Of a stretch of DNA of 64,000 nucleotides, positions 1 to 64,000 are shown one piece after another. The number at the start of each line of letters is the position of its first letter. Within the stretch, counting starts at the first letter, position 1. The stretch covers positions 953,001-1,017,000 of the forward strand of contig NZ_CP147020.1 of assembly GCF_037126435.1 (NCBI RefSeq), given 5' to 3'. Under the pieces are notes generated by a model. It saw only the letters and a list, made by a program, of their open reading frames with translations, had not been told where the DNA came from and did not search any database. The stretch is from Bernardetia sp. ABR2-2B. GTDB lineage: Bacteria; Bacteroidota; Bacteroidia; Cytophagales; Bernardetiaceae. Made by a program: the position numbers and the translations under genes.

Positions 1-314
1 TCGTGAATAAGTAATTCATACCCATCATAGACTTCTCTAAAATTATAATTTTCACTTGAATTATTTGGATTTGCTACATCAGAAATATAAAAAGAATGCC
101 CTTTGAGTTGAATAGTTGTATTCGAAGCAATCGCATCTAAAAACTGCTGTGTAGTTGTAACCGTAACTATTTTAGGTTTTTGAGCAGTCTGAGAGATTAC
201 AGCTCCTTTTTTTAGCTTTTTATCTTGATTAGGGGCAACTTGTGCGATTGACTGACCAGAAAATAATATGATAAAAGCTATCAGAAAAAACTTGATTGAA
301 TATTGAGTATTCAT
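1..314 (-). CDS. Exported protein, N-terminal part only (beta-helix-like)
   Basis: The gene runs off the left edge, so only about 104 N-terminal residues are visible. The ATG is at 314 and is followed by a signal peptide (Lys near the N-terminus, then FFLIAFIILFSG, then a likely cut after SIAQ). After a Lys-rich spacer comes QFLDAIASNTTIQLKG, a pattern typical of the first rung of right-handed parallel beta-helix (pectate-lyase-like) surface proteins in Bacteroidota. The family call is an inference from this short stretch. The catalytic or binding part is outside the window. It is divergent from nothing on its left side and lies 125 bases from the next gene end. Confidence 0.6.
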   Translation of the reverse strand, partial: MNTQYSIKFFLIAFIILFSGQSIAQVAPNQDKKLKKGAVISQTAQKPKIVTVTTTQQFLDAIASNTTIQLKGHSFYISDVANPNNSSENYNFREVYDGYELLIH

Positions 315-439
315 AATAATAAAGATTTGTAGTGAAAGTAAATGTATTGAAACCTATTCTACTCTAAATTTACGCAATAAACTAACCCTTTTTCCAAAAA
401 TTTAAACTTTTATCTTTTTTGAAAGCTATTTCGTATTTC

Positions 440-1444
440 TTAATTTGTACACTTTTCTTGCTTGAGTTCTTCCATTTCAGTTCCAAACATTTTTGTAAAT
501 CCTAACTCTAGCCCTTTTTCTATATATTGACAACCTTCTTCTTTCTTACCTAAATCAAAAGAAATTAAAGCTAAATGTTTGTAAACATAGCTGTTAGTAG
601 GCATTTCTTCCAAAGAAGCCAAAACTTCCCCTAGTCCTTCTTCTGTATTTCCTAACTTGTGTTTTACATATCCTATATGTCCTTTTGAGTAAACAGCTAA
701 CTCTTTTCTTAACTCCTCATCTTGATATAACTTAGTTAGTTTCAAGGCTTCTTTAGCTACGATTAATGATTGTTGATAATCTCCTTTTTGCAACAAAATT
801 TCTGATTGAGTAGATAAAGGAATATAAGACTCTACACCTATTTCTAATGCTTCTTCAATACTCTCTTGCGCTTTTTCGTACTGCTTTAACTCCATATAAA
901 CTAATGCTCTTCCACTTAAATTAAGAACTTTAGAGAAAGGTGGTATTTTAAGGCTTAAAAGATAATCATAAGTTTCTATTGCTTTTCTATACTCTTTCAA
1001 TCTCAAATATGATTTAGCTTTTCCTGCTAATGCAAGTTCATCATTTGGTTCATTTTTTAAGTAAAAGTCATAGTCAGAAATTGCTTTTCTATGTTCTCCA
1101 TTTAGATGATAAATAGTAGCTCTATATTTATGACTTTCTGCATTATTTGGGTTAATATTTATGGCATTACTCAATGCTTTCTCAGCTTCTTCTTCTTTGC
1201 CAAGAAAATATAAACCAACGCCTTTTATTCTCCAAGCTATATCATTTTTAGGATTAAAATCTAAAACCTTATCACTATAATAAATTGCACTGTCATAGTT
1301 TCTATTATTGTAAAACTCAACAGTCTTACTGATGTATTCTTCTTGCTCTTCATTTAGCTTCTGAGCCTGTGAACAAGATAAAATAGTTAGACAAATAGAT
1401 ATAAAAAATATCAACTTTGAAAATGTACAAAATAAAATATTCAT
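440..1444 (-). CDS. TPR-repeat lipoprotein
   Basis: About 334 residues. I start at ATG 1444 (MNILFCTF) rather than the in-frame TTG seven codons earlier, because the ATG gives a normal lipoprotein signal: hydrophobic LIFFISICLTILSC with the lipobox Cys about residue 24. The mature part is a run of tetratricopeptide repeats from about residue 40 to 320, seen as recurring AW..KG..L...G....A......A....P motifs (DKVLDFNPKNDIAWRIKG, NAININPNNAESHKYRA). TPRs bind other proteins; an outer-membrane or periplasmic scaffold role is inferred. The partner is unknown. Transcription from the SRP RNA region upstream is blocked by a strong terminator at 1478-1517, so the gene needs its own promoter in about 30 bases or reads through. 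Confidence 0.8.
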   Translation of the reverse strand: MNILFCTFSKLIFFISICLTILSCSQAQKLNEEQEEYISKTVEFYNNRNYDSAIYYSDKVLDFNPKNDIAWRIKGVGLYFLGKEEEAEKALSNAININPNNAESHKYRATIYHLNGEHRKAISDYDFYLKNEPNDELALAGKAKSYLRLKEYRKAIETYDYLLSLKIPPFSKVLNLSGRALVYMELKQYEKAQESIEEALEIGVESYIPLSTQSEILLQKGDYQQSLIVAKEALKLTKLYQDEELRKELAVYSKGHIGYVKHKLGNTEEGLGEVLASLEEMPTNSYVYKHLALISFDLGKKEEGCQYIEKGLELGFTKMFGTEMEELKQEKCTN

Positions 1445-1477
1445 TACAGATGAGATTTTAATCAAAAATTAAATAAC

Positions 1478-1517
1478 AAAAAAAAGCATTTCCAAACTAA
1501 ATTAGAAATGCTTTTTA
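1478..1517 (-). terminator. Intrinsic terminator of SRP RNA copy 1
   Basis: Inverted repeat AGCATTTC (1485-1492) / GAAATGCT (1505-1512) with a 12-base loop. Read on the minus strand it is followed by eight U residues, directly downstream of SRP RNA copy 1. A plus-strand reading also has a short U run. Confidence 0.7.
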
Positions 1518-1587
1518 TAATAGGATAGAATTGTATAATTTTTATGTATAACAATTCAAGAATGTCTTGTATTCTTAATAAGAAAAT

Positions 1588-1673
1588 GTAGCCGACAATA
1601 CACCGCTCAACCATCTACCCTTGCTGCCTTCCGACCCTGGGGGAGTTCAACAGGAGCTAGTCACGCCGACCAC
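1588..1673 (-). ncRNA. ffs: Signal recognition particle RNA (small bacterial type), copy 1
   Basis: On the minus strand the segment at 1618-1641 reads as the conserved SRP RNA domain IV: a GGAA tetraloop closed by C-G (1629-1632 on the plus strand is TTCC), the asymmetric loop with AGCA on the 3' side, and CAG on the 5' side. This is the Ffh-binding hairpin of 4.5S RNA. The terminal helix pairs 1665-1673 with 1588-1596, nine pairs including three G-U. The RNA targets nascent membrane and secreted proteins to the translocon with Ffh and FtsY. A second copy lies at 1927-2012. Ends are set by the terminal helix and may be off by a few bases. Confidence 0.93.
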
Positions 1674-1677
1674 GATG

Positions 1678-1707
1678 CAAAGGTACTATTTTTTCTTGGA
1701 GATGCAA
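1678..1707 (-). promoter_or_regulatory. Bacteroidota-type promoter of SRP RNA copy 1
   Basis: Read on the minus strand: -33 element TTG (1705-1707), a 19-base spacer, then TACCTTTG (1678-1685), an exact match to the Bacteroidota -7 consensus TAnnTTTG. The -7 box ends four bases before the first base of the SRP RNA terminal helix. Copy 2 has the identical arrangement. Confidence 0.7.
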
Positions 1708-1830
1708 GTAAAAAAGATTTATTTTTTCTATTATTTTTTATCTTTTCAGTAACTACTTAAAAATCATTGAGTTATAAACACTATTTTATTGAAAATATTA
1801 AAGCTAAATAAATCAATACATTGAAATAAA

Positions 1831-1878
1831 AAAAGGCATTTCTAAATCAGCTTAAAACTTGATTTAAAAATGCCTTTT
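1831..1878 (-). terminator. Intrinsic terminator of SRP RNA copy 2
   Basis: Nearly perfect 19-bp inverted repeat, 1831-1849 against 1860-1878, with one mismatch and a ten-base loop. It ends in a U run on the minus strand, about 50 bases downstream of SRP RNA copy 2. It separates the two SRP RNA genes into independent transcripts. Confidence 0.7.
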
Positions 1879-1926
1879 GAATATCTTATGTTTTTTAAAA
1901 ACTCTCAAATAGAATTTATAAAAAAT

Positions 1927-2012
1927 GTAGTCAGCAATACACCGCTCAACCACCTACCCTTGCTGCCTTCCGACCCTGGGGGAGTTCAGCAGGAGCTAGT
2001 CACGCTGACTAC
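1927..2012 (-). ncRNA. ffs: Signal recognition particle RNA (small bacterial type), copy 2
   Basis: Same domain IV core as copy 1 (1957-1980 identical to 1618-1641). The terminal helix 2004-2012 with 1927-1935 is nine Watson-Crick pairs. Where it differs from copy 1 the differences keep pairing, which argues that both copies are functional. There are only a few substitutions across 86 bases. It has its own promoter and terminator. Confidence 0.93.
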
Positions 2013-2016
2013 GATG

Positions 2017-2046
2017 CAAAGGTACGAATCTTTCTTAGACATGCAA
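2017..2046 (-). promoter_or_regulatory. Bacteroidota-type promoter of SRP RNA copy 2
   Basis: Minus strand TTG (2044-2046), 19-base spacer, TACCTTTG (2017-2024), the same boxes, spacing and four-base gap to the RNA as for copy 1. The intervening spacer sequence is different, so the two boxes stand out as conserved. Confidence 0.7.
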
Positions 2047-2169
2047 TAGATTAATGAAAATTTTTGAAGAAATTTTAGATAAAACAGGCTTCAAATTTTG
2101 AGTTCTGATTTAAGTTCTTTATTTTCAAGGTTTTGTATAAAATTTTCTATCAAAAGAATTGTGCTAATT

Positions 2170-3513
2170 TTAGGCTGATTTTAGTTCTAAGACCGTAATT
2201 TCAGGCAAAATCCCAATTCTACCAGGGTAGCCCAAATAACCAAAGCCACGATTGACATACAAATATTGGTTTTCGTGCTTGTATAAATCTGCCCATTGCT
2301 CATACATGTATTTTACTGGACTCCATTTAAAAACTTCTGTATCAATACCAAACTGCATTCCGTGTGTGTGTCCTGCCAATGTTAAATCAATATCATTAAA
2401 GGCTCGTTTTTTAATACCAGCTTTATCAAAACTCTCTGTGTAAAGATTTGACTTTGAACCATTTACTTGTGCATCCCAATGACTAGGGTCGTGAGAAAGT
2501 AAAATTTTGACAGGCGCATCTTGCGTTCCTTGATAGGCTTTCTCTAAATCGCCATGACGAGCAAAATTTCCCTTTGCACCCCAATTTTCTATTCCAATAA
2601 TAGCAATTTTTTCATTATTGGTTTCTAAGAAGTGATTTTCATTCATTAGTAATTTCCAACCCATTCTACCATGTGTTTGCTTCAAGTCTTCTAAGTTTTT
2701 GCGTTTGGCTGCTGGTGATTCCCAACGCACATAATCACCATAATCATGATTTCCTAAGACAGAATAAACACCCATTGGAGCTTTGAGCCTACTAAAAATA
2801 TCTTGATAATCCTTCATTTCAGTTGCCATATTATTTACAAGGTCGCCAGTAAAGAAAATTACATCAGGTTTTTGTTTCATTATCAAATCAATTCCACCCT
2901 CAACAGCTTTCTTATTAAAAAAACTTCCTGAATGAACATCTGAAATCTGAACCATTTTTATTCCATCAAAAGCCTTTGGAAGATTTGGCAAAACGATTGT
3001 TTTTTTTCTGACTGTATAATCATGCGCTCCTGAGACAATTCCCCAACTAAGCGTAACCAAAGGAGTTGCCATTGCGACAACACCAGCTTTCATCAAAAAC
3101 TCTGAACGAGGAATTTTGTCTGCTCCCTCTTTTATTTCTTCTGAACTTTGAGCTGTCGTTCCTATTACGTCAGAAATAGAAGAAGGATTTATTTTATGAT
3201 ATATCCACGTAAAAAGACGAATTACATCATCAATAATTAAGAATAAAGCACCAAAGATTTTGGAGATATAGAGCATAAACGCCCAAGTCAGTAAAAACTG
3301 TCTGAACGTATAAGGAATTTGGTCAGCAGGAAAGAAGTTATAGACTATAATTCCTCCAAGCGTAAGAAAATTTACTCCCCAATAAATAAAATGAATCGTT
3401 CGGCGAGTGGTTTCAGAAGAAGAAAGAGTAAGCGTTTTGATGAGTTGAAAAATATAAACATCTAATAAAAGAAGTATAATAACAAAAACCAATGAGAATA
3501 ATTGTCGGTTCAT
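2170..3513 (-). CDS. Membrane-anchored metallophosphoesterase
   Basis: 447 residues, YkuE/YaeI-like calcineurin phosphoesterase. The N-terminus has about four membrane segments (residues 5-25, 40-60, 72-95 and a hydrophobic stretch near 142-160). The catalytic domain starts near 180 and shows all metal-binding motifs: QISDVHSG (D192, H194), FTGDLVNN (D224), LGNHDYGD (N255, H256), LLSHDPSHW, and LAGHTHGMQFG near the end. Such enzymes cleave phosphodiesters or phosphomonoesters with a dinuclear metal site. The substrate cannot be told from sequence; a lipid-linked phosphate is possible because of the membrane anchor. It is a single gene between the SRP RNAs and a divergent gene. No frameshift or missing metal ligand was seen. 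Confidence 0.88.
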   Translation of the reverse strand: MNRQLFSLVFVIILLLLDVYIFQLIKTLTLSSSETTRRTIHFIYWGVNFLTLGGIIVYNFFPADQIPYTFRQFLLTWAFMLYISKIFGALFLIIDDVIRLFTWIYHKINPSSISDVIGTTAQSSEEIKEGADKIPRSEFLMKAGVVAMATPLVTLSWGIVSGAHDYTVRKKTIVLPNLPKAFDGIKMVQISDVHSGSFFNKKAVEGGIDLIMKQKPDVIFFTGDLVNNMATEMKDYQDIFSRLKAPMGVYSVLGNHDYGDYVRWESPAAKRKNLEDLKQTHGRMGWKLLMNENHFLETNNEKIAIIGIENWGAKGNFARHGDLEKAYQGTQDAPVKILLSHDPSHWDAQVNGSKSNLYTESFDKAGIKKRAFNDIDLTLAGHTHGMQFGIDTEVFKWSPVKYMYEQWADLYKHENQYLYVNRGFGYLGYPGRIGILPEITVLELKSA

Positions 3514-3906
3514 AAGAAGTAAGAGAGTGGAAAATAAAATATAAAAAAGGCGTTTCTTAGCTTATTTTTAGCTTGAAAATATGAATATGTGATTTATTTC
3601 GACGAGTAAATTGAAAAAGCCGATTGATAAATTCTTTTTGGTAAACGAATTGAACTTTGTTTGGTTAGCTTTACGAAGCTATTTAATAAGAATTAAACAC
3701 TATTTAACTTCATTATTAAATTCTAACTTATTTGTAATCATAATAGGGTTGGTTTATGTACTTAATTAATTCTTAATTATTTCGTTTTCTGTTTAGGAAA
3801 ATCAATATCTATCTATTATTTTTAAATATTATTGAGTTAAATAGGCTATAAAAAATAATCATATAGTTTAAAATAGAATAATCTAATTGTTTAATATAAA
3901 TTTTTG
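3514..3906. other. Divergent intergenic region without a gene
   Basis: 393 very AT-rich bases between two divergent genes, so it must hold both promoters. I see a small hairpin TAGCTT-tacg-AAGCTA at 3666-3681, but no confident -33/-7 pair and no conserved RNA. Confidence 0.4.
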
Positions 3907-6123
3907 ATGAAAAAACGTTCTACCTTTCTTTTATCTCTTCAAAAATTCACTCGTTATTTAGGTAGAGAGTGGCTTTCCAGTCTTATCTTTCAACGTATTT
4001 TTCTAGTTGTTTTTGCAATTGGTATTTATGCAAATACCTTCACGCACGAATATGCAACAGAAGGTTCTCGTTTGCTTTCTCAGAGTGATATGGCACATAA
4101 AGGCTTGGGAGTAGATGGAATTATGAATATCTTCAAACAGGATAGTTATGCAGAAGTAAATGATAGACAAGCCAAATTTATTCCTGCCAATGAACATTAT
4201 CAGCCTGTTACGTTACTTACGTTTGCTATTGAATATACGCTCTTTGGAGAAAGCCCACATATAAGTCATATCATAAATGTACTTTTATATGCACTTACAG
4301 GAATGCTTTTGTTATCTGTTCTGAATCGGATTTTTGCTGGTTATTTGGAAGAACGACCTCGCAAGATTCTAGCTTTTGTAGCTACTGTTATTTTTATTGC
4401 CCATCCTGTTCATACCGAAATTGTAGCAAGTATAAAAGGTCGTAATGAACTTCTTTCTTTTTTATGGCTACTTCTGATGACTTATTTATTGCTTCGCACA
4501 GCTTTTGCTAGAGGAGCGATTCGTTTTGTTTATCTTCCGTTAGTTGCAATATCATTTTTCTTGGCTCTCTTGACAGAAGAGACAGCAATTTCTTTTATGT
4601 TTATTTTGCCTTTAATTCTCTATTATTTTATACCACTCAGAAAAGTAGATATTTTTGTTTTAGCAATTCCAATTCTATTTACGGCATTTGGTTATTGGCA
4701 ACTTAGGGAGTTTTTTACAAAAGATATAGAACAAGCACATTTGATGCACAGTATTTTGAATAATCCATTTGCAAACGCTGATTTATCTCAAAAGATAAGT
4801 ACACTCATTTTTGCTTTTGCTAAGTATATTGAACTTCTTATTGCTCCTATTAATCTTTCTCATGATTATTCTTTTAATCAGATTACACTTAAAGAATGGA
4901 CAGATATTCGTGTAGTCATGACATTTTTGGGAATTGTTGGAGCAGGTGTTATTTCAGTTGCTAATATCAGAAAAAAGGGAATTTATACTTTTACTTATTT
5001 TTACTTTATAGGTTATCTATTATTTATTTATGTAACTGAATTTTTAATCAATCCTGATGAATTTGTCTTCCTCTCTCCTGGTACTATCATTTCAGAAAGG
5101 TTGCTCTACTTACCTTCTTTAGCCTTTTGTATTGCTACTGCTTTTGGGCTTTATGATTTATTCGGTTGGTTTGTGGCAAATAAAAAAGGAGCTGCAAGGT
5201 GGGTTTATACTTATACTTTTGTAGGAACTTCTTTAGTTTTGATTCTTTATAGCATCAAAACAATTGTTAGAAATGAATCTTGGAAAAACGATATGACATT
5301 AATGAAAGCTGATGTCAATAACTCGCCTAATAGTGTTCGTCTTCGTTATATGCTCGGTAGGAGTTATATTATAGAAGCTGACAGTACAGTTTCATTTAGG
5401 CAAAAGAAAAGGTATTTAGAAAAAGCAGCTGACCAACTTAGAAAAGCCGTTACGATACACCCAAGTTATGCTGATGCAATTGCACTTTTAGGAACAGTTT
5501 ATACCGATTTGGGGCAAGAAGACAAAGCAGGACGTTACTACAAAAGAGCCATCCAAATTAATCCACAATCTATTGTAACACAAGAAGAATATGGAAAAAT
5601 GTGTTTGATTAATGGGGATTATCATCAAGCTGTGGAATGTTTTAAGCAATGGGGAATTTTAGAAATGAATCCAAAAGCATTTTTATATTTAGGGCAAACC
5701 TATGAGTTTTTGGAAGAGCCTGATTCTGCTACGGCAGCTTATGGTTTGGTTGTTTCTTTTAATAATAGCGATTATAATGAAGTTGTCGGAGATGCCTATT
5801 ACAGAATGGCAAATATTTATGTAAATGAAAGCTTGAACGATTCGACAAAGAATAAAACAAAAGATGCTGTTGGTTTGTATATGAAAGCTGTCAGTAAAAA
5901 CAAACGTAATTTAGATGCTTATCTTAAATTAAGTAACCTGTATGAAGCCGAAGGAAAAGTAACCAAAGCAATTTATACACTTGAAGGAGCAATTATTTAC
6001 TTTCCAAAATCAGAGGAATTATACAGAACAATAGCTAGATTGTACGGAATAGAGAAAGATAAAGAAAAGCAACAACTTTATATAAAACAGGCTGATTCTG
6101 TTTCATCATTGGATGGAAGATAA
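3907..6123 (+). CDS. TMTC-like GT-C membrane glycosyltransferase with C-terminal TPRs
   Basis: 738 residues from ATG 3907 (the preceding in-frame TTG at 3904 is less likely). Residues about 25-455 are polytopic. They match the GT-C/TMTC pattern: YQPVTLLTFAIEYTLFGESP followed by HIINVLLYA, then IAHPVHTEIVASIKGRNELL, the hallmark HPVHTE...GR motif of the TMTC/DUF1736 O-mannosyltransferase-like family. The C-terminal third (about 490-730) is TPRs (DAIALLGTVYTDLGQEDKAG; NLDAYLKLSNLYEAEGKVTK). In animals TMTC proteins O-mannosylate secretory proteins; bacterial members are largely uncharacterised. Transfer from a polyprenyl-phosphate sugar on the outer face of the inner membrane is inference. It is a single gene with a strong terminator after it. 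Confidence 0.75.
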   Translation: MKKRSTFLLSLQKFTRYLGREWLSSLIFQRIFLVVFAIGIYANTFTHEYATEGSRLLSQSDMAHKGLGVDGIMNIFKQDSYAEVNDRQAKFIPANEHYQPVTLLTFAIEYTLFGESPHISHIINVLLYALTGMLLLSVLNRIFAGYLEERPRKILAFVATVIFIAHPVHTEIVASIKGRNELLSFLWLLLMTYLLLRTAFARGAIRFVYLPLVAISFFLALLTEETAISFMFILPLILYYFIPLRKVDIFVLAIPILFTAFGYWQLREFFTKDIEQAHLMHSILNNPFANADLSQKISTLIFAFAKYIELLIAPINLSHDYSFNQITLKEWTDIRVVMTFLGIVGAGVISVANIRKKGIYTFTYFYFIGYLLFIYVTEFLINPDEFVFLSPGTIISERLLYLPSLAFCIATAFGLYDLFGWFVANKKGAARWVYTYTFVGTSLVLILYSIKTIVRNESWKNDMTLMKADVNNSPNSVRLRYMLGRSYIIEADSTVSFRQKKRYLEKAADQLRKAVTIHPSYADAIALLGTVYTDLGQEDKAGRYYKRAIQINPQSIVTQEEYGKMCLINGDYHQAVECFKQWGILEMNPKAFLYLGQTYEFLEEPDSATAAYGLVVSFNNSDYNEVVGDAYYRMANIYVNESLNDSTKNKTKDAVGLYMKAVSKNKRNLDAYLKLSNLYEAEGKVTKAIYTLEGAIIYFPKSEELYRTIARLYGIEKDKEKQQLYIKQADSVSSLDGR

Positions 6124-6137
6124 AGAAATCAAAAAAA

Positions 6138-6171
6138 CCATAGAATTGATTTTCTAAAGTCAATTCTATGG
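6138..6171. terminator. Bidirectional terminator between convergent genes
   Basis: Perfect 12-bp inverted repeat, 6138-6149 against 6160-6171, ten-base loop. A run of seven A at 6131-6137 gives a U tract for the minus-strand transcript (aldo/keto reductase); the plus side has a weaker AT tail. Confidence 0.7.
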
Positions 6172-6213
6172 ATATATATTTGGATATTGTAGAAGTTTGA
6201 AGATTTAAACCTT

Positions 6214-7233
6214 TTATCGAATGATTTTATCCTTATTATCTCCAAAAATAAGATTTTGAGCATTATCAGATTTCAAAAACTTATGAGGAAATCCCAAGTC
6301 AATTTTACTTACTTTATGTAATTCTTCTAAGTTATCGTTTGATAGTTCAACCTTCAAACAACCCAAAGAATCTTCTAATTGATTTACGTTTCGGCTTCCA
6401 ATAATTGGAATAACTTTCGAATCTTGTGCTTTGAGCCACGCTAATGCAACTTGAGCAGGAGAAACACCTAAGTTTTTAGCAATTTCTACTACTTTTTTGG
6501 CAATTTTGAGATTATGTTCGTTGTATTTTACACTTTCAGATGAAAGACGACCTCCTTCAATCATTTTTTCATTATACTTTCCTGTCAAAATGCCAGAACC
6601 CAACGGACTCCAAGGCGTAATGGCAAGGTCAAAATCATTAGCCATCGGAATCAAATCTCTTTCAACAGTACGTTCAATCAAACTCCATTCAATCTGTAAA
6701 CCAACAAATTGCGACCAACCTCTAAAGTGAGCCAATGTATTTGCCTTCGAAACTACCCAAGCAGGAGTATCAGAAATTCCGATATAATGAACTTTTCCAC
6801 TACTAATAAGGTCGTCAAGTCCACGCATGACTTCTTCTTCTTGTGTTGTTCCATCCCACATATGCACCCAAAGTAAATCTATATAGTCAGTATTCAAGCG
6901 TTTCAAACTTGCTTCTACCGAACGCATCATATTTTTACGATGATTTCCTGCACCGTTTGGGTCTTTTTTATTTTCATAAAGCGTATATTTTGTAGCCAAA
7001 ACGAAATAATCTCTTTCAGAATGAATAAACTCACCTACATATTTTTCACTTGTTCCTTCTGTGTAACGATTGGCTGTGTCCAAAAAATTTCCTCCTGCAT
7101 TAGCGAAGGTTTCGAACATTTTTTTACTTGTTTCTTTGTCTGCACCATTTCCCCATTCTTCGCCAAAAGTCATTGTACCTAAGCAAAGTTCTGAAACACG
7201 CAAACCACTTTTTCCAAAAAGTTTGTAATTCAT
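6214..7233 (-). CDS. Aldo/keto reductase
   Basis: 339 residues, a TIM-barrel NAD(P)H-dependent oxidoreductase of the YghZ/voltage-gated-channel-beta-like group. The catalytic tetrad is complete: D52 (FLDTAN), Y57 (NRYTEG), K82 (LATKYT) and H124 (LWVHMWD). The cofactor end is seen in WSPLGSGILTGKYN and IPIIGSRNVNQLEDSLG. It reduces aldehydes or ketones; the natural substrate is not evident. ATG 7233 is the only sensible start, because MNYKLFGKSGLRVSELCLGT is the family's usual N-terminus. A hairpin repeat sits 37 bases upstream of the start (7271-7306). No linked pathway genes. Confidence 0.9.
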   Translation of the reverse strand: MNYKLFGKSGLRVSELCLGTMTFGEEWGNGADKETSKKMFETFANAGGNFLDTANRYTEGTSEKYVGEFIHSERDYFVLATKYTLYENKKDPNGAGNHRKNMMRSVEASLKRLNTDYIDLLWVHMWDGTTQEEEVMRGLDDLISSGKVHYIGISDTPAWVVSKANTLAHFRGWSQFVGLQIEWSLIERTVERDLIPMANDFDLAITPWSPLGSGILTGKYNEKMIEGGRLSSESVKYNEHNLKIAKKVVEIAKNLGVSPAQVALAWLKAQDSKVIPIIGSRNVNQLEDSLGCLKVELSNDNLEELHKVSKIDLGFPHKFLKSDNAQNLIFGDNKDKIIR

Positions 7234-7270
7234 AGTTTTTATATTTTATTAATCAAAAATCGTTAATTAG

Positions 7271-7306
7271 TTGTTGATGTCGCTACGATAAAACACCAAC
7301 AACGGC
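7271..7306 (-). repeat. Leader hairpin repeat, copy 1 (upstream of aldo/keto reductase)
   Basis: Imperfect 10-bp stem (ttgttgatgt / acaccaacaa) closing a loop cgctacgataaa, then CGGC. It is one of four copies in the window (also 35183-35220, 53057-53093, 58117-58154). Read towards the downstream gene all begin GCC and have the same orientation. The start codon is 37 bases away. Confidence 0.8.
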
Positions 7307-7320
7307 AAAAAATGTATTCT

Positions 7321-7369
7321 CTAATTCCCATGTCCTAATTCCTAGCTTCCATGTCCTAATTCCCAATTC
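7321..7369. repeat. Degenerate simple repeat at a gene end
   Basis: Stuttered copies of CCTAATTCC / CATGTCCTAATTCC fill the gap just after the stop of the AAA+ ATPase. The period is irregular (about 9-20 bases). Similar low-complexity blocks lie at other gene junctions in this window. Confidence 0.6.
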
Positions 7370-8881
7370 CTAGTATTCATCATCATCTCCTTCTTCTGGC
7401 ATTGAGAACATTGAACTAAATAAATCTTTAAAAACCATTCCGTTTGCCAAAACATTTTTATTTAAAGCAGAGTATTCAGCCAAACCATGTAACAAAAATT
7501 CCATCAAAAATAGCTTTTCATCGCCTTTTGCTTTTGGATGTTTTAGGGTTACGATTTTTTCTAATAAAGGAACTTGCTTCAATTGCTTTTCATATTCTTT
7601 CTGTGAAGCATCATTCATAATATCAACTGTATTTCCGTCTCCAAACCATTTTAGCATCATATAATACGTACCATCTTCTTTGAGTTTCTTTTGTTTTTCT
7701 GGGTCTGGAAAAAATTGTAAAAATTGCTCACGAATAGATTTGTTTATCAAACTTTCAGCTACAATACCTGCACCTTCTTGTTCGCCTTCATATACCAATT
7801 CTATTTTACCAGCGATGGCAGGAACAACACCTCTAAAATCACTCATTCTGACAGAAGTCGATTTTTCGTTATTGATAAGCATTCTACGTTCGGCAGCAGA
7901 AACCAAATTTTCATATGCTGAAATTGTCAAACGAGCCGAAACTCCACTTTTTTCATCTACATATTCACTATCTCGTGCTACAAAAGAAATTTGCTCTACC
8001 AAATCAGTTGCTATTTCTCCTACTTTAATTTTCTCTTTTTGTGCTTTAGCAAGACTAGATTCTTGATGCGTAATTTTTTTACTAATCTCTAAAGTAGTTG
8101 GATAATGCGTAATAATCTGACTTCCAATTCTATCTTTTAGAGGTGTTACAATGCTTCCACGATTGGTATAATCTTCTGGATTGGCAGTAAAGACAAACTG
8201 AATATCTAAAGGAAGACGCAATTTGAAACCACGAATCTGAATATCTCCCTCTTGTAAAATATTAAAAAGTGCAACCTGTATTCTTGCTTGAAGGTCTGGA
8301 AGTTCGTTTATTACAAAAATACAACGGTGAGAACGTGGAATAAGACCAAAATTAATAACTCGTTCATCAGAATAATTCAATTTTAAATTAGCTGCACGAA
8401 TAGGATCGACATCGCCAATCAAATCTGAAACAGTTACATCAGGAGTTGCTAATTTTTCTGTATAGCGTTCATTTCTATGAAGCCATTCAATTTCTGTATT
8501 GTCTCCTTTTTCTGCAATTAAATCTTTTGCAAAACGAGAAAGAGGACTAAGAGGGTCATCGTTGAGTTCAGAACCTTTGACAACAGGAATATATTCGTCT
8601 AAAAGACCCACCATCAAACGAGCAATACGTGTTTTTGCCTGTCCACGAAGCCCCAAAAGGTTGATATTATGACGTGAAAGAATGGCTCTTTCTATGTCAG
8701 GAATAACGGTTTGTTCGTAGCCATAAATTCCTTCAAATGGATTACCATTATTTTGTAAGCTATGGATTAGATTATCTCTTAATTCTTCTTTAATAGATTT
8801 TGGTTGATATCCTGCATTTTTGAGGTCTTGAATTGTTTTGAGTTCTAAAAGTTGGTTGCTTTTGAGTTCGTTGTAAGCCAT
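7370..8881 (-). CDS. ChlI/MoxR-like AAA+ ATPase
   Basis: 503 residues, resembling magnesium-chelatase subunit I and the MoxR group. Walker A is GLRGQAKT (77-84); Walker B is CIFVINE (187-193), where Asn replaces the usual Asp before Glu; sensor-1 region FTANPEDYTNRG (231-242); likely arginine-finger region TPLKDRIGSQ (246-255). The long C-terminal half is helical. MoxR ATPases usually act as chaperone-like remodellers with a von Willebrand A protein, and ChlI with ChlD; neither partner is in the window, and no porphyrin-Mg pathway is present, so a chelatase role is unlikely. The gene ends in an acidic GDDDEY tail. ATG 8881 fits. It stands alone. Confidence 0.8.
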   Translation of the reverse strand: MAYNELKSNQLLELKTIQDLKNAGYQPKSIKEELRDNLIHSLQNNGNPFEGIYGYEQTVIPDIERAILSRHNINLLGLRGQAKTRIARLMVGLLDEYIPVVKGSELNDDPLSPLSRFAKDLIAEKGDNTEIEWLHRNERYTEKLATPDVTVSDLIGDVDPIRAANLKLNYSDERVINFGLIPRSHRCIFVINELPDLQARIQVALFNILQEGDIQIRGFKLRLPLDIQFVFTANPEDYTNRGSIVTPLKDRIGSQIITHYPTTLEISKKITHQESSLAKAQKEKIKVGEIATDLVEQISFVARDSEYVDEKSGVSARLTISAYENLVSAAERRMLINNEKSTSVRMSDFRGVVPAIAGKIELVYEGEQEGAGIVAESLINKSIREQFLQFFPDPEKQKKLKEDGTYYMMLKWFGDGNTVDIMNDASQKEYEKQLKQVPLLEKIVTLKHPKAKGDEKLFLMEFLLHGLAEYSALNKNVLANGMVFKDLFSSMFSMPEEGDDDEY

Positions 8882-8988
8882 ATATTTTGAGAAAATATTT
8901 TTATGGAAAAGTAATTATAATTCTTGCTTTGAGACTTTAAGAACGATTCGTTTGAAAAATAGTTTAGACAAAATTTTACACAAAAAAG

Positions 8989-9012
8989 CCTATCAAAAAT
9001 TAATTTGATAGG
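8989..9012. terminator. Intrinsic terminator after the 9057-9905 gene
   Basis: CCTATCAAA (8989-8997) / TTTGATAGG (9004-9012) with a six-base loop and U tracts on both strands (six A before, five T after). It ends the minus-strand transcript of the exported protein gene. Confidence 0.75.
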
Positions 9013-9056
9013 TTTTTCTATTTTTATCTTATAATGATAAATACTTGATTTGAAGA

Positions 9057-9905
9057 TTACTTTACAAATCCACTACGGATACCGTTCAATAATGCACCAA
9101 GTTCTGATGCATGTTTGTCAGACATTGTAAAAGTAGTAGTAGAGGTACTTTTAGTTACAGGACCATCTTCAGTAATTACAGTTTCTGTTTTTCCTTCAGT
9201 AGTTACTTCTTTTACATTGCGATATACTTTCTGCACTTCTTTAAGCTGTGCAATAAGGGAGTTAAATTTAGGCTGCGTTTTGTGTGCATCTAAAGCCATC
9301 ATAAGACGGTCAAGAACTAACTTTTGCTCTGCCAAACGCTCTTTCAATTTAGCATTCTTTGTTTTTTTGTGCATATCAGCAAGTAAATGAGTAGATTCAA
9401 TCCAGCCACCTGTTACAAACAAAACGCTCAAGTGTTCACGCTTTTCAGTTTGAAGCTGCTCATTAATGTCTTGTAAGTTACGAGTAGAACTACGGATAAG
9501 CTCCTCTAAGTTATCACTATTAGAAGTAAGGTCTTTCAATGTTTCAGCGTCAAAGAATTGTCCAATATTAAGACCATTTGCTAGTTCTTTGATAGCAGAA
9601 AGATAATCTAATACATCTTGGTTTTTGTTGTAGATACTTGCAAAACCTAAGTCTGTTCCGTAAATACCTAAATTGAGCGCACGTTCATAACTGTCTGTGT
9701 ATTTACTTGCAGAAGAAGAATTAGCAAGTTCACTTTTTACATACTCTGTACCAGTTTCTTTAATAAGAGTGGTAAGTTCTAATGGGTTTGGAATAGATTC
9801 GATGATTGATTTAATAAAATCATCTTTTGGACTCATGTTCATTGTTGCAGCAGTGCTGAACATCAAGAAAATAACGCCTACAATACCAGCATATACTTTT
9901 GTCAT
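9057..9905 (-). CDS. Exported alpha-helical protein of unknown function
   Basis: 282 residues. The N-terminus MTKVYAGIVGVIFLMFSTAA looks like a signal peptide or single membrane anchor. The rest is predicted mostly helical and polar, with no Cys and no recognisable catalytic motif. Features: a Ser-rich spot (SSSASKY about 62-68), a conserved-looking GWIESTHLLADMHKK stretch about 167-181, and a Thr/Ser-rich segment near 235-262. The pattern LGIYGTDLGFASIYNK resembles uncharacterised exported proteins of Bacteroidota; that is recollection, not a search. It is flanked by a terminator downstream and by 484 bases without genes upstream, so it is monocistronic. Confidence 0.7.
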   Translation of the reverse strand: MTKVYAGIVGVIFLMFSTAATMNMSPKDDFIKSIIESIPNPLELTTLIKETGTEYVKSELANSSSASKYTDSYERALNLGIYGTDLGFASIYNKNQDVLDYLSAIKELANGLNIGQFFDAETLKDLTSNSDNLEELIRSSTRNLQDINEQLQTEKREHLSVLFVTGGWIESTHLLADMHKKTKNAKLKERLAEQKLVLDRLMMALDAHKTQPKFNSLIAQLKEVQKVYRNVKEVTTEGKTETVITEDGPVTKSTSTTTFTMSDKHASELGALLNGIRSGFVK

Positions 9906-10389
9906 AATGGCTATACAGTTTTAGAGTTTAGAATAAAGATTATTTTTGGAATTAACTTATTTTGTTAAAAAAAGCTAAACTAATTTAGAATATTGAATAT
10001 TATATTTTTGATATATTTTAATAATATATTAAATTATTTAAAGATATATACAGAGAATATACAAATACATTACCAACTTTCTATATTAATTGAGAAACTA
10101 CTTGAAAAATGTAAAAATAACTATTTCTTTTTAGTTTGTTTCTAGCTTTTCTTAAAACTATTTATCATTCAAAGGTTAGTTGATAAATAGTGTTTTGTGA
10201 GTTTTACTAAATTAAATTTTTAAAGTTATTAGCTATAATACAACTGTCTTGCCAAATAGCAATTTTATTGAAAAAGGTGTGAAATATTCTTTATATTAAA
10301 GATGTAATAAGCTTTATTATCGATAAACTGCTTGTAAGAAGGCATTAAATTTATAAAAGAATCAGACTAATATACGCCAATTATTTTTT
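9906..10389. other. Intergenic region without a gene
   Basis: 484 AT-rich bases between two minus-strand genes. There is a 10-bp inverted repeat CTATTTATCA (10158-10167) / TGATAAATAG (10181-10190) with a 13-base loop, possibly a terminator for the upstream sensor gene, though over 200 bases past its stop. Nothing else was recognised. Confidence 0.4.
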
Positions 10390-12441
10390 TTACATCTCCA
10401 AACCTGAACTTGTTACTCTTACACCCAGTACGATAATATCATCTGTTTGTTTTTGATCAGAAATTTTACTCCAAGCCATTACTTCTTTATCTAATCTTTC
10501 CATTTGTTGTTTCATGGGTTGCTGATGAATTTCTTTTAATAAGTTTTTAAAACGCTTACTAGAAAAAATACGTCCTAGTTCTCCTCCAAATTGGTCTTTA
10601 TAGCCATCAGAAAAAAGATAAAAAACATCATCTTTTTGAAGTTGAATTTCGTGTGTGGTAAGTTGTAGGTTTGTAAGTTTTCTTTTCTTACGAATTTTAC
10701 TTACTCCCCCTAAAGAAGCTCTATCTGCTTTTATTTCAGTAAACTCTCCATTTCTAAAGAAATATAAAGAACGATGCGCTCCTGAGTATTTCATTTTGAG
10801 TGTATCTAATTCAACCGTACAAAAGGCGATTTCCATTCCATCTTGACTATTTTCAGAGTGTTCGTCTTGATGCAGCACTTTTCTAATATCATAATCTACT
10901 TCTTCCAAAACGATAGCAGGTTCTATTTGTCCTCCAATGGTTACTACGGTTGTGAGTAGGTTATTTCCAAGCATAGACATAAAACCTCCTGGTACTCCGT
11001 GTCCTGTACAATCTCCAACGGCAAACATTAAATGACGTTTTCCATCTCGTACAATCTCATCAAACCAGTAAAAATCACCTGAAACTATATCACGAGGTTT
11101 GTAAAGAACAAAAGACTCAGGAAAGTATTTATTAAAAATATCATGTTCTGGTAGCGTCGAACGCTGAATGCGCTCTGCATAATGAATACTTGAAGTAATA
11201 GATTTATTTTGTTTCTCAATTTCCTTAAAAGCCTCTCCGAGCGCACTATTCTGCATCTCAATTTGGTCTTTTGAAAGTTCAATTTCTACTTTTTGTTCAT
11301 TAATCTGTACATATTTTGATTCTATACGCTCATTTATGGCAGCAAGTTCGATGTTGAGTTCGTCTTGTTCTCTCATTTTAGCTTTTAACTTGTTTGCCAT
11401 TTGTCCGAAACTCTGTGCTAGTTTTCCTATTTCGTCTCGTGTTTTGATGTTTGGAACGGCTTCTAGATTTCCCTCTCCCATTTTCTTTGCAGATGCTGTA
11501 AGACTCAAAATAGGTTTGGCAAACAGACGAGCTACTACAAAAGCAATTCCCGAACCTAACAAAATAACAATTCCTAACATGATTCCTATACTTCTACGCA
11601 AATCATAAATAGGCTCGTAAACCACATCTTTAGGCAGAGCAATCAGAAGAATCCAATTATTACCAGCATAACTCAAATATCCTGTTTCTAATGTATAAAA
11701 GTAGATTTTATCTCCAAAAACATGATATTTCTCTTTATCATTTTCTGCAAAGTAGGTTAGTTGTTTCATATCGTAATACTTTTCCTTTAATACTCCATCA
11801 GGATTAGTATTCGAATATAATATTGTTCCTTCTTTATCTAAAAGATTAATATCTGCATTTCTCATAAGTGAATCAGTAGCCATAGATTCTTCAAAAATAC
11901 TATTAATCCAAGATAAATCTGCACGTGTAACGACTGTACCTACACGTGTTCCCATATCATTTCTGACAACAGCAGCAAAGTGCATTACAGGAATTTGAAG
12001 TGAGGCAGAAGGCGAAATATCCATCGTTACTTCTTGTTGTCCTTGGTCTATTTTTTCCCAATAGGTGGTAAGGTCGTGTGTTTTGCCAATATTTAAGTTG
12101 CGAGAATCAGCTAAACGAAGGCGAGTAGGGTCAAAAAATGAAATACTTTTATACATTCCATTTTTGAGTTGAAGTTCTTTAATACGGTCAGTTAGCTCTG
12201 CTTGACTAATAGACTCATCTGCAAGAATTGGGTCTTGAGAAAGTTGCTGAATATCTGTAACACGCTCATAAATAAAACGGTCGATATTACCGATAGCAAA
12301 TGAGGATTGTTTTTCAATACGTGCTGTAATTTGTCTTTCTAAGGTCTCTCTTGATTCCATATCTACAAAGTAGAAAACAGTTCCTCCTGTAAAAGCAACC
12401 ATAAAGAGACAAAGTAGTACAAGTTTTATATATATATTCAT
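10390..12441 (-). CDS. Cache-HAMP-SpoIIE PP2C-type serine phosphatase
   Basis: 683 residues. Order: TM helix 4-26, extracytoplasmic double-Cache-like sensor about 30-275, TM helix 284-306, HAMP 307-360, coiled coil 360-412, then a linker (SITSSIHYAERIQRSTLP) and a SpoIIE/RsbU-type PP2C domain 445-680. Metal-binding motifs are present: VSGDFYWF, VGDCTGHGVPGGFMS, LFSDGYKDQ and QTDDIIVLGVRV. Proteins of this kind dephosphorylate an anti-sigma-factor antagonist (SpoIIAA-like) in response to a small-molecule ligand outside the cell. No STAS antagonist or RsbW-type kinase gene is in the window, so the target is unknown. Two more phosphatases with the same core lie at 48254-50329 and 58825-62802. 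Confidence 0.9.
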   Translation of the reverse strand: MNIYIKLVLLCLFMVAFTGGTVFYFVDMESRETLERQITARIEKQSSFAIGNIDRFIYERVTDIQQLSQDPILADESISQAELTDRIKELQLKNGMYKSISFFDPTRLRLADSRNLNIGKTHDLTTYWEKIDQGQQEVTMDISPSASLQIPVMHFAAVVRNDMGTRVGTVVTRADLSWINSIFEESMATDSLMRNADINLLDKEGTILYSNTNPDGVLKEKYYDMKQLTYFAENDKEKYHVFGDKIYFYTLETGYLSYAGNNWILLIALPKDVVYEPIYDLRRSIGIMLGIVILLGSGIAFVVARLFAKPILSLTASAKKMGEGNLEAVPNIKTRDEIGKLAQSFGQMANKLKAKMREQDELNIELAAINERIESKYVQINEQKVEIELSKDQIEMQNSALGEAFKEIEKQNKSITSSIHYAERIQRSTLPEHDIFNKYFPESFVLYKPRDIVSGDFYWFDEIVRDGKRHLMFAVGDCTGHGVPGGFMSMLGNNLLTTVVTIGGQIEPAIVLEEVDYDIRKVLHQDEHSENSQDGMEIAFCTVELDTLKMKYSGAHRSLYFFRNGEFTEIKADRASLGGVSKIRKKRKLTNLQLTTHEIQLQKDDVFYLFSDGYKDQFGGELGRIFSSKRFKNLLKEIHQQPMKQQMERLDKEVMAWSKISDQKQTDDIIVLGVRVTSSGLEM

Positions 12442-13105
12442 TATTCAAAAAGGCAATATAATATCAATTTTTGGACGGATTATTCTATGTTACAAAACCA
12501 AACGATATAAAACGATAAAAAATAACATTTTATTATGATTTGATAGAATTAATAAATAATTCTGAATCATATTTTATTTTTTTCTAGTTTTAGTTGAGTT
12601 AAGCAAATGACTATGCAATATGCGTATTTTTTCTTTAAAAACACAAGGAATTTTACAAAAATAGCGTTTTCGCAATCACTAAGAAACAATTACGAATTAA
12701 AAATTACGGATTACGGATGTAAACATCTAATCTCATACTACTAGACAAAAATACTTGACCTCCCTAAATCCCTCCCAAGGAGGGACTTTGAATAGGCTTT
12801 TCTCCCATCCTATTTGGAGGTCAAAGAAAAATGTCTAGTAGTATGCATCAAACTATCAATCAATTATAAAAATGAAAGTATCAATTTAATTTTTATTCCT
12901 AATCATACAACTTCACAGTAGTTTTCAAAGGTTCTTTAAAGAAGTAATAGCTTCTTATTTTTGATTAATATAATGAATATTCGTGCCTATTCCCTAAAAA
13001 AACACAGTTTTTATACTAAAGGGTTCTATTTTTCGCTTAATTAGCGTATTTTTAGCATTAATAGAAAAAGAAATTCATTTTTATTTCAAAAAACACCTTC
13101 ATTTT
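12442..13105. other. Divergent intergenic region with a MITE-like element
   Basis: 664 bases between divergent genes. It holds a simple-repeat block (12687-12720, attacga/attacgga units), the inverted-repeat element at 12734-12845, and about 260 AT-rich bases with promoter potential for the M24 peptidase. No coding potential was seen. Confidence 0.5.
12734..12845. repeat. 112-bp MITE-like inverted-repeat element
   Basis: Perfect 14-bp terminal inverted repeats CATACTACTAGACA (12734-12747) and its complement (12832-12845). A second inner pair is TTGACCTCC (12755-12763) / GGAGGTCAA (12816-12824), with a CCTCC..GGAGG hairpin in the centre. It has no coding capacity. No clear target-site duplication. 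G+C is higher than in the surroundings. Confidence 0.7.
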
Positions 13106-13828
13106 ATGTCTATTCCTACTCAAAATATATCTAAAACGCCATTAGAATCACTCATTGAAGCTGAAAAGAAAGCGATTCAATTATTCTCTGAGATAGAAAA
13201 ACGAAAACTAATAAAAACAGGAAAGTCAGAAGAAGAGCTAAGTCAAGAAATTTATGAGTTAGCAAATGAGATGTTTGGCACTACTCGCCATTGGCATACA
13301 CGTATCGTGAGGGCAGGAATAAATACGCTATTGCCTTACTATGAAAACCCACCTTTGTTGAGATTACAAGAAGATGATATTTTGTTTTTGGACTTAGGTC
13401 CTATTTTTCAAGAATGGGAAGCTGATTTGGGCAGAACATACGTAATTGGAAATAATCCGAAGAAACTCAAACTCAAAAATGATGTAGAAAATATTTGGGA
13501 TGAGTGCAGAAACTGGTATTTAGAGCAAGTAGAAAAAGGAAATGAAATCACAGGCGCAGAGCTTTATCAAAAGGCAACTGAAATGGCAAATGCTGCTGGT
13601 TGGGAGTTTGGAGGAGAAATAGCTGGGCATATTGTTGGGCAATTTCCACACGAAAAACTAGAACAAGAAGATAAGACACTTTATATCCATCCAGAAAATC
13701 ATTCTTCTATGTTGAGCAAAGACAAAGACGGAAATATTAGAAATTTTATACTAGAAATTCATTTAGTAGATAGAGAATTAGGAATTGGTGGGTTTTATGA
13801 GCAACTTTTGACAAACAGTTATCAGTAA
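13106..13828 (+). CDS. M24-family metallopeptidase (aminopeptidase P / methionine aminopeptidase fold)
   Basis: 240 residues, the pita-bread fold without the usual N-terminal domain. The five metal ligands can be placed: D in FLDLGP (about 91), D in EADLGRT (about 103), H in AGHIVGQFPH (about 173, with a second His nearby), E in FILEIHLV (about 213) and E in GGFYEQLL (about 230). The conserved HWHTRIVRAGINT stretch at about 57-69 resembles an uncharacterised single-domain M24 subfamily. It likely removes N-terminal residues from peptides in the cytoplasm, or is a non-proteolytic member. The last residues (NSYQ) and the stop lie inside a simple repeat (13816-13841). ATG 13106 is the first start. 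Confidence 0.85.
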   Translation: MSIPTQNISKTPLESLIEAEKKAIQLFSEIEKRKLIKTGKSEEELSQEIYELANEMFGTTRHWHTRIVRAGINTLLPYYENPPLLRLQEDDILFLDLGPIFQEWEADLGRTYVIGNNPKKLKLKNDVENIWDECRNWYLEQVEKGNEITGAELYQKATEMANAAGWEFGGEIAGHIVGQFPHEKLEQEDKTLYIHPENHSSMLSKDKDGNIRNFILEIHLVDRELGIGGFYEQLLTNSYQ

Positions 13829-13841
13829 ACAGCTATCAGTT
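13816..13841 (+). repeat. Short simple repeat overlapping a stop codon
   Basis: Two and a half units of CAGTTATCAGTAAA / CAGCTATCAGTT. The repeat encodes the last residues and stop of the M24 peptidase. A related block ends mvaD (36328-36360). Confidence 0.6.
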
Positions 13842-13852
13842 GAATGCAGTTT

Positions 13853-14269
13853 TTATTTTTTGAATAATGATTTGATTTTTCTTACTATTCTGGATAAAGG
13901 AGAGCCAAATTTTCTGTATTGTAATTCGTCTTTCCTTGCTTTTTCTAATTGAATTATCTGTTCGTGATTTTCTCCAAATGCACTATGTTTCATGTAAATG
14001 ACAAAATATTCATTTCGTTTAGCTGGGTAAGAGCATAAAGCATCGCTATCCCATTTTTGTTGATAAACAGAAAGCATAACATGGCTCACAAGTGAATATT
14101 TAGATGTATGATTATCATACTTCCGTATCAAACCATTAAATTCAATTAGCATTTTATGAGAAATATCAACATTTTCTCTTGTAATGGTAGGATTATTTTC
14201 AAAAAAATCTATTATTTCATAAATCCGTTTGGCTTCTTCTTGATTTACTTTATCAATTAAATATTTCAT
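13853..14269 (-). CDS. Unknown small protein translationally coupled to trpG/pabA
   Basis: 138 residues; not recognised. The start overlaps the stop of the amidotransferase by four bases (ATGA), so translation is likely coupled. It is mostly helical, with a basic C-terminus (SRIVRKIKSLFKK), no signal peptide and no Cys pair. A Lys/Arg-rich amphipathic tail could touch membrane or nucleic acid, which is speculation. The overlap and good codon structure support it as a real gene. A role in folate or tryptophan synthesis cannot be inferred from context alone. Confidence 0.65.
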   Translation of the reverse strand: MKYLIDKVNQEEAKRIYEIIDFFENNPTITRENVDISHKMLIEFNGLIRKYDNHTSKYSLVSHVMLSVYQQKWDSDALCSYPAKRNEYFVIYMKHSAFGENHEQIIQLEKARKDELQYRKFGSPLSRIVRKIKSLFKK

Positions 14270-14880
14270 TTTGCACTCATTTTTTCTTTGATTATTCTTT
14301 TAGTTTTAGTCAAAGAAAGCCAATTTTCTAACATTTGCAAACCGTATTCTGTCAAAGCAGCTTCTGGATGAAATTGAATTGCTTTTATGGGAAGTGTTAT
14401 ATGAGAAAATGCCATTAACTCTCCTTTTTCTGTGTAAGCTGTTGGATATAATAATGGTGTATGTTTTTCTAAGTCTATGAGTAGGGAATGATAGTGAACA
14501 ACTTCTATTTTTGAAGGCATATTTTGAAAAAGTAAATCCGTTTTGGAATCTACTTTACATTCAATTTTTGAAACTTTACCATGCATTGGTTTTTCTGCAT
14601 AAATTAGCTTTGCTCCAAAATAAATACCTAATGCTTGATGTCCTAAACAAACTCCCAAAATAGGTAACTTTTGATGATAATAATCAATTACTTCCATCAT
14701 AACACCTGCATCTTGAGGCTTTCCAAATCCAGGGGAAAGTATAACTCCTGTAAAATTATATTTTTGAAGCTCTTTTAAAGAAGTATCATTTCTAAATACT
14801 TTACATTCTACTCCCAAATGCTGCACATAATCCCATAAATTATAAGTAAAAGAATCAAAATTATCTAGGAGTAAAATCAA
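14266..14880 (-). CDS. pabA: Glutamine amidotransferase, anthranilate/aminodeoxychorismate synthase component II
   Basis: 204 residues, class I glutamine amidotransferase (TrpG/PabA). It hydrolyses glutamine and passes ammonia to the chorismate-binding partner. Catalytic Cys78 lies in GVCLGHQ, and His171 and Glu173 in FHPEAALTEYG (the usual Ser after Glu is Ala). The N-terminus MILLLDNFDSFTYNL matches the family exactly, which fixes the start at TTG 14880, an uncommon codon. The 20-copy heptamer repeat 14881-15024 begins at the very next base upstream and carries stop codons in all frames. No trpE/pabB is nearby, so TrpG and PabA cannot be told apart. It overlaps the next gene by four bases. 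Confidence 0.9.
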   Translation of the reverse strand: MILLLDNFDSFTYNLWDYVQHLGVECKVFRNDTSLKELQKYNFTGVILSPGFGKPQDAGVMMEVIDYYHQKLPILGVCLGHQALGIYFGAKLIYAEKPMHGKVSKIECKVDSKTDLLFQNMPSKIEVVHYHSLLIDLEKHTPLLYPTAYTEKGELMAFSHITLPIKAIQFHPEAALTEYGLQMLENWLSLTKTKRIIKEKMSAK

Positions 14881-15024
14881 GTGATTAGTGATTAGTGATT
14901 AGTGATTAGTGATTAGTGATTAGTGATTAGTGATTAGTGATTAGTGATTAGTGATTAGTGATTAGTGATTAGTGATTAGTGATTAGTGATTAGTGATTAG
15001 TGATTAGTGATTAGTGATTAGTGA
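14881..15024. repeat. Heptamer minisatellite (GTGATTA)x20
   Basis: Twenty perfect copies of GTGATTA (14881-15020) plus GTGA. The block begins directly at the TTG start codon of the amidotransferase, so it forms the whole 5' leader on that strand. It contains no A/G-rich ribosome site of normal form. Perfect identity points to recent slippage expansion. Copy-number change would move any promoter by seven bases per unit. Confidence 0.95.
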
Positions 15025-15107
15025 GAAACTGCGTTTCAATTCGTTTTAGTATAAAATAAGGCTTTTTAATGAGAAAAATTCGTAATTAGCTTCACTGACT
15101 TTCAGTT

Positions 15108-15809
15108 CTAAACAATTTTCACGTTAAATCTTTCTTCAAACTGTTCTTTTACTCGCTGTTCTACTTCTTTCATTTCTATTTTTTTTCCTAATTCTTTTTC
15201 TAGTGAAGTTACGCCTTTGTCTTTTATTCCACACGGAATTATTAAATCAAAATATGATAAATCTGTATTTACATTGAGCGCAAAGCCATGCATCGTTATC
15301 CATCTACTCGCACGAATTCCGATAGCACAAATTTTTCTTGGGTTTTCTGATGTTGGGTCTATCCAAACACCTGTTAGTCCTTCTACTCTTCCAGCATCTA
15401 AATCATAAGTTTGCATTGTTTGAATAATTACTTCTTCTAACTCCCTAAAGTACCAATGCAAATCTTGTTTGAAGTTCATCAAATCCAAAATAGGATAACC
15501 TACCAGTTGCTCTAAACCGTGAAAAGTAACATCTCCACCTCTATTTATTTCAAAATATTCAATTCCTTTTTGATTTAATTCTTCTTTGGAAAGTAAAAGA
15601 TTATCTATCGAACCAGCCTTTCCCATCGTAAAGACAGGGTTATGCTCACAGAAAAGAAGGTAATTAGGTGTTGGAAGTTGTTCGTTCTTTTGTTCTAAGC
15701 TTCTGTTTTGTTTTTTTACATCAAAAATTCTATCAAAAACTTCTTGTTGATAATCCCACGCTTTTTGATAAGATAGCGTTCCTAAATGTTCGAGTGAAAC
15801 AATTTGCAT
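15108..15809 (-). CDS. lipB: Octanoyl-[acyl-carrier-protein]:protein N-octanoyltransferase
   Basis: 233 residues. LipB moves octanoate from ACP to the lipoyl-domain lysine of 2-oxoacid dehydrogenases and GcvH; LipA then adds sulfur. The catalytic Cys193 (IIPCGIKDKGVTSLE) and Lys159 (PRKICAIGIR) are present, as is NRGGDVTFHG (89-98). The family motif HGPGQLVxYPI reads HGLEQLVGYPI here: Pro99 and Gly100 are replaced by Leu-Glu. An insertion rich in Gln/Asn/Glu at about 33-47 follows the first helix. ATG 15809 gives the usual start. It is not linked to lipA in this window. Confidence 0.92.
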   Translation of the reverse strand: MQIVSLEHLGTLSYQKAWDYQQEVFDRIFDVKKQNRSLEQKNEQLPTPNYLLFCEHNPVFTMGKAGSIDNLLLSKEELNQKGIEYFEINRGGDVTFHGLEQLVGYPILDLMNFKQDLHWYFRELEEVIIQTMQTYDLDAGRVEGLTGVWIDPTSENPRKICAIGIRASRWITMHGFALNVNTDLSYFDLIIPCGIKDKGVTSLEKELGKKIEMKEVEQRVKEQFEERFNVKIV

Positions 15810-15874
15810 TAGTAATAAATTTAACCGTCATTAATTTTCAAATAAAACTATCAATAATGATTTGATAATTATAC

Positions 15875-16879
15875 TTATTCTTGTAGAGAAGATTTTAAAT
15901 AATTAATTACTTCTACTGGAAAAGGATCTACTCCGTTTTCTTCTGCTAAATAATAGGATACCCAATCTGTAAGATAGATTAAATAAAATATTTGTTCTAA
16001 AAATGAGTTTCCTTTTGCTGAAATATGGGTAATAGAATCTGTATGCTTATTAAAAATAGTTTCACAAATTTCCATTCTTCTGCTTACTCTTTCGTGGTCG
16101 TAGTCTGAATGGAAAAGTAGAATATGTGTCTTTGATAAGATTTCTTTTGGCATGTGCCAACCTACTAGTTCATTATGATTCATTTCTGGAAAAACAGCCA
16201 CATGACAAAGTTGCTTTGCATTTTCGTTAATTTGTTGTTGAAAACGAATAAGCATAGGTTCTAAAATTGCATCTGCATATAAAATTGGAAACTTATCCTT
16301 CAAAGAGACTGCTAATTGTTTTGCTTCTGTTTTTATTTCTTCATTATTAGTATTCAAACTAGCAACAGTTTCTTGTATTTCTTTTTCAAAATCTATTTCT
16401 ACCAGTCCATAATGATTTAAAAGCAATAATAAAGAGGTGGCAGAGTATGCCAAGTGAGCTCTTGGACAAGCAGCTAATGCCTTCAAAGGAACTAAATCAA
16501 ACCCCTTTTGATTTGCAATTTTTTCTACTTTTCCACCTGAAGTAATACAAGCTATATATGCTCCTTTTCTCTGTGCTTCTTCTAAAGAAGCTAAGGTTTC
16601 TTCTGTATTTCCAGAAAATGATGAAGCAATAAAAAGTGTATTTTCGTTGATATAACTTGGTAAATTATATGTTTTACAAACTTGGTAAGGTATGTTTAAT
16701 AAACTACGAGTAAGTGTTTGTACTAAATTCCCTCCGATTCCAGAACCTCCCAAGCCTACGACTACTATATTAGTTATTTTTCTATCTGTCTTATCAAACG
16801 AAGAAAGTGAAAGTTTTTGAAAATCTGAATAAGCATCTTCTAACTGTTGAGGAAAGCTAGAAATTAATTCGTTCATCAT
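15875..16879 (-). CDS. Bifunctional phosphoglucose/phosphomannose isomerase (SIS domains)
   Basis: 334 residues with two SIS domains. GLGGSGIGGN (about 42-51) and SSFSGNTEETL (about 87-97) bind the sugar phosphate; PEMNHNELVGWH (about 234-245) is the PGI/PMI signature with catalytic Glu/His candidates. It interconverts fructose-6-P with glucose-6-P and mannose-6-P in the cytosol and so feeds sugar nucleotides, fitting the glycan island directly upstream. Two ATGs in a row (16879, 16876). 174 bases separate it from the GT9 gene, so a separate promoter is possible. Confidence 0.87.
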   Translation of the reverse strand: MMNELISSFPQQLEDAYSDFQKLSLSSFDKTDRKITNIVVVGLGGSGIGGNLVQTLTRSLLNIPYQVCKTYNLPSYINENTLFIASSFSGNTEETLASLEEAQRKGAYIACITSGGKVEKIANQKGFDLVPLKALAACPRAHLAYSATSLLLLLNHYGLVEIDFEKEIQETVASLNTNNEEIKTEAKQLAVSLKDKFPILYADAILEPMLIRFQQQINENAKQLCHVAVFPEMNHNELVGWHMPKEILSKTHILLFHSDYDHERVSRRMEICETIFNKHTDSITHISAKGNSFLEQIFYLIYLTDWVSYYLAEENGVDPFPVEVINYLKSSLQE

Positions 16880-17053
16880 AATTTTATTTTATTATCTATT
16901 TTAATCTATTTTAGCTATTTTAAATTTTCTTAGAAGCTTTTACTTTTTGCTGTTACTAACTCAATTTGCTTTGAATCGGAGCAAAAACAAAAATGTAAAA
17001 ATAAGTAATTTTAAATTACAAAATTGTCTTTTTATTAAAAAAATCAATAACTT

Positions 17054-18118
17054 TTATGGAATCCAAAAATCGAATATTATATCATTCATACACTTAAAAT
17101 GACCTTTAGGACAGGCATTAAAGCCAATTTTTGAACAAGGGCGACAATCAATTTTGTTATTTTCAAAAATTACAAATTGTGTTTTGTAAGGATACATACC
17201 CAAAGAAGGTGTAGTATTTCCCCAAATAGAGTATATTTTTTTCTTAAAAGCTGCTGCAATATGCATTAACCCAGTATCGTGCGAAAAAACTACTGTTGAT
17301 TGTTTGAGTAAAGAGGCTGACTGCCCTAGAGTAAGTTTGCCACAGGCATCAAAAATACGTGTTTTTTTTCCTAGCTTTTCAATGGCTTCTTGTGATTCGA
17401 AGGTATCTCTATTTTTTTCAAAAAAGTCAAAAATAGCTTGTCCATTTTCGGCATCTTCTTTTCCTCCTAATAAAATAATAGGTTTGTTTATTTTATCACA
17501 AAGCTCAATCATCCTCTTTAAAGGTAGTTTTTTGGTGTTATGCGCTCCTCCAATAGCAAAGGCAATATATCCTTTTTGATGTGATTTTGGTAACCAGTTT
17601 AATTCAAAATGGTCTTCCTCGCCTAAAAAATAATCTAATCCTACGGCTTCTTTATTTCTATCATTTTGTTTCTCGTCTTCTTCTAACGTAATACCTAAAG
17701 GTTTGATTGTATTCATATATCTTTCTACAATATGAATATTAGGCATTTTATTTTTTTTGAGATTGACGTATATCCACTTTTCAACATTGAGCTTTTTGAA
17801 AGTATAGGATTTAGCACTTAACCTAAGCTTTATAATACTAGTTCTTAGGTTTTTGTGTAAATCAACAATTATATCAAAATTTTCTTTTTTCAAACTAGAA
17901 ATAAAATCAGAAATCGTTTGTTCTTTTTGAAGTAAATGAATTTTATCTAAATAAGGATTATTCTTCAAAACCATTCCAAAACTAGCTTTTGTAGCATAGT
18001 GCAGTTCTAACTCCTCATTATGAAGAGAAGAAAACTGCATTTTTAAGCAGCGAATAACAGGTGTAGTTAAGACAATATCTCCAATAGAAGAAAAACGAAG
18101 AATAAGGATTTTTTTCAA
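17054..18118 (-). CDS. Glycosyltransferase family 9 (heptosyltransferase-like)
   Basis: 354 residues, GT-B fold. N-terminal RFSSIGDIVLTTPVIRCLK (8-26) is the family signature; the donor site is SHDTGLMHIAAA (about 280-291) followed by IWGNTTPSLGMYPY. WaaC/WaaF-type enzymes add heptose to lipid A-Kdo in the LPS core; here the sugar is not determined. A Cys cluster near the C-terminus (CRPCSKIGFNACPKGHFKCM) is common in Bacteroidota members and might bind metal. 84 bases from the aminotransferase upstream, so it may be the last cistron of the glycan operon. Confidence 0.85.
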   Translation of the reverse strand: MKKILILRFSSIGDIVLTTPVIRCLKMQFSSLHNEELELHYATKASFGMVLKNNPYLDKIHLLQKEQTISDFISSLKKENFDIIVDLHKNLRTSIIKLRLSAKSYTFKKLNVEKWIYVNLKKNKMPNIHIVERYMNTIKPLGITLEEDEKQNDRNKEAVGLDYFLGEEDHFELNWLPKSHQKGYIAFAIGGAHNTKKLPLKRMIELCDKINKPIILLGGKEDAENGQAIFDFFEKNRDTFESQEAIEKLGKKTRIFDACGKLTLGQSASLLKQSTVVFSHDTGLMHIAAAFKKKIYSIWGNTTPSLGMYPYKTQFVIFENNKIDCRPCSKIGFNACPKGHFKCMNDIIFDFWIP

Positions 18119-18202
18119 TGGCTTAGTTTTTTAAATACATTTTAACACTAAGATACTAAGAAACACAAGAAATAAAGTTTGAAGGAATTATTTTTTATTT
18201 GT

Positions 18203-19300
18203 TTAGAATTTATTCATCACCTCAACAACTCTCAAAACGTCTTTTTCTGTATGAAAATAGGAAATAGGAAGACTAAGGATAGTTTGATGAATTTTTTTGG
18301 CGATTGGAAAATGAGTTTTATCTAAAATTCCTTTTAGTGCTTTTTGTTCGGCAGGTGGAACTGGGTAATGAATTTCTGTTTGAATTTCATTTTTTAATAA
18401 AAATTCTTTCAATTCATTTCTTTTTTCATGACGGACAGCAAAGATATGATAAACATCGTAATAATTCTGTTCTACAACTGGAAGAATAAAATCAGATTTT
18501 AGATTTTCTAAATAAATTTTGGCTAGTTTTCGTTTATGATTATTTATCTCATCTAATTTGTCAAGTTTGATGCGTAAAAAAGCTGCTTGAAGTTCATCTA
18601 AACGAGAATTAAAGCCAATTTTTTCATTATAATACTTTTGCTTTGAGCCATAATTTCGAAGAGAACGAATACTTTTATCAAGATCTGAATCATTTGTAGC
18701 AATTCCACCACCATCTCCTAAAGCTCCCAAATTTTTGGTTGGATAAAAACTAAATCCATTTGCAATTCCAAAGCTTCCTGCCTTTTGATCGTTAAAAGTT
18801 GCACCGTGTGCTTGTGCTGCATCTTCTACAATCAATAAGTTATGTTTCTTGGCAATTTCCTCAATTTTATCCATCTGACAAACTTTTCCGTACAGATGCG
18901 TTACCATTATCACTTTGGTTTTCGGAGTTATTGCTTTTTCAATTTCTACTGGGTCAATATTATAGGTTTCGATAATTGGTTCTACCAAAATAGGTTTGAA
19001 GCCATTTTGAAGAATCGCTAAAATAGTGGCGATATAAGTGTTAGAAGGAACAATTATTTCTGTTTTTTCATGAAAAAAATACTTTTCTGAAAGTGCTTTT
19101 AAGATAATTGTAAGTGCATCTAATCCATTTCCTACTCCAATACAATAATTAGTTTGACAGTAAGTAGCAAACTCTTTTTCAAACTCGGCTACTTCATTAC
19201 CTAAAATAAAATATCCTTTTTCTAAAAGTTGATTAAATTTCTTTTGATATTCTTTGAAAAAAGATTGGTTGGATTGGTTTAGGTTTTCGTAGGGAAGCAT
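18203..19300 (-). CDS. DegT/DnrJ/EryC1/StrS sugar aminotransferase (FdtB/QdtB-like)
   Basis: 365 residues, PLP enzyme. It forms an internal aldimine with Lys in [15 protein letters not shown] (about residues 189-203); [10 protein letters not shown] (about 163-172) carries the PLP-binding Asp; [13 protein letters not shown] is the family's later block. The overall pattern ([12 protein letters not shown]..., [26 protein letters not shown]) resembles aminotransferases that make dTDP-3-amino-3,6-dideoxyhexoses (FdtB, QdtB); that subtype is inference and the partner ketoisomerase is not in the window. Six bases separate it from the GT2 gene. It supplies an amino sugar for the surface glycan. Confidence 0.85.
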
Positions 19301-19306
19301 ACCAAA

Positions 19307-20365
19307 TTATGTTTGTGGATAATCTTTTGGATTATAGTCTATTTTACCAAGTAAAATAGGAAATCTCTGTTGTAATTCTTTAGGTAAAACTTTCTTAAAG
19401 GTAAATTTTCGCAAAATATCTCTCATCAAAGCAGTCATTTTACCAAAATGTACCCAATATTTCAATGTATAATAAAGTTGTATTCTTTTGTATGTAAAAT
19501 CTGAAGTCAGATTATACTTTTTGATTATAGTGAGCGTTTTTTTGGCTTCTGAACGATTTTCTATGACATCCCAAAGATATTCTGCTTGTACGAAAAAACG
19601 TTTTAGAAAAATACTCTGATATTTTTCGTGTTGTTTAGTTTTAAGTAAAGTATTCCAAAAACCCTCTAATACTTTTGTATGAATGTTTAAGTGCTTCATA
19701 CTTTTCAATTTTATACTAATTCGGTCTTTCTCTGTATGAGTAAAAATAATTATGTCTGGAGGCAAATGATAGAATACCTCAAAATTTGGGTTGTCTAATA
19801 AAATCCTAATATGTAATTCATAATCTTGCCAAGAAGGTAAACTCTCGTCGAAAGAATATTTTGTAATAAATTCTCTTTCATACATAGGGTTACATATACA
19901 CCACAGAGCATCATGTTTTAAAAAACGAGTAAGTGTTTCTTCTTCTGTAACTACGTTCCACAGCTTCATAGAAGTAGTATCTGACTCATCTTTGAGTAAG
20001 TTTTGAAACACCCAAAAATCCATATTTGGACTCTTAATAGCTGCATCAACACGCTGTTTCAAACAATGAGGCAATAAACAATCATCTGAGTCTAAGAACA
20101 TCAAATATTTTCCTTTAGCCTTCCCTACTCCTATATTTCTGCAAGTAGAAGCTCCTTTAGGCAATCTTTTTCTTTGATAAATTTTTATTCTTTCGTCATT
20201 TTGTTGATATTCTTTAACCACTTGCACAGAATTATCTGTTGAGCCATCATCAACAATAATCCATTCCCAGTTTTGATATTCTTGTTCTAAGACAGATTTA
20301 GCTGTTGCCTTGATAAGTTCTTGGCGATTAAATAACGGAGTTATAATAGATACTAGAGGATTCAT
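19307..20365 (-). CDS. Glycosyltransferase family 2, paralogue A
   Basis: 352 residues, GT-A fold. N-terminal SIITPLFNRQELI (about 6-18), WIIVDDGSTDNS (about 35-46) and the metal-binding FLDSDD (about 92-97). The region about 60-84 holds LPKGASTCRNIGVGKAKGKY. The second half is helical and not conserved with other GT2s. It transfers a sugar from a nucleotide donor at the cytoplasmic face. Very similar in its first 120 residues to the GT2 at 23257-24333, suggesting duplication within the island. It overlaps the methyltransferase gene by one base. Confidence 0.88.
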   Translation of the reverse strand: MNPLVSIITPLFNRQELIKATAKSVLEQEYQNWEWIIVDDGSTDNSVQVVKEYQQNDERIKIYQRKRLPKGASTCRNIGVGKAKGKYLMFLDSDDCLLPHCLKQRVDAAIKSPNMDFWVFQNLLKDESDTTSMKLWNVVTEEETLTRFLKHDALWCICNPMYEREFITKYSFDESLPSWQDYELHIRILLDNPNFEVFYHLPPDIIIFTHTEKDRISIKLKSMKHLNIHTKVLEGFWNTLLKTKQHEKYQSIFLKRFFVQAEYLWDVIENRSEAKKTLTIIKKYNLTSDFTYKRIQLYYTLKYWVHFGKMTALMRDILRKFTFKKVLPKELQQRFPILLGKIDYNPKDYPQT

Positions 20366-21183
20366 TAGTTAGATTTTACACAAAAATATATTTTTTCATT
20401 TGCAAGTCTATATTTTTCTTGTATTTCTCCTGACACTTCTTTTTCTGTATCATAAATAGTAACTTCAAAACCTGCTTCTTCTAATTTTTTTGGATAGTCT
20501 CTTCCATACCAACGTACGTGGTCTTCTTGTCCAAAGTGCTTCTTTCTATCTTCCTCTGATGTAATACTCCAATCTTCATAGGTTGTTTCTCTAGTATAAT
20601 CGATAGGAACTAACAGAATTGCCCATCCATTTGGTTTTAATACTCTCAAAAATTCTTTCATAGCTTTATTATCTTCTGGTACATGTTCTAATACATGACT
20701 ACATATAACAGCATCAATAGAATTATCTTCAAAGTCTTTTAAATCAGTTATATCTAACGAAACAGTTCCTTCTGGATATGCTTTTTCATAGCCTTTCTCA
20801 AACTTATCTCCATAAATATAATTTAGGTTTTGCTGTTGCTTCAGTTTATTAAAAAATATTTCTTCTGGAGCTATATGTAATAATGTAATTTGTTTAGTAA
20901 AAATATTTGTTTTTTCGTTTAAAAAAAACCATAAAGCCCTATTTCTCTCTAATGAACCACACTTAGGGCATCTTACATTTTTTCGTGGTGGTCTTCCATA
21001 ATCTCCAAATTGAATCTCCTTGCTTTCACACAATGGGCAATTATTCATTTGTTGAGTATTTAGCTTTGGATTTCTCCATTGATATATTTTACTTCTTAGA
21101 GTTTGTGGAACAAGTTTTATATAAAGGTTCTGTAACATTTGACTAAATTGTTTGACTATTAAATATAAATTAGTTTTTGACAA
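20365..21183 (-). CDS. Class I SAM methyltransferase with N-terminal zinc ribbon
   Basis: 272 residues. A CPLC...CPKC pair (about 48-51 and 73-76) forms a rubredoxin-like Zn knuckle with RPPRKNVRCPKCGSLERNRA between and after. The Methyltransf_11 core follows: HIAPEE, VSLDITDLKDFEDNSIDAVI, CSHVLEHVPEDNKAM and FLRVLKPNGWAILLVP. Such zinc-ribbon methyltransferases recur in O-antigen and capsule loci and probably methylate a sugar or its lipid-linked form. No signal peptide. It lies 19 bases after the epimerase gene and shares one base with the next cistron, so it is tightly co-transcribed. Confidence 0.85.
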   Translation of the reverse strand: MSKTNLYLIVKQFSQMLQNLYIKLVPQTLRSKIYQWRNPKLNTQQMNNCPLCESKEIQFGDYGRPPRKNVRCPKCGSLERNRALWFFLNEKTNIFTKQITLLHIAPEEIFFNKLKQQQNLNYIYGDKFEKGYEKAYPEGTVSLDITDLKDFEDNSIDAVICSHVLEHVPEDNKAMKEFLRVLKPNGWAILLVPIDYTRETTYEDWSITSEEDRKKHFGQEDHVRWYGRDYPKKLEEAGFEVTIYDTEKEVSGEIQEKYRLANEKIYFCVKSN

Positions 21184-21202
21184 AAGAACTTTACTTATGT
21201 AA

Positions 21203-22072
21203 TTAATATATATCAGTTCTTGGATTCCATGCTATATATTTTTTAAGTTTTGTATTATCTAAACGTATTTCAGAAATATCTTGGTTCTTTCCCTCTTTTT
21301 GTACTAAATTTATTTTTTGACTGTATTTTTCTTCTACAATGCTTATTATTTCTTTTGTACTGTAACTTTTGTTTGTACTTACATTAAAAGTAGTATTACT
21401 AGCTTTGAGATTAACTATTTTAGCTAAGATAGTAGAAAAACAGTCCACATGAATATAATCTTTTTTTGCATTTCCATCTCCCCATAGGTAAAAAGGCGTT
21501 TTTTCTTCTACTGATTTTACTAATGCACTAATAAGACCTTGTTTTTTACCTGTCTTCCAATTAAAATCGTAAATATTAGAAGGGCGAATAATATCATATT
21601 CTAAATTGTATTGCAGGGAATATAAATATAGAGCTTCTTCCATGTATTTTTTGCACAAGCCATAAAAAGAAATAGGTTGTAATATATGTTTTTCTGTAAC
21701 AGGTAAGTGTTGAGGTTTCCCATAGACAGCTCCTCCAGACGAAATATAAATAACTCTACAATTTTCTTTGTCTTTAATAGTGTCAAGTAATAAAAGAAAA
21801 GGATTGAGGTTTTCTTCTACTTCTCTGTAAAGTGTGTCTTGGTCGTGTAATGGATAGCCTACATGAGCAGTATGAATGATGATAGTATTATCTAAATTAA
21901 AGTCTTTCAGAGCAGGAATGTCTTGTAATTTAGCTCTAAGAAAACCTTTTTCGGGCTTTTCTTCCACATGAGGCGACAAAACAGTAACATCAAATAAATC
22001 TTTATTTAATTTTATATATATATTTTGTCCTACAAATCCATAGCCTATAATGAGAACTTTTTTCTTACTCAT
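21203..22072 (-). CDS. NAD-dependent epimerase/dehydratase (extended SDR)
   Basis: 289 residues. The Rossmann motif is IIGYGFVGQNI (about 8-18), with catalytic Ser in YISSGGAVYG and YxxxK in FYGLCKKYMEE (about 139-149). Substrate-side motifs: RPSNIYD and KKDYIHVDC. Resembles UDP-glucose/GlcNAc 4-epimerases and dTDP-sugar reductases; the exact sugar is not determined. It ends abruptly after AWNPRTDIY, where relatives usually carry a further helix of about 15 residues, so the C-terminus is short. The ATG overlaps the upstream GT4 stop by four bases. Confidence 0.83.
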   Translation of the reverse strand: MSKKKVLIIGYGFVGQNIYIKLNKDLFDVTVLSPHVEEKPEKGFLRAKLQDIPALKDFNLDNTIIIHTAHVGYPLHDQDTLYREVEENLNPFLLLLDTIKDKENCRVIYISSGGAVYGKPQHLPVTEKHILQPISFYGLCKKYMEEALYLYSLQYNLEYDIIRPSNIYDFNWKTGKKQGLISALVKSVEEKTPFYLWGDGNAKKDYIHVDCFSTILAKIVNLKASNTTFNVSTNKSYSTKEIISIVEEKYSQKINLVQKEGKNQDISEIRLDNTKLKKYIAWNPRTDIY

Positions 22073-23208
22073 GAGTTTTTCTGTTTGATGGCTTTCTCTA
22101 AAGCAGTCTGTAATATATCTATATGTTTCTCATTAGAGAAATTTTCTTTTATTCTAGTCTTGCCAGCTTCTCCCATTTGCTTTGCTTTGTCTTTGTCTTT
22201 CAAAATTTCTAGGAGGTGTTTTGTCATCTGTTTTACATTATGTTCTTCTGTCAGAAATCCTGTTTGTTCATGGATTACAATTTCAGGAATTCCAGAATGA
22301 TAAGTAGAAACCACAGGTAAACCAGCTGATTGCGCTTCCATAATAGCCACAGGAGTTCCTTCACTATCACCTGACTTAGCTTGTATAGAATGTTGCACAT
22401 ACGCTATTGAATTTTCCATGAGTTTCATGTAGGTACTTCTTTCTACTGCACCATGAAAAATCACTTTGTCTTGTATCTCTAAGTAATTTACTAGATTTTC
22501 ACACGTTTCTTTTAAAAACCCATCTCCTATAATATTCAGCTTAGTATTTGGCATTTTTTTTAAAGCCTCTGCAAAAGCTAAAATAACATAATAAGGAGCT
22601 TTTTTATCTACAAAACGAGTGATAGAAATAAAATTATTTTCTTCAAAAGCGGGTTTAAGTTTAAAAAAATCTTCGTGTGCAGAAGCTGGATTATAAATTA
22701 TTTTGTTCTCATCTGCACCAAATTTTTTGAGTACAGGAATCATACTTTTAGAAACCACTAAAGATGTAGAAGCATATTGAAACATTTTTTTATAATTCTC
22801 TTCATGATATTCTTGTTCTTTATATCTAAAAACATCAAAACCAAAGAAAAATATTACTAAAGGAATATCAAGCTGCCTACAAATAGGATATATTTCTGCA
22901 GCTGTTGTTCCAAATTCAGCCAATACTACTTCTATTTTTTTTTCTTTTAGAGCATTAGCAAAAAAACCTTTTGGATTATATTTCCTTTTTGGAATTCTGT
23001 CATATAAAAATGCAGGTAATAGTCTTTTTATTCTATCAGTAAATGATGGTTTTGTCTCAAAGTTAGTTAAAGCATATTCATCATCTACAAAATTAGGAAT
23101 TGCTCCTCCATAAAAATAAGAAATATTTCCTTTTAAGTTTTCTTTATGATTTTGAATAAATGTTTCACTAATAGCTTTTTTGTTTGGAGATAAGATAGCA
23201 ATATTCAT
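22069..23208 (-). CDS. Glycosyltransferase family 4
   Basis: 379 residues, GT-B fold. The donor-binding domain shows SITRFVDKKAPYYVILAFAE (about 194-213), IIGDGFLKE, VIFHGAVERSTYMKLM and the EX7E element EGTPVAIMEAQSAGLPVVST (about 282-301). Retaining glycosyltransferases of this sort extend lipid-linked oligosaccharides at the inner membrane. The N-terminal acceptor domain MNIAILSPNKKAISETFIQN is of the colanic-acid WcaL type. It belongs to the island operon: four-base overlap with the epimerase, 48 bases from the GT2. Confidence 0.9.
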   Translation of the reverse strand: MNIAILSPNKKAISETFIQNHKENLKGNISYFYGGAIPNFVDDEYALTNFETKPSFTDRIKRLLPAFLYDRIPKRKYNPKGFFANALKEKKIEVVLAEFGTTAAEIYPICRQLDIPLVIFFFGFDVFRYKEQEYHEENYKKMFQYASTSLVVSKSMIPVLKKFGADENKIIYNPASAHEDFFKLKPAFEENNFISITRFVDKKAPYYVILAFAEALKKMPNTKLNIIGDGFLKETCENLVNYLEIQDKVIFHGAVERSTYMKLMENSIAYVQHSIQAKSGDSEGTPVAIMEAQSAGLPVVSTYHSGIPEIVIHEQTGFLTEEHNVKQMTKHLLEILKDKDKAKQMGEAGKTRIKENFSNEKHIDILQTALEKAIKQKNS

Positions 23209-23256
23209 TATAAACTATTTTTTTATATTATTTTTAACTACTAAAAAATTATGTTA

Positions 23257-24333
23257 CTACTTCAAACTTGCTATATATTCTTTCTCTAAAACAGTTCCTA
23301 TGGTTGCTGTATTATCTCTAAGTCTATGATAATTCAAATCCACTTTTTGCCAGTTTAAAAACTTACGAACAAACCGTAGAGGTAAAGGCAAAGGAGTATA
23401 ATGCAAAGCATTGTCAATTACAGGCAATATCGCAATTTTTTTGAAAGCCTCTCTTGTAGTATAAAATTCTTCACGCCATAAACTATAGACTAAACGATAA
23501 AAAATATCTGTATTATTTGATTGTAGCATATTTATCATAAAGTTATCAGCAAATATAGAAAAGTCTTGTTTAACTTCTTTACTATCTTTATTATTTTCTT
23601 TTATATACTTCCAAATATCTTGTAACAAGTCTCTTTTAGCATATAACACTTTCAAACTAAAATTACTTTGGCTAGATATTCGATCTTCCAAAACATCATC
23701 TCTTAACAAAACATCAGGTTTGGTATATACAAAACGATAATTATGTCTTAGACTTAATATATGAATATGTAAATCAATATCTTGGTAAATAGGAAGCTTT
23801 TCGTTCCATTTTGGAATAATTTCTCTTAAAAATAAGGATGATGAAGTTTGCCAAGGGTAATCTTTTTGCAAAAATCTATTTATATCGTTTTCTTGTCTTG
23901 GTAAGTTAAATATATATCTTTCTTGTGCTGTTTTAGATTTTTTATTAAAAGTAGATATCGGAAATACTAAAAAACTATATTTATCGTGTTCTGTTTGCAT
24001 GTATTCTACTCTTTGCTCTAAACAAAAATCAACTAATAAATCATCTGAGTCTAAAAACATAACATACTTTCCTTTTGCTGTTTCTAATCCAATATTTCTA
24101 CAAGTAGTTGCTCCTTTTGGCATTCTATTTCTTTCTATTATTTTTATCCTATTATCTTTTTGAGCAAAGCTTTTTATTACTTTCCATGAATTATCTTTGG
24201 AACCATCATCAACAATAATCCACTCCCAATTTTTATATGTTTGAGAAATTACTGATTGATGTGTTTCTTTAATCAATTCTTGACGATTAAAAAGAGGAGT
24301 TATGATACTAACTTTAGGTTGTAGTTTGTGCAT
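23257..24333 (-). CDS. Glycosyltransferase family 2, paralogue B
   Basis: 358 residues. GT-A motifs are VSIITPLFNRQELIKE (about 7-22), WIIVDDGSKDNSWK (about 38-51), MPKGATTCRNIGLETAKGKY and FLDSDDLL (about 96-103). Shares with the 19307-20365 protein not only catalytic blocks but the stretch from TPLFNRQELIK through CRNIG, so the two are close paralogues. The C-terminal half (about 140-358) is divergent and likely sets the acceptor. It lies 50 bases after the bifunctional GT2-methyltransferase. Confidence 0.88.
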   Translation of the reverse strand: MHKLQPKVSIITPLFNRQELIKETHQSVISQTYKNWEWIIVDDGSKDNSWKVIKSFAQKDNRIKIIERNRMPKGATTCRNIGLETAKGKYVMFLDSDDLLVDFCLEQRVEYMQTEHDKYSFLVFPISTFNKKSKTAQERYIFNLPRQENDINRFLQKDYPWQTSSSLFLREIIPKWNEKLPIYQDIDLHIHILSLRHNYRFVYTKPDVLLRDDVLEDRISSQSNFSLKVLYAKRDLLQDIWKYIKENNKDSKEVKQDFSIFADNFMINMLQSNNTDIFYRLVYSLWREEFYTTREAFKKIAILPVIDNALHYTPLPLPLRFVRKFLNWQKVDLNYHRLRDNTATIGTVLEKEYIASLK

Positions 24334-24383
24334 TTATAAAATGATAGTTAATAGAAAAACAGTTTACAATACAGAACAACATG

Positions 24384-25922
24384 TTATTTCACAGCTATTC
24401 CATACAACCCTGTCATCATTGTTCCTTCACCAAAATTTTCAGGTCTTATATCTCTTTTTATGAGTTGTTTGATAAGTGGCTTTAAGAGTTTAGAAAATAT
24501 TTTTTTCTTTTTTTGACTTAAGTGACTTCTTCTGACCCAAAGACCTAACATTTGTGCCAAACTAGCATGCCAACCTCCTAATGCTTTTATTTCTACATGA
24601 CTAAAACCTGAATTTTTGAGGTGTCTTTCCAAAGCCCAAGGTGTATAACGATATTCATCATGAGGTGCTTCATGGAGTGTCCATAAAAAAGGCACAGTAA
24701 AAAAGAAAATACCATGAGGTTTTAATACTCTGTACACTTCTTTTAACACAACTTCTGGTTCTGGGCAATGCTCTAATACTTCTGTTGCCATAGACGACTC
24801 AAAACTAGCATCTTCAAAAGGCATAGTAATTCCGTTCCAAGTAAAATCTGCTTTTATATCAGCATCATATTGAAGGGCACTTTCTATGTCCAAACCAATA
24901 TAGTCGTTTATAGATGAATTATTGATAATATGTTGTTTGTAAGGCATTTTTCCACATCCTACATCTAAAAACCTAGCACTAAATTCAGTTGCTGATGTAG
25001 TCAGTGCTTCTAATATGGATTTTCTGACATAATACCTATCTAAATTTTCTTCTGTAAAAGGAGGATTGAGAAATGGATCAGATTTTTGGTTTGGAGAATT
25101 CATAACGATATTAAGTGGTTTTAGATATGGGGTAGTTGCTTTTTTTCTTATTTCTTGTTTTATTTTTTTTACTTTATAATCATATTTATAACCATAAAGT
25201 TTATTTATTTGGTTTAATAAATCTAAACGATATCTCCAGCGATTATCTACATAATTTGTGCTATTAGTAATGCTATTTTGATGTACTCTATATACACTCA
25301 TTGTTTCTGGTATTTTCACTAAATCTCCATACTTAGCTACACAAGAAAAAAGTGGTAAATCTCCTACACTACACTTAGATAACCAATCCAAATGCTGACC
25401 TATATTAGCATTACGAAAAACAAATGAAGAGGTATGAAACATAGATTGAGCTGCAATAGTATCTTCTGCATTTAATATATTAGGACAATCAATCCCATAT
25501 AGCTTACCCTCAGAACTATCCTCTTGGCTAATAGCTTGCGTATAATGAAAACTTCCTGAATATTGGGGATTTGCCTCCAAAATATTTACTTGTTTTTGAA
25601 GTTTATAAGGATCTGTCCAATAGTCGTCGCCTTCACACATAGCAATATATTTAGCCGAACTTTCAAAACAAATCTTATATATATCTAAAGCATTAGCAAT
25701 ATTACCAATATTTTTATCTCTAGTTATTAACTCTACTTTATCAGGATATTCTTTTTGATACCTTAAACATATTTCTTTGGTTTTGTCTGATGAAAAATCT
25801 TCCCCTATAAAAACCTTATAGAGGAAGTCTGCTTTTTGGTTAATGATTCCTTGTAAGGCTTCATCAATAAATGCTTCATGATTATAAGTAACCATCCAAA
25901 TAGCTACCATTAATTCGTTCAT
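24384..25922 (-). CDS. Fusion: GT2 glycosyltransferase plus SAM methyltransferase
   Basis: 512 residues. Residues 1 to about 280 are a GT2 of the capsule type (WMVTYNHEAFIDEALQGI; FIGEDFSSDKT; AMCEGDDYWTDPYKLQKQV). Residues about 310-512 are a Methyltransf_11 domain (ARFLDVGCGKMPYKQ; YIGLDIE; ATEVLEHCPEPEVVLKEVYR; FFFTVPFLWTLHE). One protein could thus add a sugar and methylate it or cap the chain; terminal methylation is a known way to stop O-antigen growth in ABC-exported systems. That role is inference. There is no internal stop or frameshift, so it is a true fusion. Gap of 17 bases to the membrane protein gene. Confidence 0.88.
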   Translation of the reverse strand: MNELMVAIWMVTYNHEAFIDEALQGIINQKADFLYKVFIGEDFSSDKTKEICLRYQKEYPDKVELITRDKNIGNIANALDIYKICFESSAKYIAMCEGDDYWTDPYKLQKQVNILEANPQYSGSFHYTQAISQEDSSEGKLYGIDCPNILNAEDTIAAQSMFHTSSFVFRNANIGQHLDWLSKCSVGDLPLFSCVAKYGDLVKIPETMSVYRVHQNSITNSTNYVDNRWRYRLDLLNQINKLYGYKYDYKVKKIKQEIRKKATTPYLKPLNIVMNSPNQKSDPFLNPPFTEENLDRYYVRKSILEALTTSATEFSARFLDVGCGKMPYKQHIINNSSINDYIGLDIESALQYDADIKADFTWNGITMPFEDASFESSMATEVLEHCPEPEVVLKEVYRVLKPHGIFFFTVPFLWTLHEAPHDEYRYTPWALERHLKNSGFSHVEIKALGGWHASLAQMLGLWVRRSHLSQKKKKIFSKLLKPLIKQLIKRDIRPENFGEGTMMTGLYGIAVK

Positions 25923-25939
25923 ATTTTTTTATTTTATTT

Positions 25940-27718
25940 CTATTTAGAATAGTTCCACTCTCGCCCTTCACAAGGTAATAATTCTTTTTCTAAAAAAGCA
26001 TCAACTTCTAATTTACTAAAATCGTATTTACCTAAATTTTCTATATGATATGTACGCTTTTTACTTTGATAATCTACTTCAAAAAAAGGCTTCCATTCTT
26101 CATTTTCCCATGGTTTATAGTTGCCTTGATAGTTGTAAGGCTGATGGATCGGTTTTATTTGTATTATGACTTTTGTAATATCAATATCTTGTTCTATTTC
26201 ATTCTTACAGTATTTAATAAGAGGTAAAAAATTTTTCAAAAAACCTTCTTCAAAGTAAGAACTCAAACCACAATTCTGTTTAATCCACATTATTCTGAAT
26301 GCACTGAGAATATACTTTTCATTTGCCATCAATGGATAACCACTAGATACAGCACCATTATCATCAAAAAATGTAACAGGTTCATATTTTTTATTGTTTT
26401 TATCAAAATACTCTATTTTAAAAATCACTCTACCAAATAGATGATTGTAATCAAATAGTTCTAGTAACCAAATAAACTCTGCATAAATATTTGGTCGTGT
26501 ATATTTTAACGCTTTTTCTATTATTTGTAACCTCCAATATATTGGCATTGGTATTACCTCTGACAAGTGCTTACTTTTAGTATTAACAAATGTTCTATAA
26601 GCAGGAGGGGTAGTTGTAAACTTTGGTAAATTTTTTAATGTATAAAAAGCCATTCCTGATACTGACCACCAAAACAAAAATAGATAAACATATTCTTTAT
26701 TCAGAAAACTAAAAGCATGTGATTTAGGGGAATCTAAAAAAGTATTTAATTTATCTAAAAATCGTTTTCCTTTATTCAAATAAGGATGTAAAACTGGACA
26801 AATAGCAAGAAATATTGGACAAATAGCAATAAGTATAGGTCCTCCTACTACACCAATCCCAGCCATGGGATAAGTTAGGAACAATGCTAAGAAAACTATC
26901 ATAAGCACACCTAAAAATCTTGTTTTTCTAAATAAAAATAACGGCAATGCAAGCGTTTCTACAACTATAGTTAAATAATTTAGAAATCTCATAAGCCATT
27001 CATAATCCAAAACAAACCATAGATGTTCTTTTGGAAAAAATGGGATATTCATAGTATAATATAATCCTAAGCCTTCTTGCCAAACTGGGTCTAACAATTT
27101 ATATACACCAGCACCTGTAACTAAAAAAGCAAATGAGAGTCCCATTAATACTACAGCAGCACTTCCTTGTTTTTGATTCTCATCGTATTTGCCTTTCCAT
27201 AAAGAAACAGGTATGAATATAGCGTAAAAATTAATAATATTTTTAATAAAAATTTCTAATGAGAAAGGAATAACAAAAACCCCAGTAATAAATATTACTA
27301 TCCACGCTAGTTGAATATACCTACCTATAAGAAGCATTATTAGTGCTAAAATATAGATTCCACTTGTCAGATAAGCTAAAATACTAGGTGTTTCTAAACC
27401 TAAACCTAAGCGAGGAAAATTGACAGGCTCTAAACCTGACGAAATTAGAGTAAAGTGTTGTATTGCTGTAAATAGACATAAAATAGCATAAAGTACACGA
27501 GCCAAAGGAAATACTTCTGCATATACAGAAACATTTAAAGCATTAACAATAGATTTTCTACTAGCAACTATGAAGTGCATAGAAAAAACAATTAGAAAAC
27601 CTATAAACAACCCTATTTGTATTGTTTCATTCCCTAAAAATAAAATAACAAGAATTATATAGGAAATGCAAATCAGTATAGATTGAATATATTTATTATT
27701 TTTTAGTAAAGAAAGCAT
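25940..27718 (-). CDS. Polytopic membrane protein, HTTM/VKGC-like
   Basis: 592 residues. About ten membrane helices lie between residues 10 and 380 (for example ILICISYIILVILFLG, LGLSFAFLVTGAGVYKLL). The stretch LLDPVWQEGLGLYYTMNIPF followed by WFVLDYEWLMRFLNYLTIVV looks like the HTTM family related to vitamin K-dependent gamma-carboxylase. The C-terminal 200 residues are soluble (PIYWRLQIIEKALKYTRPN; IIQIKPIHQPYNYQG). The function of HTTM proteins in glycan loci is not established. Being in the middle of the operon, it may modify or flip an intermediate. 15 bases separate it from the next cistron. Confidence 0.6.
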   Translation of the reverse strand: MLSLLKNNKYIQSILICISYIILVILFLGNETIQIGLFIGFLIVFSMHFIVASRKSIVNALNVSVYAEVFPLARVLYAILCLFTAIQHFTLISSGLEPVNFPRLGLGLETPSILAYLTSGIYILALIMLLIGRYIQLAWIVIFITGVFVIPFSLEIFIKNIINFYAIFIPVSLWKGKYDENQKQGSAAVVLMGLSFAFLVTGAGVYKLLDPVWQEGLGLYYTMNIPFFPKEHLWFVLDYEWLMRFLNYLTIVVETLALPLFLFRKTRFLGVLMIVFLALFLTYPMAGIGVVGGPILIAICPIFLAICPVLHPYLNKGKRFLDKLNTFLDSPKSHAFSFLNKEYVYLFLFWWSVSGMAFYTLKNLPKFTTTPPAYRTFVNTKSKHLSEVIPMPIYWRLQIIEKALKYTRPNIYAEFIWLLELFDYNHLFGRVIFKIEYFDKNNKKYEPVTFFDDNGAVSSGYPLMANEKYILSAFRIMWIKQNCGLSSYFEEGFLKNFLPLIKYCKNEIEQDIDITKVIIQIKPIHQPYNYQGNYKPWENEEWKPFFEVDYQSKKRTYHIENLGKYDFSKLEVDAFLEKELLPCEGREWNYSK

Positions 27719-27733
27719 TGTATTCGTTTTTTT

Positions 27734-28663
27734 TTATTGGGTTGCATATCCAAATCCACTTTGTCCAAATCCGTTGCCATTATAAAACATATATTTTTTC
27801 TCTTGATTTTGGATTACATTTGGATAAGAAATCATTTGAGAATCCCAGCCCTGCTCTGAAAGTTCTATTCCTGCTTTGTCATCCATTCGTTTCCAATTTT
27901 TACCGTCTTGAGATTCTGCATATCCAATACGATAGGTATTTTCAGTAGTAGTTCGATAATCTTTGCTGTTCCTATACCCGTACCACATCTTATAAATACC
28001 ATTTTCCTTCAAAACAGAAGCACTTACTATTCCTCCTTCAGTTTGGTCTTTGAAATTTATGGCTACCACCCCCTCTCTTTTCCAATGAATCCCATCTAAA
28101 GATTCGGCATATTTGATATGATAAAAAGGTTCGGGTTTATTATTGATAATTTCCCATTTAGTACATGACAGATACCACATTTTCCATATATCATCTTCAA
28201 TAATAACATGAGAAGTTCCTGTAAAATAAGGTTCTGTATGTATAGGTGGTAATATAGAGCCTTCATATAAACGTTCAAAACTTTTACCGTTATCTTTACT
28301 TATAGCTACTCCCACAGAATTGTGATAAGGTACTGTTTTTTTTAATGTCCAACCAATATAATATAAATAAACAGTATCTTTCTGCTTTACTATAGAGGAA
28401 GGCATTAAGCCACTATCATCAAATGTACCTAGCTTACCAAAATCAAAAAGATAAGCATTATGTTGATAAATAATATTTTTAGGGTTATTAACTTCTACTT
28501 CTATGTAACTAATTTGACTCTGTCCCTTTTTGTTTCGTGTAGCATAATAAATGCGCCATATTTTTTCATTTACAGCATATACAACAGGGCATTGTGCATG
28601 GCTTTGATTCCAGTCATGAAGCTGATTAGGTAGATAAATTAATCCTTGTTTTGTCCATTTCAT
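27734..28663 (-). CDS. Five-bladed beta-propeller glycosidase-like protein
   Basis: 309 residues, resembling GH43/GH32-type propellers. Repeated blades are visible as W..YY, VYLYYIGWTL, IWKMWYLSC and IYKMWYGYR, and acidic residues that could be the catalytic pair (F-DDSGLMPSS about 77-86; TEGGIVSASV). No signal peptide, so it is cytoplasmic, which is unusual for a glycosidase and typical of such proteins in LPS/capsule loci where they may process nucleotide or lipid-linked sugars. The activity is not determined. The start overlaps the acyltransferase stop by four bases. Confidence 0.72.
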   Translation of the reverse strand: MKWTKQGLIYLPNQLHDWNQSHAQCPVVYAVNEKIWRIYYATRNKKGQSQISYIEVEVNNPKNIIYQHNAYLFDFGKLGTFDDSGLMPSSIVKQKDTVYLYYIGWTLKKTVPYHNSVGVAISKDNGKSFERLYEGSILPPIHTEPYFTGTSHVIIEDDIWKMWYLSCTKWEIINNKPEPFYHIKYAESLDGIHWKREGVVAINFKDQTEGGIVSASVLKENGIYKMWYGYRNSKDYRTTTENTYRIGYAESQDGKNWKRMDDKAGIELSEQGWDSQMISYPNVIQNQEKKYMFYNGNGFGQSGFGYATQ

Positions 28664-29322
28664 ATATTCAAATCTAAACTATTTTTATTCTCTAGTTTTT
28701 TCGCAGGATTTCCTACATATATGCTCCATTCCTCTGTATTTTTTGTAACAGAAGCTGCCATGGCAATCAAACTTCCTTTGGCTAAAGTCAGCCCGTCTCT
28801 TATAGTTGCATTTACCCCAAAAAAACAATTCTTTTCTACAACACAATGTCCTGAAAGAACTACATGAGAAGTAAACATCACATTATCTTCAATTTTCCCA
28901 TGATGACCAATATGATTACCACTCCACATAATAACATTATTACCAATATCTGTGAAAGGCTGAATGGTATTATTTTCTAAAATAAAACAATTTTCTCCAA
29001 TTTTTGAATTAAAAATTGTCGCTTTAGAACTTATGTAACTTATGAAAGAATAACCTTTTTCTTTTCCCTCTAAATACACTTTTTCTCGGATAGTATTCAT
29101 CTTTTTGGGAGCCATAGGTGCAAATAAGCTAAACTGACTTGGAGAATAATGTTCCTCTAAATTTTCGAAGGAGACAATAGGCAATCCTTTAAAACTCTTT
29201 TCATTAGGCATATACTCTTCATTTACACAAAAAGCGACGACTTCGTAGTCACTATCATTTGTTAGATAATAGTGTGCTAACTCTGCAAAGTCCTGTATGC
29301 CAAAGATAATAACTTTTTTCAT
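28660..29322 (-). CDS. Sugar O/N-acyltransferase, NeuD/PglD-like
   Basis: 220 residues. N-terminal Rossmann-like domain KVIIFGIQDFAELAHYYL (about 3-20) and C-terminal left-handed beta-helix of hexapeptide repeats (IGENCFILENNTIQPFTDIG; VMWSGNHIGHHGKIEDNVMF). The His pair in GNHIGHHGKI (about 130-139) matches the catalytic His position of PglD. It transfers an acetyl or related acyl group from CoA to the 4-amino (or a hydroxyl) of a UDP/dTDP sugar. With VioA-like and FdtB-like aminotransferases in the same operon, an N-acylated amino-dideoxyhexose is the likely product (inference). Confidence 0.87.
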   Translation of the reverse strand: MKKVIIFGIQDFAELAHYYLTNDSDYEVVAFCVNEEYMPNEKSFKGLPIVSFENLEEHYSPSQFSLFAPMAPKKMNTIREKVYLEGKEKGYSFISYISSKATIFNSKIGENCFILENNTIQPFTDIGNNVIMWSGNHIGHHGKIEDNVMFTSHVVLSGHCVVEKNCFFGVNATIRDGLTLAKGSLIAMAASVTKNTEEWSIYVGNPAKKLENKNSLDLNI

Positions 29323-29342
29323 AAACTAATTTTCTTAAAGTA

Positions 29343-29972
29343 TTACTTGTACAAATATACTGTGTATTCATACAAACCATAGTCATTTCGAATAATAAAA
29401 TTTCTTGACAACTTCTTAGTCATAAAATCAACTAATAAATCTATAGGTAAATGGAACAAATCCCATCTTTCCCAATCTACAGCTTTAGACATTACATTGA
29501 ATGCTATTCCTTTTTCAACTTTTTCAAGCAAAGCTATGAGCATATTTTGGCAATACTCCCACATGTCTTCAAATGATAATTCTCTTTTTTCTGTAAAAAC
29601 ACCATTACAAACAATATAATCAAAATTAGGTATTTTTTCCCCTTCCTTTAAAATATCTGAATTATAAAATAAGTTTTTAGGATATTTTTCAGAAGCAACT
29701 TCAACAAACTTTGATGAAATATCAAGTCCACTATAAACAATGTTTTTCATATCATTGTCAAGTATATATTGATATAAATGTCCTGTTCCACACCCAAAGT
29801 CAAGTAGTGTATTTTGGGCATTTTTATCCCTAATGACTTCCAACATTATTTTATATCTGAGTATGGCATCTTCTAAATTAGGCCAATCCATCCCCTTACT
29901 AGTATCTCCATGTTGTTGATAACAGTTTTCATAATGGTTTATAATTTTTAGATAACTCTCTTTTTCACTCAT
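29343..29972 (-). CDS. Class I SAM-dependent methyltransferase
   Basis: 209 residues. Motif I is LLDFGCGTGHLYQYI (about 55-69), motif II YSGLDISSKFVEVA (about 79-92), and YIVCNGVFTEKRE. Small stand-alone methyltransferase in the glycan operon; the acceptor could be a sugar hydroxyl or an amine. The start overlaps the WbqC stop by four bases, and its product is probably made together with WbqC. Confidence 0.83.
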   Translation of the reverse strand: MSEKESYLKIINHYENCYQQHGDTSKGMDWPNLEDAILRYKIMLEVIRDKNAQNTLLDFGCGTGHLYQYILDNDMKNIVYSGLDISSKFVEVASEKYPKNLFYNSDILKEGEKIPNFDYIVCNGVFTEKRELSFEDMWEYCQNMLIALLEKVEKGIAFNVMSKAVDWERWDLFHLPIDLLVDFMTKKLSRNFIIRNDYGLYEYTVYLYK

Positions 29973-30670
29973 AAAAGTTGATATTTAGATAAAAAATATT
30001 GAATTGTTTCTTTTGAATTAAACATCATTATATCAATTATAGATAGAAAAGGAACAAAATTTTCTTTATACTGAGAATAAATAACAGGTTCAGATTTTAT
30101 AAAAAACAAGTCAATGTTTTGCTTTTCAAACAAGGGCTTATCATATATTTCTTTTCCTCCAATTGGATTAATATATACAGTCGCTTTTTCTTTTTTACAA
30201 ATATCTAAAATTCGATATTGAGCTTTTAGTTCTTCATTTTCATAAATACTAGAAGAATCTATAATTGGCGTAGTAATATTTAGATAATTACAAATTTGTT
30301 TGATAGAATATGTATTTAGCTCAGAAATATTTTTGTACATTTTGTGTAGTAATATATCTTCTATAAACGTACTTACTTTTGAATAATTAGGAGCTTTTGA
30401 ATACGAGTTTTGTATTGTTTTGATAAACTTATTTATTCCTTTTTGTGTATAATTTATCTCTATTTCTCTAATCTTTTTATTTTGGCTTGCCTTCTGCAAA
30501 GGTATTGTAAATAGAGTTTCATTATTATTTACCAATATTTTATTTCTATTTATCCATCCTTTATTTATATAATTTACATCATCATAAATTACAAATTTAT
30601 CTACTGCATTTATAAGTTGAAAATATCCTATATATGGAAATATATAGGGTTGCATAATAGCTAGTTTCAT
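29969..30670 (-). CDS. WbqC family protein
   Basis: 233 residues. The N-terminus MKLAIMQPYIFPYIGYFQLI and YDDVNYINKGWINRN are the family signature. WbqC-like proteins occur in O-antigen and capsule loci and are thought to act on amino sugars (a glycine- or formyl-type N-acyl transfer has been proposed for some), but their chemistry is not firmly established. Tightly packed between the methyltransferase and the VioA-like aminotransferase with four-base overlaps on both sides, which supports a joint step on the 4-amino sugar. Confidence 0.88.
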   Translation of the reverse strand: MKLAIMQPYIFPYIGYFQLINAVDKFVIYDDVNYINKGWINRNKILVNNNETLFTIPLQKASQNKKIREIEINYTQKGINKFIKTIQNSYSKAPNYSKVSTFIEDILLHKMYKNISELNTYSIKQICNYLNITTPIIDSSSIYENEELKAQYRILDICKKEKATVYINPIGGKEIYDKPLFEKQNIDLFFIKSEPVIYSQYKENFVPFLSIIDIMMFNSKETIQYFLSKYQLL

Positions 30671-31737
30671 AAGATAATTAGTTTTCCAATTTTTTCTACA
30701 TCAGATAATTGCAAATCATAATACAAAGGCAGACACAAGACACGAGTTGAAATACCTTCTGAAACAGGGCAAGAAAAAGAATTGGTATAGTTTAATGTAT
30801 TCAAAGAAGGATAGAAATACCTTCTAGGAAATATATCATTATCATTAAGTCTTTTTTGTACTTCTTCTAATTTCTTTTCAGACTCAAATAGAATAGCATA
30901 ATAAGGATAATTATATTCTGTTTCACTTGGAATCTGAGGTCGTTTTAAAGAAAAATTTTTCAACAAAATATCATCATAAAGAAGAGATATTTCTTTTCGT
31001 TTTGCTATAATTTCTTCCATATTTGGCAACACACACAAACCTAATGCTGCATGTATTTCCGAACTCTTGCCATTAATACCTACTCCAAAAAAATCTTCTG
31101 GTCCGTTATGACCAAAATTATGCATATAAAAAACTTTATGAAATAGTTCTTGATTGTTTACTACTATTCCTCCTCCCTCACCTGTATGAAAAAGTTTGGT
31201 AGCATGAAAACTAAGAGTTGAAATATCTCCATAATTTAATAATGACTGTCCTTTATAATTTACACCAAAACAGTGTGCTGCATCATAAATTACTTTTAAA
31301 TTGTGCTTTTTGGCTATTTTTTCTATTTTCTCTACATCACAAGGAATACCATAAACATGAGTAGCCAAAATACCAGTTGTTTTTTCTGTAATTGCGCTTT
31401 CAATTAAATCAGCATCTATACAAAGCGTATTTGTATCTATATCTACAAAAACAGGCTCACACCCTTCCCAAACAATACTAGAAGTAGTAGCCACATAGCT
31501 AAAAGGTGTAGTTATAATTTCGCCTTTTAAGTCTAGAGCTTTTATAGCAATTTGTAAGGCAATTGTTCCATTATTTACAAACAAAAGATTAGGCACTTCT
31601 AAGTAAGTACATAACTTTTCTTCCAATTCTTTCACAAATTCACCACGATTAGTCAGCCAAGCATTTTTCCATATTTTTTCTAAATAGGTTTGATACTCTT
31701 CTAAAGAAGGTAAAAAGGTCTTGGTTACGTTTATCAT
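30667..31737 (-). CDS. vioA: VioA-like dTDP-4-amino-4,6-dideoxyglucose aminotransferase
   Basis: 356 residues from ATG 31737 (MINVTKTFLPSLEEY). A longer reading to 31785 would overlap the wzt stop and lacks family support. DegT family: PLP-binding DAAHCFGV (about 164-171), catalytic Lys in SFHATKLFHTGEGGG (about 186-200). The run YLEKIWKNAWLTNRGEF, NGTIALQIAIKAL and TPFSYVATTSSIVWEGCEPV follows Escherichia coli VioA closely. VioA transfers an amino group from glutamate to dTDP-4-keto-6-deoxyglucose to give dTDP-Qui4N. VioB acetylates that product; here the NeuD-like enzyme could. Symbol by resemblance only. Confidence 0.8.
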   Translation of the reverse strand: MINVTKTFLPSLEEYQTYLEKIWKNAWLTNRGEFVKELEEKLCTYLEVPNLLFVNNGTIALQIAIKALDLKGEIITTPFSYVATTSSIVWEGCEPVFVDIDTNTLCIDADLIESAITEKTTGILATHVYGIPCDVEKIEKIAKKHNLKVIYDAAHCFGVNYKGQSLLNYGDISTLSFHATKLFHTGEGGGIVVNNQELFHKVFYMHNFGHNGPEDFFGVGINGKSSEIHAALGLCVLPNMEEIIAKRKEISLLYDDILLKNFSLKRPQIPSETEYNYPYYAILFESEKKLEEVQKRLNDNDIFPRRYFYPSLNTLNYTNSFSCPVSEGISTRVLCLPLYYDLQLSDVEKIGKLIIL

Positions 31738-31747
31738 TTTAGTTTTT

Positions 31748-33013
31748 TTAATATGCCCATTCAAATTGAGGTTGGATAAAACCAACTTCCTTACCAGAGT
31801 AAACGCCTATATCTCTCTTTCTAGGAATAACTAATAATTTAATAACATCCTTTTCATATTTTACAGCTACCCTTTTTCCTTTTACTAAAAAAACATCTAT
31901 AGTAAACTCTCCTTCATTAAAAAAACCTGATGGGATATACATTTTCAACTTTTCTTTACCCAACTTTAATCCATTTTCAAAAATACTGCCAGTACTCACA
32001 ACAAAGAGGTATGTACCATCTTCTCCTTTGAAATGAAGTGTTATATCTAAACGTTCAGTACTTACTTCATAAAACTCATAATCAAATATCACTTCAATAT
32101 CATCATCTTGTGCGATAGGATCATCTATAGTCTTATTTCTATTTTTGACAGCAACAGACTTTAAAGTAAAACCTTCTAAAGCCCAAGTATCATCTAACTT
32201 TTTATAATTTAAATTTGTAGTGTCTCCCCCTAAGTATCTCGCAACAGCTTTATCAATATTTCCATCAAAAGATATATTACCATGTTCAAGAAGTAAGCCC
32301 CTAGTGCAAAGAGATTTAACAGAATTCATATTATGACTAACAAAGAGAATTGTTCGTCCTTCATCAGTAGAAACATCTTTCATCTTCCCAATTGCTTTTT
32401 TCTGAAACTCTGCATCTCCAACAGCCAAAACCTCATCTACTACCAAAATATCTGGGTCTAAATGAGCAGCCACAGCAAAACCCAAACGAACAGTCATACC
32501 AGAAGAATAACGCTTTACAGGAGTGTCCATATATTTTTCTACACCTGCAAAATCCACTATTTCATCTAGCTTACGAGTTACTTCTCTTCTTGACATACCC
32601 AAAACAGCACCATTCAAGTAAATATTCTCTCTCCCTGTGAGTTCTCCATGAAAACCTGTACCTACTTCTAAAAGACTAGCAATTCTACCTTTTATCTTGA
32701 TACTTCCAGTTGTTGGAGCAGTTATTTTTGATAAAATTTTGAGTAGTGTTGATTTTCCTGCACCATTCTTTCCAATAATACCAAGAATTTCTCCTTGCTT
32801 TACCTCAAAGTTTATATCCTTCAATGCCCATACATAATCAGAGTTAGATTTTTGAGTACGGTCATTGGTTTGTCCTACCAAAAGAGTAGGGTCTGCTTTC
32901 CCTCTTATCTTAGCCCAAAAACGAGCTGCATCATCTTTAAGAGTTCCACTTCCTACAAGCCCCAAACGGTACTGTTTGCTTATATCAGTAGATTTAATAA
33001 CAATATTACTCAT
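31748..33013 (-). CDS. wzt: O-antigen/polysaccharide ABC exporter ATP-binding subunit (Wzt-type)
   Basis: 421 residues. The ABC core shows Walker A GIIGKNGAGKSTLLK (about 83-97), signature YSSGMTVRLGF and Walker B ILVVDEVLAVGD. An N-terminal extension (RFWAKIRGKADPTLL) and a C-terminal Wzt_C-like beta-sandwich (about 275-421) are the parts that recognise a modified non-reducing end of the glycan in O9a/O12 systems. Powers export of lipid-linked polysaccharide across the inner membrane with the Wzm permease, which is not found here: the next gene upstream is divergent. It is the first cistron of the island operon; 210 bases to the divergent start. Confidence 0.9.
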   Translation of the reverse strand: MSNIVIKSTDISKQYRLGLVGSGTLKDDAARFWAKIRGKADPTLLVGQTNDRTQKSNSDYVWALKDINFEVKQGEILGIIGKNGAGKSTLLKILSKITAPTTGSIKIKGRIASLLEVGTGFHGELTGRENIYLNGAVLGMSRREVTRKLDEIVDFAGVEKYMDTPVKRYSSGMTVRLGFAVAAHLDPDILVVDEVLAVGDAEFQKKAIGKMKDVSTDEGRTILFVSHNMNSVKSLCTRGLLLEHGNISFDGNIDKAVARYLGGDTTNLNYKKLDDTWALEGFTLKSVAVKNRNKTIDDPIAQDDDIEVIFDYEFYEVSTERLDITLHFKGEDGTYLFVVSTGSIFENGLKLGKEKLKMYIPSGFFNEGEFTIDVFLVKGKRVAVKYEKDVIKLLVIPRKRDIGVYSGKEVGFIQPQFEWAY

Positions 33014-33160
33014 TCAGAAAGGGTCAGTAAATTTCATATAAAATAATAAGAAGAAACAAATATAGTATTTTTTGATAAAAAGTCTGTAAAAAACTTAAAC
33101 TTCTCTAGTTTCTCTGCCTTGTATATCATCAGAACACAAAGTATAAAAACTATTTTGTCG

Positions 33161-33168
33161 TAACTTTG
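33161..33168 (+). promoter_or_regulatory. Candidate -7 promoter box of the ABC exporter gene
   Basis: TAACTTTG matches TAnnTTTG exactly, 55 bases before the start at 33224. No -33 TTG at 19-21 bases, so the call rests on the -7 box alone. Confidence 0.4.
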
Positions 33169-33223
33169 TAATTGAAATAGCAAAATAAATTAGAAATTTG
33201 AAATTAAATAAAAAGCATAAAAA

Positions 33224-35086
33224 ATGGCAAAGGGAGACGGAAACAGAAGACGAAAAGCAGAAGCAGAAAAATTAACTATAAAAGACCAAGCAAAAGCACT
33301 CAATTATTTACCTCGCTTTTTTAAGCTTATTTGGCAAACAAGTCCACGTCTTGCCTTCACAACTCTAATTCTTAGAATTTTCAAAGCAATTATTCCACTC
33401 ATAACTCTTTATGTCGGAAAGTTAATTATTGATGAAATTGTACGGCTTATTAACTCTGAAACTGCCTTTGAACTTATTTCTGAAAACACAAAGTATCTTT
33501 GGATTTTGGTTGGGATAGAATTAGGACTTACAATTTTTTCAGAGATATTGAGTAGAATAATTACACTTACAGATAATCTTTTGGGAGATTTGGTTGCTAA
33601 TTACACTTCTGTTCAGCTTATCAAACACGCTTCTAAATTAGATTTAGAGCAGTTTGAAGACGCTACCTTTTACGATAAACTAGAACGAGCTAGGCAGCAG
33701 ACTTCTGGGCGTGTAATCTTGATGACACAAGTCTTGTCTCAAGGGCAAGATATTATTACACTTGTTTCATTAGCAATTGGTTTAGTAGCTTTTAATGGTT
33801 GGCTTATCTTGATTTTGATTTTAGCTCTTCTTCCTGCTTTTTTGGGAGAAACTCATTTCAACGAACGTGCCTATTCATTGTCTTTGAGTTGGACACCTGA
33901 ACGAAGAGAATTAGATTATTTGCGTTATATCGGAGCAAGTGATTTTTCAGCAAAAGAACTCAAAGTATTTGGCTTATCTGATTTTTTATCAAATCGCTTC
34001 AAATTTCTTTCAGATAATTATTATAATGAAAATAAAGTATTGACTCAAAAAAGAGCTTTTTGGGGAAGTGTTTTTTCGCTTATCGGAACAGCTTCTTATT
34101 ATGTGGCTTATATTCTTATTATTATTGAAACGATTACAAAAGTAATTTCACTTGGAGATTTGACTTTTTTGGCTGGTTCATTCGAAAGGCTACGTTCTAT
34201 ATTACAGCAAATAATGGGACGTTTTTCTAGTATTGCTCAAAGTGCGCTTTATCTAAAAGATTTGTTTGAGTTTTTGGAGTTAGAACCCCTCATTCCTGTT
34301 ACTGAAACACAAAGGCAAGTTCCTAATCCTATCAAAGAAGGTTTTGTGTTTGAAAACGTAGGCTTCAAGTATCAAAATCAAGAACGTTATGCTATCAAAA
34401 ATCTTTCTTTTACACTTCATAAAGGCGAAAAACTAGCTTTAGTAGGAGAAAATGGAGCAGGAAAAACAACCTTAGTAAAACTTTTAGCTAGGCTTTACGA
34501 CCCAACAGAAGGAAGAATTTTATTAGATGGATATGATTTGAGAGAGTACAATCCCACACAACTGCGTAATTTGATAGGTGTTATTTTTCAAGATTTTGTC
34601 AAGTTTGAACTGACTGTTTCTGAAAATATTGCAGTTGGAAGTATAAACGAAAGAGAAAATAAGGAATTGATTAAAGAATCTGCAACAAAAAGTTTAGCTG
34701 ATGGTGTAGTAGAAAAACTGCCTGAAAAATATGACCAAATGCTGGGTCGGAAATTCACAGGTGGTGTTTCGCTCTCTGGTGGAGAATGGCAAAAAGTAGC
34801 TCTAGGACGTGCGTATATGCGAGATGCACAGCTTTATATTTTGGACGAACCCACAGCAGCATTAGATGCACGAGCAGAACACGAAGTTTTTGAGCGTTTT
34901 GCAGAGCTGATAGAAGGAAAAACGGCCGTTTTGATTTCACACAGATTCTCAACAGTAAGAATGGCTGACAGGATTTTGGTTTTGCAAAATGGAGGTGTTT
35001 TAGAAATCGGTTCACATGATGAGCTTTTAGAAAAAGATGGAAAATATGCCGAATTATTTAATTTACAAGCAGAGGGATATAAGTAG
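33224..35086 (+). CDS. ABC exporter, fused permease and ATPase (MsbA-like)
   Basis: 620 residues, one half-transporter acting as a homodimer. The N-terminus is basic (MAKGDGNRRRKAEAEK). Six membrane helices are spread over about residues 35-325; the nucleotide-binding domain covers about 370-610 with Walker A LVGENGAGKTTLVKL, signature SLSGGEWQKVALGRA, Walker B LYILDEPTAALD and the H-loop LISHRFS. It exports lipids, peptides or drugs; the substrate is undefined. It is divergent from the wzt operon and shares its control region, but is not a Wzm because it carries its own ATPase. Confidence 0.9.
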   Translation: MAKGDGNRRRKAEAEKLTIKDQAKALNYLPRFFKLIWQTSPRLAFTTLILRIFKAIIPLITLYVGKLIIDEIVRLINSETAFELISENTKYLWILVGIELGLTIFSEILSRIITLTDNLLGDLVANYTSVQLIKHASKLDLEQFEDATFYDKLERARQQTSGRVILMTQVLSQGQDIITLVSLAIGLVAFNGWLILILILALLPAFLGETHFNERAYSLSLSWTPERRELDYLRYIGASDFSAKELKVFGLSDFLSNRFKFLSDNYYNENKVLTQKRAFWGSVFSLIGTASYYVAYILIIIETITKVISLGDLTFLAGSFERLRSILQQIMGRFSSIAQSALYLKDLFEFLELEPLIPVTETQRQVPNPIKEGFVFENVGFKYQNQERYAIKNLSFTLHKGEKLALVGENGAGKTTLVKLLARLYDPTEGRILLDGYDLREYNPTQLRNLIGVIFQDFVKFELTVSENIAVGSINERENKELIKESATKSLADGVVEKLPEKYDQMLGRKFTGGVSLSGGEWQKVALGRAYMRDAQLYILDEPTAALDARAEHEVFERFAELIEGKTAVLISHRFSTVRMADRILVLQNGGVLEIGSHDELLEKDGKYAELFNLQAEGYK

Positions 35087-35143
35087 AAAGTAATATTTTA
35101 TCAAAACATTTCTCAAAAAAAAGTATTTATCCATTTTGATAAG

Positions 35144-35151
35144 TAACTTTG
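35144..35151 (+). promoter_or_regulatory. Candidate -7 promoter box upstream of mvaD
   Basis: TAACTTTG, exact TAnnTTTG match, 90 bases before mvaD. Transcription from here would include the whole hairpin repeat 35183-35220 in the leader. No -33 box at the usual distance. Confidence 0.35.
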
Positions 35152-35182
35152 TGCTTTTGATTTATAGATTTTCGCTTACTTC

Positions 35183-35220
35183 GCCGTTGTTGGTGTTTTA
35201 GTGAAGCGACACCAACAACA
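35183..35220 (+). repeat. Leader hairpin repeat, copy 2 (upstream of mvaD)
   Basis: GCC then TGTTGGTGT stem / ACACCAACA complement around a loop tttagtgaagcg. It lies 21 bases upstream of the mvaD ATG, in the same sense relative to the gene as the other three copies. Confidence 0.8.
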
Positions 35221-35241
35221 TTTAACTTTAACTTTCTATTC

Positions 35242-36354
35242 ATGAATTTTTCTGTAACAGACAACGATTTTTTTAAGGAAACTTCTCTTCTATCGAAAGA
35301 AGAAAAAAAAGGAACAGTCATACATAAAAGTCCTTCAAATATTGCTCTCATAAAATATTGGGGCAAACATGGAGTTCAACTTCCTAATAATCCTTCGCTG
35401 AGTTTTACACTTACCAATGCTTTTACAGAAACAAAACTGCATTATCAAACTAAAGCAGAAAATGAATCAAAATCAGAAATTTCTTTAGAATTTTGGTTTG
35501 AAAATAAGAAAAATGAAAAATTTGAACAGAAAATACACAAGTTCTTAGAAAGTCTTTTGCCTACTCAACCATTTTTAGGTTTTGTTCATCTCAAAATTTA
35601 TTCTCAAAATTCCTTTCCTCACTCGGCAGGAATTGCCTCGTCAGCTTCTAGTATGGCAACTCTAGCTTTGTGCTTGTGTGATTTGGAAAAGCAACTTTTG
35701 AATACTTTAGAGAATAAAGAAGAATTTTATCAAAAGGCTTCTTATTTGGCTCGTTTGGGTTCTGGAAGTGCTGCTCGTTCGGTGTATTCGAATATTCCAA
35801 TCACAACTTGGGGACAAACAAATGCCATCGAAAACACCTCTGACTTGTATGCTTCTCCCTATTCTTTGCCAATTCATGATATTTTTCAAAATTATCAAGA
35901 TACTATTCTGATTGTTTCGGCAGAAGAAAAAAGTGTTTCTAGTCGTGCAGGTCATGCGCTTATGGAAACCAATCCTTTTGCACAAACTCGCTATGAACTG
36001 GCGCATTCAAATCTACAAAAATTAATTACAGCTTTAGAAAAAGGCGATACCAAAACATTTATTGAAGTAGTAGAAAATGAGGCTTTCGTGCTTCATGCAC
36101 TCATGATGTGTAGTTCTCCTCCTTTTATCTTGATGGAAACAGGAACACTCACAATCATCAAAAAAATTCAAAAATTCAGAAAAGACAATAATATTCCTAT
36201 CTGTTTTACACTTGATGCTGGTGCAAATGTACACGTCTTATATCCTAATAAATACAAAAACGAGTGTTTGGACTTTATAGAAAGAAAGCTAAAGCCGTTT
36301 TGTTTTGAAGGAAAATACCTAAAGGATCAGTTACCAGTAAATAGTAACCAGTAA
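35242..36354 (+). CDS. mvaD: Diphosphomevalonate decarboxylase
   Basis: 370 residues, GHMP superfamily. Catalyses ATP-dependent decarboxylation of mevalonate 5-diphosphate to isopentenyl diphosphate. Motifs: SPSNIALIKYWGKHG (about 32-46), NNPSLSFTLTNAFTE, PHSAGIASSASSMATLAL (ATP loop), SGSAARSVYSNI and the catalytic Asp in LDAGANVHVLYP (about 336-347). There is an N-terminal extension of about 25 residues relative to many homologues, starting at ATG 35242. The last residues (PVNSNQ) are encoded by a simple repeat that also contains the stop. Paired with a GHMP kinase 130 bases downstream, so the organism uses the mevalonate route to isoprenoids. Confidence 0.93.
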   Translation: MNFSVTDNDFFKETSLLSKEEKKGTVIHKSPSNIALIKYWGKHGVQLPNNPSLSFTLTNAFTETKLHYQTKAENESKSEISLEFWFENKKNEKFEQKIHKFLESLLPTQPFLGFVHLKIYSQNSFPHSAGIASSASSMATLALCLCDLEKQLLNTLENKEEFYQKASYLARLGSGSAARSVYSNIPITTWGQTNAIENTSDLYASPYSLPIHDIFQNYQDTILIVSAEEKSVSSRAGHALMETNPFAQTRYELAHSNLQKLITALEKGDTKTFIEVVENEAFVLHALMMCSSPPFILMETGTLTIIKKIQKFRKDNNIPICFTLDAGANVHVLYPNKYKNECLDFIERKLKPFCFEGKYLKDQLPVNSNQ

Positions 36355-36360
36355 CCAGTT
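36328..36360 (+). repeat. Simple repeat spanning the mvaD stop codon
   Basis: Iterated AGTTACCAGTAA / AGTAACCAGTAACCAG units. The TAA stop (36352-36354) is inside the repeat, so repeat growth would change the protein's last residues. Same theme as 13816-13841. Confidence 0.6.
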
Positions 36361-36483
36361 AATTTCAAATTCAATACACTTATTTGTATTGATAATTCAA
36401 AAGTATTATCCTGCCTTTCATCATAAAAATCATATAAATCATTTACCAATAACACCCAGTTGGTAGTTCGTAATTAAACCTTA

Positions 36484-37452
36484 ATGAAATCTCCTTTTTT
36501 TAACTCAAAAATTCTACTTTTTGGCGAGTACGGCATCATTCACGAAGCAATGGGACTTGCTCTTCCTTACGATTTATTTCAAGGAAGATTAATTTTCAAA
36601 AACGTAACGCAAGTTTCTTCCAAAATTCTCCAATCCAACAAAGAATTAAGGACTTTTGCTGATTATCTAAAAAAACTCACAAAAGAAGAGGACTTTCCCA
36701 TTGAATTTGATTTTACTTCCTTAAATTTTGATTTAGAACAAGGACTTTTCTTCGAATCTACCATTCCACAGGGCTTTGGAGTGGGGAGTTCTGGTTCGCT
36801 AACGGCTGCCATGTATCAGCGTTATGCACGTAAAAAGCTACCGATTGCTAATGGAGTTCCGACAACAGAAGAGATAAGTGACTTAAAAAAGGTTTTTGCT
36901 AGAATGGAAAGTCATTTTCACGGTTCTAGCTCTGGTTTTGACCCTCTGATTTGTTATTTGAATATGCCGTTGCTCATAAAAAGTAAAAAGCATATTGAAG
37001 TAACTCAAATTCCAGATTTTGAAGTCAATAAGAAAAATCCTAAAGAACCTAACAAAGGAGCAGTATTTTTACTCAATACAGGCAGACCACGCCGAACAGA
37101 ACCGTTGGTCAATCTTTTCTTAGAAAAATGTAAAAATAAAGACTTTGCTGATGCTTGTCAGAATGAGTTTATTCCACTAAATAATGCTTGTATAGAAACC
37201 TTCTTGGCTAATGATTTAGAAGCTATGTTTAATAATTTGAGTGATTTATCTCATTTTCAATACAAAAACTTCCAGCCTATGATTCCGTCTTTATACCGTC
37301 CACTTTGGAAACATGGCTTACAAACAGATGATTATTACTTGAAACTCTGTGGCGCAGGTGGTGGAGGTTTTATTTTAGGTTTTACAAAAGACTTTGATAA
37401 AGTAAAACATCATTTTTCGCAGTATCAAGTGAGGGTGGTTTATGAGATTTGA
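36484..37452 (+). CDS. GHMP kinase, probably mevalonate kinase
   Basis: 322 residues. N-terminal KILLFGEYGIIHEAMGLALP (about 9-28), phosphate-binding loop PQGFGVGSSGSLTAAMY (about 97-113), GSSSGFDPLICYLNMPLL and C-terminal CGAGGGGFILGF. In Bacteroidota such a protein next to mvaD acts as mevalonate kinase (mevalonate to mevalonate 5-phosphate); a phosphomevalonate kinase is the other option and sequence alone does not decide. 130 bases separate the two genes, so co-transcription is plausible. Confidence 0.8.
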   Translation: MKSPFFNSKILLFGEYGIIHEAMGLALPYDLFQGRLIFKNVTQVSSKILQSNKELRTFADYLKKLTKEEDFPIEFDFTSLNFDLEQGLFFESTIPQGFGVGSSGSLTAAMYQRYARKKLPIANGVPTTEEISDLKKVFARMESHFHGSSSGFDPLICYLNMPLLIKSKKHIEVTQIPDFEVNKKNPKEPNKGAVFLLNTGRPRRTEPLVNLFLEKCKNKDFADACQNEFIPLNNACIETFLANDLEAMFNNLSDLSHFQYKNFQPMIPSLYRPLWKHGLQTDDYYLKLCGAGGGGFILGFTKDFDKVKHHFSQYQVRVVYEI

Positions 37453-37516
37453 GAATAATTATTACAATATTTTCTAAGTGAATAAAATAATCCAGAGAAA
37501 TTTAATATGAGTATAT

Positions 37517-38086
37517 ATGATAGGTTATAAGGTACTAAAGTTTAGCTATTTACTGTTATTTCTATTATTGTGTAGTTGTACATATAAAGGATTTCCTTCT
37601 GTTTATAGATTACAGAATTTCGATGAATACGAAGAGAAAAGAGTTTTAATAGGAATTGATTCTAATTCTCTGACTTTAGGAGGTAAATACTATTATCCTA
37701 TTTTCATTAATCGGTATAATAATAAGTACCCATGGGGATATGTACGATCTACTAAAGATACTGTATTCTTTATGTCTCAAAAAGGTTCTTCAGAACAAAC
37801 TCTATTTGTAAATAATATTAATTCAATACATAAAGAAAATCTGATAATAGACGATTACTTTTCCATTGCACCAGAACCTTTTTCTACAAAAATGAATTTT
37901 ACTCTCACAAGTAAAACTTATGATGAAAAATTAGATTCGGTTTACACTTATTCAGTCAAATATCTAATTGCTCCAGTATCTGATTATATATATTTAGAAT
38001 GTATTAAATTTTCTCCTGTTAAAGGTTTAGTAAGTGTTACATTTCTAAATCCTTTCGGAGGAAAAAGTGAAATAAGAGTACGTTAA
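37517..38086 (+). CDS. Putative lipoprotein of unknown function
   Basis: 189 residues. The N-terminus has a lipoprotein signal: LKFSYLLLFLLLCSC, lipid-modified Cys about residue 20. The rest is polar and predicted beta-rich, with many Tyr and Ser residues and no recognised motif. It lies 12 bases before a small cytoplasmic-looking gene and may be co-transcribed with it. Function unknown. Confidence 0.65.
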   Translation: MIGYKVLKFSYLLLFLLLCSCTYKGFPSVYRLQNFDEYEEKRVLIGIDSNSLTLGGKYYYPIFINRYNNKYPWGYVRSTKDTVFFMSQKGSSEQTLFVNNINSIHKENLIIDDYFSIAPEPFSTKMNFTLTSKTYDEKLDSVYTYSVKYLIAPVSDYIYLECIKFSPVKGLVSVTFLNPFGGKSEIRVR

Positions 38087-38098
38087 AATATTATTCCA

Positions 38099-38647
38099 GT
38101 GACTGATAAAGAATATGATATTATAACAGAAATAGTTGCACCAATTTATTTGGATATATTTTCTCTTTGTTATTGTGACGATATGGATGAAGAGGAAGAG
38201 GCTGAATTTTTTAATACTTTAGAAAAAATAGTGAATCGTCCTAACTTAAAAGATGAAGTCAGATTATTATTTGAAAGTTTTGAAATTGATAACTGGAGAA
38301 TAAGAATAGTTTTGAGTTGGTTAAGTGCTGTCTTTGATTGGAAAGAATTTCAGCCTGATATAGCATCATTTATAACAAAACATAGTCGTATGGGTAATTC
38401 TGTTTATTTATACGTCATGTTGGAATTTAATAATGAGCAGAGTATCAAAAGCATGAAAAAATTTATTGATGAGAAAGCAGAAAATGTCAAAGTAGATGAT
38501 CCTTACGGAGATGTCCATTTTGCAGAACAAATACTTTTGCTGCTGCAAGAAGATATAAATAGTAATAAAAATATTACTGAATACTTATTAGATTTGAAAA
38601 AATCTATGCTCAAAATAAGACGAAAGCTAAACATTGATATAAAGTAA
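38099..38647 (+). CDS. Unknown acidic helical protein
   Basis: 182 residues from GTG 38099; no ATG lies upstream in frame after the preceding stop, so GTG is the best choice. Acidic N-terminus (CDDMDEEEEAEFFNTLEK) and a helical, possibly HEAT/ARM-like body (WRIRIVLSWLSAVFDWKEF; YLYVMLEFNNEQSIKS), basic C-terminus. Such gene forms are often immunity-like or contact-type proteins in Bacteroidota, but nothing here proves that. Follows the lipoprotein gene with a 12-base gap. Confidence 0.6.
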   Translation: MTDKEYDIITEIVAPIYLDIFSLCYCDDMDEEEEAEFFNTLEKIVNRPNLKDEVRLLFESFEIDNWRIRIVLSWLSAVFDWKEFQPDIASFITKHSRMGNSVYLYVMLEFNNEQSIKSMKKFIDEKAENVKVDDPYGDVHFAEQILLLLQEDINSNKNITEYLLDLKKSMLKIRRKLNIDIK

Positions 38648-38721
38648 CTCAAAACTTCCCTAGATTTTCCTTAAATTTGTCTATACTCATCTTTTAGAAA
38701 AAAATAGACATTAATTTACGA

Positions 38722-39687
38722 ATGAAAAAAATACTTATTGCAGGTGCAGCAGGTTTCTTGGGTTCTCATCTTTGCGACCGTTTTATTGCAGAAGGTTATT
38801 ATGTTATCGGAATGGATAACCTTCTGACAGGAAATATCAAAAACATAGAACATCTTTTTGAACTTCCTAATTTCAAATTCTATCATCACGACATCACTAC
38901 TTTTGTTCATGTTCCTGATGATTTGGATTATATCCTTCACTTTGCTTCTCCAGCTTCTCCGATTGATTATCTCAAAATGCCTATTCAAACACTCAAAGTT
39001 GGTGCATTGGGAACTCATAATCTTTTAGGACTTGCAAAAGCAAAAAAAGCTAGAATTTTGGTAGCTTCTACTTCTGAAATCTATGGCGACCCAGAAGTAC
39101 ATCCTCAAACAGAAGAATATTGGGGAAATGTAAATTCTGTTGGTCCTCGTGGAGTGTATGATGAAGCAAAACGCTTTTTAGAGTCTATCACAATGGCATA
39201 TAACAAAGCACACGGAGTAGAAACTCGTATGATTCGTATTTTTAATACCTATGGACCTCGTATGCGACTAGATGACGGACGTGTGTTGCCTACTTTTATG
39301 CGTCAAGCAATTGAAGGAGAAGATTTGACTATTTTTGGAGATGGTTCTCAAACTCGCTCGTTTTGTTATGTAGATGATTTGGTAGAAGGAATATATCAAC
39401 TTCTTTTGAGTGATTATGATTTGCCAATGAATATTGGAAACCCAAGTGAGATTTCGATGTCTGATTTTGCAGAAGAGATTATCAAACTGACAGGAACTTC
39501 TCAAAAAGTAGTCTATCACGATTTACCAAAAGATGATCCGAAACAGCGTTGTCCAGATATTACAAAGGCAAAAAATATCTTAGGTTGGACTCCAAAAATT
39601 GATCGTGCAGAAGGCTTGAAGAGAACGTATAAATTCTTTAAGGAAATATTAGATAAAAAAGCTGCTGATAATTCAGTAAAAGCATAA
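38722..39687 (+). CDS. UDP-glucuronate decarboxylase (UDP-xylose synthase)
   Basis: 321 residues, extended SDR. NAD-binding [14 protein letters not shown] (about 8-21), catalytic [10 protein letters not shown] and YDEAKRFLE (Tyr/Lys, about 146-154), and the decarboxylase-type motif [17 protein letters not shown] with [10 protein letters not shown]. Converts UDP-glucuronate to UDP-xylose in the cytosol, for glycan synthesis. TAAATTTG at 38672-38679 matches the -7 box. A terminator follows. Not within the island operon, but biochemically linked to it. Confidence 0.88.
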
Positions 39688-39744
39688 TCTTTATAAAAAA
39701 TGTATTAAAAATTTAATCTAACATTTTTAATGCAACATCAGTTT

Positions 39745-39786
39745 TGATTCTTTCGTCGTATATTTAGGCGAAAGAATCATTTTTTA
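39745..39786 (+). terminator. Intrinsic terminator after the UDP-xylose synthase gene
   Basis: TGATTCTTTCG (39745-39755) / CGAAAGAATCA (39769-39779), perfect 11-bp stem, followed by T-rich ttttttat. Confidence 0.8.
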
Positions 39787-39829
39787 TAGTCTAATTTTTC
39801 AAGGAAAATAAAATAACTCATTAGTCATC

Positions 39830-40411
39830 ATGACAAATAAAAAAATAATAGATAGTATCAGTATCAAAATTTTAGCTTTTCTTTTTGTAGGATTATTTTT
39901 TCTTACAGGTTGTTTTGCAGAACCTGATTATCCAGTTGTTCCTCAAATTACCTTTGTAGATATAGAAAACTTACAGAGTCAAGCAAGAGCAAATACAGAT
40001 TCAGTAATTATTACTTTGTTTTTTCAAGATGGCGATGGCGATTTAGGACTAAGCTCATCAGATACTTTGCCTCCTTTTTCAGATAGAAACCCAGATGGAA
40101 CTGTTAATCTTTTTAGGCATAATTTCTTTGCTGATGTAGAGCGTTTGAATGAAAACGGAGAGTTCGAACCTGTAACTTTTGCTTCTCAAAACTTTAATCT
40201 CAACTCTCGTTTTCCAGTTTTGAATACGTTAGAAAAAGAAACAGCTTTAGAAGGCGACCTTAGATACTCTATTGAAGTCATTAGCACTAGTTTTTCTCCT
40301 GTAAAAAAAGGAGATGTTTTGAGATACAGAATAAGTATTGCTGATAGAAACCTTAATGTAAGCAATGTAATTCTGACAGAACCTATGACAGTAGGAGTTT
40401 ATGATGAATAA
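39830..40411 (+). CDS. Putative lipoprotein (Bacteroidota-type, unknown function)
   Basis: 193 residues. Signal with lipobox LFFLTGC (Cys about 28), then AEPDYPVVPQITFVDIENLQ. The motif LFFQDGDGDLGLSSSDT (about 63-79) is a Ca-binding-like DGDGD loop that recurs in small Bacteroidota lipoproteins. The C-terminal half is predicted beta-rich (GDVLRYRISIADRNLNVSNV). Localisation to the outer membrane or periplasm is inferred. No neighbour suggests its role. Confidence 0.75.
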   Translation: MTNKKIIDSISIKILAFLFVGLFFLTGCFAEPDYPVVPQITFVDIENLQSQARANTDSVIITLFFQDGDGDLGLSSSDTLPPFSDRNPDGTVNLFRHNFFADVERLNENGEFEPVTFASQNFNLNSRFPVLNTLEKETALEGDLRYSIEVISTSFSPVKKGDVLRYRISIADRNLNVSNVILTEPMTVGVYDE

Positions 40412-40495
40412 AGCATAATAAATTTAGATTTCAGAGGATATATTTTAGAACTAAATACCTTATATTTGGGTTCTAAGTTTATTACATATTATCAT

Positions 40496-40560
40496 TCAGA
40501 ATTCTGACTTCTACTATTTATGTTATTACTTCTGAATTCATATTTCTAACTTCTAATTTT
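40496..40560. repeat. Degenerate simple repeat upstream of phoH
   Basis: Alternating gacttctactat / ttacttctgaattc / taacttctaatttt units between a lipoprotein gene and the PhoH TTG start. It fills most of the leader, as at 7321-7369. Confidence 0.5.
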
Positions 40561-40567
40561 ATTTAAT

Positions 40568-41644
40568 TTGGTAGAAAAAATAATACCTTTAAAAGATATT
40601 TCCTTAGTCGATTTTTTGGGCGTAGAAAACAGGAATATCAAAGAAATTTCACTCTCTTTTCCCAATAGTAAGATAGTGGCTCGTGGAAACGAACTTCGCA
40701 TACAAGGTAATCGCACCGAACTTTTACATATTAACGAAATTATAAATCTTCTTTTGGAGCATTATAATCGATATGGTCTTGTTTCTGTTGAAGATGTTCG
40801 TAGTTATATTGAGCAAGATGCCGATATGATTTCACAAGCACGTCAGAAAGACGAGAATTTAGTATATGGCGTACAGGGAACACCTATCAAAGCCAAAACG
40901 CCTAATCAAAGAGAGTTAGTACAGGCTGCCTCAAATAATGACGTTGTCTTTGCGCTTGGTCCGGCAGGAACAGGAAAAACCTATATTGCTGTTGCTTTGG
41001 CTGTCCGTGCATTGAAAAATAAACAGGTCAAAAAAATTATTATTACTCGTCCTGCTGTTGAAGCTGGAGAAAGCTTAGGTTTTTTACCAGGCGATATGAA
41101 GGAAAAAATTGATCCTTATTTGCGTCCAATTTATGATGCTTTGGCTGATATGATTGCCCCTGAAAAGCTCAAATTTTACCAAGATACCAATGTTATCGAA
41201 ATTGCTCCAATTGCCTATATGCGTGGTCGTACGCTTTCAAATGCTTTTGTTCTCTTAGATGAGGCTCAAAACACGACGACTATGCAACTCAAAATGTTTC
41301 TTACTCGTTTGGGTTTGGATTCGAAGATGATAATTACAGGAGATATGACCCAAGTGGATTTACCTAGAAATGTTTCTTCTGGACTTGCACAGACTGTCAA
41401 AATACTTAAAAATATTGATGGAGTTGCTGTGGTAGAACTTTCAGGAAAAGATGTAGTTCGTCATAAACTTGTTCGTCATATTATTAGTGCTTATGAGTCT
41501 TTAGAAGACCAAATGGCGCAGAAAGCAGAAGAAGCAAGAGAAGCAATCATTAAGGAAAGTAGAGAAAGCAGAGCTAAAAAACAGGAAGCTAGAGCAAATG
41601 CTTTTGATAAATTGAAATCTAAAAATGATTCGGAAGAAGAGTAA
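40568..41644 (+). CDS. phoH: PhoH-like ATPase
   Basis: 358 residues. The start is TTG 40568; no ATG exists before residue 82 and a start there would lose the N-terminal KH-like part. Walker A is FALGPAGTGKTYIAVALA (about 127-144), Walker B AFVLLDEAQNTT (about 223-234), sensor region MIITGDMTQVDLP. C-terminal Lys/Glu/Arg-rich tail (about 310-358). PhoH is an RNA-associated ATPase, possibly working with YbeY in rRNA maturation. A terminator follows after an inverted-repeat element. Confidence 0.9.
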   Translation: MVEKIIPLKDISLVDFLGVENRNIKEISLSFPNSKIVARGNELRIQGNRTELLHINEIINLLLEHYNRYGLVSVEDVRSYIEQDADMISQARQKDENLVYGVQGTPIKAKTPNQRELVQAASNNDVVFALGPAGTGKTYIAVALAVRALKNKQVKKIIITRPAVEAGESLGFLPGDMKEKIDPYLRPIYDALADMIAPEKLKFYQDTNVIEIAPIAYMRGRTLSNAFVLLDEAQNTTTMQLKMFLTRLGLDSKMIITGDMTQVDLPRNVSSGLAQTVKILKNIDGVAVVELSGKDVVRHKLVRHIISAYESLEDQMAQKAEEAREAIIKESRESRAKKQEARANAFDKLKSKNDSEEE

Positions 41645-41670
41645 ATTGTAAGTCTGTTTATTCTTATTTT

Positions 41671-41876
41671 AATGTGAACTCAGTATATGTTTTTCGTTTT
41701 TTACTCCTTTAGGAGTTACATATCAGCTTTTTTAAATCACAAATTATATAAAGTTCCTACAGAACAATTTGATGTTAGCTTCTATTTTTTACCAAGATAG
41801 AGTTCCGATGGAACAAAATTCAAGAAATAGCGTATAAACAACTGATTTATAAAGCATTAAAAACTTAGTTCACATT
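41671..41876. repeat. 206-bp inverted-repeat element
   Basis: Terminal inverted repeats AATGTGAACTCAGT (41671-41684) and ACTTAGTTCACATT (41863-41876), 13 of 14 matching. Inside are three short hairpins: ACTCC-ttta-GGAGT (near 41701), GTTC-ctaca-GAAC (near 41754) and GTTCC-gat-GGAAC (near 41802). Non-coding; related GTTCC..GGAAC intergenic repeats are common in Bacteroidota. It sits between phoH and its terminator. Confidence 0.65.
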
Positions 41877-41892
41877 ATTTTGTAACGTAAAG

Positions 41893-41924
41893 AAGAGTTT
41901 TATCTTTGATAAAGCTCTTTTTTT
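41893..41924. terminator. Intrinsic terminator between phoH and the Bpt-like gene
   Basis: AAGAGTTTTATC (41893-41904) / GATAAAGCTCTT (41908-41919), one G-U pair, three-base loop, then a T run. Serves phoH on the plus strand; the minus gene stops at 41926. Confidence 0.75.
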
Positions 41925-41925
41925 A

Positions 41926-42987
41926 TTACTCATAAAACTCATCATCAATAGTTTCATCAAACTCAAAAACTCCATTTTCATTTTTGCTTATTTCACTCAT
42001 TCTAAAAATTGCCATTCTTGGGATATAACCATAAATGTGAGGAAAAAGTAAACCATCAGGTGCATATTCATCTTTTACTAACGAATGAACACGTTCGGGT
42101 GCAATATGCAAAACCAAAACAGACTCTTCATCTGCAAAATATTTGTTAGCAGAACGTGCAACTTGCCCAGCATACGAACAATGAATAAATTCTCCTGGTG
42201 GACGAATTTGTGTATCTTGATAATGGTCTAAATCCCAATCAGAAAGCTTTACTAAATGATAAAAACGTTTGGGAAGTGGTTTTGTGAAAATGTTCTTTGG
42301 GTCTTGCCAACGCTCCCAATTATAAGCTTGAATATTAGGAAAATGCTTTTTATAATCGTACATAGAAGGCAAATCATAACTATATCCATGATAATAATAG
42401 CTTTTTTGTTGCTCCTTTGCATACTCTATTTCCATTAGCATCGTATAAGTTCCCAAGCTATTACTGTAATAATCTGGGTCATACATTCCATAAACAGACG
42501 AAATAGCTTCCTCTCCAATATCAAAAAAGCTACATGCAATTAGTTTTCCCCTTCCTTTATCTACTGGGTTTGTTTTACCTTCTCTTTCTGTATCATAAAT
42601 GTTTATTTGATAGGTAGGGTTCGGTATTTTGTCTGGCTGACGGGAAAGAAAAACATAAATGTCTTGTGGAATAGTATGTGAAAATTTTTCTTTGTGTCTA
42701 TTAAAAAGAACGTGGTGTTCTGTCGTGAGCGCAATAGGTTCGATAACAGTTCTGAAATGCTTATTTTTTGACATAATTTTTCTAAATCGTTTGCTCTGTT
42801 CATACCCTTCTAACTCTACACGCAAAGGCACAACCATACAGAGAATATCATCATATAATGCCCAACTGTATCTATAAAAATGTGTTCCAAAGTGTCGCCA
42901 TCCTTGTTTCCACAAAATATCTAATTGTTCTGGGCGAACACGCATCAAGTGTTTACTTTCGTTGATATAATTAGGAGGTATTGCCAT
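41926..42987 (-). CDS. Bpt/Ate-like aminoacyl-tRNA-protein transferase relative (GNAT fold)
   Basis: 353 residues. The centre follows leucyl/arginyl-tRNA-protein transferases: WRHFGTHFYR (about 30-39), VPLRVELEGYEQSKRFRKIM (about 53-72), KLIACSFFDIGEEAISSVYG, YDPDYYSNSLGTYTMLMEIE (about 169-188) and YYYHGYSYDLPSMYDYKKHF. Those enzymes tag N-terminal residues for ClpAPS/N-degron decay. The Cys-rich N-terminal motif of Bpt is missing, with only one Cys (C50) in its place. About 100 extra C-terminal residues follow. No clpS/clpA here. The enzymatic call is inference. Confidence 0.7.
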   Translation of the reverse strand: MAIPPNYINESKHLMRVRPEQLDILWKQGWRHFGTHFYRYSWALYDDILCMVVPLRVELEGYEQSKRFRKIMSKNKHFRTVIEPIALTTEHHVLFNRHKEKFSHTIPQDIYVFLSRQPDKIPNPTYQINIYDTEREGKTNPVDKGRGKLIACSFFDIGEEAISSVYGMYDPDYYSNSLGTYTMLMEIEYAKEQQKSYYYHGYSYDLPSMYDYKKHFPNIQAYNWERWQDPKNIFTKPLPKRFYHLVKLSDWDLDHYQDTQIRPPGEFIHCSYAGQVARSANKYFADEESVLVLHIAPERVHSLVKDEYAPDGLLFPHIYGYIPRMAIFRMSEISKNENGVFEFDETIDDEFYE

Positions 42988-43035
42988 TCTGATTCAATTA
43001 TAAATTATAAAGAAAATTAGCTGGTACATTAAAAA

Positions 43036-43425
43036 CTACTTTTTCTCAACAGCTAACTGAACTTTTATCCCTAACTCGTGTCCAATATCCATCACTTGAA
43101 TAATTTTTTGAATGGGTGTTGTATTCTCAGCGTGTAAAACTACTTCTTTATCACCTGTATTTGGAAGAATAGATTTGAGTTCGTCTTTCATTTGTTCGAT
43201 AGCAACTTCTTGTTTATTGACATAAAACTTTCCCTCTTCTGAAATAGTAATTGTTAGCTTTGGCATTACTGCGCCACCTGCATTACTTGTCGGAACATTG
43301 ACCTCTACTGCCGAAGGGGTTACAAAATTGGAAGTAAGCATAAAGAAAATCAATAACAGAAATACAATATCTGTCATAGAAGACATATTGAAAGTAGGGT
43401 CGAATTTGAGCTGGGATTTTGGCAT
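43036..43425 (-). CDS. exbD: Biopolymer transport protein ExbD/TolR
   Basis: 129 residues. Cytoplasmic N-terminus KFDPTFNMSSMTDIVFLLLI with the key Asp in the single membrane helix (MTDIVFLLLIFFML; Asp about 18), then a periplasmic domain (KLTITISEEGKFYVNKQEV). Uses the proton gradient with ExbB to drive TonB-dependent uptake or Tol-Pal function. 40 bases after exbB, same operon. Confidence 0.92.
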   Translation of the reverse strand: MPKSQLKFDPTFNMSSMTDIVFLLLIFFMLTSNFVTPSAVEVNVPTSNAGGAVMPKLTITISEEGKFYVNKQEVAIEQMKDELKSILPNTGDKEVVLHAENTTPIQKIIQVMDIGHELGIKVQLAVEKK

Positions 43426-43464
43426 AACATTCTTTTTTATAGAGATTATTTTTAATAAAAAAAA

Positions 43465-44139
43465 TTAGCTTGTTTGTTGCAACATCAATATAAAATCGTG
43501 AATGAGCGTATTCATTTTACCCGTTACTTTATGAATTTTGGCTATCAAATAATTATACATAATATAGGCAAAAAGTCCTACTACAAGTCCTCCCATTGTG
43601 GTTCCCATAGCTTGATAAATTCCTGCTGCCAATGCTTGTGGACTAGCTGCCCCATCTTGATTAGCAAGTTGAGAAAAGGCTTGAATCATTCCAACCACTG
43701 TCCCTAAGAATCCAACCATTGGTGCAGCACCTGCCACTAAAGAAATATAACCTACTTTTCTTTCTAATTTAGTAAGTTCTTGTTGAGCTACCTCATCGAT
43801 ACGTTCTTTAAGCTGGTCTGATTTTACATAAGTCATTATCTCAAGGCTCTCTCTCAAAATAGCAGAATAAGAAGAAGAAGATTTACGTAAGGCTTCTTGT
43901 GCGCTTTCCATTCCTCTACTCATCAATAGTTGTTTGATACGGTCTAGTAAGTCTTTTGGATTTTCTCGTGTGAGCTTGAAAAATGTCCATAACCTTTCAA
44001 AGAAAAAATAAAATAATAAAATGGAAAGTCCAATAAGCGTATAGCTAACAATTCCACCTGTCATAAATACATCTAAGTAATTTACACTTGCAGGGGGAGT
44101 TTCAATAGTAGCTTGAAGTAAAATAAGGGAAATATTCAC
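43465..44139 (-). CDS. exbB: MotA/TolQ/ExbB proton channel protein
   Basis: 224 residues, three membrane helices: VSYTLIGLSILLFYFFFERL (about 30-49), VGYISLVAGAAPMVGFLGTV (about 128-147) and MGGLVVGLFAYIMYNYLIAK (about 182-201). Forms the pentameric stator with ExbD. Conserved GFLGTVVGMIQAF. Between the HU-SPOR gene (129 bases upstream) and exbD. Confidence 0.92.
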   Translation of the reverse strand: MNISLILLQATIETPPASVNYLDVFMTGGIVSYTLIGLSILLFYFFFERLWTFFKLTRENPKDLLDRIKQLLMSRGMESAQEALRKSSSSYSAILRESLEIMTYVKSDQLKERIDEVAQQELTKLERKVGYISLVAGAAPMVGFLGTVVGMIQAFSQLANQDGAASPQALAAGIYQAMGTTMGGLVVGLFAYIMYNYLIAKIHKVTGKMNTLIHDFILMLQQTS

Positions 44140-44267
44140 AGTTGAAATTAATTATATAGATAGGAAGATAGCTTTAGTAAGATACGTACAAAACACTTTT
44201 TTAGAATATTTTGAATAAATACTGAAAATCAGAGTCAGAATAAAAATAGCAATTTCAATTCTGAATT

Positions 44268-45566
44268 TTAATAATTAAGAACCCACATATCAGGATAAGT
44301 ATTTCCTAATGTATTCTTTTGATTATAAGCTTCTCGCTGTGAAGCTTGGTCACCTACGGTTACTCGGTACATTCCACGCTTTGGATACATTACAATTTTA
44401 GCATTAGAAACACCACTTCCCTGCAAATCTGAGCGAAGTTTACGAGCATTTTCTATTTCTGCAAAACTACCGATTACAATATAAAAACGATTTTTAGCAT
44501 TATTAATTATATCTTCTGGCTGTGTTTCAGAGTTTGATGTATATTCAGTTGATGGGTCTGTACCATTATTTGCTGTATTGTCTGTTGCATTATCTGTATC
44601 TGTATTGTTTTCTGTATTATCATTATCTATTCCGTCCGTCGAATTAGAAGCATCTGCTGTTTCATCAGTTGAGTTATCAACTTCTGTTACAGGGTCAGTA
44701 TTGGTATCGTTAGTAACAATCGTAGTAGCAGGTTTTTGCCCTAAAAGAGCCTTTACACTTGCCATTGCACTAGGGTCTGAAAGTATGTAGAGTAGAAAGG
44801 CAAAAGCAAATAAAATTGGAATAGCGATAAGCCACGCAACTATTGAAGACCTTTCTTCTTCTTCCTCTTCCTCCTCTTCTACATTGATAACTGGAGGAGC
44901 TGTTTCGCTCTTAACTGGAGGGTTCTCTACATGTGAGGTAGAGTTAATAAAACCTTCTTTTTCCTTTTTCAGACGGTCTTCTTCCTCTACTGGATCTTTC
45001 GCAAATCTATCTCCTAAGGTCGCATAAAGAGCTGCGTCTTTTTCTGTATCTTCATTTATTTTTTCTTTTTGAGCATCTCTATCAAAAACAGGCTCATCAT
45101 CAGTATTAGCTACCAAGTCTGTATCCTCATCATTATTATCTTGATTGTTGTCTCTCTTATTCAATGGTTTTCTGTCAAGTGATGGCAATCCAAAAGCGTC
45201 ATCTAAGAGATTATCGTCGTCTTGCTCAAACTCTAACGAACCATCAGGCTTTTTCTTTATTGTTCCTAATTGACTGACATACGAACTTCCTGAATTTCGG
45301 AGTTCATCGTCTATTCTATTCGTCATTTTTTCTAATTCTACTTGAAAATCAAAAATACTAATCCCTTCGGCTTCGGTTACACGTTTTCGCAAGAGTTCGT
45401 TTTTGTCACTTTTTAATTTCTCATAAAAATGAACTTTTTTACTCGGTGGAGCTACTAAACTGCCAGAAATTTCAGAACCTGCATAACCTGCTACGAAAGT
45501 ACCGAGTTTTGGAACGACAACTTCATCGTTTTCATTTAATAATTGTTTGATATATTTTTCGAGCAT
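44268..45566 (-). CDS. HU-domain (CCDC81-like) SPOR protein
   Basis: 432 residues. The first 70 residues (EKYIKQLLNENDEVVVPKLG; GISIFDFQVELEKMTN) match the CCDC81-like prokaryotic HU domain of Bacteroidota. Then an acidic/Asn-rich disordered part, a single TM helix (SIVAWLIAIPILFAFAFLLY, about 242-261), a Thr/Asp/Asn-rich linker (about 280-350), and a SPOR domain (RFYIVIGSFAEIENARKLRS, about 361-432) that binds denuded peptidoglycan at the septum. So it may link nucleoid-like binding or a protein scaffold in the cytoplasm with the division-site wall. 129 bases upstream of exbB. Confidence 0.85.
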   Translation of the reverse strand: MLEKYIKQLLNENDEVVVPKLGTFVAGYAGSEISGSLVAPPSKKVHFYEKLKSDKNELLRKRVTEAEGISIFDFQVELEKMTNRIDDELRNSGSSYVSQLGTIKKKPDGSLEFEQDDDNLLDDAFGLPSLDRKPLNKRDNNQDNNDEDTDLVANTDDEPVFDRDAQKEKINEDTEKDAALYATLGDRFAKDPVEEEDRLKKEKEGFINSTSHVENPPVKSETAPPVINVEEEEEEEEERSSIVAWLIAIPILFAFAFLLYILSDPSAMASVKALLGQKPATTIVTNDTNTDPVTEVDNSTDETADASNSTDGIDNDNTENNTDTDNATDNTANNGTDPSTEYTSNSETQPEDIINNAKNRFYIVIGSFAEIENARKLRSDLQGSGVSNAKIVMYPKRGMYRVTVGDQASQREAYNQKNTLGNTYPDMWVLNY

Positions 45567-45826
45567 ACTGCCTATATTTTTATTTAAAATTGCTTAAAAA
45601 GATGAGTTGAAAAAATGTTTTCTTAAAAAAATAGTTTTAATGGCATTTCAATAAGAGAAGATTAAAAAACCATTCAACTCAAAATTTACGTATTTATATG
45701 AAAAGGTAAAAACAAATAAGCAAAAAAAATAACTTTTGTCTATAAAATTTACAGTTTTAGCGATTTTTTTAGTGATTTTGTAGTAAAAATGGATAAATAA
45801 GGAAGTTATAATTTGTTACTATTCAT

Positions 45827-46417
45827 TTATTTGATAATTCCTTCTACCAAAAACTCTTGTCTTTCATTCAAGATAACATTTTCAGAGCCTTTAATAGAAT
45901 AGCTTTCTATTGAGCCTTTTTTTACTTTGATAATCAGTGTTCTATTATTTTCATAAAGCTTATTTTTATCTTTCTGAACAATCAAGATTTCCTTTACATT
46001 TTCGAAAGAATCATCATTTTCTTTCTCAAAAAGAATTTCCATTTGCTTTACTATCAAATTTTCTTCCTCTGTTTTGAATATCCATTTTTGAGGCGTTTTT
46101 TCTATCTTATATCTATCACGCAGTTGTGGGGTATTTATATCAGAAGAATAAAAAAAAGCAAATTCATCTTTCCAGTCTATCTTTTTGAGGGTTTGTTCAC
46201 TTTTTTGTCCTTGCAGAACTGTTTTTTTAATGATTGTAATTCCTTGTTTTTCCAATTTTTCCAAAGAAGTAATTTGATTATCTAAAAATCCTTTCAAATC
46301 AAAAAACTGTGTTTCGGCTGTTTCTTTTACGTCAGGAGGAATACAAGAAGAAATTCCAAAAGCTAGAAATAAAAAAGATAAAGATAACATAATGAAGGAG
46401 TTGAGAAATTGATTCAT
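45827..46417 (-). CDS. Putative lipoprotein of unknown function
   Basis: 196 residues from ATG 46417 (MNQFLNSFIMLSLSFLFLAF...), which puts a good lipobox FGISSC at about residue 25; a 15-residue longer reading is less likely. The mature part is polar with IDWKDEFAFFYSSDINTP and a C-terminal beta-rich part. No recognised domain. The SPOR gene downstream is 260 bases away, so it is separate. Confidence 0.65.
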   Translation of the reverse strand: MNQFLNSFIMLSLSFLFLAFGISSCIPPDVKETAETQFFDLKGFLDNQITSLEKLEKQGITIIKKTVLQGQKSEQTLKKIDWKDEFAFFYSSDINTPQLRDRYKIEKTPQKWIFKTEEENLIVKQMEILFEKENDDSFENVKEILIVQKDKNKLYENNRTLIIKVKKGSIESYSIKGSENVILNERQEFLVEGIIK

Positions 46418-46675
46418 AGCTGTTTTTTTAAATGAAGTAAATGAAATAAGAATTACTAACAAATTTGAGAGAAAGTAGTTTTGATTTGACCTTTGATAAT
46501 TACTTTTTACGATTTTTTAGAATCAAAATTATTTGAAGACTGCTCAAGATTTCGTAAATTATTGAATGATTTGGAAAAATATAAAATAAATCTGTGGAAA
46601 ACAGCTACATCTAACATCTACACTACAACTAACAAAGTTACTCAATCATTCTTTTACTAAAAACATCTTATAATT

Positions 46676-47314
46676 ATGGCAATGCTCATCGTATTTACAA
46701 TATTCGGACTTTTTTGGCTTGGTACTACACTAGCTTCTATTACCTATATGGTTTTCAAAAACAGCAAAAGTCTGACACAAAAATTAGAAGACCACCCACC
46801 TTTTTGGCTACAAGATTATTATGCTTTTCTGAATCGTCATCACAAACCTTTACTTGTTGGAAGTATAGTCATGGGAATTGGCTTGACTATTTGGGGAATC
46901 AATTCTCAAAATACTAGAAGCTGTGATTATCGCACAGAAAAAACGAGCTGTTGGGAAATAAATAATCATAGAGAAACAAGAATTATTATTAAAAGGAGAG
47001 GTTGCAATAAAAATAGAAGACAAGAAACAACTTATATAGAACGCTCTGCAACTCCTTATGGTGGAACAGAAAATCTATATCGTTATTTTGAGCAAAATAA
47101 AATAAATACGACAGGGGAAGCAGGAACTATCTACGTTCAGTTTTTTGTACAAGAAGATGGCTCTTTAGCTGATATTTCGGTTCTTTCAAGTGTTAGTCCT
47201 GCTTTGGATAATGAAGCTATTCGTTTGATTGAAGAATATCAAGAAGGCTGGAAACCTGCTTTGTATCACGGAAGAGCTGTTGAGCAACGTGTTGTTATTC
47301 CTGTCCAGTTTTAA
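46676..47314 (+). CDS. TonB C-terminal domain protein
   Basis: 212 residues. Two membrane segments at about 3-26 and 58-75, then an Arg/Lys-rich stretch (RIIIKRRGCNKNRR), and a C-terminal TonB_C domain (about 130-212): GTIYVQFFVQEDGSLADISV, LDNEAIRLIEEYQEGWKPAL and VIPVQF at the end. It may energise TonB-dependent transport with the ExbB/ExbD pair 2.5 kb away. The N-terminus has two helices instead of the usual one and no Pro-rich spacer. Overlaps none; 87 bases to the next gene. Confidence 0.8.
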   Translation: MAMLIVFTIFGLFWLGTTLASITYMVFKNSKSLTQKLEDHPPFWLQDYYAFLNRHHKPLLVGSIVMGIGLTIWGINSQNTRSCDYRTEKTSCWEINNHRETRIIIKRRGCNKNRRQETTYIERSATPYGGTENLYRYFEQNKINTTGEAGTIYVQFFVQEDGSLADISVLSSVSPALDNEAIRLIEEYQEGWKPALYHGRAVEQRVVIPVQF

Positions 47315-47341
47315 AGTAAAAACTTTTAATCATTTAATCCT

Positions 47342-48244
47342 ATTAACCTTTTTCGTTGGCTCGTTTTTGGAAATTTTTGGATATCGGTAGGTGCAGCTCT
47401 TATGGGCTTGAGTACCTACCTTTTACTTTTCGAAACAGTTGGTATTTCCTTCGAACTTGCTCCTCTCTGGATTCTCTTTTTCGGAACGCTTGTTACTTAT
47501 AATTTGTGTGTGTTTTACACAAAGGGGACAGCTTCTGAAAAATTTGAATTTATTTATAAAAATAAAAATACCCTCAAAACGATTTTCTTTCTAGGTTTTA
47601 TTTTACTTATTCCTGCACCCTTTTTTATTACTCTCAATCAGTTTTGGTTTTTGGTTCATTTGGCAGTTATTTCTGTCTTTTATACCGTTCCTATTCATAT
47701 AGAATTGCCCTCAGAGGAAATTTTGGAAGAAGAGGTTAACGGAAAAAATAGTAATATCACAGAAAAAACTAATCAAAAGAAATACTTTTCAGTTCCTGCT
47801 TGGCGAAATATTCCTTATCTGAAAATATTTTTGATTGCTTATGTTTGGGCAAGTGCAACCGTTATTTTTCCGATGTTACACGAAGATTTGATAATCCAAA
47901 ACTCAAAAACAATAACACTATTTTTGGAGCGTTTTTTCTTTACATTAGCAATAACAATTCCCTTTGATATTAGAGACAAAGAAGGCGATAAAAAAGTTGG
48001 ACTAGATACTTTAGTTAGTTTTTTATCTCCTCAAATTAGCAAAGTAGTAGCTCTCTTTTTACTTATTATTTGTCTAGTTTTAATCTATAATTTTCACATA
48101 AATTACCTTCTTCATTTCGGAGTGATTTATCTTCTAACAGCTTTTTTAATTGTTTTTAGTTCTAGTAAGCGTTCAGAATGGTATTTCACAGGAGGTATTG
48201 ATGGTCTTTTTGTAATTGAAGTCTTGATTCTGATGCTTGTATAA
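47342..48244 (+). CDS. UbiA-like polytopic membrane protein, non-standard start
   Basis: About 300 residues. From ATG 47402 there are 280 residues, but the reading frame stays open to 47330 and reads INLFRWLVFGNFWISVGAAL just before the ATG, half of a typical first membrane helix in this family. The only plausible start codon there is ATT 47342. The body has about eight membrane helices. PFDIRDKEGDKKVGLDT (about residues 210-226) is the second Asp-rich motif of UbiA prenyltransferases; the first Asp motif is degenerate (TYNLCVFYTKG). An inserted Glu/Asn/Lys loop is at about 120-145. Substrate unknown. Ends nine bases from a convergent gene. Confidence 0.7.
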   Translation: MNLFRWLVFGNFWISVGAALMGLSTYLLLFETVGISFELAPLWILFFGTLVTYNLCVFYTKGTASEKFEFIYKNKNTLKTIFFLGFILLIPAPFFITLNQFWFLVHLAVISVFYTVPIHIELPSEEILEEEVNGKNSNITEKTNQKKYFSVPAWRNIPYLKIFLIAYVWASATVIFPMLHEDLIIQNSKTITLFLERFFFTLAITIPFDIRDKEGDKKVGLDTLVSFLSPQISKVVALFLLIICLVLIYNFHINYLLHFGVIYLLTAFLIVFSSSKRSEWYFTGGIDGLFVIEVLILMLV

Positions 48245-48253
48245 AGATAAGTT

Positions 48254-50329
48254 CTAATACTCTAAAGCAAATATAGAAATGTCATCAATTTGAGATTCTT
48301 TACCTTCCAACATCCAATCTGTGATTGTTTCCTTCAAAAATTCTTGTTGTTCTTTCATAGGTTTGGCATGAATCTCAAAAAAGGTTCTTTCCAAACGTTT
48401 AGAACCGAATTTTTTATTTTTAATTCCCCCAAACTGGTCTTGATACCCATCTGTTGTTTGATAAACATAGATGGTATCTTTAGGAATTATAGTATGTGTA
48501 GTAAATATTTTTTGCTTCGTATTACGCCATCCTCCAATACTAAATTTATCTCCTTTTATCCTTTTAATTTCATTATCTTCAATCAAGTAAACAGAATTCA
48601 TTGCACCAGCCAGTTCTATTTTGCGTTCATTTTTATACAAACAAACAACACTCATATCCATTCCATCTTGACCTTGATTCTCTGATTGATTTAACGAATA
48701 ACGAATCAAATTATCTACTTCAAGCAATATCTCACTTGGATTGGTTATATTCCTAGCATTCACAATTTCTTCCAAAACATTAATTCCTATTACAGACATA
48801 AATGCTCCTGGTACGCCATGTCCTGTACAATCTGATTGTATTGCAATTATTTTATCTCCTAAATCTGAAAACCAATAAAAATCTCCTGAAACAATATCTC
48901 TTGGAATATATAATACAAAATAATTTTTTAGAGATTCAGACATACGATTATCAAACGGCAGCAGAGCTTCTTGAATACGTTTTGCATAATTTATACTCGC
49001 TGTTACACCATCGTGCATGTGTGTAATCTTATCATTTTGAGTAGTAATAACTTGTAAAGAAGTCTCTAATTCTTCATTAATCTGATGTAGTTCTTCTACC
49101 GTTTCTTTAAGAGCAACAGTTCGTTCTTCTACTTTTTGCTCAAGCTCTTCTTTTTGTTCTTTAATTAAATCTTGATTGATTTTGAGCTGTTTAAGTTCAT
49201 TTTTTTGAGCAATTGCTTTTTCTTTTCTGTATTGATTAATACGCATAGCAAGAGCAATAGAAAACAGAATTACTTCGGCAGCCGAACCAATAAAAATAGC
49301 ATTTTGAGTAAAAAAATTTGGAGTTAAAGCTCCGTTTACTTGCAATATTAACAAGGCAATACCAGTCAAATAACCTGTCCATGCTATTACATAGATAAAT
49401 GCCTGTTTTTGTTTTTCAACAATAAGACAATAAAACCCTAATGCAATTAGATAAATACTAATTACCAAACTCATTACTTGAGATATAGCATTTAGAAAAG
49501 CTTTGTCCAAAAATATATCTAATATTGCAACTATGATACACGATGATGCAAAGAATTTAAGAATCCAGTAATTTTTAATGCTATGTTCCTTTAATTTTAA
49601 ATACTGAGAACAAAACTCTATAATAAAAAATAGAGCCAAAGATACTGCAAATACCAAATAATAATTCAGACTAGGCGTATTAGAGTACAAAAACCTATGT
49701 GCAAAGCCTGTCAGCATTGCATAAAATAATCCTACAAAGACAATATAGCCTAGATAATAAGTGTATGCTTTGTCTTTCACATTAAATACAAGAAATAGAT
49801 TATACATAAAGAGGGCAAACAAAATCCCAAAGTATATTCCAAAGAAAAAGTTATATGTGATTTGTTTTTTGTCAATCTGCTTTCTATCAGATAAATATAT
49901 GGGAAGCTCTAAAGGAAACTTACCACTAAAACGGATATACATTACTTCGTTATCCTCTACATCAAATAAAAACATTCTGTTATCGTAATCACGCTGGTCG
50001 AAGGGGAGGTGTGAACCATATCGTTTTTTTACAAATTTATTTTCTGCTTTACGATATACATCAAGCGTATCGATTAAAGGATTAGCTATTTCTAAAACTT
50101 TATCTTCTGCAATAGAAGGAGTTTCCAAACGAACCCAAATAGCATCATTTGTATTAGCAAAATTTAGGAGTTTATCTGTAGATTCTATAAACTTTAAATC
50201 ATCAATTTCTTCAACATTATTATACTGATGCAAAGAATCAACAAAATAAGAAATTTGCAACTCTTGCGCTTGTAAAGAAAATGAAAAACAAGCAAAAAAT
50301 AGGAAAAGACATAGTATATTTCTTAGCAT
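48254..50329 (-). CDS. 7TMR-DISM receptor with SpoIIE PP2C phosphatase
   Basis: 691 residues. Signal peptide 1-22; 7TMR-DISMED2 extracellular domain about 25-150; seven TM helices about 158-365; long coiled coil about 366-455; linker (ASINYAKRIQEALLP); SpoIIE/PP2C about 475-691 with VSGDFYWFSD, SDCTGHGVPGAFMSVIG and DDISIFALEY. The extracellular domain resembles carbohydrate-binding folds, so the signal could be a sugar. Phosphatase target unknown. Convergent with the UbiA-like gene; separated from the IS element by 70 bases. Confidence 0.92.
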   Translation of the reverse strand: MLRNILCLFLFFACFSFSLQAQELQISYFVDSLHQYNNVEEIDDLKFIESTDKLLNFANTNDAIWVRLETPSIAEDKVLEIANPLIDTLDVYRKAENKFVKKRYGSHLPFDQRDYDNRMFLFDVEDNEVMYIRFSGKFPLELPIYLSDRKQIDKKQITYNFFFGIYFGILFALFMYNLFLVFNVKDKAYTYYLGYIVFVGLFYAMLTGFAHRFLYSNTPSLNYYLVFAVSLALFFIIEFCSQYLKLKEHSIKNYWILKFFASSCIIVAILDIFLDKAFLNAISQVMSLVISIYLIALGFYCLIVEKQKQAFIYVIAWTGYLTGIALLILQVNGALTPNFFTQNAIFIGSAAEVILFSIALAMRINQYRKEKAIAQKNELKQLKINQDLIKEQKEELEQKVEERTVALKETVEELHQINEELETSLQVITTQNDKITHMHDGVTASINYAKRIQEALLPFDNRMSESLKNYFVLYIPRDIVSGDFYWFSDLGDKIIAIQSDCTGHGVPGAFMSVIGINVLEEIVNARNITNPSEILLEVDNLIRYSLNQSENQGQDGMDMSVVCLYKNERKIELAGAMNSVYLIEDNEIKRIKGDKFSIGGWRNTKQKIFTTHTIIPKDTIYVYQTTDGYQDQFGGIKNKKFGSKRLERTFFEIHAKPMKEQQEFLKETITDWMLEGKESQIDDISIFALEY

Positions 50330-50397
50330 TTTTTTAATCTAAAAAATGGTAACTTAAAAATATAAAAATAAATTTATATCTTTTTTTTTGCAAAAAA

Positions 50398-51581
50398 CCT
50401 TACTCCATTGACAAAACTTTAATTTTTTGATCAAATTTAGTTTCACTAGTCATTGGATTATTGAGTATTTTTTTAATTTCTATTAATCCATATCTGAAAA
50501 AAGAGTATTCATTATATCCATTTGAACAGACTCTTATTTTTGTTTTTTTATGTTTCCATTCTCCTACTTTGTAACACCAAACAAAGGCAATGGAACACAA
50601 AGCAATTAATTTAGCTATTTTATTTGGTTCTGTTAATTTTGTATTTTCTAAGTTAAAACCTTGTGATTTTAGTGCTTTAAACAACGTTTCGATTTCCCAA
50701 CGTTGTTTATAAATTTCAAAAATATTATCCAATAAAACAGGTGATGCTAAATAAATATATCCTTTTTGTGTTCGACTTACAGATAAATATACCTCTGCTT
50801 CATTGACTACAAATGTTCCATCTAGTTGATAGGTTTCTGAAATCGAAAGCCCTCTACACCATGCTACAATAGACTTTGTTTTCCCTTTTCTAGTAGCTTT
50901 AAAGTTAGATTTTATACGCATTACAAAATCAAATTTTTTTGTAGCTAAATAGAAAAACCATTTTTTACCTATAAACTCTCTATCTGCTACAAGAGCAGTA
51001 ATAGATAAATTAGGAAATTGATTTAAGAAATCTTCTATCAAATCAATTCGTTGTTGAGTAGCTGAATTTCCTGTCCTCGAAAGTACAGACCAACAAAGAG
51101 GAATAGATACCCCTTTATGAGCTGCTGAGAGAAGCAAAATATTAATATGCTCTTTTCCAACTTTCCAATTCGTTCTATCCAAACACAGTACGATATTTTC
51201 CCATTGTTCAATGCCTTCTAAGGAAATAATCAAATTAGTAATTGCTTGAAAATCAAGCTCATAATAATTTAAAAAGCGTTCTATACGACGTAAAGAAGAA
51301 CTGTATTCTACATTCCTTTCAAACGCAGTTGCAATTTGAATTAAACCTCCTAGACCTACCTTTATAACAGCTATTACAAAAAGACCTATAAATTGAACTC
51401 GGGCTAAATGAAACCCTTTTAAATGAGAAGATAAAACACTAACTAATTTTGTAACTTTACCACTAGAAGCATACTTTGCTTTCGCCATAATTGAGAAAAT
51501 TTTGTGAGAAAAATTTTGTGAGAAACTCAATTATGGCTTTTTTTTATCTAAATTTAAAATCTTTTGTCAGAGGACTGAGGG
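50398..51581 (-). mobile_element. IS4-family insertion sequence
   Basis: About 1184 bases. Imperfect terminal inverted repeats: CCTTACTCCATTGACAAAA (50398-50416) and the complement of TTTTGTCAGAGGACTGAGGG (51562-51581). Six A on both sides (50392-50397 and 51582-51587) could be a target duplication, but the flanks are A-rich anyway. The left end overlaps the transposase stop codon. It contains one intact transposase, and no host gene appears cut. Confidence 0.75.
50400..51488 (-). CDS. IS4-family DDE transposase
   Basis: About 362 residues from ATG 51488 (MAKAKYASSGKVTKLVS); a 14-residue longer reading to 51530 is less likely. DDE motifs: LCLDRTNWKVG (first Asp about residue 102), ALVADREFIGKKWFFYLA (second Asp about 169) and YKQRWEIETLFKALKSQGF (YxxRWxIExLFKxLK, Glu about 269). 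RNase-H fold catalysing cut-and-paste transposition. The reading frame is intact, so the element may be active. Lies within inverted repeats (50398-51581). Confidence 0.88.
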   Translation of the reverse strand: MAKAKYASSGKVTKLVSVLSSHLKGFHLARVQFIGLFVIAVIKVGLGGLIQIATAFERNVEYSSSLRRIERFLNYYELDFQAITNLIISLEGIEQWENIVLCLDRTNWKVGKEHINILLLSAAHKGVSIPLCWSVLSRTGNSATQQRIDLIEDFLNQFPNLSITALVADREFIGKKWFFYLATKKFDFVMRIKSNFKATRKGKTKSIVAWCRGLSISETYQLDGTFVVNEAEVYLSVSRTQKGYIYLASPVLLDNIFEIYKQRWEIETLFKALKSQGFNLENTKLTEPNKIAKLIALCSIAFVWCYKVGEWKHKKTKIRVCSNGYNEYSFFRYGLIEIKKILNNPMTSETKFDQKIKVLSME

Positions 51582-51656
51582 AAAAAACAGAAATATTTTT
51601 AAATAAAAAATAAAATATATCCTAGAGTTTAATTTAGTTTTTTAAATAAAAAATCC

Positions 51657-51760
51657 CACTTATTAAACGTTATCACGAATAAAAGCTATTTTCTTATGTT
51701 CAGACAGGATGCCTAAATTACCTATAGCAAATCGTGATAGTCTTTATTATAAAATAAGTG
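51657..51760. repeat. 104-bp inverted-repeat element E1
   Basis: Ends CACTTATT (51657-51664) and AATAAGTG (51753-51760), perfect 8 bp, then an inner stem AAACGTTATCACGA / TCGTGATAGTCTTT with 11 of 14 matching. Shares AAACGTTATCAC and TATAAAATAA with the element near 53243-53327. Non-coding; between an IS and a small membrane protein gene end. Confidence 0.6.
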
Positions 51761-51785
51761 AGATTGTATATTTTTTCTGACTCCT

Positions 51786-51974
51786 TTAAACTCGTTCAAT
51801 ATGTTGTTTTGATAATAAGGCAACTCCTAATAGTAATAATCCAATAGAAGTTCCTTTCAATATTCCATTAATTATATCAGGTATTTGAATATAATACTGA
51901 CAAATAAAGCTCAAAAACATCAGCAGAGCAGCAAAAGTAATAAGTAGCAAATAACTTTTATTTAGATTTTTCAT
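51786..51974 (-). CDS. Small two-helix membrane protein
   Basis: 62 residues: NKSYLLLITFAALLMFLSFI (about 5-24) and NGILKGTSIGLLLLGVALLS (about 36-55), with a short loop and a polar tail KQHIERV. Such small proteins are common beside Bacteroidota genes; no function can be named. ATG start; good length of open frame for this AT-rich DNA but modest support. Confidence 0.5.
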   Translation of the reverse strand: MKNLNKSYLLLITFAALLMFLSFICQYYIQIPDIINGILKGTSIGLLLLGVALLSKQHIERV

Positions 51975-52113
51975 AATTGTAAAGGGGATTTAATCTATAA
52001 ATACTTAAAACTTATCTTTAATTAGTGATACGCAACAAAGCCGAATAAGTTTCAAAAAATCTTTATATTATACAATTATTTCAATTCTCTTTCACTTTTT
52101 TAGTCTCATAAGT

Positions 52114-52995
52114 TTAAAACCTCCACGCCACAAATCTAGTTTTTTTGTTTCCTTGTTCCATATTTACTGTTTTGTGTTCTGCTTTTAGCTTTTCTAACTG
52201 TTTATAAATTGCTTTTAGATTTCCACCTTTCGAAACGAGTGTTGTAAACCAATTTACTTGATTTTTGAACTCTACGCTTTGTTTTATCATTCTTTTTATA
52301 AAAAGAGCCTCTCCACCATTGCACCAAAGTTCATTTGCTTGTCCCCCAAAATTTAGTTTTATATTCTTCTCATCTATTTTATCATTATTTTTATCATTGC
52401 TTTTTAGGTTTTTTACTTTGCGTAAGGCTGCCGAGTTTGCTTCTTTTTCTGATGCGTGAAAAGGAGGATTACAGATTGTAAAGTCAAAATATTCATTTTC
52501 TTTAATTACTCCCTTAAAAATGTTTGCATTTGATTTTTGATGACGAATTTCTATATTTTGCTTGAGTTTTTGGGAGGTTTCTACATTTTTTCTAGCTGAT
52601 TCAATAGCCATTTTATCAATATCTACTCCTACCATTTTCCAATCAAATAACTGACTTGCTAATATTGGATAAATACAATTCGCTCCAACGCCAATATCAA
52701 GCCCTTTGATAGTTTTATTATTACTTTCTGCATCTAATAAATCTTTTAGATAAAATAAATAATCGACTCGGCTCGGAATAGGAGGACACAAATAACCTTC
52801 TGGAATACTCCAATTTTGAATCTTGTAATGATGGGCTAGAAGCGACTTATTAAGCTGTAAAACTGCTTTTTCATTAGCAAAATCTATCGTTTCTATATCG
52901 TGTTTGTTTACAAATACATACTCTTTCAGAGCAGGATTACTTTTGATAAGTTCTTTGAAGTTATAAAACGAATTATGAATGTTTTTTGGATGCAA
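52114..52995 (-). CDS. rlmF: 23S rRNA (adenine-1618-N6)-methyltransferase
   Basis: 293 residues. Matches RlmF throughout: HPKNIHNSF, WSIPEGYLCPPIPSRVDYLF, LDIGVGANCIYPILAS (SAM motif I), VGVDIDKMAIESA, CNPPFHASEKEA (catalytic NPPF), LNFGGQANELWCNGGEALFI and C-terminal TRFVAWRF. Methylates N6 of A1618 in 23S rRNA, in the peptide exit-tunnel region. The start is TTG 52995, two codons after an in-frame stop, so there is no alternative except ATT. A hairpin repeat lies 61 bases upstream. Confidence 0.93.
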   Translation of the reverse strand: MHPKNIHNSFYNFKELIKSNPALKEYVFVNKHDIETIDFANEKAVLQLNKSLLAHHYKIQNWSIPEGYLCPPIPSRVDYLFYLKDLLDAESNNKTIKGLDIGVGANCIYPILASQLFDWKMVGVDIDKMAIESARKNVETSQKLKQNIEIRHQKSNANIFKGVIKENEYFDFTICNPPFHASEKEANSAALRKVKNLKSNDKNNDKIDEKNIKLNFGGQANELWCNGGEALFIKRMIKQSVEFKNQVNWFTTLVSKGGNLKAIYKQLEKLKAEHKTVNMEQGNKKTRFVAWRF

Positions 52996-53056
52996 AATTT
53001 TTTAATTTGAAATTTGTAGGTTTTTATGTTGAAGTTGTTTAGGAATAGATTGTGTA

Positions 53057-53093
53057 TTTGTTGGTGTCGCTACGCTAAAACACTAACAAAGGC
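53057..53093 (-). repeat. Leader hairpin repeat, copy 3 (upstream of rlmF)
   Basis: TTTGTTGGTGT stem / ACACTAACAAA complement (one mismatch) with loop cgctacgctaaa, then GGC. 61 bases upstream of the rlmF start, same sense towards the gene as other copies. Confidence 0.8.
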
Positions 53094-53242
53094 TAAGTTA
53101 TTTTTCCTTAGAACTTGGTTAGCAAACCCAATTCTAAAGAAAAATATATTCTTGAACAACTTCACTGTATATCAACCAAGTATATATTTTACGTGTTTTC
53201 CTAGTTTTTAAATTTAGGATACACACAATTTTTGTATAAAAA

Positions 53243-53327
53243 AGCTTCTTTAGCAAACGTTATCACAGTTGATTGTTCATGTGCATTCAGTTCCTCAGAA
53301 GCGTGATTGAAGTATAAAATAACACTT
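53243..53327. repeat. Inverted-repeat element E2, related to E1
   Basis: Contains AAACGTTATCAC (53255-53266), as in E1, then a hairpin TTCCTCAGAAGCGT / ACACTTCTGAGGAA (13 of 14 counting one G-U) with TATAAAATAA in its loop. Sequence between the shared blocks is diverged. Confidence 0.55.
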
Positions 53328-53491
53328 CTGAGGAAGTGACAGATTCATTTATGAGCAAATGAATACACAAAAATACCTCGTACAAAAATAACCATGATAA
53401 AGTTTAGTTTGCATTTTTTTTGGGTAAACCTAATAAATTTAATTTCGTAAACCTAGAAAGCATTGATTCAACTAATTTGACCTCCTAAAAA

Positions 53492-54454
53492 ATGAAATTA
53501 CGTCTTACTTTATTTATATTTCTACTTTTCATTACAAATAAAATATTTTCTCAAAATGATTCTATTGAAAATGTGGTTTTACTTTCTTATGATGCTTATG
53601 CTAACAAAAAAAATGCAGCTAATTTTGATACATTAAAAATTGGAGATGATATTAAAGATTCGGTTTTGGTACAAAAAGGAGGTTATTTGTGTTTGATGAA
53701 TGAAAAAGGATATTTAGTAGAATACCACGCTGATAAAGAAGATAAAAAGTATAAAATTAAACATACGAAAAATGATAATTTATCCTTAAACGCACACCGT
53801 TCAAGAATAGAAGTTGCTAATTTTTGGATAAATATCAATACAAATCAAGAGAGAAGACCTTGTCTTTTTTCAAAAACAGATATTATTCATAGATACCCAA
53901 ATGATATAAGTATTTTAGCAGAAATAAAATCAGAAATACTATTTGATACTACAGTTATTTTTTTAGATTACTCTTTTTATAAATCTACTTACGAATATCA
54001 GCATAGATATGATGATGAAGATACTATTTTTACACCTAAAAATGTCCATATAGAAATAAGCGATATAAGAAATAATTCACTATACAAATCTTCTCTTGAT
54101 AACAACTTTTTTATTTTCACTTGGGATTTAGTGAATAAAGATAGTTCTGATAGAAATAATATAGCTATTTATAAGTTTGTTGCGCAAGATAATAAAGGAA
54201 AAGAATTAAAGAGTGGAACTTATGTATTGAGAGAAAAACGTAAAGAATTAAATACTTATGAAGAGTATTTGACATCAGATAGCAATACTAATTTTGATAA
54301 TTTTCTTAAAGCTATTTTAGCTGCTAATAATAATGCTATTTACTTTCCTACTTTTCGTCAGAAATTTATGAAAGACCTTCCCCAAAATGCTCATCAGTCT
54401 GTTCCAAATACAAACTATGATTTTGCTGTATATTTTGACTTTCAGATTCGATAA
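53492..54454 (+). CDS. Exported protein of unknown function
   Basis: 320 residues. Signal peptide MKLRLTLFIFLLFITNKIFS with cut before QND. The mature part is polar and beta-rich with no Cys pair; visible blocks include VVLLSYDAYANKKNAANFDT, FWININTNQERRPCLFSKTD and an Asp/Arg-rich middle. The block resembling LLSYDAYANKKN...LKIGD..IKDSVLVQKGGYLCLMN looks like a FecR-like or SH3-like start (a common form in gliding bacteria), but this is not certain. Followed by a weak terminator-like hairpin. Confidence 0.65.
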   Translation: MKLRLTLFIFLLFITNKIFSQNDSIENVVLLSYDAYANKKNAANFDTLKIGDDIKDSVLVQKGGYLCLMNEKGYLVEYHADKEDKKYKIKHTKNDNLSLNAHRSRIEVANFWININTNQERRPCLFSKTDIIHRYPNDISILAEIKSEILFDTTVIFLDYSFYKSTYEYQHRYDDEDTIFTPKNVHIEISDIRNNSLYKSSLDNNFFIFTWDLVNKDSSDRNNIAIYKFVAQDNKGKELKSGTYVLREKRKELNTYEEYLTSDSNTNFDNFLKAILAANNNAIYFPTFRQKFMKDLPQNAHQSVPNTNYDFAVYFDFQIR

Positions 54455-54623
54455 AACTTGAGAACAGTTTTTATAATTTAAGGTCAGTTCCATAGAGCAG
54501 ACCGAAACAAACAGAATATTATTCTGATCAAAAAGCTATTTTCAAAATATTTATAAGAAAATCAATCAAAAAATCAATTTTATTTAAGTAAATTTGGTTT
54601 TCTTACTTCAATTAAATTCATAA

Positions 54624-56066
54624 ATGAAAACCCTATTTTTATCTCTCCTTACCTTTTTATTTTCTATGTCACTTATGGCTCAAAATGCTGAAAACCCTCT
54701 TCTGGGAAACTGGAAAGGAGAATTATCAGTTTCAGGAATGAAACTACCTTTAATTTTTCATATTTCAAAAATTGAAAACGAACAAGATGAAAACACGGAT
54801 ATTTTTTCTGCTACAATGGACAGTCCTGCACAAGGAGCAAAAGATATTCCTGTAAGTGAAGTTACTTTTTTAGATAATAATCTGATAGTCACAATTTCAA
54901 CTTTAGGGGCGTCTTATGAAGGAAAGTTAATTTCTAAAACTCAAATTGAGGGAACATTCAAACAGGCAGGACAAAACTTTACTCTGATACTAAATAAAAT
55001 GGAAAAAGATTCAGAAAAAGAAATCTTAAACCGTCCACAAGAACCCAAAGCACCTTTTGATTATAAAATTGAAGAAGTACAATTTCAAAACAAAAAAGCG
55101 AAAGAAGAAACTATTTTAGCAGGTACACTTACTTTACCCAAAAATACAAATCAAGAAACTCCTGTTGTAATTTTAATTTCGGGAAGTGGGGCGCAAGATC
55201 GAAATCAAGAAATTTTGGGACACAAACCTTTTTTAGTAATTGCAGATTATCTTACAAAAAATGGAATTGCTGTTTTGCGTTATGATGATAGAGGAACGGC
55301 ACAATCGACAGGAAATTTTGAAAGCTCTACATCCAAGGATTTTGCAACTGATGTAGAAGCAGCGATTGATTTTCTGAAAACAAGAGATGATATTGACACA
55401 AAAAAAATAGGTTTAATCGGACACAGTGAAGGTGGAATGATTGCACCAATGGTCGCAGCAAATCGTAAGAAAGATGTTGCTTTTATTGTTCTTTTAGCTG
55501 GAACAGGTGTAAATGGAGGAGACCTTCTAGTAGAACAACAACAAGCTATCGGAAAATTAAGTGGAATGAGCAAAGAAGATTTGGCAAAATCAAAAAGAGA
55601 AAATGAAGGTGCATTTAGGATTGTAAATGAAATAACTGATGAAAAATTACTTCACGAAAAAATGAAATTGTATCTTACAGATTCAGTCAATCAAGATGAT
55701 TTTCCTGCTTCTATGACTAAAGAAGAGTATATAAATGCACAACTTTCTCTTATTACTTCGCCTTGGATGTCTTATTTTTTGAGATACAATCCAAAAGAAA
55801 ATTTATCAAATACAGTTTGTCCTGTTTTGGCAGTCAATGGTCAGAAAGATTTGCAAGTAGATGCAAAGATTAATCTTAAAGCTATAGAAAAAGCATTAAG
55901 AGAATCAGGAAATAATAAAGTAACTGTAAAATATTTTCCAAATCTAAATCATTTATTCCAAACAGCAGAAACAGGTTTGCCTTCTGAATATGGAACATTA
56001 GAAGAAACTTTTTCTCCTTTAGTTTTGGAAGCGATGAAAGACTGGATAGAACAACAAACTAATTGA
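54624..56066 (+). CDS. Exported alpha/beta hydrolase
   Basis: 480 residues. Signal peptide 1-20 (FLSLLTFLFSMSLMAQ). Residues about 24-130 form a lipocalin/beta-barrel-like N-terminal domain (NPLLGNWKGELSVSGMKLPL). The alpha/beta hydrolase domain follows (about 150-480): oxyanion region ILISGSGAQDRNQEI, RYDDRGTAQSTG, nucleophile Ser in GLIGHSEGGMIAPM (about 266), acid Asp in VNGQKDLQVDAKI and His in FPNLNHLFQ (about 441). Hydrolyses esters or peptides in the periplasm; substrate unknown. A -7 box-like TAAATTTG at 54589-54596. Confidence 0.88.
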   Translation: MKTLFLSLLTFLFSMSLMAQNAENPLLGNWKGELSVSGMKLPLIFHISKIENEQDENTDIFSATMDSPAQGAKDIPVSEVTFLDNNLIVTISTLGASYEGKLISKTQIEGTFKQAGQNFTLILNKMEKDSEKEILNRPQEPKAPFDYKIEEVQFQNKKAKEETILAGTLTLPKNTNQETPVVILISGSGAQDRNQEILGHKPFLVIADYLTKNGIAVLRYDDRGTAQSTGNFESSTSKDFATDVEAAIDFLKTRDDIDTKKIGLIGHSEGGMIAPMVAANRKKDVAFIVLLAGTGVNGGDLLVEQQQAIGKLSGMSKEDLAKSKRENEGAFRIVNEITDEKLLHEKMKLYLTDSVNQDDFPASMTKEEYINAQLSLITSPWMSYFLRYNPKENLSNTVCPVLAVNGQKDLQVDAKINLKAIEKALRESGNNKVTVKYFPNLNHLFQTAETGLPSEYGTLEETFSPLVLEAMKDWIEQQTN

Positions 56067-56071
56067 TAAAA

Positions 56072-56110
56072 TATAAACCCTAAAAATCTCAAAGATTTTT
56101 AGGGTTTATA
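56072..56110. terminator. Bidirectional terminator between the hydrolase and hemH
   Basis: Perfect 18-bp stem, 56072-56089 / 56093-56110, loop of three bases, followed by A/T runs on both sides. It lies between two convergent genes. Confidence 0.85.
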
Positions 56111-56164
56111 AAAAAGAAATTTTCATTCCTCTGTGTTCTCTGTAACTCTATGTTTAATAAAAAA

Positions 56165-57217
56165 TTAACTTCTCTGAATTACCATATCTTCCAATGATTC
56201 TACCCACAGTGGATGCGAATTAAGACTATCGACCATATCCCAGCGTTCTCCACCAAGCTCTAAAAAGTCTTCGTGATAAGTTTCGGCTACCTCTACTGTC
56301 GTTTCCAAACAATCAGCTACAAAAGAAGGTACAAAAACAATGAGTTTGCGATAGCCTTTTTCGTACATTTCCTTTATTACATCATCTGTATAAGGCGTAA
56401 TCCAAGGGTCAGTTCCTAAGCGAGATTGAAAACAAACCGTATAATCTTTTTCTGTAATTCCTAATTCTTTTGCCAAATGGCGTGAAGTTTCATAACATTG
56501 CGCTCTATAACAAAGGCGATTTACAGCACTAAATTTTTCACAACAACGACCTATTTGACAATGTGAACTTGCTTTTTTGAGTTGGCGTTGTGGCAAACCG
56601 TGATATGAAAAAACATAATGGTCATAATCGTGTGTTTTTAAAAGCTCCTCTCCTTGCAAGGCAAATGCTTTTATCATTTTTTCATCTGTCGGATAAGAAT
56701 CTACAAAAGAAACTTCTGGAATCAATAACCATTTAGAAACAAGCTGCATGACACGCTCCAAGACCGACCCCGTGGAAGCCGAAGCATATTGAGGAAACAT
56801 CGGAATAACGATAATTTTCTTCGGATTCATTTCCTGTAACTCGTTCAATACATCAGGAAGTGCAGGAGATTGATAACGCATAGCCAAGCGAACTACATAT
56901 TTTTCTCTTTTCGTTTTGTCAGTCTCCTTTGCAGAATATTCATCTAAAGAGTGTTGTAGTTTTTCAGCTACATCTACTCCGTGATATAATAAAGGCGAAC
57001 CTCTATCTGTCCATAATTTCTTGTATTCTGCTGCTGATTTTGGCGCACGAAAAGGCGCAATAATTCCGTTTACAAGTCCATAACGAAGAGGTGCAGCAAT
57101 ATCAATTACTCTTCCATCTAATAAAAATTCACGTAAATATTTTCGTACGTCTGGAGTTTTTGGAGAATCTGGAGTTCCTAAATTAACGAGCAAAACTGCA
57201 ATAGGGGCATTTTTCAT
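56165..57217 (-). CDS. hemH: Ferrochelatase
   Basis: 350 residues. Inserts Fe2+ into protoporphyrin IX, the last step of protoheme synthesis, at the cytoplasmic face of the membrane. Motifs: VLLVNLGTPDSPKTPDVRKY (about 9-28), LREFLLDGRVID, FSYHGLPQRQL (catalytic His about 205), CFQSRLGTDPWITPYTDDVI and FVADCLETTVEVAETY with the catalytic Glu. Two Cys pairs (CQIGRCCEK, CYRAQCYE) might bind an Fe-S cluster as in some relatives, but this is not certain. ATG 57217. TACTTTTG on the minus strand at 57342-57349 fits a -7 box. Confidence 0.94.
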   Translation of the reverse strand: MKNAPIAVLLVNLGTPDSPKTPDVRKYLREFLLDGRVIDIAAPLRYGLVNGIIAPFRAPKSAAEYKKLWTDRGSPLLYHGVDVAEKLQHSLDEYSAKETDKTKREKYVVRLAMRYQSPALPDVLNELQEMNPKKIIVIPMFPQYASASTGSVLERVMQLVSKWLLIPEVSFVDSYPTDEKMIKAFALQGEELLKTHDYDHYVFSYHGLPQRQLKKASSHCQIGRCCEKFSAVNRLCYRAQCYETSRHLAKELGITEKDYTVCFQSRLGTDPWITPYTDDVIKEMYEKGYRKLIVFVPSFVADCLETTVEVAETYHEDFLELGGERWDMVDSLNSHPLWVESLEDMVIQRS

Positions 57218-57341
57218 AAAACTATTTTTGTGTATGAAGTTATTGATGAGAGCATCAATAAGTGCAAAATTTTCTTCATTTCATTTTTTAAAAGTCTCTT
57301 CTAAACTTGATGTTAATTAAAAGAGTTTTGAAATTATGGTG

Positions 57342-57349
57342 CAAAAGTA
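57342..57349 (-). promoter_or_regulatory. Candidate -7 promoter box of hemH
   Basis: Minus-strand TACTTTTG, exact TAnnTTTG match, 124 bases before the hemH start. No -33 TTG at the right distance was found. Confidence 0.35.
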
Positions 57350-57400
57350 GGTATTTTTTTGATAGTTTATTGATAGAAAAACAGAGTAGATAGAATTTGA

Positions 57401-58096
57401 TTATTTATTCAATAAGAAATACTCTTCCATAATCTCTACCCCAGAAGATGTACCGATACGTTCTGCACCAGCTTCTACAAAAGTTTTTAGTTGCTGATAG
57501 GTTTTTATTCCTCCAGATGCTTTTATCCCAACCATTTGAGAAACTGTATTTCTTATAAGCTCCACATCTTCTAACTTTGCACCTGCATAAAAATCTGTTG
57601 CATTAGATGAAAACCCAGCATTTGCAAAACCTGTCGAAGTTTTGACAAAATCTGCTCCTGCTTCTTGACAAATTAAAGCTGTTTCTTTGATTTCTTTCTG
57701 AGATAAATAAGCCGTTTCTATGATTACTTTTAGCATTTTTTCGGCTTGATGAGCAATTTCTGCCAGTCTTACAATTTCTATTTTTGCCCAAAACGGATTT
57801 GTTTTGAAACCTGTCATCGAAATTACTACATCTAACTCATCTGCGCCATCTTTTAATGCCACTTCTGCTTCTCTTACCTTTGTTTCAGTACGATTATAAC
57901 CTAAAGGGAAACCAATAACTGTAACTATTTTAGTATCTGTTTTGAGTAAGTCTCGCTTTACTTTCTTAACCCAAAAAGGAGGAACACAAACACCCATAAA
58001 TTTATATTTGAGAGTTTGTTCTATCAATTCTTCAATTTCTTTATCTGAAATGGTAGGTCTAAGGTTGGTTTGTTCTATATATTGAGCAGGATTCAT
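57401..58096 (-). CDS. deoC: Deoxyribose-phosphate aldolase
   Basis: 231 residues, class I aldolase TIM barrel. Cleaves 2-deoxyribose 5-phosphate to glyceraldehyde 3-phosphate and acetaldehyde in nucleoside breakdown. Schiff-base Lys is in ADFVKTSTGFANAGFS (about 155); the second Lys is in VGIKASGGIKT (about 189-199); Asp motif DGADELDVVISM (about 83-94). It lacks neighbours of the deo operon. The hairpin repeat 58117-58154 lies 20 bases before its ATG. Confidence 0.94.
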   Translation of the reverse strand: MNPAQYIEQTNLRPTISDKEIEELIEQTLKYKFMGVCVPPFWVKKVKRDLLKTDTKIVTVIGFPLGYNRTETKVREAEVALKDGADELDVVISMTGFKTNPFWAKIEIVRLAEIAHQAEKMLKVIIETAYLSQKEIKETALICQEAGADFVKTSTGFANAGFSSNATDFYAGAKLEDVELIRNTVSQMVGIKASGGIKTYQQLKTFVEAGAERIGTSSGVEIMEEYFLLNK

Positions 58097-58116
58097 CTTT
58101 AAATTAGGATTATTTT

Positions 58117-58154
58117 ATTGTTGGTGTCGCTACGCTAAAAAACCAACAATGGCA
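58117..58154 (-). repeat. Leader hairpin repeat, copy 4 (upstream of deoC)
   Basis: ATTGTTGGT stem / ACCAACAAT complement with loop gtcgctacgctaaaaa, then GGC. 20 bases upstream of the deoC ATG, same sense relative to the gene as other copies. Confidence 0.8.
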
Positions 58155-58205
58155 GAAATAAAATATTTTATTGAATCAACCAACAAAATGACTTTTCTGT
58201 TATTT

Positions 58206-58631
58206 TTATTCTTCTCCAAAATATTCTACATAATTTTTTTCTGTCTCAAAAAGCGTGAGTGAATGCAAAACAGCATTTTTTTCTGACAAATCAATTATTT
58301 TTGGCGCAAGAATTTTCCAAAACTCCATAATTATAATTTCACAAGAAGGAATTTTATTTTGTAGAAACTCTACTTCAATATTTAGATTTTTATGATCCAC
58401 TTTATCAATAACTTCAGTTCGGATAAGTTTTCCTAGCTTTTTTAAATCTAATACACAGCCTGTTTCTGGATTTATTTTTCCTTTTACTTTTACAATTAAT
58501 TCAAAATTATGTCCATGAAAATATTGATTCGAACAAATTCCGAACTCTTCTTCATTTCTCTCATCGCTCCAATCAGGATTAAATAATCGGTGTGAAGCAC
58601 AAAAATGCTCTTTTCGGCACAAATAAACCAT
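58206..58631 (-). CDS. 6-pyruvoyl-tetrahydropterin synthase / QueD family
   Basis: 141 residues. Zn-binding His in HFCASHRLF (His14) and FHGHNFEL (His about 44, 46); catalytic Cys in ICSNQYF (about 38) and catalytic-region VDHKNLN. Converts dihydroneopterin triphosphate to 6-carboxy-tetrahydropterin (queuosine) or 6-pyruvoyl-tetrahydropterin; which one is not settled. The PTxE motif reads PSCEIII here, with Glu kept. Between deoC and a large sensor gene, both on the same strand. Confidence 0.85.
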   Translation of the reverse strand: MVYLCRKEHFCASHRLFNPDWSDERNEEEFGICSNQYFHGHNFELIVKVKGKINPETGCVLDLKKLGKLIRTEVIDKVDHKNLNIEVEFLQNKIPSCEIIIMEFWKILAPKIIDLSEKNAVLHSLTLFETEKNYVEYFGEE

Positions 58632-58824
58632 GTTTTTTATCTATTACTTATTTTATCAGCTTTATTTTATTTGAAACCACAAAATTACGCTTATTCTATC
58701 AAAATTGATAATTTTATTTGAGAATAGAACGGCTAGTGTAGGTTTAGTAAAAGATTCGTAGTTTTTTTTGGTTGTGATGCTACTTCTAAATTTTCACTTT
58801 ATTTCAAGTGTAAAACTATTTTGA

Positions 58825-61800
58825 CTAAACACGTATCCCCATTAATGTAATATCGTCCCGTTGTGGTGTGTCTTGTTGATGATTATCTAACAAATCAATA
58901 AGTTGTTGTTGTTGTTGTTCTGTGGAAAAAGAAGCCAAAGAAGAAAGTTGTTCTGTAAGTTTTGGTGTACCTAGTTTTACTCCATCTGGGTTAGATTGGT
59001 CTGTAAATCCGTCAGAAAAAAGATAGAGCATTGTTCCTTTTGGCAAAAACGCTTCCTCATTTTCAAAGTCATTGTATTTTTTCTTTCTTGAATATCCACC
59101 AATAGAACGTCTATTTCCTTTAACTATTTGTAACTCATTAGAAGGTAAAGTATAAAAAAGAGGACGTTTTGCTCCACAATAAGTTATTTTGATATTTTCT
59201 TCTGAATGGTTTTTATCAATGACACAAAGAGAGATATCCATTCCATCAGCATTCACTTTTTGTTCTTGTCTTAATGAAGTTTTTATTTCTTTGTGTAACC
59301 ATTCCAAAATTTCTGCTGGGTTTGTAAGATGTTGTTGAGTCACAGCTTCATTAAGAAAAGCATGACCAAGCATAGACATAAATGCCCCTGGAACGCCATG
59401 TCCCGTACAATCTACAACAGCTACAAAAATTTTATGTTCAGTTTCTGTTTTTAACTCTGTTGCCCAATAAAAATCCCCAGAAACAATATCTTTAGGACGA
59501 AAAATGACAAAATGTTCATCAAAATACTCTTTTAGTTCTTGTTCAATTGGCAAAACAGCTTGTTGGATAGTTTGAGCATAACGAATTGAATCAGTAATAT
59601 TTGTATTTTTATTAGCAATAATTTGATAGGCTTTTATATTATCCAAAGCAATGGCTGTGTAAGCACCCAAAGTATCTAACATATCCAACTCTAAAGAAGA
59701 ATATTTATGTTTTTTCATACTTTGTACTGTCAAAACTCCAATGGTTTCTCCTTCTGAATTTAAAGGCAAATAAACCAAAGAATAAGGTAAATTACCCACT
59801 TCAACGTCTTCTAAATCTATATCAAAGTATTCTTTATACTGAGACTGTGAATCTGTAATTACTAATCTTTCATTATTTGTTAAAGACCTAACCGATAATC
59901 TAGTAGTATCACTTAGGGAATCTGAGTGAGCAGGTAGAATTTCATTATTTTCTACAAATCCCTCAAACTCAATTTTATTTGTGTCTTTATTAAGAATTCC
60001 GATTCCAAATCCATCAGCAGGCATAAGTGTATTTACACTCTCATAAACTGTTTGAATAAGTGTTTTTACATCAAGAATATTTGTTATTTTCTGTCCAATT
60101 TCACTAAGAATACGCACATTTTGGTACGATTTTTCAATTTCTTGTTTTTGATTACTAATAGCAGTATTGGCAAGAGATAAATTTTCAGCCTGTAATTCCA
60201 ACTCTTCTTTTTGATTATTGATAGCTACATTTGCTTGTGAAAGATTGTCAGTTTGCATTTGTAACTCTTCTTTTTGCTGAATAATTTCGGCTGTACGTTC
60301 AGTAATTATTTTTTCTAGTTTAGCTTTATCCCTTTCTAACCTTTTCGTATTTAGTTTTACGATTAACCAAACAAGTAAGACTGCCAAAATAACATAAATA
60401 ACATAGGCTATTGGTGTTTTATAAAAAGGTGAATGAATCTCAAACTCATATACTGCTTCTTCACTTTCTACTCCCCAAATTGTACGAGCCTGTACTCTAA
60501 ATTTATATTTTTTATCAGATAGGTTGGTATATTCTTTTTGAGCTTTAGATGACCAAGATGACCATTTTTCATCTAATCCTTCTAGTTTATATCGATATTC
60601 TGTTTGCTCTGGAAAACTCATCTCTGGACAAGCAAAAGAAAAACGCAGTGCATTAAAACGATAGTCTAATTTTAATTGTTGATTCGTAGGTTGTAAATAA
60701 GTAATTAAGCTGTCTTCTCCCAAAAATGAACCACCAAAAAGCAGTGAATCTGTTTCTCCTAAAAATTCTATTTTACGAACCTGTACAGTTGGCTTCTGAT
60801 TAATCTCAAAATTTCGTTTTGAATCTATAAAAACAAATCCATCTCCTACACCCAAAACTAATTTCCCATTAGGAAGTGTTTTGTTTAGATTGATTTCACT
60901 ATAAATAGATTGTAAGGCTGTAAAATCAGTTTGTTGCCTATATTTATTTCCTTGTTCTTTCCATAAAACGCCTCTTTCTCCACTGATTTCATACCAAATA
61001 TTGTCCTCTTTATCTTCATGAAGACGAGATATATTTTTACCCTTAAAATAAGCATCAAAAAATTTATCTTTGACAAATTTGTCTTGTTTCTCATCATATT
61101 TTAATACTGTGTTTTTGTTTACTACTATTAATCTACCTTGTATTCGATGGATGTTATTGCCCATTTCAGAAAATAAACCTTCATCAGCAGTATATAACTT
61201 TGCCTCTAATAAACTATCATAATCTTCTGAAAAAGTCAAACGATAAACTCCTTTATTATTACTTTGCGTCCACCAATATCCTTTATATTGACTCAAAGAA
61301 CGCACACTTTCATCAAAGTTTGGATAGAGTTTTTCACTCCACTCTTTGCCTTTTACATCACTTACCCTTGTAATAAGTTGCACCCCTCTTGACAATACTG
61401 TCAAAAATCGTATAGTAGTTGGCGAAGAAACAGGTTGTACCGACCAAACTGCTTTGTTCAGTATATTCAGCATATTTGCTGATGTATCAGTAACTTCAAA
61501 TACTCCTAAATTATGTCCATAATAAATTTTGTCATCATGAGGTGTTGAAGCTAATGCGTATCCTTTTGTACCATTAAGTAATGAAAATGGTTTTAATTCT
61601 CCATTTGCAGGATTTGTTCTAGTTGGATAATTATTTTGATAAATTCCTGAAGTAGTTCCTAGATATAATTTATTGTAGGTTTCTGAATAATCGGCTGTCA
61701 ATCCTTTTCCTGTTACTCCCTGCTTTTCTCCAACCGTTGAATAAGGAAGACCTAAATAAATGCAAGAAATACCATTGTCAGTAGCAAGCCATAAATTACG

Positions 61801-62802
61801 TTCTTTATCCAAGTATAAATTATAAATTGTATTACTCTCAAGTATATTTTCTTTATTGAGATGTAACTTTATATTTCCCTCTAAATCTGTAATAAAAACT
61901 CCATTTCTAAGAGTTGCAACAGCTATTTCTTGAGAAGGTAAATGAACAGATGCATACCCTCCAGCCTCATTAAATGTGGTTGTAGAAGGAGATTCAATTT
62001 TAGTAACTATTTTATTTCTCACCTCAAAACTTCCCTCTGGGCGAGTAAGCGCAATTAATGCATTATCATTTTTTTGTTCCTCTTTATTTTTGGATAGTAT
62101 TCCATAAACATACTGTGTACCAATATTTTGCTCTGAAAATGATTCTAGTTCATAGTTATTATTCAATTTTAGCAGTCCTTCTCTATCATATTTTACATAT
62201 AGTTCATTATTTGCAAAAAAAGCAGTCCCAAATCCTTGTTCTGGTGTTATGATTTTTTTAAACTCTCCATATTTATAAATCAAAAGTTGTTCGGCTGTTC
62301 GAAAATATACCTCTTGTTTTTCTTCTTGAATAAAAATCTGCCAGACATCATTAAAATTCCTTTTATCTTCAGGTATTTTGTCCACCAAAGAAATATAATG
62401 TAACGTATTTGTCGAATCAGGCTTGAGCATTCCAAGTTCACCTTTTGCTCCAACAAATATTTCTCCTTTTGCTGTTATGGCTAATGATTTTATCGTTGAA
62501 TTATTAGTTATTCTATATTTGCGCCAATTTTTACCATCAAACTCCAAAATACCTTCATTATTTCCGATATAAATAAGTCCATTTGGGCTTTGAGCAATTG
62601 CCCAGTTTTGAGAAGAACCATTATATTCTTCTGGCAAGAAATTACGCACTAAAGGAAAACCTATTTCTGGAACAAGAGTAGAAAACGTTTGATTTTGATT
62701 AGATTGAGCCATTACATTTCTTTCTATTGCAAAGAGATGAATTAGTAAAATAAAACAAAATAAAAAATTATTTTCTTTAAAAAGATAATAACCTTTTTTC
62801 AT
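58825..62802 (-). CDS. Two-component-type propeller sensor with GAF and SpoIIE PP2C phosphatase
   Basis: 1325 residues. Signal peptide 1-32; beta-propeller about 65-660 (Reg_prop-like blades such as GLIYIGNNEGILEFDGKNW); Y_Y_Y domain about 730-790; TM helix 796-816; coiled coil 820-895 with a 21-residue repeat (QKEELQMQTDNLSQANVAIN, then a near copy from 864); GAF domain about 897-1055; linker (DSIRYAQTIQQAVLP); SpoIIE/PP2C 1100-1325 with DIVSGDFYW, DCTGHGVPGAFMSMLGHAF and DDITLMGIRV. Hybrid two-component sensors of this layout usually end in histidine kinase and regulator domains; here a PP2C takes that place. It probably senses a polysaccharide in the periplasm. Confidence 0.93.
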   Translation of the reverse strand: MKKGYYLFKENNFLFCFILLIHLFAIERNVMAQSNQNQTFSTLVPEIGFPLVRNFLPEEYNGSSQNWAIAQSPNGLIYIGNNEGILEFDGKNWRKYRITNNSTIKSLAITAKGEIFVGAKGELGMLKPDSTNTLHYISLVDKIPEDKRNFNDVWQIFIQEEKQEVYFRTAEQLLIYKYGEFKKIITPEQGFGTAFFANNELYVKYDREGLLKLNNNYELESFSEQNIGTQYVYGILSKNKEEQKNDNALIALTRPEGSFEVRNKIVTKIESPSTTTFNEAGGYASVHLPSQEIAVATLRNGVFITDLEGNIKLHLNKENILESNTIYNLYLDKERNLWLATDNGISCIYLGLPYSTVGEKQGVTGKGLTADYSETYNKLYLGTTSGIYQNNYPTRTNPANGELKPFSLLNGTKGYALASTPHDDKIYYGHNLGVFEVTDTSANMLNILNKAVWSVQPVSSPTTIRFLTVLSRGVQLITRVSDVKGKEWSEKLYPNFDESVRSLSQYKGYWWTQSNNKGVYRLTFSEDYDSLLEAKLYTADEGLFSEMGNNIHRIQGRLIVVNKNTVLKYDEKQDKFVKDKFFDAYFKGKNISRLHEDKEDNIWYEISGERGVLWKEQGNKYRQQTDFTALQSIYSEINLNKTLPNGKLVLGVGDGFVFIDSKRNFEINQKPTVQVRKIEFLGETDSLLFGGSFLGEDSLITYLQPTNQQLKLDYRFNALRFSFACPEMSFPEQTEYRYKLEGLDEKWSSWSSKAQKEYTNLSDKKYKFRVQARTIWGVESEEAVYEFEIHSPFYKTPIAYVIYVILAVLLVWLIVKLNTKRLERDKAKLEKIITERTAEIIQQKEELQMQTDNLSQANVAINNQKEELELQAENLSLANTAISNQKQEIEKSYQNVRILSEIGQKITNILDVKTLIQTVYESVNTLMPADGFGIGILNKDTNKIEFEGFVENNEILPAHSDSLSDTTRLSVRSLTNNERLVITDSQSQYKEYFDIDLEDVEVGNLPYSLVYLPLNSEGETIGVLTVQSMKKHKYSSLELDMLDTLGAYTAIALDNIKAYQIIANKNTNITDSIRYAQTIQQAVLPIEQELKEYFDEHFVIFRPKDIVSGDFYWATELKTETEHKIFVAVVDCTGHGVPGAFMSMLGHAFLNEAVTQQHLTNPAEILEWLHKEIKTSLRQEQKVNADGMDISLCVIDKNHSEENIKITYCGAKRPLFYTLPSNELQIVKGNRRSIGGYSRKKKYNDFENEEAFLPKGTMLYLFSDGFTDQSNPDGVKLGTPKLTEQLSSLASFSTEQQQQQLIDLLDNHQQDTPQRDDITLMGIRV

Positions 62803-62914
62803 AAAGAAATAAGTTAAACAATAAAAGATTTACAAACGAAATACAAAATAACTTAACGGTTACGTTGTATTTAATAAAAGAGTATTATACAATAATAACT
62901 GAAAAAACTAAAAA

Positions 62915-63703
62915 CTAAAAACATTTCTTAAATTTTCTTTTCTCTTCCAATGCCTCTTTTATCCTTTTTTCAGTTTCGGCAATAAGCGAAGTAGAACTAT
63001 TTCCTTCTTCTAACCAAACTTTCATGTCAATTGGTTCTAATACTTTTAATTGAAAATTAATACCAAAAGGAATGGGTTTGAAATTGTAACGCTGCATTTT
63101 CCAAAAATTATCTATTACAACAGGCATAATAATAGGAGGATTTTTTGCCATAGCTTTAAACATCATCAAAAGACCTGCTGGTTTGAAGGGCAGCATATTG
63201 CCATCTTTTGAGCGTGTTCCTTCTGGAAAAATACAACCTGCATAATTATTTTCATTAATATAATTCGAAAATTTACTCATCGCAACAAGGGCTTGTCTTC
63301 TGTCTTTTCTATCAATCAGAACAGAACCTCCATGACGCAGATTATAAGAAATGGCAGGTGTTCCGTATTCTAATTCTTTTTTACTCACAAACTTTGGATG
63401 ATGTTTCCTAAATGTCCAAAGAATGGCAGGAACATCATAAATACTTTGATGATTCGAAACTACAATTATTGGTCTATCCGTTGGCAGATTGGGCTGTTTC
63501 ATCTTTGGAAGCCTTGCACCCAATGTATATAAGCCTTGCATGAGCCAAAAAGCCATATAATCTACACTTTTTTTATGTCCTTTGTATTTCCAAAGATTAA
63601 GTGAAACGACTTGTAAAACGTGAAAAATACAAAGTGTGCTATAAAAAACAACTATAAAAATAGGTGTAGTAAGCCAAGAGATAATTTTATGAAAAATATT
63701 CAT
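62915..63703 (-). CDS. plsC: 1-acyl-sn-glycerol-3-phosphate acyltransferase
   Basis: 262 residues from ATG 63703 (MNIFHKIISWLTTPIFIVVF); a 36-residue longer reading starting at 63811 is unlikely. TM helix about 9-28. HX4D motif NHQSIYDVPA with His and Asp, and FPEGTRSKDGNML (about 163-175). Makes phosphatidic acid by acylating lyso-PA at sn-2 at the inner membrane. An intrinsic terminator separates it from the gene upstream. Confidence 0.9.
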   Translation of the reverse strand: MNIFHKIISWLTTPIFIVVFYSTLCIFHVLQVVSLNLWKYKGHKKSVDYMAFWLMQGLYTLGARLPKMKQPNLPTDRPIIVVSNHQSIYDVPAILWTFRKHHPKFVSKKELEYGTPAISYNLRHGGSVLIDRKDRRQALVAMSKFSNYINENNYAGCIFPEGTRSKDGNMLPFKPAGLLMMFKAMAKNPPIIMPVVIDNFWKMQRYNFKPIPFGINFQLKVLEPIDMKVWLEEGNSSTSLIAETEKRIKEALEEKRKFKKCF

Positions 63704-63795
63704 GATAAATAATTTGTGTTCTATATTGTGTGTTTTGGTATTTTTGATGCAAAGTTGCTTATTTTTCATTGAAAAACACACCTTTTTTGAACTAA

Positions 63796-63836
63796 AAAAA
63801 TGCCACCCCAAAAATTAATTTTGAAATAGCATTTTT
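63796..63836 (-). terminator. Terminator-like hairpin between the imelysin-like gene and plsC
   Basis: AAAAATGC (63796-63803) / GCATTTTT (63829-63836), 25-base loop with AT-rich inner pairs. On the minus strand it lies 32 bases past the stop at 63868. Confidence 0.5.
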
Positions 63837-63867
63837 AAATTATTGATTTTAATGTCTTTTTTTGTGA

Positions 63868-64000
63868 TTAATCTCCATCGCCACTATCGTAGGTAATCGT
63901 AATTCCTAAAAGAGAAATCATTTCACTTTTGAAGAAACGAGTAAGTTTTTGCATTTCTGTCAAGACATTATTTATTGCTGTCGGATTTGAGTTAATTTGA
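63868..64000 (-). CDS. Imelysin-like protein, C-terminal fragment
   Basis: The gene extends beyond the right edge; 44 codons are visible before the TAA at 63868-63870. The tail reads MISLLGITITYDSGDGD, the LGxxxTYxDxDGD ending typical of imelysin (peptidase M75-like, IrpA) proteins. These are outer-membrane or periplasmic iron-linked proteins. The call is from this tail only. Confidence 0.6.
   Translation of the reverse strand, partial: QINSNPTAINNVLTEMQKLTRFFKSEMISLLGITITYDSGDGD

Follow-up and report, generated by a model that had tools for sequence, protein, structure and literature searches.

Two diverged SRP RNA genes in tandem, each with its own promoter and terminator, in Bernardetia sp. 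ABR2-2B

Results and discussion

Bernardetia sp. ABR2-2B carries two diverged small SRP (4.5S-type) RNA genes, copies A and B, which lie one behind the other on the minus strand at 1478-2046 of the window (the whole 64,000-nucleotide stretch of DNA that was analysed) as two consecutive units of promoter, RNA and terminator. SRP RNA, which binds Ffh and is needed for membrane-protein targeting, is usually single-copy in bacteria. What is unusual is the stable, old and diverged genus-wide pair, not the RNAs themselves. Most likely a second gene dose has been retained since the genus ancestor, a finding that we regard as real but modest. The features of the locus, in the order of transcription, are as follows.

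2017..2046, minus strand: copy A promoter, TTG-N19-TACCTTTG (pattern scan; boxes and spacing invariant in 14/14 copies)
1927..2012, minus strand: SRP RNA copy A, 86 nt between terminal-helix ends (Rfam RF04183, 57 bits)
1828..1878, minus strand: copy A terminator, hairpin and T-run; stem sequence varies among species, pairing kept
1746..1772, minus strand: part of the spacer between A and B, recurring, as judged by eye, upstream of B in other genus genomes
1678..1707, minus strand: copy B promoter, TTG-N19-TACCTTTG with another spacer (pattern scan; boxes and spacing invariant in 14/14 copies)
1588..1673, minus strand: SRP RNA copy B, 86 nt (Rfam RF00169, 43.8 bits)
1521..1557, minus strand: copy B 3' trailer, weak hairpin GAATTG...CAATTC and invariant CAATTCTATCCTA (7/7 genomes)
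1478..1516, minus strand: copy B terminator, hairpin and T-run

Identification of the two genes

Rfam cmscan matched copy A to RF04183 at 2018-1924(-), with 57 bits against a gathering cut-off of 55.2, and copy B to RF00169 at 1676-1582(-), with 43.8 bits against a cut-off of 40. Together with the promoter scan and the hairpins, these matches confirmed the preliminary description of the locus, made from the sequence alone, as tandem SRP RNA genes with a promoter and a terminator each. The span given there, 1588-2046, takes in both RNAs and both promoters, but the copy B terminator at 1478-1516 falls outside it. A search of the entire 5.4 Mb genome returned exactly these two SRP RNA genes. RNase P RNA is single-copy in the same genome, which argues against a general duplication of housekeeping RNAs. 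There are no tRNA genes in the 64-kb window, and a plasmid search with the neighbouring phosphoesterase returned distant homologues only.

In each of 11/11 genomes of the family the search returned exactly one full-length Ffh, the remaining matches being one FtsY-like protein per genome and weak partial ones. A second Ffh paired with the second RNA was rejected on this count, and the two RNAs most probably supply a single SRP pool.

Structure of the RNAs

The two copies differ at 7 of 86 bases (positions 3, 7, 24, 60, 79, 80 and 82), and all seven differences preserve pairing. Domain IV, CAGGGUCGGAAGGCAGCA, with its GGAA tetraloop and Ffh-binding internal loop sequence, is the same in both, as had been described. 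The terminal helix of this genome has nine Watson-Crick pairs in copy A and three G-U pairs in copy B, in agreement with the earlier remark that one copy uses G-U pairs where the other has Watson-Crick pairs. Across 12 distinct family RNAs, standard pairs made up 98% of pair cells and eight pairs had changed on both sides, five of these in the terminal helix (helix 1), where standard pairs reached 100% and double changes affected 5/9 pairs. Shifting the pairing partners by 1-3 columns lowered pairing to 27-54%, a large effect, with controls that correct only partly for relatedness and a structure that was derived from the same sequences. The terminal helix is closed and backed by covariation, to which the compensatory changes between the paralogues contribute.

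Promoters and 3' ends

The TTG-N19-TACCTTTG pattern occurs twice in the 64-kb window, in both cases as an SRP RNA promoter, against 0.02 occurrences expected; the looser TTG-N19-TANNTTTG, taken alone, was not above chance. In Flavobacterium psychrophilum, a member of the Bacteroidota, the primary sigma factor has TAnnTTTG as its -7 consensus (PMC9723704), and, judged by this Flavobacterium consensus, 14/14 genus copies are of the Bacteroidota primary-sigma type, with a TAnnTTTG -7 box and an upstream TTG. The boxes and the 19-nt spacing are unchanged across the 14 copies of 7 genomes. The promoter spacers cluster by copy and not by genome (mean identity 0.92 for A-A, 0.86 for B-B and 0.74 for A-B in the same genome; true labelling rank 1 of 64), so that the promoters are indeed alike in boxes and spacing and unlike in spacer sequence, as first noticed.

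Both terminator hairpins are A+U-rich and followed by T's. The A hairpins change in sequence between species and keep their pairing, and the B hairpin is nearly constant. The invariant 13-mer CAATTCTATCCTA forms the 3' arm of the weak B-trailer hairpin and is absent from copy A; it is possibly a processing signal, and the B trailer and hairpin showed no covariation among the 7 genomes. An AAGAYATT-like motif was also seen shortly after most A and B RNAs (L033-L039, L044), although its distance from the 3' end varies. A T-run directly follows the terminal helix in the family outgroups that were sampled, and no downstream hairpin comparable to the genus terminators was found in them; the distal hairpins therefore seem to be a feature of the genus Bernardetia. 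Since a short T-run follows the terminal helix in this genome too, the 3' end possibly arises either through self-termination or when a transcript of ~180-190 nt is trimmed.

Conservation and age of the pair

Both copies are present and intact in 7/7 sampled genus genomes (this genome and six relatives). The preliminary description had taken both copies to be maintained and had named absence or degradation in related strains as the outcome that would speak against this; neither copy was lost or decayed in any of the seven, even where they lie on different contigs. The copies are in tandem and at most ~350 bp apart in 5/6 relatives, and copy B, over 101 nt, is 100% identical in five genomes and 99% identical in a sixth. 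In the remaining relative, G004, the copies sit on separate contigs beside different genes, each intact with its promoter and terminator. Copy A there adjoins what we take, from the translation, to be an rdgB-like gene, at the same site as in G001 and G005, and copy B a presumably ybaB-like gene, again named from its translation. G004 is a metagenome assembly, several of the relatives being drafts of this kind, and the split could be a misassembly. Each unit contains the elements for independent transcription and was retained through rearrangements of the flanks.

An Ffh tree placed G003 as sister to the other six genus genomes (support 100/98). As the promoter spacers and terminators are copy-specific yet kept between species, the duplication took place before the genus arose. 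The RNA bodies cluster by copy more weakly than the spacers (true labelling rank 2 of 64). One form of the inner loop occurs in both G003 copies and another in both copies of the other six genomes, which points to one or more events of sequence transfer from copy to copy. Copy B of G001 resembles copy A of that genome in its promoter spacer and in the start of its trailer. We infer from these patterns that gene conversion has made the RNA bodies partly uniform, whereas most promoter spacers and every terminator remain copy-specific.

Copy number in related bacteria

An SRP RNA match was obtained in 389/396 Bacteroidia genomes, with two copies only in this genome and in G178 (1/388 of the other genomes having a match), and in 112/118 genomes of the order, where two copies outside the genus were seen only in G008, G439 and G480 (3/106); surveys of this size use strict filters that may miss diverged copies, so these rates are lower bounds. 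The earlier statement that most bacteria have one SRP RNA gene thus holds among the sampled Bacteroidia. Within the family, G007 and G010 have one copy each, G008 has two unlinked copies and G009 has SRP RNA at the ends of two contigs. In several relatives (L013, L022, L023, L078-L080) the gene after the SRP RNA begins MKFFIDTAN... and presumably encodes a protein of the transaldolase/fructose-6-phosphate aldolase kind, which it resembles by eye; this neighbour lies beside neither copy in the genus of the present genome.

Searches of open-access papers turned up nothing relevant on multi-copy bacterial SRP RNA, the mycobacterial papers retrieved being concerned with other RNAs. Such an old, conserved pair was likewise not described in the papers covered, which include little of the subscription literature. 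Automatic annotation may already list both genes.

Origin and role of the two copies

With a probability of roughly 0.7, we favour an old duplication that left two autonomous units with interchangeable SRP RNAs, serving as dose or backup, whose bodies gene conversion would have made partly uniform. To judge from the tree and the copy-specific flanks, the duplication of the SRP RNA gene would date to the common ancestor of the genus or to an earlier time. Judging from its anatomy, each copy would be transcribed autonomously from a primary-sigma promoter, with the RNA starting ~4 nt downstream, towards a hairpin terminator; the 3' trailer in front of that hairpin would either be trimmed off or not be made at all, with the RNA ending at the T-run right after the terminal helix. 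Sharing one domain IV and equivalent terminal helices, both RNAs would load the single Ffh interchangeably, and the second gene, if both are expressed, would add dose or backup. Gene conversion would act on the bodies in part, with most spacers and all terminators staying copy-specific.

The divergent spacers and the B-only trailer could instead mean differential expression rather than plain dose, both of which the preliminary description had put forward as possible roles. It is unlikely, if worth keeping in mind, that the pair is subfunctionalised, with A and B expressed under different conditions, or processed differently via the B trailer, and so not interchangeable; the copy-specific conservation of the spacers across species agrees with this, as do the invariant 13-nt element and weak hairpin that copy A lacks. 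The promoter boxes and spacing are identical between A and B, however, and the B spacer of G001 became A-like, a change that a strict division of labour by promoter would not allow. The predicted stabilities differ in this genome (A -32.6, B -28.2 kcal/mol), but in G003 it is copy B that is predicted to be the more stable (B -34.2, A -30.6 kcal/mol). Slightly more doubtful still is a genus-wide split of the SRP RNA job between paralogues of distinct expression or processing through the B trailer, which would give two SRP pools with one Ffh.

It appears improbable that one of the copies is a pseudogene or a duplicate in decay, still awaiting loss. Redundant copies are usually lost, and most relatives have one, but in seven species both copies keep invariant promoters, compensated helices, an identical domain IV and terminators; we rejected this reading on the conservation of pairing and promoters. 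Short repeats can mis-assemble or collapse, and the SRP RNA of G009 sits at contig ends, yet A and B differ in all flanks as well as in their bodies, and the pair recurs not only in drafts but also in assemblies with 1, 4 and 5 contigs. The independent sister-species assemblies make an artefact very unlikely, and with two copies in the whole genome it was rejected as next to inconceivable.

As an old, diverged, genus-wide pair in which each copy has its own promoter, the locus lends itself to the question of whether the dose of SRP RNA is limiting. It also suits the study of 3'-end formation and of how gene conversion shapes a short essential RNA.

Comparison with known SRP RNA genes

Copies A and B are ordinary members of the SRP RNA clan (CL00003). 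They share with RF04183 (Bacteroidales_small_SRP) and RF00169 (Bacteria_small_SRP) the GGAA domain IV, one long hairpin, a terminal helix and a 5' end at the promoter, and this genome departs from that norm in having two diverged copies, each with its own transcription unit, instead of one. The two full copies of G008, from another genus of the same family, likewise have TACCTTTG promoters but are non-tandem, have other neighbours and are closer to each other than to A or B. G439 and G480, of one other genus of the order, and G178 resemble the Bernardetia pair in having two SRP RNA matches separated by a few hundred bases. In G439 and G480, where the pair is kept in both genomes, the copies have diverged much further and the spacer holds an open reading frame, whereas in G178 a run of N interrupts the copy that gives the second match. 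Since these three genomes belong to other families, their duplications probably arose independently of the Bernardetia pair.
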